Shown: positions 1-34,802 of the stretch, piece after piece | How the letters are laid out: each line of letters opens with the position of its first letter | Numbering within the stretch: position 1 is the first letter of the stretch | From: Solirubrobacterales bacterium | Lineage (GTDB): Bacteria; Actinomycetota; Thermoleophilia; Solirubrobacterales; Solirubrobacteraceae | DNA length: 34,802 bases | Assembly: GCA_019244745.1 (NCBI GenBank) | Contig: JAFASF010000417.1 | Location: 1-34,802, forward strand | Direction: 5' to 3' | Program-made: the position numbers and the translations under genes | The notes under the pieces: generated by a model | The model's input: the letters and a program-made list of their open reading frames with translations, nothing else | Database searches by the model: none | Told to the model about the DNA's origin: nothing

Positions 1-2
1 GC

Positions 3-740
3 GCGCCCTTGGTGGTGACCACGCCGGGCGGGAGGATCATCGCCGACCGCGTGGTGATCGCGATGAACGCGTGGTCGGCGGGGTTGCGAGAGCTTCGTCG
101 TGCGTTCGTGGTGGTCGCGAGCGACATCGTGATCACCGAGCCGGCCATGGACGAGCTCCAGCGCACCGGCTGGCGCGACGGCGTGAGCATCTCGGACTCG
201 CGGATGATGGTGCACTACTACCGAACGACCCCCGACGGGCGGATCGCCTTGGGCAAGGGCGGGGGGCGCCTCGCCTACGGCGCGCGGTTCGCCTCCTTCA
301 ACGGAACCTCGCCGATCGAGGCGCAACTGGCGGCCAGGATGAGAGCGATCTACCCCTCGTTCGAAGCCGTGCCGATCGCAGCGAGCTGGGCCGGGCCAAT
401 CGACCGCAGCGTGGATGGCCTGCCGTTCTTCTTCGCACTCGGCCGTCCAGACCTCGTCTGCGGCGCGGGCTACTCGGGCAACGGCGTCGGACCGTCGGTG
501 CTCGGCGGCCGCATCCTGGCGTCGCTCGCGCTCGGGCTCGACGATGAGTGGGCAGCGTGTGGTCTCGTGCGCCGCCCGCCCCGAGGACTGCCCGGTGAGC
601 CGTGGAAATACCTCGGCGGGCGCCTCGTGCGGGGCGCGGTCGCGCGCAAGGAGCGGGCAGAGGACTGCGGGCGCCCGCCGGCGCGGGTCGACCGTGCGCT
701 GGCCGGACTCGCGCCCCCTGGCCTGGTGCCGCTCGAGTAG
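3..740 (+). CDS. FAD-dependent amine/amino-acid oxidoreductase, DAO family (3' part)
   Basis: The reading frame is open to the left edge, so only the C-terminal 245 residues or so are present and the N-terminal GxGxxG dinucleotide site is off-window. The visible part has the DAO-family pattern: a NAWS segment near the start, a substrate-domain stretch, and the C-terminal flavin-contacting segment CGAGYSGNGVGPSVLGGRIL followed by a GEPWKYLGG tail. This resembles the OrdL/PuuB (gamma-glutamylputrescine oxidase) and sarcosine-oxidase-like flavoproteins, which oxidise secondary or primary amines and release H2O2 or pass electrons on. The substrate cannot be read from this fragment. It converges on the ureohydrolase gene, and its stop codon lies inside the first copy of a 43-bp direct repeat, so the original C-terminus may have been altered. 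Family assignment is fairly sure, substrate is not. Confidence 0.8.
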   Translation, partial: APLVVTTPGGRIIADRVVIAMNAWSAGLRELRRAFVVVASDIVITEPAMDELQRTGWRDGVSISDSRMMVHYYRTTPDGRIALGKGGGRLAYGARFASFNGTSPIEAQLAARMRAIYPSFEAVPIAASWAGPIDRSVDGLPFFFALGRPDLVCGAGYSGNGVGPSVLGGRILASLALGLDDEWAACGLVRRPPRGLPGEPWKYLGGRLVRGAVARKERAEDCGRPPARVDRALAGLAPPGLVPLE

Positions 741-825
741 CCTCAGCTCACTTCGAGCACGCGCGCCCCGGCGGTTGTGGGCGCTCGAGTAGCCTCAGCT
801 CACCTCGAGCACGCTCGCCCCGGCG
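731..825. repeat. Imperfect direct duplication of the ureohydrolase gene's 3' end
   Basis: Copies at 731-773 and 783-825 (43 nt each, offset 52) differ at only two positions. The right copy contains the stop codon and last codons of the leftward ureohydrolase gene. The left copy is a displaced duplicate that supplies the stop codon of the rightward oxidoreductase. The two converging genes therefore end in repeated sequence. Confidence 0.85.
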
Positions 826-1793
826 TGGGCGGCCAGGGCATCCATGACGACGCGGCCCGCGATCGCGGCAGTCGCGGAGGTGGCATCCAGGCTAGGCGCG
901 GTCTCAACGACGTCGAGCCCGATCAGCCCTCCGGCGGCGATCCCGCGGACCAGCGTCAGGAGCTCGCGGCTGGTCAATCCGCCGGGCGTCGGACAGCACG
1001 TCCCGGGCGCGTAGGCGGCGTCGAGCGAATCGACATCGACGGTTAGGTAAATGCCTCCCGTGCTGTGGTCGCCGCCCGCGATCTCGCGCGCCCGATCGAT
1101 CGCCCACCGCAGTCCGTGCTCCCAGATCTCCTCGAGCCAGAGCACCGCGATGCCATGCTCGCGACAGAAGCGGAGCTCGGTCCGCGGATTCATCCACCCG
1201 CTGATCGCAACCAGCGCGATCTTCTCCGGGTCAAACCCGGCGTCGACCGCGCGCGTGATCGGGCAGCAGTGGTTCAGGGTCTCCCCGCCGACGTCGAGGG
1301 CGGTGTCGAGATGGGTATCGATCAGGACCAGCCCGGGATCCGATATCCGCGAGCTCACGGCTCGGACGGCGGGGATCGTGACCGAGTGATCGCCCCCCAG
1401 GACGACCGGTAACGCGCCGGCTTCGATGATCTGGCCAACGGCCTTCTCGGCGACCGCGAACGTCTTCTCCGCGTTGGCGAGTACCACCGGACAGTCTCCG
1501 CAGTCCACGAGCGTCAGCGCATCGAGCAGATCGAAGTCCCACGTGGCGTTGTACGTCAAGAACTGCGCCGAGACGTCCCGGATCGCGCGTGGTCCGTAAT
1601 TGGCCCCGGTGCGACTGATCGACGTCGAGTCCCACGGCATGCCGTAGATCGCTGCCGTCGCGTGGGCCTCTCGGAGACCGGCTGCGTCGGGCGGGACGTG
1701 GGGCACGCGCAGAAATGAGCCCGCGAGGCCGGCGTGGAGCACGGTCTGCCACATCGTTCGGTCAAGAGAATCGTCTCGGTCGGTCGCTGCCAT
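795..1793 (-). CDS. Ureohydrolase, agmatinase/arginase family
   Basis: A 332-residue member of the binuclear-Mn ureohydrolases, which hydrolyse a guanidino group to urea plus an amine. All three metal motifs are visible: GGDHS at 133-137 (ligand H136), DTHLD at 159-163 (variant of DAHxD), and DVDSLD at 253-258 followed by the family's APGT. Length is normal. The ATG is preceded by AAAGGAG at good spacing. It is the last gene of the leftward operon behind a PucR-type regulator and a DapB-like amine dehydrogenase. That context favours a catabolic guanidino substrate such as agmatine, guanidinobutyrate or a related acid, but the sequence does not decide between them. The substitution of Ala by Thr in the DAHxD motif is mild and leaves the ligands intact. 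Confidence 0.9.
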   Translation of the reverse strand: MAATDRDDSLDRTMWQTVLHAGLAGSFLRVPHVPPDAAGLREAHATAAIYGMPWDSTSISRTGANYGPRAIRDVSAQFLTYNATWDFDLLDALTLVDCGDCPVVLANAEKTFAVAEKAVGQIIEAGALPVVLGGDHSVTIPAVRAVSSRISDPGLVLIDTHLDTALDVGGETLNHCCPITRAVDAGFDPEKIALVAISGWMNPRTELRFCREHGIAVLWLEEIWEHGLRWAIDRAREIAGGDHSTGGIYLTVDVDSLDAAYAPGTCCPTPGGLTSRELLTLVRGIAAGGLIGLDVVETAPSLDATSATAAIAGRVVMDALAAHAGASVLEVS

Positions 1794-1836
1794 CTTGATC
1801 TCCTTTGCGCTCTGCTCGCTCCGCTCCCGCGCTCTG

Positions 1837-2898
1837 TTAACTCAGTGGGCCACGCCTGAGGAAGCGTTTGCGCTCGTGGACGTACATCCCGAGCGGGTAC
1901 GTCCGGTATCGCGGCCGCGGCAGCTTTTCCATGGTGATGAAACCGGGGGGCGCGTTGATCACGTCGGGAATCCGGTTGACCAGCTGGGTGCACGTCGTCA
2001 CTCCGGTCGGGACCGCGGGATTTGACAGGTGAAGCTCGGGCTCGCCCGTCACCGTCCAGTCGTTGATGTCCGCTTCGCCCGGTAGGTAGAGCCGTCCGGT
2101 CATCTCGAACGTCAGCGTGATCCCTTGATGAGTTTTGACCGTGTCGACATCGGTGAAGCCGATGACCCGGCCCGTGTCGACGGTGAGTTCCAGGCTCTCC
2201 GAGCGGACCGGCTCTTGTGCGATCTCCGGTCGGGTGGTGCTCTCGACCGCCACTGTGGTCAAGCCGAGATCCTCGACGAGCGCGCCGAGCGTATTGCGGC
2301 CGAAGCTCGGCGGCCGGTCGGCTTCCGCCAGCCAAGTGTCAAAGTCATCGACGGTGGTGTCAACCCGCTGGTCCTTCGCCACCTCGGGTCCGAAATCGTC
2401 CACGTTCCAACTGGCACGGCCGGTGACCGTCTCGATTCGATGGGCGGTGGCGAGCACCATGCTCACCAGGTTCACCCAATAGACATCCTGGTGACCGGTG
2501 CCGGTGATCGTGACCCCGTTCTGCCGCGCCAGGCGGTCGAGCTCGGCGGTCTCCATGGGCGCGGTGTTCCAGGGATACAGCGCCTCCTCGGAGATCGTGA
2601 CCGCGTTGACGCCGTGCTCGGCGCAGCGCCGCAGGTGCTCGTACATGTCTGACATGTAGCTGGCCACGGCGATCACCGCGATGTCGGCTTGGCGGGAACT
2701 CAGCACCCGTTCGGGGTCGTCTTCGACCACGACACCGGTCGGGAAGCCGAGACCGGCCACCTCGCCGAGATCGCGTCCGACCTTCTGCGGGCTGCGGGCG
2801 AGCGCGCCCACGATGTCGACGCCCTTCTCGAGCATCATCCGGGTCGCGACCGAATTCATCGCGCCGACGCCGTAGACGATCGCCTTGATCCGCCTCAT
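1837..2898 (-). CDS. DapB-like NAD(P)-dependent amine dehydrogenase, copy 1
   Basis: A 353-residue protein with an N-terminal Rossmann fold (VYGVGAMNS near residues 7-15) and the layout of the dihydrodipicolinate-reductase-like NAD(P)H-dependent amine dehydrogenases, the group containing 2,4-diaminopentanoate dehydrogenase. Such enzymes deaminate an amino or diamino acid reversibly. The start was set at the ATG at 2898 because AGGAGG lies six bases upstream and the Rossmann strand begins there; a longer frame to 2952 would add a non-homologous tail. It is co-directional with the PucR regulator upstream and the ureohydrolase downstream (43-nt gap). A paralogue lies in the divergent operon at 7239-8303 and shares long identical blocks such as KVGRDLGEVAGL and VNRIPDVI. 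The substrate is unknown; true dihydrodipicolinate reductase is unlikely given length and context. Confidence 0.8.
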   Translation of the reverse strand: MRRIKAIVYGVGAMNSVATRMMLEKGVDIVGALARSPQKVGRDLGEVAGLGFPTGVVVEDDPERVLSSRQADIAVIAVASYMSDMYEHLRRCAEHGVNAVTISEEALYPWNTAPMETAELDRLARQNGVTITGTGHQDVYWVNLVSMVLATAHRIETVTGRASWNVDDFGPEVAKDQRVDTTVDDFDTWLAEADRPPSFGRNTLGALVEDLGLTTVAVESTTRPEIAQEPVRSESLELTVDTGRVIGFTDVDTVKTHQGITLTFEMTGRLYLPGEADINDWTVTGEPELHLSNPAVPTGVTTCTQLVNRIPDVINAPPGFITMEKLPRPRYRTYPLGMYVHERKRFLRRGPLS

Positions 2899-2973
2899 CC
2901 GCTCCCTCCTGTCACGAAGATGTATTGCCGCCCGCTCAGCCGCGGGCAGCATAACGGGTGCGCAAACTGAGTC

Positions 2974-4488
2974 CTAAACGCCCGGCGCGGTCGATCCCTC
3001 GACCGCCTCGATGGCACGCAACCCCAGCCACAGATCGACGACGTCCTTGGTGCTCGACAGGCTCCGCGCGGTGAGCTCCTCGATCCGCCGGATCCTGTAG
3101 ACCAGGGTCTGGCGGTGAATGAACAGCTCGGCCGCCGTACGCGTGGCCGAGCGATTGTTTTCGAGCAGCACGGAAAGGGTCCGCACCAGCTCGGTCTGAT
3201 GCGTGCGGTCGTAGCGAACCAGCGGCCCGAGGACGTGCTCGGCGAGCTCTTCGGCGCGCTCGAGCGCAAACGCCGACGACGATGCGCCATCCTCGCCATA
3301 ACGAGTGACTCCTCCGGTGCCCGGCGGCGCACCGTGGAGCGCCCACCGTGCCTCGCGCGCAGCGTTCGGGATCCGCTCCGGCTGTCCGACCGGTGCGCTG
3401 CACCCCACGGGGCATCCGTCCGGGAGGATGTCCACCAGAACGCTGAACGACGCCGGATCATCGCGGATGAGCGCGAGGTGGGCCGCGTCGCCGTCGCCGA
3501 CCCGCAGCAGATGCGGCAGCCCTCGCGCGAACAGCTCCTGATGAAGCGCAGTGTCGCTCTGCCGCCAGGCAACCACGAGCACCTCACCGGGCGCGAGCTG
3601 TACGGTGCGCAGGCGGGCGACGGCGTGCGGCGGGTCGAGTCTCTGACTTAGGAGGTCGTCGAACAGCTCGGCACCGGCGCGGCTGAGGGCGTCTCGTTGC
3701 GACGCGAGCTTCTCCAGCTCGAGTGCGGCCACGGTCGAGGCGTGCTGGAGGACGCTCAGTTCCGGCACGGACTCGGTGAAGCACCCGGCCAGCAGCGCCG
3801 CCGCACGTCGCGACGGAATCGGAACCGCGAGCGCTGCCCGCCCATCGACGTCAAGGCGCAGGATCGCCGGCAGCCGGCCTGCGCAGCGCCGGAGCGTGTC
3901 GAGCAGGATGCAGCGGATGGACGATGCCAGCGGACGCCGGGGGTCGAAGGCATAACTCCAGGCGGTCAGGTCCACCACGTCGAGGCGGCACCCGAGCTCC
4001 ACCCCGAGGTCCTCGAACAGAGCGATCCCATCGCGGCCCTCGATCGTCGCCGTGCGAAGCGATTCGTAGATCCGCGAGGTCTTCAGCAGCCGGCGGCGCT
4101 CCTCGAAGTCGGTCTTTGACTCGCCGACGACCCGCGCCAGGGCGGCAAACGGCACCTCGAACGCGGTCAGTAGGATCGGCAGCGCGCGCCGCTCCGAGGC
4201 CCTGGTCATCGCCGAGGAGATCGGGGGCGCCCCGACGTCCTCACCGATGGCAATCGCGCTGATGCCGGCATCGGCGAGGCGGCTCACGTAGCGGGCCTGA
4301 TTCTCGGGGCCCGCGGGTAGGCCGAGGCCGTTGGTCATCAGCATGTCGAAAGGTTCGAGCCAGTGCCATGGGTCCGGCATCTCACAGCTGTGTGCCCAGT
4401 TGATGACCTGCTCGCCACCGGCCCGGCCGGAGTGAAACCGGGTACGCAGGTGCGGCGTGTCGACCAGCTGCTTGACAGTAATCGCCAC
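2974..4488 (-). CDS. PucR-family transcriptional regulator
   Basis: A 504-residue regulator with the PucR architecture. An N-terminal purine-catabolism-regulator-like ligand domain (roughly 1-130) is followed by a central GGDEF-like/CdaR-type region. The C-terminal helix-turn-helix (about 430-490) contains the typical pattern LLENNRSATRTAAELFIHRQ followed by TLVYRIRRIEELT. PucR proteins control catabolism of nitrogen compounds and usually sense a pathway metabolite. GTG is chosen as start: GAGGAG sits upstream and the N-terminal domain begins immediately (ITVKQL). The gene heads the leftward operon and is divergent from the amine-oxidising operon. A perfect palindrome in the gap is a natural candidate for its binding site. 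The ligand is unknown. Confidence 0.9.
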   Translation of the reverse strand: MAITVKQLVDTPHLRTRFHSGRAGGEQVINWAHSCEMPDPWHWLEPFDMLMTNGLGLPAGPENQARYVSRLADAGISAIAIGEDVGAPPISSAMTRASERRALPILLTAFEVPFAALARVVGESKTDFEERRRLLKTSRIYESLRTATIEGRDGIALFEDLGVELGCRLDVVDLTAWSYAFDPRRPLASSIRCILLDTLRRCAGRLPAILRLDVDGRAALAVPIPSRRAAALLAGCFTESVPELSVLQHASTVAALELEKLASQRDALSRAGAELFDDLLSQRLDPPHAVARLRTVQLAPGEVLVVAWRQSDTALHQELFARGLPHLLRVGDGDAAHLALIRDDPASFSVLVDILPDGCPVGCSAPVGQPERIPNAAREARWALHGAPPGTGGVTRYGEDGASSSAFALERAEELAEHVLGPLVRYDRTHQTELVRTLSVLLENNRSATRTAAELFIHRQTLVYRIRRIEELTARSLSSTKDVVDLWLGLRAIEAVEGSTAPGV

Positions 4489-4497
4489 CGGCTCTCC

Positions 4498-4513
4498 TCA
4501 TACCACTGTATGA
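4498..4513. promoter_or_regulatory. Perfect 6+4+6 palindrome, candidate PucR operator
   Basis: TCATAC-CACT-GTATGA lies in the 90-nt gap between the divergent PucR gene and the amine-catabolic operon. It is immediately upstream of, and touches, the regulator's ribosome site. A leftward -35-like TTGGAC is at 4526-4521. Position and symmetry fit an autoregulatory operator; the assignment to PucR is inference. Confidence 0.5.
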
Positions 4514-4578
4514 CGCCTATGTCCAACTTCAGCATGTCGCGGATTGCCGGACCGCGGATGGCGCGCGGACAATGGGCC

Positions 4579-5715
4579 ATGCGGATCGTGCTTCTCGGCG
4601 GAGCGGGAGAGATCGGATCGGAAGTGGCGCGCGATCTGGCCGCGCAGCCCGAAATCGAATCGCTCGTGATCGCCGACCTGGACGGAGGGCGAGCGGCCGA
4701 GCTGGCGCACCGGTTGGACCGCCGTGGCCTCAGCGACCGCCGGGTCGATATCCGCGACCGCGAGTCTGCCCTCGAGCTCATAGCGGGAGCGGACCTTCTG
4801 ATGAACTGCGCGAGCTTCGTGTTGTTCGACGACGTCTTTCGGCTGGCGCTCGAGGCGCGAGTCGACTATGCGGACCTGCTTTCCGAGCCCACTGCGGACC
4901 ACCGCCGCGCCGCGGCGAACGCCGGGATCACCGCCATCTCCGGACTGGGCGCGTCGCCGGGCCTGTCGAACGTCCTGGTCCGTCACGCGTCGGAAGAGCT
5001 CGACGAGCTGCGCGAGGTGAACATCTCGTGGATCAGCTTGCGGACGATCGCGCCGACCCCGGGCCTGCTCGACACGATCCTGTGGGAGCTCTCCGAGGAG
5101 TGTCCGACGCGCCGCTACTACCAGGACGGTCGTCATCGGCGGGCCGCGTTTCTCGAGGGCTCGCGGAGAGTCGAGTTCGCGCCGCCTGTGGGGCGTCAGC
5201 TCGTCTACTACGTCCCGCACACGGAGGTCACGACCCTTCCCCGCCACTTCCCGATGCTGCGGGACTGCGCGGTCAGGGGCAGCTGGCGTCCGGAGCTGAT
5301 GGCTGACCTGGCGGTGCTCGAGCGCCATGGGCTGCTTTCCCCTGCGGCGATCGAATCGACCAAGGAGGCGATCTGGCAGCGGCATGGCGGGATACGCGAC
5401 GCTGCGCCGTGGATGCTGTACGTGAACGTCGAGGTCGATGGGCGGCGCGACGGCCAGCCCGTCCGGCGCTCCTACAACGTGAGCCATCCTGTGCACTGGG
5501 GCGAGCGAGGCGTGGCCCGCATGACCGCCGTTCCGGCGGCCGTCGGGGCGCAACTGCTGGCACGGTACGGCCGGATCGCCACGGGGTTCGTCGACCCGGA
5601 GGAGTACTACGACCCGCGCGAGTTCCTCGAGACGCTCGGGCGGCGCGGCGGCGTCACCGTGGAGCGCGCGGAGACGAGGGTCCCGGCCCAGCTACGCCAG
5701 CCAAGCCGAGCCTGA
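4579..5715 (+). CDS. Saccharopine dehydrogenase-like NAD(P)-binding oxidoreductase
   Basis: A 378-residue protein beginning with a Rossmann motif (IVLLGGAGEIGSEVA) and the ADLD acidic segment that ends the second beta strand, followed by GLGASPGLSNVL typical of the saccharopine dehydrogenase/homospermidine synthase-like superfamily. Members act on amino acids or imines formed from amines and carbonyls. The ATG at 4579 puts the start directly before the Rossmann strand; ATG 4558 is an alternative, and neither has a clear ribosome site. It is the first gene of the rightward operon, 21 nt ahead of the aldehyde dehydrogenase. Its place next to DapB-like amine dehydrogenases suggests a role in the same amino-acid or amine pathway. 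The exact reaction is not readable. Confidence 0.75.
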   Translation: MRIVLLGGAGEIGSEVARDLAAQPEIESLVIADLDGGRAAELAHRLDRRGLSDRRVDIRDRESALELIAGADLLMNCASFVLFDDVFRLALEARVDYADLLSEPTADHRRAAANAGITAISGLGASPGLSNVLVRHASEELDELREVNISWISLRTIAPTPGLLDTILWELSEECPTRRYYQDGRHRRAAFLEGSRRVEFAPPVGRQLVYYVPHTEVTTLPRHFPMLRDCAVRGSWRPELMADLAVLERHGLLSPAAIESTKEAIWQRHGGIRDAAPWMLYVNVEVDGRRDGQPVRRSYNVSHPVHWGERGVARMTAVPAAVGAQLLARYGRIATGFVDPEEYYDPREFLETLGRRGGVTVERAETRVPAQLRQPSRA

Positions 5716-5736
5716 TTGCGAAGGAGGCAATACAAC

Positions 5737-7242
5737 ATGGAGAGTCTGTTCATCGATGGCGAATACCTCGACAGCAGCGCGAACGCCGCGATCGAGGTCG
5801 AGAATCCCGCCACCGAGGAGGTCATCGCCGAGGTCCCCGACGCCGATGCGGCCGACATCGACCGGGCGGTCGAGGCGGCCCGCCGGGCTCAGCGGGGGTG
5901 GCGCCTGGTGGACGGGCTCGAGCGGGTGGGGATGCTGCATCGGTGTGCCGATCGGCTCGAAGAGTTCGCCGATGAACTGGCGGTGCTGCTCACCCGCGAG
6001 GGCGGCAAGACTCTGAAGGAGAACCGCGACGAGATCGACTGGAGCGTCACCGCGTTCCGTCACCTCGGCGAAGTCGCCCGCGCCTCGCGCGGACGGGTGG
6101 TGGGTGCGACCAAACCCGGGCAGATCAACCTCGTGTTAAACGAGCCGCTCGGGGTCGTCGTCCACATCCTGCCGTTCAACTACCCGATCGTGCTGCTCGC
6201 CTGGCAGGTGGCGGCTGCGCTGGCGGCGGGCAACGCATGCATCGTCAAGCCGAGCGAGCACACTCCACTCGCCACCCTGCGCCTGGGTGAGGTGTTCTCC
6301 GACTTGCCGGCCGGGGTGTTCAACGTGGTAACCGCCTCCGGTGCCGGCGCGCAGCGCCTGGTCGAGCATCCCGGCACCGACATGATCGCGTTCACCGGGT
6401 CGGTGGCCGTCGGGTCGCGGATCATGGCGGCGGCCGCCCCGCGGATCAAGAAGTTGCTACTCGAGCTGGGCGGCTCTGACCCGTTCATCGTGCTCGGCGA
6501 CGCGAAGCTCGACGTGGCCGCCAGGGGCGGTGTGTTCGCGGCTTTCCTGAACGCCGGCCAGGTGTGCACCTCGGCCGAGCGGTTCTACATCGAGGACTCG
6601 GTGTACGACGACTTCATGACCCGTGCCGAGGAGGTGATCGGCTCTCTGCGGGTCGGGGACCCGTTCGGCGACGTCGACGTGGGCGCGTTGATCTCGCGCT
6701 CGGCGCGTGAGCAGGTCTCCCGCGTGATCGACGAGATCTCCTCCCTCGGCGCCAATGTGGTGCGGGGTGGTCAGGTCCCGCCGGAGCTCCCCAGGGGCTA
6801 CTTCTACGAGCCGACGCTGATCGAGGTCACGGACGCAAACCGGCAGCGATTCGAAGACGAGATATTCGGTCCGCTGGCGACTGTGACGCGCGTCCGCGAC
6901 CTCGAGGACGCGATCGCATGCGCCAACGGGTCGAACTTTGGTCTCGGTGCGAACATCTACACGTCGAGCCTCGAGATGGCGATGCGCGCCGCGACCGAGC
7001 TACAGGCGGGAACGGTGTGGATCAACGATCCCCTGAAGGACAACGACGCGGCGCCGTTCGGCGGAATGAAGTTCAGCGGGCTCGGCCGCGAGCTCGGGAT
7101 CGAAGGAATCAGTGCCTTCACTCAATCCAAGCACGTACACATGGATTTCGCACAGGCACCCTCACCGGAGTGGTGGTTCCCGTACGAGCGGCCAGCAATC
7201 GCGGAGGAGCGCGCGTCCGCGAGCGGGGCCACCCCGGCGTGA
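5737..7242 (+). CDS. NAD(P)-dependent aldehyde dehydrogenase
   Basis: A 501-residue ALDH-superfamily enzyme with all signature sites: the catalytic-Asn loop LPFNYP (N148), KPSEHTP with the cofactor-binding K171, FTGSVAVG (219-226), the general-base segment LLELGGSDP (E243), and the nucleophile in GQVCTS (C277). EIFGPL and a normal C-terminal end are present. It oxidises an aldehyde to the acid. Placed between amine dehydrogenase and amine oxidase genes it probably takes the aminoaldehyde or aldehyde made by them, like gamma-aminobutyraldehyde or succinate-semialdehyde dehydrogenases. The start follows AAGGAGG at 5721-5727 with nine bases spacing. The 3' end overlaps the next gene as GTGA. Confidence 0.92.
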   Translation: MESLFIDGEYLDSSANAAIEVENPATEEVIAEVPDADAADIDRAVEAARRAQRGWRLVDGLERVGMLHRCADRLEEFADELAVLLTREGGKTLKENRDEIDWSVTAFRHLGEVARASRGRVVGATKPGQINLVLNEPLGVVVHILPFNYPIVLLAWQVAAALAAGNACIVKPSEHTPLATLRLGEVFSDLPAGVFNVVTASGAGAQRLVEHPGTDMIAFTGSVAVGSRIMAAAAPRIKKLLLELGGSDPFIVLGDAKLDVAARGGVFAAFLNAGQVCTSAERFYIEDSVYDDFMTRAEEVIGSLRVGDPFGDVDVGALISRSAREQVSRVIDEISSLGANVVRGGQVPPELPRGYFYEPTLIEVTDANRQRFEDEIFGPLATVTRVRDLEDAIACANGSNFGLGANIYTSSLEMAMRAATELQAGTVWINDPLKDNDAAPFGGMKFSGLGRELGIEGISAFTQSKHVHMDFAQAPSPEWWFPYERPAIAEERASASGATPA

Positions 7243-8303
7243 GGCCAGGGCCGATCGAGCCCGGCTCGGGTCGGCCGGTGCGTGCCGTGGTCTACGGCGT
7301 CGGGGCGATGGGGTCGGTCATGACGCGGCTGCTCCTCGATAAGGGCGCCACCCTGGTCGGCGCGATCGGACACAGCCCGGAGAAGGTCGGGCGCGACCTC
7401 GGTGAAGTGGCGGGCCTGGACGGGAAGCTCGGGGTCACGGTGGAAGACGATCCGGCCGCGGTTCTGGCTCGGAGCGACGCGGACATCGCGGTCGTCGCGG
7501 TCTCGAGCTATTTGGAGACTATGTTCGACCACTTCCAGATCTGCCTGGAGCACCGGACGAACGTGATCACAATCGAAGAGGAGAGCTTCTTTCCGTGGTC
7601 GACCGCGCCGTCGCTCGCCCAGCGCCTTGACGATCTAGCCAAGTGCCATGGGGTGACGATCATGGGCTCGGGAGCGCAGGACGTGTTCTGGATGACCCTC
7701 CCGGCCGTCCTCATGGGCGCCGCCCATCGGATCATCTCGGTTCACGGCCGCGCCACATGGAACGTCGACGACTACGGTCCAGAGGTGGCAGAGCACGTCC
7801 ACGCAGGATCGACGCTCCCGGAGTTCGAGTCGCACGTCGCACAGCACGGTTGGCCCTCGTTCGTGGTTCGCAACACCCTCGATGCGCTCGTTGCCGACAC
7901 CGGATTGACGCCCACCGGGGCCGACACGGCGGTACGCCCGGTGCTCGCCGCCGCTGACACGCCCTCGAGTAGCCTCGGCAGGGTGATCGAGGCTGGAAGC
8001 CTGCTCGGTGTCATCGATACGGCAACCGTCACCTCGCAAGAGGGCCCGTGGTTCACCTTCGAGCAGACCGGATGCGTGTACGGCCCCGGCCAGTCCGACG
8101 TGAACGAGTGGATCGTGCGCGGCGAACCGGAGGAGCTGCGCCTGCGCAACGATCGCGTCCCGACTCGCCTGGCCACCTGTACCCAGGTCGTAAACCGGAT
8201 CCCCGACGTGATCGCCGCACGGCCGGGGTTCGTCACGGTCGCGGATCTTCCTCGTCCGCGCTACCGCCACCTCTCGTTGCACTCATACCTCGGATGCGGA
8301 TAG
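7239..8303 (+). CDS. DapB-like NAD(P)-dependent amine dehydrogenase, copy 2
   Basis: Paralogue of the leftward gene at 1837-2898: same Rossmann start (VYGVGAMGS), same blocks KVGRDLGEVAGL, ATWNVDDYGPEVA and VNRIPDVI, same length class. The preferred start is the GTG at 7239, which overlaps the ALDH stop as GTGA; GTG 7278, immediately before the Rossmann strand, is the alternative. Predicted to oxidatively deaminate an amine or amino acid with NAD(P), in the 2,4-diaminopentanoate-dehydrogenase-like group. Two diverged copies in divergent operons of one locus suggest either a heteromeric enzyme or two successive deamination steps. It overlaps the following acyl-CoA synthetase gene by 10 nt. Confidence 0.78.
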   Translation: MRPGPIEPGSGRPVRAVVYGVGAMGSVMTRLLLDKGATLVGAIGHSPEKVGRDLGEVAGLDGKLGVTVEDDPAAVLARSDADIAVVAVSSYLETMFDHFQICLEHRTNVITIEEESFFPWSTAPSLAQRLDDLAKCHGVTIMGSGAQDVFWMTLPAVLMGAAHRIISVHGRATWNVDDYGPEVAEHVHAGSTLPEFESHVAQHGWPSFVVRNTLDALVADTGLTPTGADTAVRPVLAAADTPSSSLGRVIEAGSLLGVIDTATVTSQEGPWFTFEQTGCVYGPGQSDVNEWIVRGEPEELRLRNDRVPTRLATCTQVVNRIPDVIAARPGFVTVADLPRPRYRHLSLHSYLGCG

Positions 8304-9931
8304 ACGACCCAACACCTGGCTCGGCGTCGCTGCCGCGTGAAGCATCCGCCAGCCCGCAGCCGGCCGTGGAATTCTCATTCGAGCCGCTCACCCCCACGTC
8401 GTTCTTGACACGCTCGGCGATCGTCCATCGCGACCGGCTGGCGGTCTTCGATGGCGGGCTGCGCCTGACGTACAGCGAGCTGCGGGAGCGAGCAGGCCGG
8501 TTCGCGGGCGCGCTGGAGGCACTCGGGGTGGAGCCGGGGGGGAGGGTCGCGGTGATCGCGGCCAACTCGCACTTGATGCTGGAAGCTCATTACGGGGTGC
8601 CGCTCGCGGGGGCGGTGCTCGTCGCGCTGAACATGCGCCTGTCGCCGGGGGAGCTCGGCTACATCCTGGACCACAGCGGCGCCACTGTGCTCCTGTGCGA
8701 CAACGAACTCCAATCCCTGGCCGGCGACGCGATCGCGGCATCATCCGGCGCCGCCCGGCTCGTCAACGCGACGCAGTACGCGGAGCTGATCGAGCGCTCG
8801 TCGTTCGTGTGGCGCGGCGTCCCGGACGAGCGCGGGCTGCTGTCGATCAACTACACAAGCGGCACCACCGGCCGGCCGAAGGGAGTGATGTACCACCACC
8901 GCGGCGCCTATCTGCAATCGCTCGCCATGGCCTTCCACGCCCGTCTTCACCCCGAAAGTGTGTTCCTGTGGACGCTGCCGATGTTTCACTGCAACGGCTG
9001 GTGCTTCACCTGGGCGGTGACGGCGGCCGGCGCCCAGCACGTCTGCCTGCCGCGACCCGATCCGGAGGCCATCTGGCGGCTGATCGACGAGGCCGGAGTC
9101 ACTCACTTCAACGCGGCTCCCACGGTCCTCACCGACCTCGCCGGCCACCCGGCGGCGCACCGTCCGGACCGTCCGATCCACATCGCAACCGGTGGAGCGC
9201 CACCGTCGCCGGCGCTCATGGAGCGGTTTGCCGCGCTCGGGATCGAGATCACCCACCTGTACGGTCTCACCGAGAGCTTTGGGCCGGTCGTGATCTGCGA
9301 CTGGAAGGCGGAGTGGGACGAGCTTCCGGCGGAACGTCGCGCGCAGCTCAAGGCTCGCCAAGGTGTCGGCAACGTCATCGCTCAGCCCGTGCGGGTGGTC
9401 GGCCCGCACGGCAGCGACGTCCCCGCCGACGGCGAGACGCTGGGCGAGATCGTCCTGCGGGGCAACGACCTGATGCTCGGCTACTTCCAGGACCCCGAGG
9501 CGACCGCGGCCGCCGTGCCGGACGGGTGGTTTCACACCGGCGACCTCGGCGTCATGCATCCGGACGGGTACGTGGAGCTCCGCGACCGCCTCAAGGACGT
9601 GATCATCTCCGGCGGCGAGAACATCGCGTCGGTCGAGGTCGAGCAGGCGGTCGCGAGTCACCCGGCGGTGCTCGAGGTCGCGGTCGTGGCGCGCCCGGAC
9701 CGGCGGTTCGGAGAGCGCCCCGTGGCGTTCGTTCGCCTCGTGCCCGGAGGCGAGGCATCGGAGGCGGAGATCATCGAGCACGTCCGGACGCGCCTGGCTC
9801 GCTTCAAGGCGCCGAGCGAGGTCGTGTTCCGATCCGAGCTGCCGCGGACGGCCACCGGCAAGATCCAGAAGTTCGTATTGCGCACCCAGCTTTCGCAGGC
9901 ACTGGGTGGGCAAGATCAGATCGAGAGGTGA
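8294..9931 (+). CDS. AMP-forming acyl-CoA synthetase
   Basis: A 545-residue ANL-superfamily adenylating enzyme. The P-loop motif YTSGTTGRPKGV is at 187-198. Further on are LYGLTESFGP (A5), DGWFHTGDLG (A7), the hinge region RLKDVIISGGENI (A8), and the C-terminal PRTATGKIQK with the adenylation lysine (A10). It activates a carboxylic acid as acyl-AMP and transfers it to CoA. The ATG at 8294 lies inside the previous gene (10-nt overlap), showing translational coupling. In this operon it would accept the acid made by the aldehyde dehydrogenase. Chain length or substrate cannot be read; family neighbours act on medium- or long-chain fatty acids and on aromatic acids. Confidence 0.9.
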   Translation: MRIDDPTPGSASLPREASASPQPAVEFSFEPLTPTSFLTRSAIVHRDRLAVFDGGLRLTYSELRERAGRFAGALEALGVEPGGRVAVIAANSHLMLEAHYGVPLAGAVLVALNMRLSPGELGYILDHSGATVLLCDNELQSLAGDAIAASSGAARLVNATQYAELIERSSFVWRGVPDERGLLSINYTSGTTGRPKGVMYHHRGAYLQSLAMAFHARLHPESVFLWTLPMFHCNGWCFTWAVTAAGAQHVCLPRPDPEAIWRLIDEAGVTHFNAAPTVLTDLAGHPAAHRPDRPIHIATGGAPPSPALMERFAALGIEITHLYGLTESFGPVVICDWKAEWDELPAERRAQLKARQGVGNVIAQPVRVVGPHGSDVPADGETLGEIVLRGNDLMLGYFQDPEATAAAVPDGWFHTGDLGVMHPDGYVELRDRLKDVIISGGENIASVEVEQAVASHPAVLEVAVVARPDRRFGERPVAFVRLVPGGEASEAEIIEHVRTRLARFKAPSEVVFRSELPRTATGKIQKFVLRTQLSQALGGQDQIER

Positions 9932-9936
9932 TGTGA

Positions 9937-11244
9937 GTGGACTACGAGGCGATAGTCGTCGGCGGCGGGTTCGCGGGAATGACCGCGGCGCGGGATCTGC
10001 ACGATGCCGGACACTCGGTGCTCGTGCTCGAAGCGCGCGACCGGCTCGGCGGGCGCACCTGGTACAAGCCGTTCCGGGGAAGCGGCAAGACCCTCGAGTT
10101 CGGGGGCACCTGGGTGGCTCCACGCTGGCAGCCGAACATAGGGGCCGAGATCGAGCGGTACGCGGCCGAGCTGATCGAGAGCCCGGTGCCTTCGACCTTC
10201 GCCTGGTCGCTCGGAGGCGAATTGACCACGGGCGCGAACCCGATCCCCGTGGAGGAGTGGCTCGCGTTCGAGAGCGCGATCCGGGCGATCGACAATGCCG
10301 CCGCCCGGATCCGCTTCGGCGAGGCCCCGCTCGACCAGCGGGGACTGGAAGATCTCGATGTTCCCTTCGACTCGTGGCTGCGCGGTCTGGAACTCCCGCC
10401 CAAGACGCTTGACTTCCTGATGGCCTGGGCGGGGTTCTTCTTCGGGGCGCCTTGCTCGGAGGTGTCGGGCCTGCACATCCTGTCCTGGGTGGCCGGGTTC
10501 GAGAACAGCGCGGTCGCGTGGTACGTGGCGGTGAGCCAGAAGCTGGCCGAAGGCACGGCCGGCCTCATCAACACGCTCGCCGAGGACTCGGCGGCGGACA
10601 TCAGGCTCGGTGCCCCGGTCGCGGGGATCGAGACGACCGATGAGGGCGCGGCGGTGACGACCAGAGACGGTGAGCGATACGCCGCCCGGGTCGCGGTGCT
10701 GGCCACGCCGATCAACACGTGGCATCGGTTGTCGAGTGGCTCGGCGCTCGGCGCCGCGAGGGTCGCGATGGCCCAGGAACGGATGGCGGGGCACGCGACC
10801 AAGATCTGGGCGCTCGTCCGGAACCTGCGCGGCAACTTCTACGGCGTCGGCTGGGACACGAAGATCAAGTGGCTGGCCACCGAGTACAACACCCCGGAGG
10901 GCGACCTTCTGGTTGGCTTCGGCACCTCTCCGGAAGAGCTCGACGTGAACGATGGCGATGCGATCGCGGCCGCGGTCAGGGAGTTCCTACCCGAGGCCGA
11001 TGTCGTCGCCGTTGATGCCCACGACTGGAACGCGGATGAGTTCTCCCAGGGAACCTGGATGGCCTACCGGCCGGGTCAGGTGATGCGTCATGCGTCTGCC
11101 ATCGGGCGGCCCGAGGGTCGGCTCGTGGTCGCCGGCTCCGATGTGGCCTCGGGATGGGCCGGCTGGATCGACGGGGCAATCGAGAGTGGACACCGGGCGG
11201 CGAGGGCGGCCGGCGAGGTGTTGTCCATCCGGGCGCTCGCGTGA
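9937..11244 (+). CDS. Flavin amine oxidase
   Basis: A 435-residue flavin-containing monoamine-oxidase-family protein. The N-terminal FAD site is IVVGGGFAGMTAARDL followed by the LEARDRLGGRT motif, then EFGGTWVAP. The C-terminal flavin segment is VVAGSDVASGWAGWIDGAIESG. It oxidises an amine to an imine/aldehyde with release of ammonia and H2O2. The segment AGSDVASG lacks the Cys used for covalent FAD in mammalian MAO, so FAD is probably non-covalent. GTG is used as start five bases after the synthetase stop, with AGGTGA upstream. It is the last gene of the rightward operon. Substrate is unknown, with primary amines or diamines likely. Confidence 0.88.
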   Translation: MDYEAIVVGGGFAGMTAARDLHDAGHSVLVLEARDRLGGRTWYKPFRGSGKTLEFGGTWVAPRWQPNIGAEIERYAAELIESPVPSTFAWSLGGELTTGANPIPVEEWLAFESAIRAIDNAAARIRFGEAPLDQRGLEDLDVPFDSWLRGLELPPKTLDFLMAWAGFFFGAPCSEVSGLHILSWVAGFENSAVAWYVAVSQKLAEGTAGLINTLAEDSAADIRLGAPVAGIETTDEGAAVTTRDGERYAARVAVLATPINTWHRLSSGSALGAARVAMAQERMAGHATKIWALVRNLRGNFYGVGWDTKIKWLATEYNTPEGDLLVGFGTSPEELDVNDGDAIAAAVREFLPEADVVAVDAHDWNADEFSQGTWMAYRPGQVMRHASAIGRPEGRLVVAGSDVASGWAGWIDGAIESGHRAARAAGEVLSIRALA

Positions 11245-11289
11245 CTTCGGAATGTAACTGTGTGGACACGCCCTGACCGTCGCGAAGTC
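11243..11289. other. Intergenic inverted repeat between two operons
   Basis: GACTTCG at 11243-11249 and CGAAGTC at 11283-11289 are exact complements separated by 33 nt, spanning the stop of the amine oxidase gene and most of the 82-nt gap before the Fe-S gene. It could be a weak terminator, an attenuator or chance. No convincing -35/-10 pair was found in the gap. Confidence 0.3.
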
Positions 11290-11326
11290 GTAGGATGGAG
11301 TCGTCGGGGCGAGAGAGAGGAGATCC

Positions 11327-12571
11327 ATGGCGGATAGAGCGGCTTCTGAGGACCTGACCGAGGTCCAGTCAAACGGCAACGGCGCAGCCAGAGAGTTCGT
11401 CGAGGAGTGGCGCGATGTGGCCTACAACTGTTTCAGCTCGGGACACAAGTTCTGCCGTGAAGTGTGTCCGGTCATGCAGGTCACTCGGGACGAGCGGCAC
11501 ACACCGACCGCGTTCCACGCCAACGTCGTGGCGATGGAGAAGGGCCATCTCTCGATCGAGGACGTGGCGGAGGATTACGTGCACTGCACGATGTGCGGCG
11601 CCTGCGAGCTGCGGTGCCCGAACACCCTGTTCACCGGCGACTTCTATCGCTTCCGCCAGCGCACCGTCGATGTGGTCAAAGCGGCCCGCGCGCTCGCGGT
11701 GAAGGAGGGCATTCATCAAAAGGACTGGAAGCGCTGGGCGGAACTGACCGACCGGTGGGGCAACGAGCCCGTCCTCGGCTGGACCAAGGAGACGTCGGGC
11801 AGCAAGGTGCGGGCCTGGGCCGCCGGCCTGGACATCCCGACCGGTGGCGAGACCGTGCTGTTCGCCGACTGCGAGGCGGCGTTCAAGCGCCCCTCGGTGC
11901 CGCGGGCGGTAGCGCTGATTCTGCGCGAGGCCGGAGTCGAGTTCGGGCTGATGGATCAGCAGTGGTGCTGCGGCGGTCCCATGTGGGAGACGGGTTACGT
12001 GGAGATCGCGCACAAGATGGCCGAGCACAACATGCTCGACTGGCGCAAGACCGGGACCAGGCGCGTCATCTGCCTGGACCCGCACGACTACATCACGATC
12101 ATCGAGAACTATCCCTCGCTCGACGCGAGCTTCGATGAGTTCGAGATCGTGCTGGCCGTGGATGAGATCGCTGAGCAGATCCGTGACGGCAAGCTCCGGT
12201 TGACCACCCCCGTTGAACGCACGGTCACCTATCACGATCCATGCCGTCTGAACAAGCGCATGGGTGTGTGGCAGTCCCCTCGCGAGATTCTCCGCGCGAT
12301 CCCCGGTCTGACCTTTGTCGACGTCGACCACGTCACCCAGTGGTCCTACTGCTCGGGAGCGGGCTCGAACCTTGGGGTGGCAAAGCCCGAGCTGACCGCC
12401 GAGATCAGCCGGCGGCGAGTAGCCAAGGTCAGGGAGCTCGACGGTGTCGATACGCTGGTATCGGCCTGCCCATGGTCAGAACGACCATTGACCGAGCAGG
12501 GAGAGGCACAGGGCATCGAGGTGTACGACATCTTCGAGCTCGTTGCCGAGGCCGCGGGATTCGAGGTGTGA
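11327..12571 (+). CDS. Soluble Fe-S / CCG-domain oxidoreductase subunit
   Basis: A 414-residue protein with N-terminal ferredoxin-type clusters and C-terminal cysteine-rich CCG domains, as in GlpC, LldE/GlcF and HdrB/D-type subunits. The second cluster is standard (C87, C90, C93, C97-P). The first is unusual, C35-x7-C43-x3-C47-P, with His40 where a cysteine is expected. The CCG region has WCCGGPMW and, after DPCRLNK, a YCSGAG variant. It likely takes electrons from the FAD oxidase encoded next and passes them on. AGGAG lies just before the ATG. One base separates its stop from the next start, so the two products probably form a complex. No membrane segment is seen. Confidence 0.85.
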   Translation: MADRAASEDLTEVQSNGNGAAREFVEEWRDVAYNCFSSGHKFCREVCPVMQVTRDERHTPTAFHANVVAMEKGHLSIEDVAEDYVHCTMCGACELRCPNTLFTGDFYRFRQRTVDVVKAARALAVKEGIHQKDWKRWAELTDRWGNEPVLGWTKETSGSKVRAWAAGLDIPTGGETVLFADCEAAFKRPSVPRAVALILREAGVEFGLMDQQWCCGGPMWETGYVEIAHKMAEHNMLDWRKTGTRRVICLDPHDYITIIENYPSLDASFDEFEIVLAVDEIAEQIRDGKLRLTTPVERTVTYHDPCRLNKRMGVWQSPREILRAIPGLTFVDVDHVTQWSYCSGAGSNLGVAKPELTAEISRRRVAKVRELDGVDTLVSACPWSERPLTEQGEAQGIEVYDIFELVAEAAGFEV

Positions 12572-12572
12572 G

Positions 12573-14075
12573 ATGGCGGTCGCACTCCTTGACAGCGTGG
12601 TCGACGAGCTGACTGCGATCTGCGGCCCCGATCACGTCTTCACCGGCCGTTCGGCGACGTTCAACCGCGCACGAGTCCCGGCCCCATTTCCGGTCCACAA
12701 GTGGGACGAGCACGTTCCGTCCGCCGTGGTCCTGCCGACGTCCGCGCACCAGGTCTCCGAAGTGGTAAAGATGGCCAATCGGCACCGGATACCGGTGGTC
12801 CCGCGGGCGGGAGCAACGGGACTGACCGATGGCGCGGTACCGCTGCGTCACGGCATCGTCGTCGACGTCAAGCTGATGAACCAGATCCTCGACCTCGACC
12901 ACGAGAACCGCACGGTGACCGTCGGTCCCGGGATCAACATGCTCAAGCTCAACGAGGAGCTGCGCAAACACGGCTACATCTACCCGGACAACCCGGCGTC
13001 GTACCCTTGCTCACTGGTCGGGGGACGCATCGGAACGAGCGGCTGGTCCTTGATTGGCGCGCGCTACGGTCACACCCGGGACCTGGTCATCTCTTTTGAG
13101 ATCGTGCTTCCCACCGGGGAGATCGTCAGGGTCGGGGACGGCGGAGGCCGGACCGTGCGCAAGTCCTCGAGTGGCTACCAGCTCAAGCACCTGTTCATGG
13201 GCCACCAGGGGACTCTCGGGATCGTCACCGAGGCGACGCTCGAGCTGGTGCCACGACCGGAGGCTGAGTTCTCCGCGTTCTTCGCCTATGGGGATTACAT
13301 GGACGCCTGGCGCGCCACCGGAGACTTAGCCCGTTCGGGCGTGGCGACGCTCGCGGGCGTGGTCCTGTTCGACGAATGGAAGCTCGCCTACCTGCGCCGG
13401 GACGATGAGGCCTACATCCCGCAACCCGAGTCGATCAAGGGAGTTATCGCGTGTGCCAGCTACGGCAACGCGGACGAGGTCAGGATCGGGGCGAAGAGAC
13501 TGCTGCGAATCGGCAACGCGTCCGGGGGCGTCTACCTGGGAGACGAGATCTCCCAGGGCGACTGGGCCTCGCGCCACGACCGCTACGCGACGCCCCAGCA
13601 CGGACGCACTCGTGACGGTCAGGTCGCGTTGATGAGCTGGCATTGTGAGGATGCGTCGATCCCGTACTCCGAGCTTCCGGCGGTGCGCGAGGAGTGGCAC
13701 GCCATTGCCGCCAAATTGCGCGAGCGCTTCGACATGTTCGACGACTGGGGAATGTTCGCGTACACCAACGGGGCGTTCAAACCGTGGGGTGACTATCTGA
13801 CCGAAATCGACATTGGGATCTGGGAAACCAGGTGGGACGAGGAGACATGGGCGGCCTGGGTCGATGCCAAGCGGGAGCTCGCGCGGGTGTCCATCGAGCA
13901 CGGGGGTTCGATCTCCGCCTGTCACGGATCGTGCCGGGAAGGTGAGGTCGACCTGGTACCTGCCGAGCTCGGAGGTGGATTCGAAGTGATGAAGACGATC
14001 AAGCGCGGACTCGATCCGAACAACATCATGAACCCCGGCAAATACCTGCTCGACCAGGCCTACGAGGAGGCGTGA
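12573..14075 (+). CDS. FAD-linked oxidase, GlcD/LldD-like (PCMH family)
   Basis: A 500-residue FAD_binding_4/FAD-oxidase_C protein. The FAD pyrophosphate loop PRAGATGLTDGAVP is at 77-90, the second FAD segment (GGRIGTSGWSLIGARYGHTRDLV) around 150-171, and the C-terminal LDPNNIMNPGKYL is the hallmark end of glycolate, D-lactate and D-2-hydroxyglutarate dehydrogenases. It oxidises a 2-hydroxy acid or comparable substrate and hands electrons to the Fe-S partner encoded immediately upstream. The pattern resembles GlcD-GlcF. The ATG starts two bases after the previous stop, behind GAGGTG. The substrate is not decided by sequence; the downstream 89-aa protein may be a third subunit. Confidence 0.88.
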   Translation: MAVALLDSVVDELTAICGPDHVFTGRSATFNRARVPAPFPVHKWDEHVPSAVVLPTSAHQVSEVVKMANRHRIPVVPRAGATGLTDGAVPLRHGIVVDVKLMNQILDLDHENRTVTVGPGINMLKLNEELRKHGYIYPDNPASYPCSLVGGRIGTSGWSLIGARYGHTRDLVISFEIVLPTGEIVRVGDGGGRTVRKSSSGYQLKHLFMGHQGTLGIVTEATLELVPRPEAEFSAFFAYGDYMDAWRATGDLARSGVATLAGVVLFDEWKLAYLRRDDEAYIPQPESIKGVIACASYGNADEVRIGAKRLLRIGNASGGVYLGDEISQGDWASRHDRYATPQHGRTRDGQVALMSWHCEDASIPYSELPAVREEWHAIAAKLRERFDMFDDWGMFAYTNGAFKPWGDYLTEIDIGIWETRWDEETWAAWVDAKRELARVSIEHGGSISACHGSCREGEVDLVPAELGGGFEVMKTIKRGLDPNNIMNPGKYLLDQAYEEA

Positions 14076-14077
14076 CC

Positions 14078-14347
14078 ATGCTCGGCTTCAAACTGTCAGC
14101 CCAGAGACCACCGGAACCCGAGCGCGTAGCGGACGGCGTGGTCAGCCGGTTTGAGCACGTGTTCGAGGTCGAGCCGGCACTGATGACCGAGCACGTTCGG
14201 CAGCAGGACATCCCGAACTGGGACTTCCAGCGCATCGTCGACAGTCGCTGGGAGCACCTGGCCTGGATGCATGAACATTTCGCCGATTCGGTGATCTCGG
14301 GCGAGGAGTTACTCGCCGAGCTCGAAGCGGAGCAACCCAATCCCTGA
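14078..14347 (+). CDS. Small conserved-looking protein of unknown function (89 aa)
   Basis: I do not recognise this protein. It is acidic, rich in Glu, His and Trp, with no membrane segment or cysteine motif. A central stretch (VEPALMTEHVRQQDIPNWDF followed by QRIVDSRWEHLAWMHEHF) is probably helical. The ATG at 14078 is chosen because GAGGAGG sits seven bases upstream; it begins two bases after the oxidase stop. The strong ribosome site, coding-like composition and position between the GlcD-like oxidase and the luciferase-like oxidoreductase make it a real gene, possibly an accessory subunit or assembly factor of the oxidase complex. Confidence 0.75.
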   Translation: MLGFKLSAQRPPEPERVADGVVSRFEHVFEVEPALMTEHVRQQDIPNWDFQRIVDSRWEHLAWMHEHFADSVISGEELLAELEAEQPNP

Positions 14348-14365
14348 CCAGAGGAGGACCGGTTA

Positions 14366-15439
14366 ATGACCGTTCGTGCCAACGGGGGGCTGCGGTTCTC
14401 TTACTGCATGCTCCCCGACTATTCGCTGGCGGACTCGATCGAGATGATCAAGGTCGCGGACGAGCTCGGCTACTACGCCTGCTACTCGGTCGACGAGACG
14501 TGGCACAAGGATCTGTGGTGCCTGTTCTCAGCGGCCGCCGACAAGACGCGCAACATCCGCTTCGGGCCGAACGTGACGCACGTGTTCCTGCGCGAGCCGA
14601 CGCTGATCTGTCAGCAGCTCGCGACACTCGACGAGCTGTCCGGCGGGCGCGCCGAGGCGGTCGTGTCCACCGGCAACTTCGTGATGATGGAGCAGTACCA
14701 CTTGGACTGGGCCAAGCGGAAGCCGCTCTCCCGGCTGCGCGAGGCGATGCACGTGATGCGCACGTTCCTGGACGACGGCAAGATCGATTTCGAGGGCGAC
14801 TTCTTCAAGTACACCGGGTTGTTCACCGCCGCCCGGCCGGTGCAGGAGCGCATCCCGCTGAAGATGGGCGGGATGAAGGGTCCGCGGTCGTTCGAGGTCG
14901 CAGGTGAGATCGCCGACGGCTTGCACCATGCCCTTTCGTACTCGCGTCCGGCTTACGACTACGTGGTCGAGCACGTCAAGGCGGGCGCCGAGCGCGCAGG
15001 ACGGAACTGGGAGGACCTCGACCTGGGTGCCTGGATCGTGTCGGTCGTCTCCGACGACTCGGCCGCGGCCAAGCGGGCCGCCCGGATCCTGGTGGCGTTC
15101 TACATACCGTCCATGCCGCCCGAGCAGCTCGCCCGCCACGGCATCGATCAGGCCGAGCTGCAGCCGATCTTCGACGCGTTCGCGGCCGGCGACGTCGCCA
15201 AGGCGATCGAGATGTTCAGTCCCGAGCACGCCGAGAAGCTGTCGGTGGCGGGAACGCCGGAGGAGTGCGCGGAGCAGATCGAGCGCGACATCATCCCGGC
15301 CGGGATCAACCACGTGGTCCTGGCGCTCGCCGACGCACCGCTGGTGGAGTTCTTCTCCGGGCAGTCGATCGCCGGCGTTCCGCCGATCAAGGACCAGCTG
15401 CGGCTGGTGGCCGAACGGATGATGCCCGCGTTCGTATGA
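14366..15439 (+). CDS. Luciferase-like (LLM) flavin/F420-dependent oxidoreductase
   Basis: A 357-residue TIM-barrel protein of the bacterial-luciferase-like superfamily, in the branch of methylenetetrahydromethanopterin reductase and F420-dependent dehydrogenases. Visible signatures are the N-terminal SYCMLPDYSLADSIEMIKVA strand-helix, LDELSGGRAEAVVSTGNF, a barrel-end SVAGTPEEC segment and IIPAGINHVVLAL. It may reduce F420 or use FMN to act on a small substrate. AGAGGAGG precedes the ATG. Its stop overlaps the SDR start as ATGA, so both belong to the operon with the GlcD-like oxidase. Cofactor choice and substrate are uncertain. Confidence 0.87.
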   Translation: MTVRANGGLRFSYCMLPDYSLADSIEMIKVADELGYYACYSVDETWHKDLWCLFSAAADKTRNIRFGPNVTHVFLREPTLICQQLATLDELSGGRAEAVVSTGNFVMMEQYHLDWAKRKPLSRLREAMHVMRTFLDDGKIDFEGDFFKYTGLFTAARPVQERIPLKMGGMKGPRSFEVAGEIADGLHHALSYSRPAYDYVVEHVKAGAERAGRNWEDLDLGAWIVSVVSDDSAAAKRAARILVAFYIPSMPPEQLARHGIDQAELQPIFDAFAAGDVAKAIEMFSPEHAEKLSVAGTPEECAEQIERDIIPAGINHVVLALADAPLVEFFSGQSIAGVPPIKDQLRLVAERMMPAFV

Positions 15440-16206
15440 CCTATCTCGACGACCTGTTCGGCCTCGCCGGACAGACCGCCGTCATCACCGGCGCCACCAG
15501 CGGACTCGGAGCGGCGAGCGCGATCGGCCTCGCCGGCGCCGGCGCCACCGTGATCGTGAGCGGCCGCGACCGCGAGCGGGGGGAGCGAGTGGTGGATGAG
15601 ATCACCGCGGCCGGCGGTAGCGCAGAGCTGGAGCTCGCGGATCTCGCCGATGCCGGCGCCACGATCGCGCTCGCGGAGCGCATCCTCGAGCGCCACGAAC
15701 CGGTGGACATCCTCGTCAACGCCGCCGGGGTGTTCATGCGGGGTGACGCCGTCGAGGTCACGCTCGAGGACTGGGAGGGGCTCATGCGCACCAACGTGAC
15801 CAGCACGTTCCTGCTCTGTCAGCGCTTTGGACAGGGGATGATCGCCCGCGGTCGGGGGAAGATCATCAACTTCTCCTCCACCGACGGCTTTCTCGGCGTG
15901 CCGGAGCAGGTGGCCTACAACGTCAGCAAGGGCGCGATCGTGCAGCTCACCCGCACGCTCGGCGCGGAATGGATCCGCCACGGGGTGAACGTCAACGCGG
16001 TCGCTCCGTGCGACTTCGCGACGCCGATGATCGCCCCGTTCATGGACCAACCCGAGTACCGCGACTGGATCATGGAGGCGATTCCCGCCGGCCGCGTGGG
16101 CCAGCCGCGCGAGATCGTCGGCGCGGTGTTGCTCCTGGCCTCGGGAGCCTCGGACATGATGGCGGGCCACAATCTGCTGGTCGACGGCGGGCGGACGGTG
16201 ATCTGA
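15436..16206 (+). CDS. Short-chain dehydrogenase/reductase
   Basis: A 256-residue classical SDR with TGATSGLG (cofactor loop), NAAG, the catalytic Ser in NFSST, YNVSK (Tyr and Lys of the active site), and the C-terminal LLVDGG motif. It interconverts a hydroxyl and a carbonyl with NAD(P). The ATG is inside the end of the LLM gene (ATGA), which fixes the start and shows translational coupling. It is the last enzyme gene of the operon that begins at 11327. The substrate is probably the alcohol or ketone intermediate of that unknown pathway. Confidence 0.9.
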   Translation: MTYLDDLFGLAGQTAVITGATSGLGAASAIGLAGAGATVIVSGRDRERGERVVDEITAAGGSAELELADLADAGATIALAERILERHEPVDILVNAAGVFMRGDAVEVTLEDWEGLMRTNVTSTFLLCQRFGQGMIARGRGKIINFSSTDGFLGVPEQVAYNVSKGAIVQLTRTLGAEWIRHGVNVNAVAPCDFATPMIAPFMDQPEYRDWIMEAIPAGRVGQPREIVGAVLLLASGASDMMAGHNLLVDGGRTVI

Positions 16207-16222
16207 GTCGGGTCGCGGCGGT

Positions 16223-16228
16223 TACACT
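16223..16228 (+). promoter_or_regulatory. Candidate -10 element for a leaderless transcript
   Basis: TACACT lies nine bases before the ATG at 16238, the distance at which transcription would start at or next to the start codon. No ribosome site is visible before that ATG, and actinobacterial leaderless genes show this layout. No clear -35 is present. Confidence 0.4.
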
Positions 16229-16237
16229 GACGCGGTC

Positions 16238-16633
16238 ATGGCGTCCACCGAGGCCGAACTCCCCCGGGCGGTCCGGAAGGGACCGCCCATCACGGTCACC
16301 TGCGAATGCGGCCAGCGTCGTGACCTGAAGTACGGCGAGCAGTGGCGGTGCGAAGGCTGCGGCCGCAGGTTCGACACGCGCAAGATCCCGCTCGAGGAGT
16401 ACGCGGCGATCCGGCGCACACAGGTGCGCTATCGGCTGTTCCCGATCCTCTCGGGCCTCCTCCTCCTGGTGGCGGTCATCCTGTTCTGGATTGAAGGGCG
16501 AGCTTTCAGCGCGTTGATCGCGGTGGCCTTCCTGCTCGCCTCGTGGTCCATGTTTGGGCGTCCCTTCTTTCGCTCGCGCTACCGGAAGGCGATCAGCAAG
16601 AAGGTCCCGACCTGGACGATCAAGGCGGACTAG
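16238..16633 (+). CDS. Small zinc-ribbon membrane protein
   Basis: A 131-residue protein with an N-terminal zinc ribbon (CECGQ at about 22-26 and CEGCG at about 38-42, four cysteines) and two hydrophobic segments (about 69-84 and 89-105), followed by a basic tail. No enzymatic motif is seen. The family is not recognised beyond this layout; it could be a membrane-anchored regulatory or assembly protein. It sits 31 nt after the SDR but has no ribosome site and a -10-like element immediately upstream, so it is probably transcribed separately as a leaderless mRNA. The downstream convergent gene is separated by a strong hairpin. Confidence 0.75.
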   Translation: MASTEAELPRAVRKGPPITVTCECGQRRDLKYGEQWRCEGCGRRFDTRKIPLEEYAAIRRTQVRYRLFPILSGLLLLVAVILFWIEGRAFSALIAVAFLLASWSMFGRPFFRSRYRKAISKKVPTWTIKAD

Positions 16634-16680
16634 CCGCGCTCGTTGCCGGCGGATCCGCCTTCGGCTGCGCGCGGTGGCAC

Positions 16681-16727
16681 GAGCGTGGGCAATACCTATG
16701 GCTATGTCATACATATTGCCCGCGCTC
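16681..16727. terminator. Bidirectional hairpin between convergent genes
   Basis: GAGCG-T-GGGCAATA (16681-16694) pairs with TATTGCCC-G-CGCTC (16714-16727), giving 14 pairs with one T·G wobble. The 19-nt loop can form a further TATG/CATA stem (16697-16700 with 16708-16711). There is no T-run, but the position between two converging genes fits a terminator for both. Confidence 0.65.
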
Positions 16728-16762
16728 CGTCCGGTCCGGCGCGATCGCGCCCGATGTACTCC

Positions 16763-17176
16763 TCAGTGCACGATCAGGACGTCGCAGTGCACCTTGTGCG
16801 CCACCGAGTCGCTCACGCTCTGCCCGAACAGCCGCCCGATGAGCGTCGGCTCGCCGGTACCGAGGACGACCAGGTCCACCCCCCGCTCGTTGGCCACCTC
16901 GGCGATCGTCTCGGCGGGGTGCCCGATGGCGGGGGCATATTCGGCGTTTAGACCCTGTCCCTCGAGAAAGGTTCGCGCGTGCTTGAGCTCCTCGATGTGC
17001 GCCTCCGGGGGATCCGTCGGATCGATCGGCCCCGCGGAACGGCCGATGTTGGTCATGATCGGAGCGACGCTCGTGACGATCAGCTCGGAATCGAAGGCTT
17101 TCGCGAGCTCGGCCGCGCGCTCGAGCGCGCGCCTGGCCGCTTCCGACTCGTCGTAGCCGATGAGTATCTTCTTCAT
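16763..17176 (-). CDS. Universal stress protein (UspA domain)
   Basis: A 137-residue single Usp domain: MKKILIGYDESEAA at the start, ELIVTSV strand, VDLVVLGTGEPTLIGRLFGQ then SVSDSVAHKVHCDVLIVH at the end. The nucleotide-binding loop (usually G-x2-G-x9-G-S/T) is present in slightly shortened form, so ATP binding is plausible but not certain. GGGAG before the ATG lies across the end of the upstream permease gene, whose stop is four bases away, so the two are co-transcribed. A stress or energy-sensing role coupled to transport is likely, as Usp proteins often accompany permeases. Confidence 0.88.
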   Translation of the reverse strand: MKKILIGYDESEAARRALERAAELAKAFDSELIVTSVAPIMTNIGRSAGPIDPTDPPEAHIEELKHARTFLEGQGLNAEYAPAIGHPAETIAEVANERGVDLVVLGTGEPTLIGRLFGQSVSDSVAHKVHCDVLIVH

Positions 17177-17180
17177 TTCA

Positions 17181-18689
17181 CTAGCTCCCGACGGGCACCG
17201 CAGCGGCAGATGGCTCGGGCGTCCACCCCGCTTGGATCAGGGCGTCCCGGTCTGCCCCCTCCGGCACCGTGGGCGTGGGCTCGTTCCAGTGGATGTGCTC
17301 CTTGTCCTGCACGACGCGCCGGTAGAAGAACAGCAGCACGGATGCGACCAGGACCCCGACGCCGATGGCGAAGTCCGTCCAGGTCCCGTAGCCGTTGAGC
17401 TTCGGGGCGCCGGCGCCGACGACCAGGATCACGGCGTTGTAGATCATGAGCACGCCGGCCATCCCGACCCAGAACGCGCTGACCTTCAGCGGCCGTGGCC
17501 AGTTCGGCCGGTCCTTGCGCAAGAGGAGGAAGCCGCTGAGCGCGAGCACGTGACAGAGCACATAGCCGATGTTGCTCATGTACAGGATGGCTAGGTTGCT
17601 GGAGATGAACAGGATCAGGCATGTGTTGACGAAGAGGTCCACGGTCATCGCCCGGCCGGGGACGTGGAACCGGTTGAGCACCCCCAGCTGTTTGATCGTG
17701 AGTCCCGCCTTGGAAATTCCGTAGAGCGCGCGCCCGGCGTCGGCGGTCGAGCTCGCCATCGATAGCAGCAGCGCCAGGATCAGGAAGACGAGGAAGACGT
17801 CGGCCGCGCCCTTGCCGACGATCGTGTTGAACGCCGTCACGTAGGACGAGTTGGCGAGAATCGCCGAGGACGACGGCACGCCGGTGAAGCCGCCGAGGCC
17901 GAGCGGCAGCAGGATGTAGACGAGCAGCGAAAAACTCCCGGCCGTGCGCAGGGCGATCGTGCTGTCGCGCCTGGACTTGTACTCGGGGGTGAAGGTCGCG
18001 CAGACCTCGACGCCATCGGCCGACCAGGCCATGATGAACAGCCACACGAGCGCGATCTTCACGCCGCCCCACTGGTGGCTGGCCAGCGCCCAGTGGACGT
18101 TCGACGAGTGCCAATGGCCGCTCACCCAGGGCCCGAACATGAGAACGAACAGGGGGATCATCATCAGCGCCCCCGTGATGTAGGTGAACCATGCGAACGG
18201 CCGCACCCCGAAGATGTTGAACGCCCACACGACCACGATGCAGGCGATGCCGATGAAGTTGAACAGCTGCAGGTGCACCACGCCGTCGTAGACGGTCCAG
18301 GTCGAGCTCGAGAACCACTGCGCCTGGATGAGCGAGCCGATGATGTTGCCGAAGATCGAGAGCACGACCGACCAGCCGATCCAGTAGCCGAAGGTGGCCA
18401 CCGGGCCGACCAGCGTGGTGTATCTACGCCATCCCTCGTTGGCGTAAAGCGAAATTCCGCCCGACCGCCCCGGGAACATCGTCGCCGGCTCGGAATAGAC
18501 CCAGACCGACAGCAGGGCAACCAGGGCCGCGATTCCCCACAGCACGGTCGCGCCGATCACGCCGAGGGCGCCGTATGCGCCCAGCAGCGACCCCAGCAGG
18601 AAGCCGGGATTGGCCAGAGCGATCGTGAACCCGTCCCACCAGCGAAGCGACTTCAGGAGTTGGCGCTCTTCGACAACTGCTGTGGCCAT
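17181..18689 (-). CDS. APC-superfamily amino acid/amine permease
   Basis: A 502-residue integral membrane protein with about twelve hydrophobic segments. It has an N-terminal WWDGFTIALANPGF segment and a GGISLYANEGW region, the characteristic early APC helices (substrate carboxylate and amine contacts). It probably imports an amino acid, polyamine or other amine by proton or cation symport. GAGGAGAGG lies upstream of the ATG. A universal stress protein follows in the same operon. Its position between the amine-oxidation locus and the trimethylamine-dehydrogenase-type module makes a nitrogen-compound substrate plausible, but specificity cannot be read. Confidence 0.88.
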   Translation of the reverse strand: MATAVVEERQLLKSLRWWDGFTIALANPGFLLGSLLGAYGALGVIGATVLWGIAALVALLSVWVYSEPATMFPGRSGGISLYANEGWRRYTTLVGPVATFGYWIGWSVVLSIFGNIIGSLIQAQWFSSSTWTVYDGVVHLQLFNFIGIACIVVVWAFNIFGVRPFAWFTYITGALMMIPLFVLMFGPWVSGHWHSSNVHWALASHQWGGVKIALVWLFIMAWSADGVEVCATFTPEYKSRRDSTIALRTAGSFSLLVYILLPLGLGGFTGVPSSSAILANSSYVTAFNTIVGKGAADVFLVFLILALLLSMASSTADAGRALYGISKAGLTIKQLGVLNRFHVPGRAMTVDLFVNTCLILFISSNLAILYMSNIGYVLCHVLALSGFLLLRKDRPNWPRPLKVSAFWVGMAGVLMIYNAVILVVGAGAPKLNGYGTWTDFAIGVGVLVASVLLFFYRRVVQDKEHIHWNEPTPTVPEGADRDALIQAGWTPEPSAAAVPVGS

Positions 18690-18737
18690 GGCCCAATTCC
18701 TCTCCTCAGTTGGGCAAATTGATGCAAAGCTGGCGCA

Positions 18738-18766
18738 TTTTTATCAGGGGCGGGGGACCCGGTCAA
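18738..18766 (-). promoter_or_regulatory. Candidate promoter of the permease-Usp operon
   Basis: On the minus strand TTGACC (18766-18761) is followed after 17 nt by TAAAAA (18743-18738), inside an A-rich TGATAAAAAT that stands out in this GC-rich sequence. Spacing is ideal for a -35/-10 pair, with the -10 imperfect. Confidence 0.45.
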
Positions 18767-18835
18767 CTTGCGTCTAAAACCCTCACCATGCGCTCCAACA
18801 GCTCGTCTCCGGCGGTAGATCCGCCAGCGCGCAAC

Positions 18836-18876
18836 GGTATACCAGTTTGTACAAGGGCGGTCAATTCGAATATTCG
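18836..18876. promoter_or_regulatory. Cluster of three short perfect palindromes, candidate operators
   Basis: GGTATACC (18836-18843), TTGTACAA (18847-18854) and CGAATATTCG (18867-18876) occur within 41 bases of the divergent gap between the permease and the USP-like gene. The first two fit the yGT-x-ACr core seen in many GntR-family operators. This region is also distinctly AT-richer than its surroundings. No regulator gene of that family is in the window. Confidence 0.45.
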
Positions 18877-18901
18877 CCCAAATAGGGTGCGTCGCCGAGC
18901 G

Positions 18902-18907
18902 TAGAAT
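18902..18907 (+). promoter_or_regulatory. Candidate -10 element of the USP-like gene
   Basis: TAGAAT lies 12 bases before the ATG at 18920, giving a very short leader containing GAGG. No convincing -35 was found; the palindrome cluster ends 25 bases upstream, where an activator could bind. Confidence 0.4.
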
Positions 18908-18919
18908 CGCACCGAGGCG

Positions 18920-19405
18920 ATGTCCCAGATACTCGATCGCCCCCGCGACAGCGCCACGCTGCCGGCCACGGCTCGTGGTAGGGCCCGTCCGGTGGTGCTC
19001 GGGACGCTTGCGGTGCGGGTCGATCCGACCGCCGAACGCGTCGCCCTGGAGAGTGCGCTCGAGGCCGGCGTCGCGCTGATCGTCGCCAACATGATCACGC
19101 TGCCGGCGTACCCGACGACGCTTATCCTGGCGCCCGAGTACGCCACGCTTCCGCACGAAGAGGCCCTCGATGAGCTCCGGGCGACGGCGTCACGGGCCGC
19201 GGCCCTCGGAATAACCACGGAGCTTCTGCGCATCTCGAGCCGGCGCCCGGTCAAGTCGCTGCTCGAGCTGGCGGCCGAGCGCGAGGCGGGTCTACTCGTG
19301 TTCGGCCCCGATCGGCGGTTGACGAACCGGCTGCGCTTCCGTGCCGCGGCCAGAGCGGTCCGCCGTGACGCCAACTGCCTGGTCTGGATCGCTCCTGACG
19401 GATAA
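18920..19405 (+). CDS. Degenerate universal-stress-like protein
   Basis: A 161-residue protein with a Usp-like alternating strand-helix pattern: VVLGTLAV at the first strand, ALIVANMI, LELAAEREAGLLVFGPDRRL, and a closing ANCLVWIAP strand. The nucleotide loop is replaced by GPDRRLTNRLRFRAAARAVRR (positions about 129-149), which lacks the glycine pattern needed for ATP binding. This is therefore an ATP-independent Usp-like protein. It begins about 25 residues later than its N-terminal ATG would suggest for the fold, leaving a polar tail. It diverges from the permease-Usp operon and converges on the 224-aa gene with a five-base gap. Confidence 0.7.
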   Translation: MSQILDRPRDSATLPATARGRARPVVLGTLAVRVDPTAERVALESALEAGVALIVANMITLPAYPTTLILAPEYATLPHEEALDELRATASRAAALGITTELLRISSRRPVKSLLELAAEREAGLLVFGPDRRLTNRLRFRAAARAVRRDANCLVWIAPDG

Positions 19406-19410
19406 CAGGC

Positions 19411-20085
19411 TCACAGCCGCGCCAGCGCGTCGTCCAGCGTGAGGCGCCGGTAGGACTCGACGGGAATCCCGTCCTCTACGAGGGCGCGCCGGCCGAGCGC
19501 GACCTCCTCCCTGAGCTCCGGCGCCACCTCGGTCGACCGCTCCAGGACCGCCGCCACGTAGGACTCGGTCACGGCGTTTCCGGCGGCCAGGACGTCGGCA
19601 TCCGCCACCCTCCCGGTCGGCGAGTAGGCCAGCGCGCTCACGATGCGGTTGCGCGCGCTTGCCAACGACTCGCGCTCGAACGCGGACTCCGAGTCGAACG
19701 CGGGGCGGTCTTCAACGAGCAGGCGGGTGATCCCCCGGTCGTTGATCGCCCGCAGCAGCTCCTCGGGGTCATCCGCCACCACGACCTCCTTGTGCGAGGG
19801 CCAGATGTCGAGCATCCCGTGGTCGCCGAGAGGGGCACCGACGTGGAACAAGAAGTAGTCGGGGTAGATGAAGAACTCCTCGGACCTGGAGCGCTGAACG
19901 TCGTAGAACGCCGTGACCGCGGCCAGGATCAGGGCGCTCGCCCCGACGGCGCCGCACGGGTGCCGAACGACGACCCCGACCCGATCCTGCTCCCCGAATT
20001 CCGGGAGAACATCGGAGAGCGTCCCGGGCCGCCCGCCTACCCGGATCCCGAACGAGGGGCTGGACAACTCGACGGCGGTGTGCAT
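19411..20085 (-). CDS. Unrecognised 224-residue protein
   Basis: I do not recognise a family. The protein is soluble, acidic and without cysteine clusters. Conspicuous segments are SEEFFIYPDYFLFHVGAPLG (about 68-87), LDIWPSHKEVVV (about 92-103), and a C-terminal helical half. The ATG at 20085 is preferred; a TTG three bases earlier is possible, and AAGG lies upstream. It is divergent from the trimethylamine-dehydrogenase-type operon with a 157-nt shared promoter region, suggesting a connected role in methylated-amine use or its control. No helix-turn-helix is evident, so a regulator of the usual types is not supported. Confidence 0.7.
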   Translation of the reverse strand: MHTAVELSSPSFGIRVGGRPGTLSDVLPEFGEQDRVGVVVRHPCGAVGASALILAAVTAFYDVQRSRSEEFFIYPDYFLFHVGAPLGDHGMLDIWPSHKEVVVADDPEELLRAINDRGITRLLVEDRPAFDSESAFERESLASARNRIVSALAYSPTGRVADADVLAAGNAVTESYVAAVLERSTEVAPELREEVALGRRALVEDGIPVESYRRLTLDDALARL

Positions 20086-20149
20086 CAATCGACCTTGTAA
20101 CGGGCGGGGCGCTCGGAGTCAACCGAAGCTCGATCTAGCGCAGCCCGCC

Positions 20150-20183
20150 GCGGTGGACACTGGACCGCAAACCCGCTAGAACT
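20150..20183 (+). promoter_or_regulatory. Candidate promoter and overlapping inverted repeat for the TMADH operon
   Basis: TGGACA at 20154-20159 is followed after exactly 17 nt by TAGAAC at 20177-20182, a reasonable actinobacterial -35/-10 pair 60 bases before the GTG start. GCGGT (20150-20154) and ACCGC (20164-20168) form an inverted repeat across the -35, a possible operator. Confidence 0.45.
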
Positions 20184-20242
20184 ACCCCTGTACCGCTGGA
20201 CCTATTTGTTCATTGCCGAACGAGAGGGAAGGAGAGACCCCC

Positions 20243-22441
20243 GTGGCCCGCGATCCCAAGTACGACATCCTCTTCGAACCGATCCAGATCGGCCCGAAGA
20301 CGCTCAAGAATCGCTTCTACCAGGTGCCCCATTGCATCGGCGCGGGCTCGGAGAAGCCGGGAATGCAGGCCCACCATCGGGGGATGAAGGCCGAGGGCGG
20401 GTGGGGAGCGTGCTGCACGGAGTACTGCTCGATCCATCCCGAGTCCGACGACACCTCGCGGGTCTCGGCCCGCATCTGGGACGATGGCGACGTGCGCAAC
20501 CTCGCGGCGATGACCGACCGCCTGCACCAGTTCGGAGCGCTCGCGGGGATCGAGCTCTGGTACGGGGGTCCTCATGCGCCGTGCATGGAATCGCGCGCCA
20601 CCCCGCGCGGACCGTCGCAGATCGCCTCGGACTTCGAGCTGAACATCTTCCCGCGCTACATGGACAAGGACGACATCGAGGTCGTCCAGCAGATGTACGT
20701 CGACGCCGCCATCCGGGCGCGTGAGGCCGGGTTCGACATCGTCTACGTGTACGGCGCCCACGCCTATCTCCCGTTCCAGTTCCTCTCGCCGTTCTACAAC
20801 CGACGCACGGACGAGTACGGCGGTTCCTTCGAGAACCGGGCCCGGTTCTGGCGCGAGTCGCTGTACAAGGTGCGCGAGGCCGTTGGCGACGACTGCGCGA
20901 TCGCGTCCCGCTTCGCGGTCGACCACCTCCTGGGACCGATCTCGATCCAGGTGGGCGAGGACGGCGTGCGGTTCGTCGAATACTGCGACGATCTCGTCGA
21001 CCTTTGGGACCTGACCGTCGGGGACATCGCCGAGTGGGGCCAGAATGCCGGGCCCTCGCGCTTCTTCGAGGAGAACCACGAGAAGCCCTTCACCGGCCAG
21101 GTCAAGGCCGGCAATCACACCAACAAGCCGGTCGTCGGCGTTGGCCGGGTCACGAATCCCGACACCATGGTGGCGATCATCAAGTCGGGCCAGTTCGACA
21201 TCATCGGCGCCGCGCGCCCCTCGATCTCGGATCCGTTCCTGCCCAAGAAGATCGAGGAGGGTCGACCGGAAGACATCCGCGAGTGCATCGGCTGCAACCA
21301 GTGCATCTCGCGCTGGGAGATCGGCGGGCCGCCGATGGTGTGCACGCAGAACGCGACCGCGGGAGAGGAATACCGCCGCGGCTGGCACCCGGAGAAGTTC
21401 CATCCGGCCGCCAATCGCGAGAAGAGCGTGCTGGTGATCGGCGCCGGCCCGGCTGGCATGGAGTGCGCGATGGTTCTCGGCAAGCGCCAGATGTCCGCCG
21501 TGCACCTGGTCGAGGCCGAAAAGGAGATCGGCGGCTGCGTGAACTGGATCTCGCAGCTAGGCCACTCCGACGGCAAGGAGAACCTGTTCCGCGGCAGTGC
21601 TCGCGGACTGGGCGAGTGGAAGCGAATCGTCAACTACCGCCAGATCCAGCTCGACAAACTGAAGAACGTCGAGGTGCACATCGGCTCGCGCCTGAGCACC
21701 GAGCAAGTGCTCGAGTACGGCGCCGAAATCGTGATCGTGGCAACCGGATGCCACTTCGCCACCGACGGGATGAACGCCGCCACACACGCGCCGATCCCTG
21801 GCGCCGACGCGAGCCTCGATTGGCAGTTGACGCCGGACCAGGTGGTCTCCGAAGCCAAGCGGGTCGGCCAGCGCGTGGTGGTGCTCGAGAACGAGGCGTA
21901 CTTCATGGGCGTGTCGGTCGCTCAGAAGCTGGCGGGCGAAGGCCACGACGTCACGCTCCTCACGCAGGCGGCCGAGATCGCGAACTACATGGACTACACG
22001 CTCGAGGCGCCCATGCTGCACCGCGACCTGGATCGCCTCGGCGTCCACATCCACACCTACACGATGGTCGACAAGATCGAGCCGGGCCTGGTCCACGCCT
22101 ACGACGTGTGGAACCCGGCGCATCAGGAGCAGTTCGAGGTCGACACGGTGGTCCTGTGCACCGCCCGGATCTCAGATGACCAGCTGTACCGAGAGCTCAA
22201 AGCCGACAAGGACCGGCTCGAGTCCGAGGGCATCGAGGGGCTGTACGTGATCGGCGACGCCTCGGCGCCGCGGATGATCGTGGACTCGATCTTCGATGGC
22301 CACCGCCTGGCCCGCGAGATCGACTCGCCCCATCCCGAGATGCCGTTGCCGTTCATCCGCGAGCGGCGCCTCTGGGGTGAGGTCAGCAACGACGATTACG
22401 TGCAACAGCTCCGCAACACGGCTGATGTGGCGCTCGCGTAG
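20243..22441 (+). CDS. Trimethylamine/dimethylamine dehydrogenase-type flavoprotein
   Basis: A 732-residue enzyme aligning end to end with trimethylamine dehydrogenase as I recall it. The N-terminal barrel has C31 in FYQVPHC (the 6-S-cysteinyl-FMN cysteine). The 4Fe-4S motif is C348, C351, C354 and C367. An ADP/NAD-type Rossmann domain starts at GAGPAG (400-405). Active-site equivalents Y61, S75, W106, Y170, H173, W265 and W358 match the trimethylamine enzyme rather than the dimethylamine type. The triad Asp (D267 there) is N268 here. It would demethylate a tertiary methylamine to a secondary one plus formaldehyde, reducing ETF. GTG is chosen because AAGGAG lies eight bases upstream; a TTG at 20213 is less likely. 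ETF genes follow. Dimethylglycine or another N-methyl compound remains possible. Confidence 0.88.
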   Translation: MARDPKYDILFEPIQIGPKTLKNRFYQVPHCIGAGSEKPGMQAHHRGMKAEGGWGACCTEYCSIHPESDDTSRVSARIWDDGDVRNLAAMTDRLHQFGALAGIELWYGGPHAPCMESRATPRGPSQIASDFELNIFPRYMDKDDIEVVQQMYVDAAIRAREAGFDIVYVYGAHAYLPFQFLSPFYNRRTDEYGGSFENRARFWRESLYKVREAVGDDCAIASRFAVDHLLGPISIQVGEDGVRFVEYCDDLVDLWDLTVGDIAEWGQNAGPSRFFEENHEKPFTGQVKAGNHTNKPVVGVGRVTNPDTMVAIIKSGQFDIIGAARPSISDPFLPKKIEEGRPEDIRECIGCNQCISRWEIGGPPMVCTQNATAGEEYRRGWHPEKFHPAANREKSVLVIGAGPAGMECAMVLGKRQMSAVHLVEAEKEIGGCVNWISQLGHSDGKENLFRGSARGLGEWKRIVNYRQIQLDKLKNVEVHIGSRLSTEQVLEYGAEIVIVATGCHFATDGMNAATHAPIPGADASLDWQLTPDQVVSEAKRVGQRVVVLENEAYFMGVSVAQKLAGEGHDVTLLTQAAEIANYMDYTLEAPMLHRDLDRLGVHIHTYTMVDKIEPGLVHAYDVWNPAHQEQFEVDTVVLCTARISDDQLYRELKADKDRLESEGIEGLYVIGDASAPRMIVDSIFDGHRLAREIDSPHPEMPLPFIRERRLWGEVSNDDYVQQLRNTADVALA

Positions 22442-22507
22442 CCGCCGGCGTGAGGAGCCGCTCGCCGCGGTGCGCAGCCATGATGATCGCCGCAACGAGC
22501 TGAGCGC

Positions 22508-23305
22508 ATGAAGATCGTGGTGCCGGTCAAGCAGGTGGCCGCGCTCGATGAGGAGTTCGAGCTGCTCGACGACGGCTCGGGAGTCGATCCGGACTTCCTC
22601 GAGTGGGATCTCAACGAGTGGGACACCTTCTCCATGGAGGCGGCGCTTCAGATACGCGAGAACGCGGACGGTGACGGTCACGAGGTGGTGGTCGTCACCG
22701 TGGGCGACGAGGAGGCCGAGGAGGGGCTGCTCAGCTGCTTAGCCAAGGGCGCGGATCGCGCTCTGCGGATCTGGGATGAGTCCCTCCAGGGCGCTGACGT
22801 ACTGGCCGTCGCAAAAGTGCTGGCGGCGGCGGTGGAGCGCGAGTCGCCCGATCTCGTGCTCTGCGGCGTCCAGTCCTCCGACGCCGTGTACGGCGCCACC
22901 GGGGTGGCGCTGGCCGGATATCTCGATCTGCCGCACGTGGCCGTGGTGAAGGGCCTGGATTACGACGCCGCCCAGGCCACGGCCACCGTCGAGCGCGAGC
23001 TCGAGGGCGGGCTCGTCGAGGTTCTGCGCGTCGAGGCGCCGGCGCTCCTCACCATCCAGACCGGAATCAACGAACCGCGCTACGCCACGCTGCGGGCAAT
23101 CAAGCAGGCGCGCGAGAAGCCGCTACAGGTCAGCGACCTGGCCGACCTCGGGCTCGAGGAGGACGCCGTCGGGCAGGCGGCCGGGTCACGCGCGGTGGCG
23201 CTCAAGCCGCCCGAGCCGGGCGAGGGGGCGGAGATGCTGAACGGATCCCCGGCGGCGGTCGCGGCCCGGATCGTTGAGATCGTCCAGGAGCGGATGAGCG
23301 GATGA
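22508..23305 (+). CDS. etfB: Electron transfer flavoprotein beta subunit
   Basis: A 265-residue ETF beta subunit: MKIVVPVKQVAALDEEFEL, then DLNEWDTFSMEAALQIRE, GVQSSDAVYGATGVALAGYL, and the signature around PALLTIQTGINEPRYATLR. Family knowledge: it binds AMP and pairs with the alpha subunit. The DLNEWD segment is the form I recall for the ETF that serves trimethylamine dehydrogenase, rather than the DxNPxxE of fatty-acid-oxidation ETFs. It lies 66 nt after the dehydrogenase and overlaps etfA by four bases, so this is a dedicated acceptor for that enzyme. No strong ribosome site is visible before the ATG. Confidence 0.93.
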   Translation: MKIVVPVKQVAALDEEFELLDDGSGVDPDFLEWDLNEWDTFSMEAALQIRENADGDGHEVVVVTVGDEEAEEGLLSCLAKGADRALRIWDESLQGADVLAVAKVLAAAVERESPDLVLCGVQSSDAVYGATGVALAGYLDLPHVAVVKGLDYDAAQATATVERELEGGLVEVLRVEAPALLTIQTGINEPRYATLRAIKQAREKPLQVSDLADLGLEEDAVGQAAGSRAVALKPPEPGEGAEMLNGSPAAVAARIVEIVQERMSG

Positions 23306-24261
23306 GCGGCGTTCTGGTCATAGCCGAGTCGCGGCGAGGTGAGCTCAGGGAGGTCTCGCTCGAGCTCGTGACCGCCGCCCGGGAGGTTGCCGAGGCGGCC
23401 GGCGGCCAACTCAAAGTCGCCATCATCGGAGCCGATGCCGAGCAGGTCGGCCCGCAGCTCGGGGCCGAGGGCGTCGACGAGGTGCTGACGGTGACCGCGC
23501 CACAGCAGCACTTCGAGGCCCACGTGTGGCAGAAGGCGCTCGAGGCGCTGATCGATTCAGAGCAGCCGAGCCTGATCTTGGCGGGTCACACGATCGACTC
23601 GCTCGGCTTCGCCCCCGCCACCGCCGCCCGTCGAGCCCTCGGGTTCGCTACGGACGTCACGGCGATCTCGTGGGCGGACGGGCCGCGCGCAGTCCGCGGG
23701 GCCTACGGCGACAAGCTGCACTCGGAGCTCGAGTTTCCAGGCAAGGAGTGCACGCTGCTAACCGTGCGCCCGGGGCTCTTCTCCCCCGCCACCCCGGGCG
23801 AGGGATCGGTACCGGTCCGAGCGGTGGAGGCAAACCTCGAGAACGTGGCCCGCACCGAGCACATCGAGTTCGTCGAGGCCACCGCCGGCGACGTCGACAT
23901 CACCAAGGCCGAGTTCCTGCTCTCGATCGGACGAGGCGTGGAGGACAAGGACAACATCCCCCGGTTCGAGCAGCTAGCCGAGCGCTTCGGCGCCACGCTG
24001 AGCGTCTCACGGCCATTGGTAGATGCGGGTTGGATGCCGAGCGCCCGTCAGGTGGGTCAGTCCGGCAAGACCGTCAAGCCGCGCGTCTACCTGGCGTTCG
24101 GCATCTCGGGCGCGGTCCAGCACCTCGCCGGGATGCGCAATGCCGACACGATCATCGCGGTCAACACCGACCCGGAGGCACCGATCTTCAGCGTCGCCCA
24201 CTACGGCGCGGTGGCGGATCTGTTCGAGGTCGCGGACGAGCTGGAGCAGGCGCTCGGCTAG
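23302..24261 (+). CDS. etfA: Electron transfer flavoprotein alpha subunit
   Basis: A 319-residue ETF alpha subunit. The N-terminal domain begins VLVIAESRRGELREVSLELV; the C-terminal FAD domain carries SRPLVDAGWMPSARQVGQSG, the GISGAVQHLAGM turn, AVNTDPEAPIFSVAHYG and a final helical tail, all canonical FAD contacts. It receives electrons from the TMADH-type enzyme and transfers them to a membrane acceptor. The ATG overlaps the beta-subunit stop as ATGA, so the two subunits are made stoichiometrically. Length is typical. The next gene, a membrane Fe-S protein, is 153 nt away behind a long palindrome. Confidence 0.94.
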   Translation: MSGVLVIAESRRGELREVSLELVTAAREVAEAAGGQLKVAIIGADAEQVGPQLGAEGVDEVLTVTAPQQHFEAHVWQKALEALIDSEQPSLILAGHTIDSLGFAPATAARRALGFATDVTAISWADGPRAVRGAYGDKLHSELEFPGKECTLLTVRPGLFSPATPGEGSVPVRAVEANLENVARTEHIEFVEATAGDVDITKAEFLLSIGRGVEDKDNIPRFEQLAERFGATLSVSRPLVDAGWMPSARQVGQSGKTVKPRVYLAFGISGAVQHLAGMRNADTIIAVNTDPEAPIFSVAHYGAVADLFEVADELEQALG

Positions 24262-24307
24262 TGTCGTGCGGTGACGGATCGGGTCGAGTTCTCGCGGCCG
24301 CCGGGCG

Positions 24308-24356
24308 GGGGTGTGCGAGATTTGCCGCCAATATCGCGGCTTATCTCGGACACCCC
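24308..24356. other. 49-nt interrupted palindrome between etfA and the membrane Fe-S gene
   Basis: Three stems line up: GGGGTGT/ACACCCC (24308-24314 with 24350-24356), CGAGAT/ATCTCG (24316-24321 with 24343-24348) and GCCGC/GCGGC (24324-24328 with 24336-24340). They are separated by a single G·G and a symmetric TT·TT mismatch, and close on loop CAATATC. That is 18 pairs. It may be a partial terminator, an mRNA-processing or stabilising element, or a dispersed repeat unit. Confidence 0.7.
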
Positions 24357-24414
24357 TGCCGACGGGCCGGAGCGCACGGTCCGTTAGCGATGCGCGGCCA
24401 CGACAACTGACGGC

Positions 24415-26565
24415 GTGTTCCTCCTGGCGGCAACCAAGTCGCGGCCGGTCTTCTGGCATTTCACGACGCCGCTGAAGGTCCTCTGGTACGTCCTGGCCGT
24501 CCTGTCGGTGCTGGTGTTTCTCTACGGGGTGGCGCGCCCGATCGTGAAGTGGCGCCGGGGCCACGGTGGCCCTTGGCCGCCGTACCCGTGGCGTGAGCTC
24601 CCGCGTCGACTCGCAACCGGGCTGCGGCTGCTGCTCTCGCACGCGACGATCGCCCGCCGGGACCATCTCGCGGGGTGGGCGCATCGCGGGATCTTCTACG
24701 GCTTCATCGTGCTGTTCGCCGGCACCGTGGTCCTCGGCTTCAACACCGACTTCACCGATCCCGTGTTCGGCTGGAACTACTTCCACGGCAACTTCTACCT
24801 CGCCTACAAGGAGACGCTGAACGTCCTGGGGACGGTGCTGATCGCCGGCGTGCTGGCGATGATGGTGCGCCGGGCCCTGATTCGCCCGCGCAAGCTCGAC
24901 TATGCGAGGCCCGATCGCAACTCGGACGACTCTCAGTTCGATCGGCGCGTGTACGAGGTCGGGGACTGGGCGTTCGTGGTGATCCTGCTCGTCATCGCGC
25001 TGACCGGCTTCGTGCTCGAGGGCGTGCGGATCGCGATGGACGCTCCCGGGTACGCCGGCACGCAGTTCGGCGGCTGGGTCGTGGCCCAGATCATCGGCGG
25101 CCTCAGCCACAGCACTCTCGCGGGGCTGAGGCACGGGCTGTGGTGGTTTCACGGCCTGCTCGCGATCGCGTTCGTGGCGAGCATCCCCTACACCAAGGCG
25201 GCGCACATGCTCACGAGCTACCTGAGCCTGTCGCTGCGCGATCGGCTGGCGGGCAAGCGGCTGCGCGCGATCCCGCCCGAGCGCGCGGATCTGCCCGCGG
25301 GCTACGGGGCGCTGAGCGACTTCAGCCCGCTGCACTTGATGAACCTCGACGCCTGCACGAAGTGCGGCAAGTGCCACGAGGCGTGTCCCGCGAACGCCAC
25401 CGGGCGGCCGCTATCGCCGCGTGACGTGATCCTCGAGCTGCGCGAGCAGGCCAACCACGCCTTCACCGCCGGCGGGATCGGCGGGGTGCTCGGCGGCCTC
25501 ATCAACGAACAGGCCAACGGGGACGGTTTCACCGCGGGCGTGATCGGAGAAGACGGGGTACGGACGGAGACCGTGTGGTCGTGCATGCAATGCAATGCCT
25601 GCGTGGAGGCGTGCCCGGTCGGGATCGAGCAGGCGCCGATCATCAACCAGCTGCGGCGCCGGCTGGTCGAGGAGGGCGAGCTCGACGCCAACCTCCAGTC
25701 GGTCCTGCAAGTGATCCACAAGTCCGGCAACTCGTTCGGCGAGAACCGGCGCAAGCGCGGGCGCTGGACCCAGGAGCTCGAGTTCCAGGTCAAGGACGCG
25801 CGCAAGGAGCCGGTCGACGTGCTCTGGTTCGTCGGCGATTACGCCTCGTTCGACCCCCGCTCACAAAAGGTCACGCGCGCGCTCGCGCGCCTCTTCCAGG
25901 AGGCGAGTGTGGACTTCGGGATCCTCTACGACGGAGAGCGCAACTCGGGCAACGATGTCCGGCGGATCGGCGAGGAAGGGCTGTTCGAGTCCTTGGCGGA
26001 GCAGAACATCGCGACCATCGAGAAATGCGAGTTCAACCGGATCGTCACCAGCGACCCCCATTCCCTGAACACGTTGCGCAACGAGTATCCCGACTTGGGC
26101 GCCAGCTGGACGGTCGCGCACCACACAACGTTGCTGCGCGAGCTGATCGAGTCAGGACGCCTGGACGTCAAGGGCCGGCTCTCCTACCGGGTCACGTACC
26201 ACGACCCCTGCCACCTCGGCCGGTTCAACGGCGAATACGACCACCCGCGGCGGATCCTCGAGCTGCTCGGTTGCACGCTCGTCGAGATGCCACGCAACCG
26301 CGACAACTCATTCTGCTGCGGCGCCGGCGGCGGGCGCATCTGGATCCCGGACACGCCGGGGCAGGAACGCCCCTCCGAGAACCGCATCCGCGAAGCGGTC
26401 AGCCTGCCCGGCGTCGAGCTGTTCGTCGTCTCGTGCCCGAAGGACGTGACCATGTACGAGGACGCGATCAAGACCTCGGGCAACGCCGAGCGGATCCAGC
26501 TCCGTGAGCTCACCGAGCTGATCGAGGAGGCGCTCGTCCCCGCCACTCAGCTGGTGCCGGCCTGA
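24415..26565 (+). CDS. Membrane Fe-S/CCG oxidoreductase, DgcB-like (ETF:quinone type)
   Basis: A 716-residue fusion. The N-terminal half has about six hydrophobic segments (21-40, 92-109, 136-152, 185-203, 222-234, 243-258) with histidines suited to haem b, as in NarI-like domains. Two 4Fe-4S clusters follow (C314, C317, C320, C324 and C390, C393, C396, C400). The C-terminal half has CCG domains: DPCHLGR at 597-603 and CCGAGGG at 634-640. The first CCG is replaced by RNSGND (509-514). Related DgcB-type proteins accept electrons from flavoprotein/ETF systems. Here, following TMADH-ETF, it would reduce the quinone pool and replace a classical ETF-QO. GTG 24415 is the first possible start after an in-frame stop and lacks a ribosome site. 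Confidence 0.88.
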   Translation: MFLLAATKSRPVFWHFTTPLKVLWYVLAVLSVLVFLYGVARPIVKWRRGHGGPWPPYPWRELPRRLATGLRLLLSHATIARRDHLAGWAHRGIFYGFIVLFAGTVVLGFNTDFTDPVFGWNYFHGNFYLAYKETLNVLGTVLIAGVLAMMVRRALIRPRKLDYARPDRNSDDSQFDRRVYEVGDWAFVVILLVIALTGFVLEGVRIAMDAPGYAGTQFGGWVVAQIIGGLSHSTLAGLRHGLWWFHGLLAIAFVASIPYTKAAHMLTSYLSLSLRDRLAGKRLRAIPPERADLPAGYGALSDFSPLHLMNLDACTKCGKCHEACPANATGRPLSPRDVILELREQANHAFTAGGIGGVLGGLINEQANGDGFTAGVIGEDGVRTETVWSCMQCNACVEACPVGIEQAPIINQLRRRLVEEGELDANLQSVLQVIHKSGNSFGENRRKRGRWTQELEFQVKDARKEPVDVLWFVGDYASFDPRSQKVTRALARLFQEASVDFGILYDGERNSGNDVRRIGEEGLFESLAEQNIATIEKCEFNRIVTSDPHSLNTLRNEYPDLGASWTVAHHTTLLRELIESGRLDVKGRLSYRVTYHDPCHLGRFNGEYDHPRRILELLGCTLVEMPRNRDNSFCCGAGGGRIWIPDTPGQERPSENRIREAVSLPGVELFVVSCPKDVTMYEDAIKTSGNAERIQLRELTELIEEALVPATQLVPA

Positions 26566-27314
26566 TGCGACGTCCCCTCATCGGCGTGTCGGCCAGCCTC
26601 CACGACTTCGGGGACTACGGTGGCGTCGGCATTCAACGGCCCCTGTTCGAGGCCGGCGCGATGCCGGTGATGCTCCCCCAGCTTCCGGAAGGGATCGACG
26701 CCGCGCTCGAACTCCTGGACGCGGTCGTGCTCGCGCCCGGGCGCGACATCGATCCGGTGCGCTACGGGCAGCGCCCGGACCCGCTGCTGGCGCCGACCGA
26801 GCCGCAACGGGACGAGGTCGAGCTCGCGCTGGCGCCGGCGGCGCTCGAGCGCGGGCTACCGGTTCTGGGCGTATGCCGAGGGATGCAGGTGCTCAACGTC
26901 GCCCTGGGAGGCACGCTCGTTCAGGACCTGCGGCTCGCCGAACGCTGGCGGGAGCATCCCTCCGACCCGGGGTGGGGAGCGTGGAAGCTGATGGAGGCCT
27001 CCGCGCTGAACCGCGAAACGATTCCGGCCCATCCCCGCCACGAGATCGCGATCTCGGAGCCGAGCATCCTCGCCTCGGCACTCGGAACCACCGAGGTCAC
27101 GGTCAACTCGTTCCACCATCAAGCGCTCGACCAGTTGGGCGATGGGTTGCGGCCGACCGCTGTCGCCCCCGACGGCGTCGTCGAGGCGATCGAGCTCGAT
27201 GGGCAGCCCGTGCTGGGCGTCCAGTGGGAGCTCCAGGAGGAACGGCGGATCGATCCCCGCTTCCAGGCGGTGTTCGACTGGTTCGTCCGCGCCGCTCGGG
27301 ACAACGGGCGGTAG
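26565..27314 (+). CDS. PuuD-like class I glutamine amidotransferase/gamma-glutamyl hydrolase
   Basis: A 249-residue peptidase-C26-type protein like gamma-glutamyl-gamma-aminobutyrate hydrolase. The nucleophile elbow GVCRGMQ (C104) and VNSFHHQAL (H184, H185) are present. The place of the usual GVQWHPE motif, which carries the catalytic His and Glu, is GVQWELQ (218-224). Either other residues serve or the enzyme is inactive or altered. It overlaps the membrane Fe-S gene by one base (TGATG), so it belongs to the methylated-amine operon. Hydrolysis of a gamma-glutamyl amide formed from an amine is the natural guess; no gamma-glutamyl ligase is in view. Confidence 0.8.
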   Translation: MRRPLIGVSASLHDFGDYGGVGIQRPLFEAGAMPVMLPQLPEGIDAALELLDAVVLAPGRDIDPVRYGQRPDPLLAPTEPQRDEVELALAPAALERGLPVLGVCRGMQVLNVALGGTLVQDLRLAERWREHPSDPGWGAWKLMEASALNRETIPAHPRHEIAISEPSILASALGTTEVTVNSFHHQALDQLGDGLRPTAVAPDGVVEAIELDGQPVLGVQWELQEERRIDPRFQAVFDWFVRAARDNGR

Positions 27315-27329
27315 CCGCGCGAGACCCCC

Positions 27330-28157
27330 CTAGGAGATCATTCCCCCGAACTGCCCGCCGGTCACGCCCAGAACCTGGCCGTGGACGTAGTTCGACCACG
27401 GTGAGCACAGGAAGAACACGCCGCCGGCGGCTTCGCGCGGGACACCGGGGCGGCCGAGCGGGATCACCATCGCGCCCAGCGCACGCAGCTGCTCGGGGAT
27501 CCCCAGCTGGACCCGCTCGCCGCCGATCTCGGCCACGTTGTGCTCGTCCTTGACGGCGGTCAAGCGCGTCTCGATGAACCCGAACGCGACTGCGTTGACG
27601 TTGATCTTGAACTGGCCCCACTCCTTGGCGAGGGTCTTGGTGAGGCCGATGACGGCGGCCTTGCCCGAAGAGTAGTTCGCCTGGCCCGCGTTGCCCATGG
27701 TCCCGGAGATCGAGGTCACGTTCACGATCTTGCGGAACACCTCGCGGCCCTCCTCGCGCTCGCGCTTCGCCGGCTCGCGCATGTGCGGAGCGACGGCGCG
27801 GCACATCCGAAACGGGACGACCGAGTGGATGTCGATCATCTTCTGAAACCACTCGTCGCTCATCTTGTGGATCGGCGCGTCGAGGGTGTAGCCGGCGTTG
27901 TTGACGAGGATGTCGACCTTGCCCCACTCGTCGATCACGTGCTGGACGAGCCGGTCGGGGACGCCGGGCTGCGTGAGGTCCCCAGCGAACACGAGCGCGT
28001 CGCCAGAGATCTCCGAAGCGGTCTGCTCGGCGACGTCGCCGTCGAGGTCGTTGATGAGAACCTTCGCGCCGTGGTCGGCCAGCAGCTCCGCCGTCGCACG
28101 GCCGATCCCGCGCGCCGAGCCGGTGACGATCGCCACCTTGTCATCCAGGAGTGCCAT
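27330..28157 (-). CDS. Short-chain dehydrogenase/reductase (FabG-like)
   Basis: A 275-residue classical SDR: TGSARGIG cofactor loop, VNNAG, catalytic SIS followed by YSSGK, and a C-terminal VLGVTGGQFGG. An insertion of basic/acidic residues (HMREPAKREREEGREVFRK) precedes the catalytic serine strand, lengthening the helix before it. It likely reduces or oxidises a 3-keto/hydroxy compound. It converges on the PuuD-like gene with a 15-nt gap and diverges from the small DUF6457-like gene. AGAGG lies upstream of the ATG. The substrate is unknown; a role in acyl-CoA metabolism fits the acyl-CoA dehydrogenases further right. Confidence 0.88.
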   Translation of the reverse strand: MALLDDKVAIVTGSARGIGRATAELLADHGAKVLINDLDGDVAEQTASEISGDALVFAGDLTQPGVPDRLVQHVIDEWGKVDILVNNAGYTLDAPIHKMSDEWFQKMIDIHSVVPFRMCRAVAPHMREPAKREREEGREVFRKIVNVTSISGTMGNAGQANYSSGKAAVIGLTKTLAKEWGQFKINVNAVAFGFIETRLTAVKDEHNVAEIGGERVQLGIPEQLRALGAMVIPLGRPGVPREAAGGVFFLCSPWSNYVHGQVLGVTGGQFGGMIS

Positions 28158-28265
28158 CTCGCTTGCCTCTCTTCTTTGGTTTGTCGTTTGGCAGGCGGGA
28201 GATCATGCCGTACGTCAACAGATAGAGTCCGGCGACGCATGGCCTCCGACCGGAGAACTTCATCC

Positions 28266-28484
28266 ATGAACGCACGGGAATGGCTGGCAGCCTATGCCGA
28301 GAAGCTCGGCACCACGCCGCCAACGACCGAGGAGTTCAAGAAGCTCCTCGACCTGTCGGCGGAGGCGGCGCATGCCTCGGAGCGGGTGGCCGCCCCGGTC
28401 GCGTGCTGGGTCGCGGCCAAGGCCGGAATCCCGCTCGACGACGCTCTCGCCCGGGCCAAGGAGATCGGCGGCGACGACGGCTGA
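28266..28484 (+). CDS. Small helical protein, DUF6457-like
   Basis: A 72-residue protein: NAREWLAAYAEKLGTTPP, EFKKLLDLSAEAAHASERVA, APVACWVAAKAG and IPLDDALARAKEIG. The pattern AAHASERxAAPxxCWxAxxAG is what I recall of DUF6457, a small domain often near molybdenum-cofactor guanylyltransferase genes in actinobacteria. Function is unknown. GGAG lies ten bases before the ATG, and a TAGAGT -10-like element is at 28223-28228. It is divergent from the SDR and runs into the next gene, whose coding similarity begins at its stop codon. No MobA-like gene is visible here. Confidence 0.65.
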   Translation: MNAREWLAAYAEKLGTTPPTTEEFKKLLDLSAEAAHASERVAAPVACWVAAKAGIPLDDALARAKEIGGDDG

Positions 28485-28500
28485 GCGCCAACACGACATC

Positions 28501-29646
28501 GTGCTCTTCGGCGCCACCGGGTTCACCGGCGGCTTGACTGCCGAGTACCTCGCCGCCCACGCCCCCGAGACCACGCGCTGGGCGCTGGCGGGGCGAAACC
28601 GCGAGAAGCTCGAGGGGGTGCGCAGCCGGCTGGCGACGACCAATCCGCGCTGCGCGGAACTGCCCCTGCTCCAGGCGCACACGGGCGACGCCGCCGCGAT
28701 CCGCGACCTCGCGGATTCGACCAGGGTCGTGATCTCGACCGCCGGTCCCTACATTCTCCACGGGGAGCCGCTCGTCGCCGCGTGCGCGGCCTCCGGAACC
28801 GATTACGTCGATCTGACCGGCGAGCCGGAGTTCGTCGATCTGATGTGGCTGCGCTACCACGCCCAGGCCGAGCGCTCCGGCGCCCGGATCGTCCATTCCT
28901 GCGGATTCGACTCCATCCCGTACGATCTCGGCGCGCTGTTCACCGTCGAGCAGCTCCCCGAGGGCGTGCCGATCGCGCTCGAGGGATTCGTCAGCGCGCG
29001 CGGAACCTTCTCCGGCGGCACGTTCCACTCGGCGCTGGAAATCATGGGGCGGCTCCGCCAGGCACAGCGCGTGGCGGCCCAGCGCCGCGAGATCGAGCCC
29101 CGGCCCAAGGGGCGAAGAGTCCGGGGAATCCGCGGCAAGCCGCACGAACAGAGCGACGCCGGCGGGTGGGTCGTTCCGTTCCCCACCATCGATGCCCAGA
29201 ACGTGCTGCGCTCCGCGCGGGCGCTCGACCGCTACGGCCCGGACTTCAGCTACAGCCACTATCTGGTGGCGGGCCCGCTGCCGGTCATGGCGGGGATCAT
29301 CGCTGCCGGAGCGGGCTTTGTCGCACTGGCGCAGCTGGCGCCGGCTCGCGACCTGCTGGGGAGGCTCAAGGACCCGGGGGAGGGGCCATCGCCGGAGCAG
29401 CGGGCAAAGGGGTGGTTCCGGGTGCGGATGGTCGCGCGGGCCGACGGCACGCGCCTCGTCACCGAGATCTCGGGCGGCGATCCGGGCTACGGCGAGACGT
29501 CGAAGATGCTCGCGGAGTCGGCGCTGTGCCTCGCGCATGACGAGCTGCCTGAGCGCGCCGGGCAGCTGACGCCGGCGGTCGCGATGGGCGATGCCCTGCT
29601 CGCGCGCCTCCGGAACGCAGGCATCGAGTTCAAGGTCGTGGAATAG
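28501..29646 (+). CDS. Saccharopine dehydrogenase-like / trans-acting enoyl reductase-type protein
   Basis: A protein of about 381 residues with an NAD(P) fold LFGATGFTGG, the VVISTAGPYILHGEPLVAAC segment, DYVDLTGEPEFV and HSCGFDSIPYDLG, the pattern of the saccharopine dehydrogenase-like proteins that include mycobacterial trans-acting enoyl reductases. A hydrophobic segment (about 260-280) is also typical. Start choice is difficult. GTG 28501 is the first conventional in-frame start after the preceding gene, but the fold begins about eight codons earlier (AERQHDIV), where only ACG at 28477 could start. ATG 28372 would overlap the small gene by 113 bases. It is transcribed with the decarboxylase gene three bases downstream of its stop. 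Confidence 0.78.
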   Translation: MLFGATGFTGGLTAEYLAAHAPETTRWALAGRNREKLEGVRSRLATTNPRCAELPLLQAHTGDAAAIRDLADSTRVVISTAGPYILHGEPLVAACAASGTDYVDLTGEPEFVDLMWLRYHAQAERSGARIVHSCGFDSIPYDLGALFTVEQLPEGVPIALEGFVSARGTFSGGTFHSALEIMGRLRQAQRVAAQRREIEPRPKGRRVRGIRGKPHEQSDAGGWVVPFPTIDAQNVLRSARALDRYGPDFSYSHYLVAGPLPVMAGIIAAGAGFVALAQLAPARDLLGRLKDPGEGPSPEQRAKGWFRVRMVARADGTRLVTEISGGDPGYGETSKMLAESALCLAHDELPERAGQLTPAVAMGDALLARLRNAGIEFKVVE

Positions 29647-29649
29647 GCG

Positions 29650-31080
29650 ATGTCGACCACGAGGTCGCGGCCGAGCACCGATCTACGAACGGACGGCGCC
29701 GCCGCCCTGGAGTGGGCGGCGCGCTACCTCGAGCGCGTCGGCGAGCTCCCGGTGCTCGCACAGGTCGCGCCGGGCGAGATCCGCCGGCGCCTGCCGACCA
29801 CCGCGCCCGAGGAGCCCGAGCCGTTCTCAAACATCCTTTCGGATCTCGACGAAGTGCTGCTCCCCGGAATCACGCACTGGCAGCACCCCCGCTACTTTGC
29901 CTACTTCGCCACCAGCTCGGCCGAGCCGGCGATCCTCGCCGAGCTGCTCGCCGCCGCGCTCAACTCGATCGCGATCCTGTGGCGCACGGCGCCCGCGGCA
30001 ACCGAGCTCGAGGGTGTGGTGCTCGACTGGGCCGCGCACCTGCTCGGGCTGCCGCCAGGCTGGCACGGGCACATCGAGGACAGCGCGTCGACGTCCACGC
30101 TGACCGCGATCATCGCGGCGCGGGAGGCGACCGGGCGCGACCTCGTGGTGTGCTCCGAGCACGCGCACTCCTCGGTCGACAAGGCCGCGCGCATGCTGCG
30201 GATGCGTCTGCACAAGGTTCCGTGCGACGAACAGTTCCGGATGCGCACGGACGGGCTCGATGAGGTCCTGTCCGAGGCCGCCGTTATCGTGGCTACTGTT
30301 GGTACGACCGCGTCGACGGCGGTGGATGCGGTTCCGGCGATCGCGGACGCGTGCGACCGGGCGAGAGGCCGTAAGCACGGTGGCGGCCGGGAGGACGGTG
30401 GCGGCCATGGGCACGCCGGCAGCCGGGACCGCGCCGGCAGCCGTGACCACGCCGGCGCATGGCTGCACGTCGACGCGGCGTACGCCGGCTCGGCGATGGT
30501 GTGCCCCGAGCACCGCTGGGCGTTCGCCGGCGTGGACCGGGCCGACTCGGTCGTCGTCAACGCCCACAAGTGGATGCTGACCACCATGGACTGCTCGCTC
30601 TTGTGGACGCGCCGGCCCGAGGACTTCCGCAACGCGTTCAGCCTGATCCCCGAGTACCTGAGGACGCCCGACGCCGAGGACGCGCTCAGCCTGAGCGAGT
30701 ACGGACCCGCGCTCGGGCGGCGCTTCCGCGCGCTCAAGCTGTGGGCCGTGCTGCGCTGCTACGGACGCAACGGCCTGCAGGCGCACATCCGCGGCGGGGT
30801 GGAGTTCGCGGCAGCGTTCGAGCAGTGGGTGCGATCGGAGGCCGGGTGGGAGGTGTGCGCGCCGCGCCACTTCTCGGTCGTGTGCTTCCGGCTCGAGGGC
30901 GAGGACGACCGCAACCGGGCGCTGCTCGAGCGGGTCAACGCGAGCGGCGAGATCTTCATCTCCCACGCGATGCTCGCCGGTCGCTATGTGCTGAGGCTCG
31001 CGGTCGGGCAGATGCACACTACCGCGGACGATGTGCGCCGCGCCTGGGACGTGCTCCGCCGCGAGGCGCGCACGCTGTGA
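29650..31080 (+). CDS. Aromatic-L-amino-acid decarboxylase-type PLP enzyme
   Basis: A 476-residue group II PLP decarboxylase. HPRYFAYFATSS (79-90), DSASTSTLTAIIAARE (144-159), VATVGTTASTAVD, WLHVDAAYAG with PLP-ring Asp275, and the Schiff-base K307 in NAHKW are present. Usual substrates are tryptophan, phenylalanine, tyrosine or DOPA, giving arylalkylamines. Between the DACDRARG helix and WLHVDAA, homologues have one or two residues; here about 28 low-complexity residues (243-270) made of six-residue repeats are inserted by an 18-bp minisatellite. The reading frame is intact and flanking motifs are normal, so activity is likely. NAHKW rather than NPHKW is a small variation. Its stop overlaps the next gene's GTG. 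Confidence 0.88.
   Translation: MSTTRSRPSTDLRTDGAAALEWAARYLERVGELPVLAQVAPGEIRRRLPTTAPEEPEPFSNILSDLDEVLLPGITHWQHPRYFAYFATSSAEPAILAELLAAALNSIAILWRTAPAATELEGVVLDWAAHLLGLPPGWHGHIEDSASTSTLTAIIAAREATGRDLVVCSEHAHSSVDKAARMLRMRLHKVPCDEQFRMRTDGLDEVLSEAAVIVATVGTTASTAVDAVPAIADACDRARGRKHGGGREDGGGHGHAGSRDRAGSRDHAGAWLHVDAAYAGSAMVCPEHRWAFAGVDRADSVVVNAHKWMLTTMDCSLLWTRRPEDFRNAFSLIPEYLRTPDAEDALSLSEYGPALGRRFRALKLWAVLRCYGRNGLQAHIRGGVEFAAAFEQWVRSEAGWEVCAPRHFSVVCFRLEGEDDRNRALLERVNASGEIFISHAMLAGRYVLRLAVGQMHTTADDVRRAWDVLRREARTL
30377..30458 (+). repeat. In-frame 18-bp minisatellite inside the decarboxylase gene
   Basis: Four full units (30377-30394, 30395-30412, 30413-30430, 30431-30448) and a partial fifth. Units 1 and 2 share ACGGTGGCGGCC, and units 3 and 4 share CGCCGGCAGCCG. 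The encoded six-residue units are GGGRED, GGGHGH, AGSRDR, AGSRDH, then AGA. Length is a multiple of three, so copy-number change would keep the frame. Confidence 0.85.
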
Positions 31081-32513
31081 TCGCGGTTCCTGCGGTTCCG
31101 ATCCCGTCGAACGGGTTCCCGCGGCCGCCGGCGTTCATCGGCGCGCCCGCCGTGCGCCGCCCGGTTCGCGGCATCCCGCCGATCCCGCGGAACCCGTTCA
31201 TCGCGCCGAACGGCGACTCCGAGATTCACGATGACGCCTGGCAGACCGACGCCTACACGCGCGGCGGCCCGCTCGGGCGCTCGCCGCGGACGTTCTCGTC
31301 GATGCTCAACCCGATCGGCGATTGCGGCTCGATCACGTTCGACCGGCGCGGACGGGTGGTGTCGATCTGCGTCGGGCTGGGCGGGCCGCGGCTGTACATG
31401 TTCGATCCGCGGACGCTGGCCCCGCTCGCGACGTTCGACCTGCCGCCGCGCCAGACGGTCCCTACCAATATCTTCCAGGACTTCACCGGGGGCGGGTACT
31501 TCTATCTCGACGACCAGGGCCGAGTCATCACCGGCACCAACACCCGGCACATCTGCGTGATCGCCGAACGCACCGGGGCACCCGGCTTCAGGCTCGTTCG
31601 CGACTACGACCTGAGCCGGGTCCTGCGCCCCGCCGAGCAGATCACATCGGCGCTGCCCGACTCGCGCGGCCTCGAATGGTTCGTCGCGCGGACGGACGGC
31701 GTGGTCGGGACGCTCAACTTCACAACCGGCAGGATCCGCGCCATCCGCCTGGGGCGCGGCGCGGATGGGGAAATTGAGAACTCGTTCGCGACCGACCAGC
31801 ACGGCGGCGTGTACATCGCCACGAACCGTCGTCTGTATCGCTTCATCGCCGACGCGAACGGACGGGCGAAGATCACCTGGCGGATCGCCTATCCGAACAC
31901 CTTCGAGCGCAAGCCCGGGCAGGTCGATGCCGGCACCGGGACGACCCCTACGGTGATGCCGGGCGGGTACGTGAACATCATCGACAACGCCGACCCCATG
32001 GACGTCATGGTCTACCGTACGGCGCTGCGCCCGAAGTGGGGTCGGACCGTTTGCCGGGTCCCGGTGTTCGCCCGCGGCGCGAGCGCCGACGAGAACTCCC
32101 TGATCTCGGTCGGTCGTTCGATGATCGTCGAGAACAACTACGGCTACACCGGCCCCACCTCGATCGCCGGCGGCAAGCTGACCGCGCCCGGGTTCGAGCG
32201 CATCGACTTGAGCCGCGAGGGGCGCGGCTGCCGCGTGGTCTGGATCAACCGCCGCGAGCGCGCGCCCACCGTCGTCTCGAAGCTGTCCGTCGCCAACGGG
32301 CTTATCTACACCTATACCAAGGGGCCCGGCCGCAGCGACCCGTGGTACTGGACCGCGCTCGACTTCCGCACCGGCCGTGCGGTGTTCAAGGCCCTCGCCG
32401 GCACGGGGTCGTTCAACTACAACAACAACTACTCCGGGATCGCGATCGGCCCGAACCGCACGGCCTACCTGGGCGTGCTGGACGGCATCATCGCGCTCCG
32501 GGATTCCAGGTAA
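31077..32513 (+). CDS. Unrecognised propeller-like protein coupled to the decarboxylase
   Basis: A 478-residue protein without a recognised family name. It opens with a Pro/Val-rich stretch (IAVPAVPIPSNG), then NGDSEIHDDAWQTDAYTRGG, and continues with repeating strands such as GSITFDRRGRVVSICVGLGG, GGGYFYLDDQGRVITGTNT, DQHGGVYIATNRRLYRF and SGIAIGPNRTAYLGVLDGII. That suggests a beta-propeller of SMP-30/PQQ-like type. No convincing signal peptide, membrane segment or metal motif is seen. GTG 31077 overlaps the decarboxylase stop (GTGA), so the two are translationally coupled and probably functionally linked. The 3' end is followed by three tiled palindromes. Confidence 0.75.
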   Translation: MIAVPAVPIPSNGFPRPPAFIGAPAVRRPVRGIPPIPRNPFIAPNGDSEIHDDAWQTDAYTRGGPLGRSPRTFSSMLNPIGDCGSITFDRRGRVVSICVGLGGPRLYMFDPRTLAPLATFDLPPRQTVPTNIFQDFTGGGYFYLDDQGRVITGTNTRHICVIAERTGAPGFRLVRDYDLSRVLRPAEQITSALPDSRGLEWFVARTDGVVGTLNFTTGRIRAIRLGRGADGEIENSFATDQHGGVYIATNRRLYRFIADANGRAKITWRIAYPNTFERKPGQVDAGTGTTPTVMPGGYVNIIDNADPMDVMVYRTALRPKWGRTVCRVPVFARGASADENSLISVGRSMIVENNYGYTGPTSIAGGKLTAPGFERIDLSREGRGCRVVWINRRERAPTVVSKLSVANGLIYTYTKGPGRSDPWYWTALDFRTGRAVFKALAGTGSFNYNNNYSGIAIGPNRTAYLGVLDGIIALRDSR

Positions 32514-32523
32514 GAACTTGGAA

Positions 32524-32595
32524 GGCCGGGCTGCATGCAGCCCGGCCCGGCGGGGCGCATGCGCCCCGCCGCCGGTCGGCGCATGCGCCGACCGG
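32524..32595. terminator. Three tiled perfect 24-bp palindromes centred on GCATGC
   Basis: Palindromes at 32524-32547, 32548-32571 and 32572-32595 abut with no gap, each perfectly symmetric about a central GCATGC. Left arms are GGCCGGGCT, CGGCGGGGC and CCGGTCGGC, so symmetry is kept while arm sequence differs. Each RNA would fold as a 10-bp GC stem with a CAUG loop. They fill the gap between converging genes, fitting a bidirectional terminator array. Confidence 0.85.
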
Positions 32596-32601
32596 GCCCT
32601 G

Positions 32602-33825
32602 CTATTTCAGCTCGGAGGAGGTCTTGCCCAGGAGCTGGCGGGCCACAACCAGCAGCTGGATCTGCTGCGTGCCCTCGAAGATGTCGAGGATCTTCACGTC
32701 GCGGGTCCACTTCTCGAGCAGCTCGCGCTCGCCGTAGCCGACCGCGCCCGCGAGCGCGACGCAGCGGAGCGCGACGTCCGTGCCGACGCGGCCGGCCTTG
32801 GCCTTGGCCATCGAGGCCTGCAGCGAATTGGGCTGGCGGTTGTCGGCCATCCAGGCGGCGCGCAGCGTGAGCAGACGCGCAGCCTCCCACTCGGCCTCCA
32901 TCGCGATGAACTCCGCGGCGGCCGCGCTCTGGGCGTGCGGCTGGAGGTCGTAGTCGATCTCGACGCCGGCGTCGGCCAGCAGCTCGCGGGTGCGGTCGAG
33001 ACACGCGCGGGCCACGCCGATCGCCATGCCGGCGACGAACGGGCGGGTGTTGTCGAACGTCTGCATGACGCCGGCGAATCCGCGCCTGGGCTCGATCTCG
33101 GGGCTCCCGAGGAGGTTCTGCTTGGGCACGCGGCAGTCCTCGAGCCTGAAGTTCGCGGTGTCCGAGGCCCGGATCCCGAGCTTGTGCTCGAGCCGCTCGA
33201 GCTTCAGGCCGGGGTTGTCGCGCTCGACGACGAACGACTTGATGGCGGCGCGGCCCTGGTGGCGGTCGAGCGTGGCCCACACCACGATGAGCTCGGCCCG
33301 GTCGCCCGAGGTGACGAAGATCTTCTCGCCGTTCAGGACGTACTCGTCGCCGTCGAGCCTCGCGGTGGTGCGGATCGCGGCGGAGTCCGAGCCGGCCTCG
33401 GGCTCGGTGATCGCCATCGCGGCCCATTTGCCGCCGAACCGCGCGAGCTGCTGCTCGTCCGCGACGGCGGCGATCGCGGCCTGGCCGAGGCCCTGACGGG
33501 GCATGGCCAGCATCAGTCCCACGTCGCCCCAGCACAGCTCGATCAGCCCGAGCAGGCTCGCCATGTTGCTCCCGTTGCGGTTGCGCTCGGCGCTCGTCGC
33601 GCTGCCGGCGCGCGAGCCGTTGCCGACGGTGCCGGCGCCGGCGCCATCGAGCCCGCCGCCCTCGTTCATGCCGTCGATCACCGCGGCGAGCATGTCGAGC
33701 TCCTTGGGGTAGGAGTGCTCGGCGGAGTCGTACCTGCGTGAGTTGGGGCGGAAGATCTCGGTCGCGACGTGATGGGCCTGGGTTACGAGCTGCTCGAACT
33801 TCCGGGGGATCTCGAGGTTGATCAT
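32602..33825 (-). CDS. Acyl-CoA dehydrogenase
   Basis: A 407-residue ACAD-family flavoprotein. AMAITEPEAGSDSA is the FAD/substrate loop, FVTSGD the second flavin segment, and the catalytic Glu is E384 in DIFEGTQQIQ near the C-terminus. It catalyses alpha-beta dehydrogenation of an acyl-CoA and passes electrons to ETF. An unusual Gly/Ala/Ser-rich linker (about 52-88) replaces a short loop in the N-terminal helical domain. It is ten bases downstream of a second ACAD gene and co-transcribed with it, so the two may form a heteromer or act in sequence. Start ATG at 33825; the ribosome site is weak. Confidence 0.9.
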   Translation of the reverse strand: MINLEIPRKFEQLVTQAHHVATEIFRPNSRRYDSAEHSYPKELDMLAAVIDGMNEGGGLDGAGAGTVGNGSRAGSATSAERNRNGSNMASLLGLIELCWGDVGLMLAMPRQGLGQAAIAAVADEQQLARFGGKWAAMAITEPEAGSDSAAIRTTARLDGDEYVLNGEKIFVTSGDRAELIVVWATLDRHQGRAAIKSFVVERDNPGLKLERLEHKLGIRASDTANFRLEDCRVPKQNLLGSPEIEPRRGFAGVMQTFDNTRPFVAGMAIGVARACLDRTRELLADAGVEIDYDLQPHAQSAAAAEFIAMEAEWEAARLLTLRAAWMADNRQPNSLQASMAKAKAGRVGTDVALRCVALAGAVGYGERELLEKWTRDVKILDIFEGTQQIQLLVVARQLLGKTSSELK

Positions 33826-33835
33826 TCGTGGACCA

Positions 33836-34802
33836 CTAGACCAGCAGTGTTCCCTCGAGGATGCTCGCCGCCCGCAGGTCGCGATACCAGCGCTCGACCG
33901 GGTGCTCCTTGACGTATCCGTGGCCGCCGAGCAGCTGGACCCCGTCCGAGCCGATCCGCGTCGCGTGCTCGCCGCAGAGACGGCGGGCGAGGGCCACCTC
34001 TCGGGAGCAGCTCAGGCTCTGGTCCACGCGGCTGGCGGCGCGGTAGGTGGCGAGGCGCATGGCGTCGAGCTCGATCGCCATGTCGGCGACCGTGAAGGCC
34101 ACCGCCTGGCGGTTCGCGATCGGCTCGCCGAACGCCTCGCGCTCGTTGACGTACGGGATCACGTAGTCGAGCACGGCCTGGCCGGTTCCGGTGGCGAGCG
34201 CGCACCAGGCCAGGCGGGCGAGGTGGACGCACTCGCGGTAGGGGTCGGTCTCGCCCGTGAGGAGGGCGCCGGCGGGCAGCTTCACGTCCTCGAGGATCAG
34301 CCGGCCGGTCGCCGCGGCGCGGATCCCCATTCCCGGGTCCGGCTCGACGCTGATGCCGGCGGTCCTGGACTCGACGATGAACAGCGCGGGACCGCGGTCC
34401 TCGAGCCGTGCGGCGACGATGAACACCTCGCCGTCGGCCGCGCGCGGGACGAGCGCCTTGGCTCCGCTGAGCACGTAGCCGCCGCCCGATGCCTCGCGCG
34501 CGCGCGTGTCCAGCTCGAACGGGTTGAACAGGGTTCGCGGCTCGAGGATCGCGAGCGCCGCCGCAGGGGGGTGCTCGCCGACGAACTCGGGCAGGTAGGT
34601 CGCCTGCTGGTCGGCGTCGCCCCACAGGCTGAGCGCGGTCGAGACGGCGGCCGGCGCGAGGCACGCGACCGCGATGCCCATGTCGCCGTGTGCCAGCGCC
34701 TCGCTCATCAGCACCGAGGTGACCGCCGAGCGCTGCTCGACGGCGCCGCCCAGCTCCTCGGGCACCCCGACGATCGTGAGCCCGAGTTCGTTTGCCTGGG
34801 CG
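33836..34802 (-). CDS. Acyl-CoA dehydrogenase (partial, 5' end off-window)
   Basis: The frame is open through the right edge; codons beyond the first GTG inside the window (34765) read NELGLTIVGVPEELGG, the usual ACAD N-domain, so the true start is off-window. Visible are ALAILEPRTLFNPF (acidic flavin loop variant), SGAKALVPRA and LLGGHGYVKEHPVERWYRD close to the C-terminus. It ends at LEGTLLV, just after the EGT that normally carries the catalytic Glu; the usual IQ and final helix after it are missing. The enzyme thus has a shortened tail compared with the neighbouring ACAD. Probable partner of that gene in one operon. Confidence 0.88.
   Translation of the reverse strand, partial: AQANELGLTIVGVPEELGGAVEQRSAVTSVLMSEALAHGDMGIAVACLAPAAVSTALSLWGDADQQATYLPEFVGEHPPAAALAILEPRTLFNPFELDTRAREASGGGYVLSGAKALVPRAADGEVFIVAARLEDRGPALFIVESRTAGISVEPDPGMGIRAAATGRLILEDVKLPAGALLTGETDPYRECVHLARLAWCALATGTGQAVLDYVIPYVNEREAFGEPIANRQAVAFTVADMAIELDAMRLATYRAASRVDQSLSCSREVALARRLCGEHATRIGSDGVQLLGGHGYVKEHPVERWYRDLRAASILEGTLLV

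What the first reader, a model, noticed from the sequence alone, without database searches (positions are those of the whole stretch)
32524..32595. Three perfect 24-bp palindromes tiled without gaps, all centred on GCATGC
Each block is exactly 24 bp and perfectly symmetric, and the three abut (32524, 32548, 32572). They share only the central GCATGC plus GC-rich arms, so arm changes are compensated on both sides. This argues for selection on pairing or on dyad symmetry, not simple duplication. A single hairpin would be enough to terminate converging genes; three in register suggest an array, a protein-binding or nucleoid site, or an amplifying palindromic element.
Basis: seen in the sequence. 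Interest (0 to 1): 0.75.

Follow-up and report, generated by a model that had tools for sequence, protein, structure and literature searches.

The report
Dispersed three-palindrome element between genes
Some uncultured soil bacteria carry, between their genes, a small DNA element made of three back-to-back mirror-image hairpins whose letters change freely as long as both arms change together; what keeps it that way is not known.

Summary
It is not a one-off: the same genome has nine such loci (16 pairs in register, control 0), and the triple pattern matches in 28 of 232 genomes of the order, 27 of them in four genera. In the window's genus 39 of 47 arrays have exactly three units. In 46 aligned arrays 98.9% of cells pair, 433 are changed on both sides and only 3 are G·U. 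Arrays hug stop codons (39 of 52 facing 3' ends within 20 nt), are enriched between convergent genes, but also lie between tandem and divergent genes. Some orthologous junctions share arrays with different arms, most lack them, and one 72-mer sits at two unrelated loci. Best reading: a new REP-like family of dispersed three-hairpin elements, held to strict Watson-Crick symmetry and acting as a hairpin barrier at transcript boundaries (inferred). The mobiliser is unknown; the REP transposase was found in 1 of 7 carriers tested. A second structured repeat splits some arrays.

The parts
32524..32547 (.). unit 1, perfect 24-bp palindrome (10-bp stem, CATG loop)
   Evidence: the same 24-mer is also a unit at L030 (G000:C266)
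32548..32571 (.). unit 2, perfect 24-bp palindrome
   Evidence: the same 24-mer is a unit at L201 (G025)
32572..32595 (.). unit 3, perfect 24-bp palindrome
32514..32523 (+). 10-nt spacer between the + strand stop codon and the array (ends GGAA, one of the tetramers enriched at array edges)
32596..32601 (-). 6-nt spacer between the array and the - strand stop codon
31077..32513 (+). convergent gene on the left, about 479 codons by a simple gene caller, no Pfam match
   Evidence: Pfam was run on the longer ORF 30459-32513
32602..33825 (-). convergent gene on the right, acyl-CoA dehydrogenase

Best explanation
The three palindromes are one copy of a dispersed, REP-like extragenic element of Solirubrobacterales: three abutting 24-bp palindromes (10-bp stems with CATG loops), copied to new intergenic sites now and then and afterwards inherited at those sites. 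Shown: dispersal, the prevailing three-unit form in this genus, compensated arm evolution with almost no G.U, a nearly constant RCATGY centre, positions next to stop codons and between genes of every orientation, presence or absence at orthologous junctions. Inferred: because G.U is almost absent, symmetry is kept at the DNA level (hairpin or cruciform), or in transcripts of both strands at once, or is renewed by template-switch correction during replication. Inferred: once in place the array acts as a two-way hairpin barrier at transcript ends, which is why it is tolerated or kept next to stop codons. The enzyme that copies it is unknown.
For: Nine loci in the own genome, control 0; 28 of 232 genomes of the order, of which 27 in g1, g2, g37 and g33. 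In g1 39 of 47 arrays have three units; of 10 two-unit rows five read as three-unit arrays with one unit split by another element. Without any symmetry filter, 97 of 106 units implied by the GCATGC pairs in the stretches of G000, G025 and G009 are perfect. 46 arrays: 98.9% of 1380 cells paired, 433 double changes, 3 G.U, covariation score 0.848 against 0.192 in shuffles. 182 of 219 units perfect; 21 of 48 mismatches at the outermost pair. 125 perfect 24-mers inside arrays against 2 outside in 470 kb. 39 of 52 facing 3' ends within 20 nt; convergent junctions enriched: odds ratio 6.5 against array-less spacers of 30 bp or more, 3.9 (p 2e-4) against all array-less junctions. The same 72-mer at two loci of G025 without flank similarity, and a copy shortened by exactly 24 bp from core to core. 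RNA folds of both strands give three hairpins, z -5.5 and -6.3.
Against: No species-specific burst: arm similarity within genomes equals that between genomes (0.631 and 0.627, permutation p 0.36). Arrays share positions between species at several junctions, which a freely jumping element would not show. No target-site duplication was seen and no mobiliser found; PF01797 was found in one (G016) of seven array-bearing genomes tested (the genomes are incomplete). Flank motifs as a whole scored no better than DNA further out. A conserved CATG centre needs a reader that is not identified. The array-bearing records that bear a name here are all MAGs.
Confidence: 0.55

Rival explanations
1. Native bidirectional transcription terminator or 3'-end stabiliser: transcripts of both strands need the hairpins, so only Watson-Crick pairs survive and the loop must be self-complementary.
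For: Median 8.5 nt to the facing stop codon, convergent enrichment, upstream stop nearer than downstream start in 24 of 26 tandem rows (one row, L054, duplicates L213, and three rows have large negative distances from the crude gene caller), strong hairpins on both strands.
Against: 9 of 45 arrays lie between divergent genes, with Pfam matches on both sides at L024, L208, L210 and L222 (the one at L208 left is below Pfam's cut-off); no T-run after the window array on either strand (other arrays not scanned); most readable orthologous junctions do without; does not explain three 24-bp units in register or the conserved CATG.
Confidence: 0.25
2. Binding array for a dimeric DNA-binding or nucleoid protein that reads RCATGY, three sites 24 bp apart.
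For: The centre is nearly constant: 205 GCATGC, 13 ACATGT, 1 GCATGA of 219 units (CATG was a condition of that count). A look at the 24-mers next to each of 74 arrays with any centre found one further unit, with CGTG. Regular spacing.
Against: Arms vary at all nine outer pairs yet stay symmetric; a protein reading half-sites would fix arm letters. GCATGC also occurs outside arrays (110 of 246 in the fetched stretches).
Confidence: 0.1
3. Mutational artefact: replication template switching turns any near-palindrome perfect, without selection.
For: Double changes almost without G.U intermediates, mismatches mainly at the outermost pair, as template-switch correction would leave them (PMC8794818, passages seen).
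Against: Does not create three 24-bp units in register, the conserved CATG, arm G+C of 0.89 against 0.70, or the copies at unrelated loci. May well act together with the best explanation.
Confidence: 0.1

Closest known systems
REP / BIME / REPIN extragenic palindromes (GTAG- and CGTC-tagged)
   Same: Short dispersed palindromic stem-loops, a share of them close behind stop codons, in clusters, with complementary stem changes between subfamilies (PMC3733652, PMC12306157, PMC3116915; passages seen)
   Different: No GTAG or CGTC tag at the array edge; perfect 24-bp units, mostly three in register; almost no G-T pairs, whereas PMC3733652 reports GT pairing as often observed in GTAG REPs; PF01797 in 1 of 7 carriers tested
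Mitochondrial repetitive or double-hairpin elements (RHE, DHE)
   Same: GC-rich repetitive single, double and triple hairpins in intergenic DNA of sponge mitochondria (PMC2800124, passages)
   Different: Those are organellar, and their stems are described as conserved in the case seen; here bacterial, fixed 24-bp units, conserved CATG centre, arms of widely different sequence
Clusters of hairpins as intrinsic terminators
   Same: Contiguous hairpins downstream of stop codons (PMC8355165, passages)
   Different: Perfect symmetry, fixed unit length and loop, also upstream of divergent gene starts

Membership tests
REP (GTAG/CGTC super-families) | unpaired GTAG or CGTC tag at one end | tested here: not met
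   GTAG within 6 nt of the edge in 4 of 74 arrays (control 60 nt out: 4), CGTC in 1 of 74 (control 8)
REP / REPIN | associated Y1 tyrosine transposase (RAYT, PF01797) | tested here: not met
   found in 3 of 13 genomes, of which one (G016) carries arrays; not found in G000, G003, G009, G013, G025, G028, which carry arrays; the genomes are incomplete
REP-like extragenic palindromes in the loose sense | dispersed, extragenic, palindromic, many copies | tested here: met
   (about 9 to 20 arrays in the richest g1 genomes, far fewer than in classical REP genomes)
Intrinsic terminator | hairpin followed by a U-run at transcript ends | tested here: not met
   no T-run follows the window array on either strand; other arrays were not scanned for U-runs, and no RNA data were available
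Rfam RNA families | match to a curated family at gathering score | tested here: not met
   no match at or above a gathering score (window 32300-32900, and six loci with arrays or the companion); one search listed two weak hits far below it
IS200/IS605-type or other transposon | target-site duplication or defined ends | tested here: inconclusive
   array edges show TGTT/AACA in 19 of 74 (control 1) and TTCC/GGAA in 11 of 74 (control 2); the flanks as a whole are no more alike than DNA 40-120 nt out; no empty site close enough to read a duplication

The most novel reading that the evidence does not exclude
A bacterial element selected as DNA structure and not as RNA or as sequence: three single-strand hairpins or cruciforms with CATG tips, copied by an unknown enzyme that reads the hairpin tip, with the letters of the arms free, and itself used as a landing pad by a second hairpin element that inserts at the centre of a palindrome.
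Probability: 0.3. Interest if true: 0.8.

Novelty: new variant of a known kind. Interest (0 to 1): 0.62.

Why it matters
It is a clean natural case in which structure is conserved and sequence is largely free, with very few G·U intermediates. That makes an old question testable: are compensated stems kept by selection step by step, or rewritten in one event by template switching? It also adds a repeat family, not described in the listings of the searches named in this report, to a little-studied class of Actinomycetota, and a candidate hairpin-targeting partner element.

Tried and rejected
Rfam: nothing at gathering score. REP transposase: in 1 of 7 carriers tested. Orientation by flank motif: the total likelihood of the flanks (252) was lower than that of flanks 40-120 nt outward (265-268), so a direction of the element rests only on the local tetramers TGTT/AACA and TTCC/GGAA and is weak. 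Species-specific burst: none. Orthologous arrays as closer relatives: arm identity 0.52-0.78 in six pairs (two of six above the 95th percentile, 0.741, of a background with mean 0.555), so mostly not distinguishable. Pure terminator: rejected because of checked divergent sites. The first background for convergent enrichment (spacers of 30 bp or more) leaves out 26 of 39 array-less convergent junctions and so flatters the result; against all junctions the odds ratio is 3.9. Literature: the listings of searches (10 to 20 papers shown each, 2) showed no title or abstract describing this family; most subscription papers and preprints are not held.

Full report
Observation. The window holds, at 32524-32547, 32548-32571 and 32572-32595, three perfect 24-bp palindromes that abut. 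They fill most of the space between two convergent genes: the + strand stop is 10 nt to the left, the - strand stop (acyl-CoA dehydrogenase) 6 nt to the right. As RNA each strand folds into three 10-bp hairpins with CAUG loops, z -5.5 and -6.3 against dinucleotide shuffles.

It is a family. In the own genome GCATGC-N18-GCATGC occurs 16 times at nine loci, the reversed control 0 times. The strict pair pattern matches in 33 of 146 genomes of the family, with high counts in genera g1 (6 of 28 genomes), g2 (4 of 4) and g37 and 4 pairs in one genome of g33; four single hits lie in other genera, and the two of these whose letters were printed are asymmetric. The triple pattern with RCATGY centres matches in 28 of 232 genomes of the order: 7 in g1, 2 in g2, 17 in g37, 1 in g33, 1 in g40. 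One of the two rows in G013 is visibly not palindromic, and I did not inspect the single hit in G161 (g40).

Anatomy. Of 57 array rows (L054 duplicates L213), 45 have three units, 10 two, 1 four, 1 one. With more loci from other genera the 74 arrays of two or more units are 54 of three, 13 of two, 5 of four, one of five, one of six. In g1 the counts are 39 of three, 7 of two, 1 of four; elsewhere 15, 6, 4, 1 and 1. So three is the rule in g1 and looser in the others. Of the 219 units 182 are perfect and 30 have one mismatch; 21 of 48 mismatches are at the outermost pair; the centre is GCATGC in 205, ACATGT in 13, GCATGA in 1. CATG was a condition for being counted; looking at the 24-mers next to each array with any centre added one more unit, with CGTG (L204). 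Without any symmetry filter, the 67 GCATGC pairs in the stretches of G000, G025 and G009 imply 106 units, of which 97 are perfect, 5 have one mismatch, 2 two, 1 three and 1 five. Arms are 89% G+C against 70% for the loci; in 470 kb, 125 perfect 24-bp palindromes lie in arrays and 2 outside, one of these being the remaining unit of a decayed array.

Pairing. On 46 of 54 three-unit arrays aligned without gaps, 98.9% of 1380 cells pair, 433 are changed on both sides, and only 3 are G·U; the covariation score is 0.848, against 0.192 (sd 0.012) in 500 shuffles and at most 0.148 when partners are slid. The number of further pair types alone does not exceed the shuffles (60 against 57.8). The arrays left out are named under Tried and rejected. 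A stem kept for the sake of one RNA strand should pass through and retain G·U pairs. PMC3733652 (passages) reports GT pairing as often observed in GTAG REPs and takes it to suggest RNA function. Its near absence here points to DNA-level symmetry, to a need in both transcripts, or to one-step correction by template switching (PMC8794818, passages). This is inference.

Place. With arrays masked and a simple codon-based gene caller, 47 arrays of g1 lie in 16 convergent, 20 tandem and 9 divergent junctions, 2 at contig edges. Array-less junctions in the same stretches are 39, 227 and 51, or 13, 107 and 47 if only spacers of 30 bp or more are counted. Convergent enrichment is odds ratio 3.9 (p 2e-4) against all of them and 6.5 (p 1.3e-5) against the longer spacers; the first is the fairer figure. 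39 of 52 facing 3' ends are within 20 nt, median 8.5; facing starts are never nearer than 15 nt, median 44.5. Of the nine divergent sites I checked six with Pfam: both neighbours match at L024, L208 (VTT below the cut-off), L210 and L222; at L202 and L218 only the right neighbour was submitted, and it matched, weakly at L202. L025, L206 and L231 were not checked. So a terminator alone does not explain the family.

Comparison of junctions. The acyl-CoA dehydrogenase junction could be read in 17 genus genomes, the own one included; 2 have an array (the window and G025), both starting 9 nt after the first base of the stop codon. G009, which has arrays elsewhere, has none there. Junction C (L025) could be read in 24 of 25 loci; three (G000, G009, G025) have three units with different arms (in G025 one of them with a CGTG centre), G003 has palindrome, companion, palindrome, the other 20 have no CATG-centred palindrome. 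Several further orthologous pairs carry arrays, some across genera. Arm identity in six orthologous pairs is 0.52-0.78 against a background mean of 0.555 and 95th percentile of 0.741. Copying between sites does occur: C8 and C392 of G025 share the whole 72-mer plus GGA and GAACG at its edges, with no flank similarity found; C514 carries the C443 array shortened by exactly 24 bp from core to core. But arms are no more alike within than between genomes.

Companion. Beside arrays L026, L027, L030, L203 and L211 and in junction C of G003 lies a second structured repeat of about 75 nt. Ten copies give 98.6% paired cells and six pairs with double changes. A model of it finds 31 to 33 copies each in G000, G009, G010 and G023 (33 candidates a genome were scored, so these are lower bounds), also in genomes without the GCATGC pattern, and 23 of 146 family genomes have a match. 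In L203 and L211 stretches complementary to each other lie on either side of it, as if it had entered the centre of a palindrome (my reading). G025 has two matches, both in arrays.

Verdict.

Noticed in passing
L026:9566-9650, L030:9525-9606, L027:9702-9763 and 15978-16044, L025:4429-4488, L222:1589-1645, L225:4442-4514: A second dispersed structured repeat of about 75 nt (covarying 15-bp stem, conserved loop GCTCGGCATCC.GCCTCGC and tail GAGTCRTCCGGC), 31 or more copies in four genomes, sometimes in tandem pairs about 100 nt apart; no Rfam match in six loci searched. It splits array units.
   Followed up: partly
L025:1995-2040 and loci L321-L344: Next to the start of a conserved gene a GAGTCTAG-like box (TAGACTC on the gene's strand) recurs in most of the species read by eye, close before the start codon; it looks like a leaderless promoter's -10 box, and the arrays abut it where present.
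   Followed up: no
G003 (C10, C63, C117, C152): A subfamily with ACATGT centres; a middle unit with core CCGGAACATGTTCCGG recurs at four loci of one genome.
   Followed up: no
G025:C514 (L214:831-878): Array shortened by exactly one unit from core to core, leaving a chimeric unit: recombination or slippage between units.
   Followed up: yes
array centres: The centre is mostly YGCATGCR, an alternating pyrimidine-purine octamer (pairs 9 and 10); RCATGY is also, from memory, a restriction-enzyme site. Meaning unknown.
   Followed up: no
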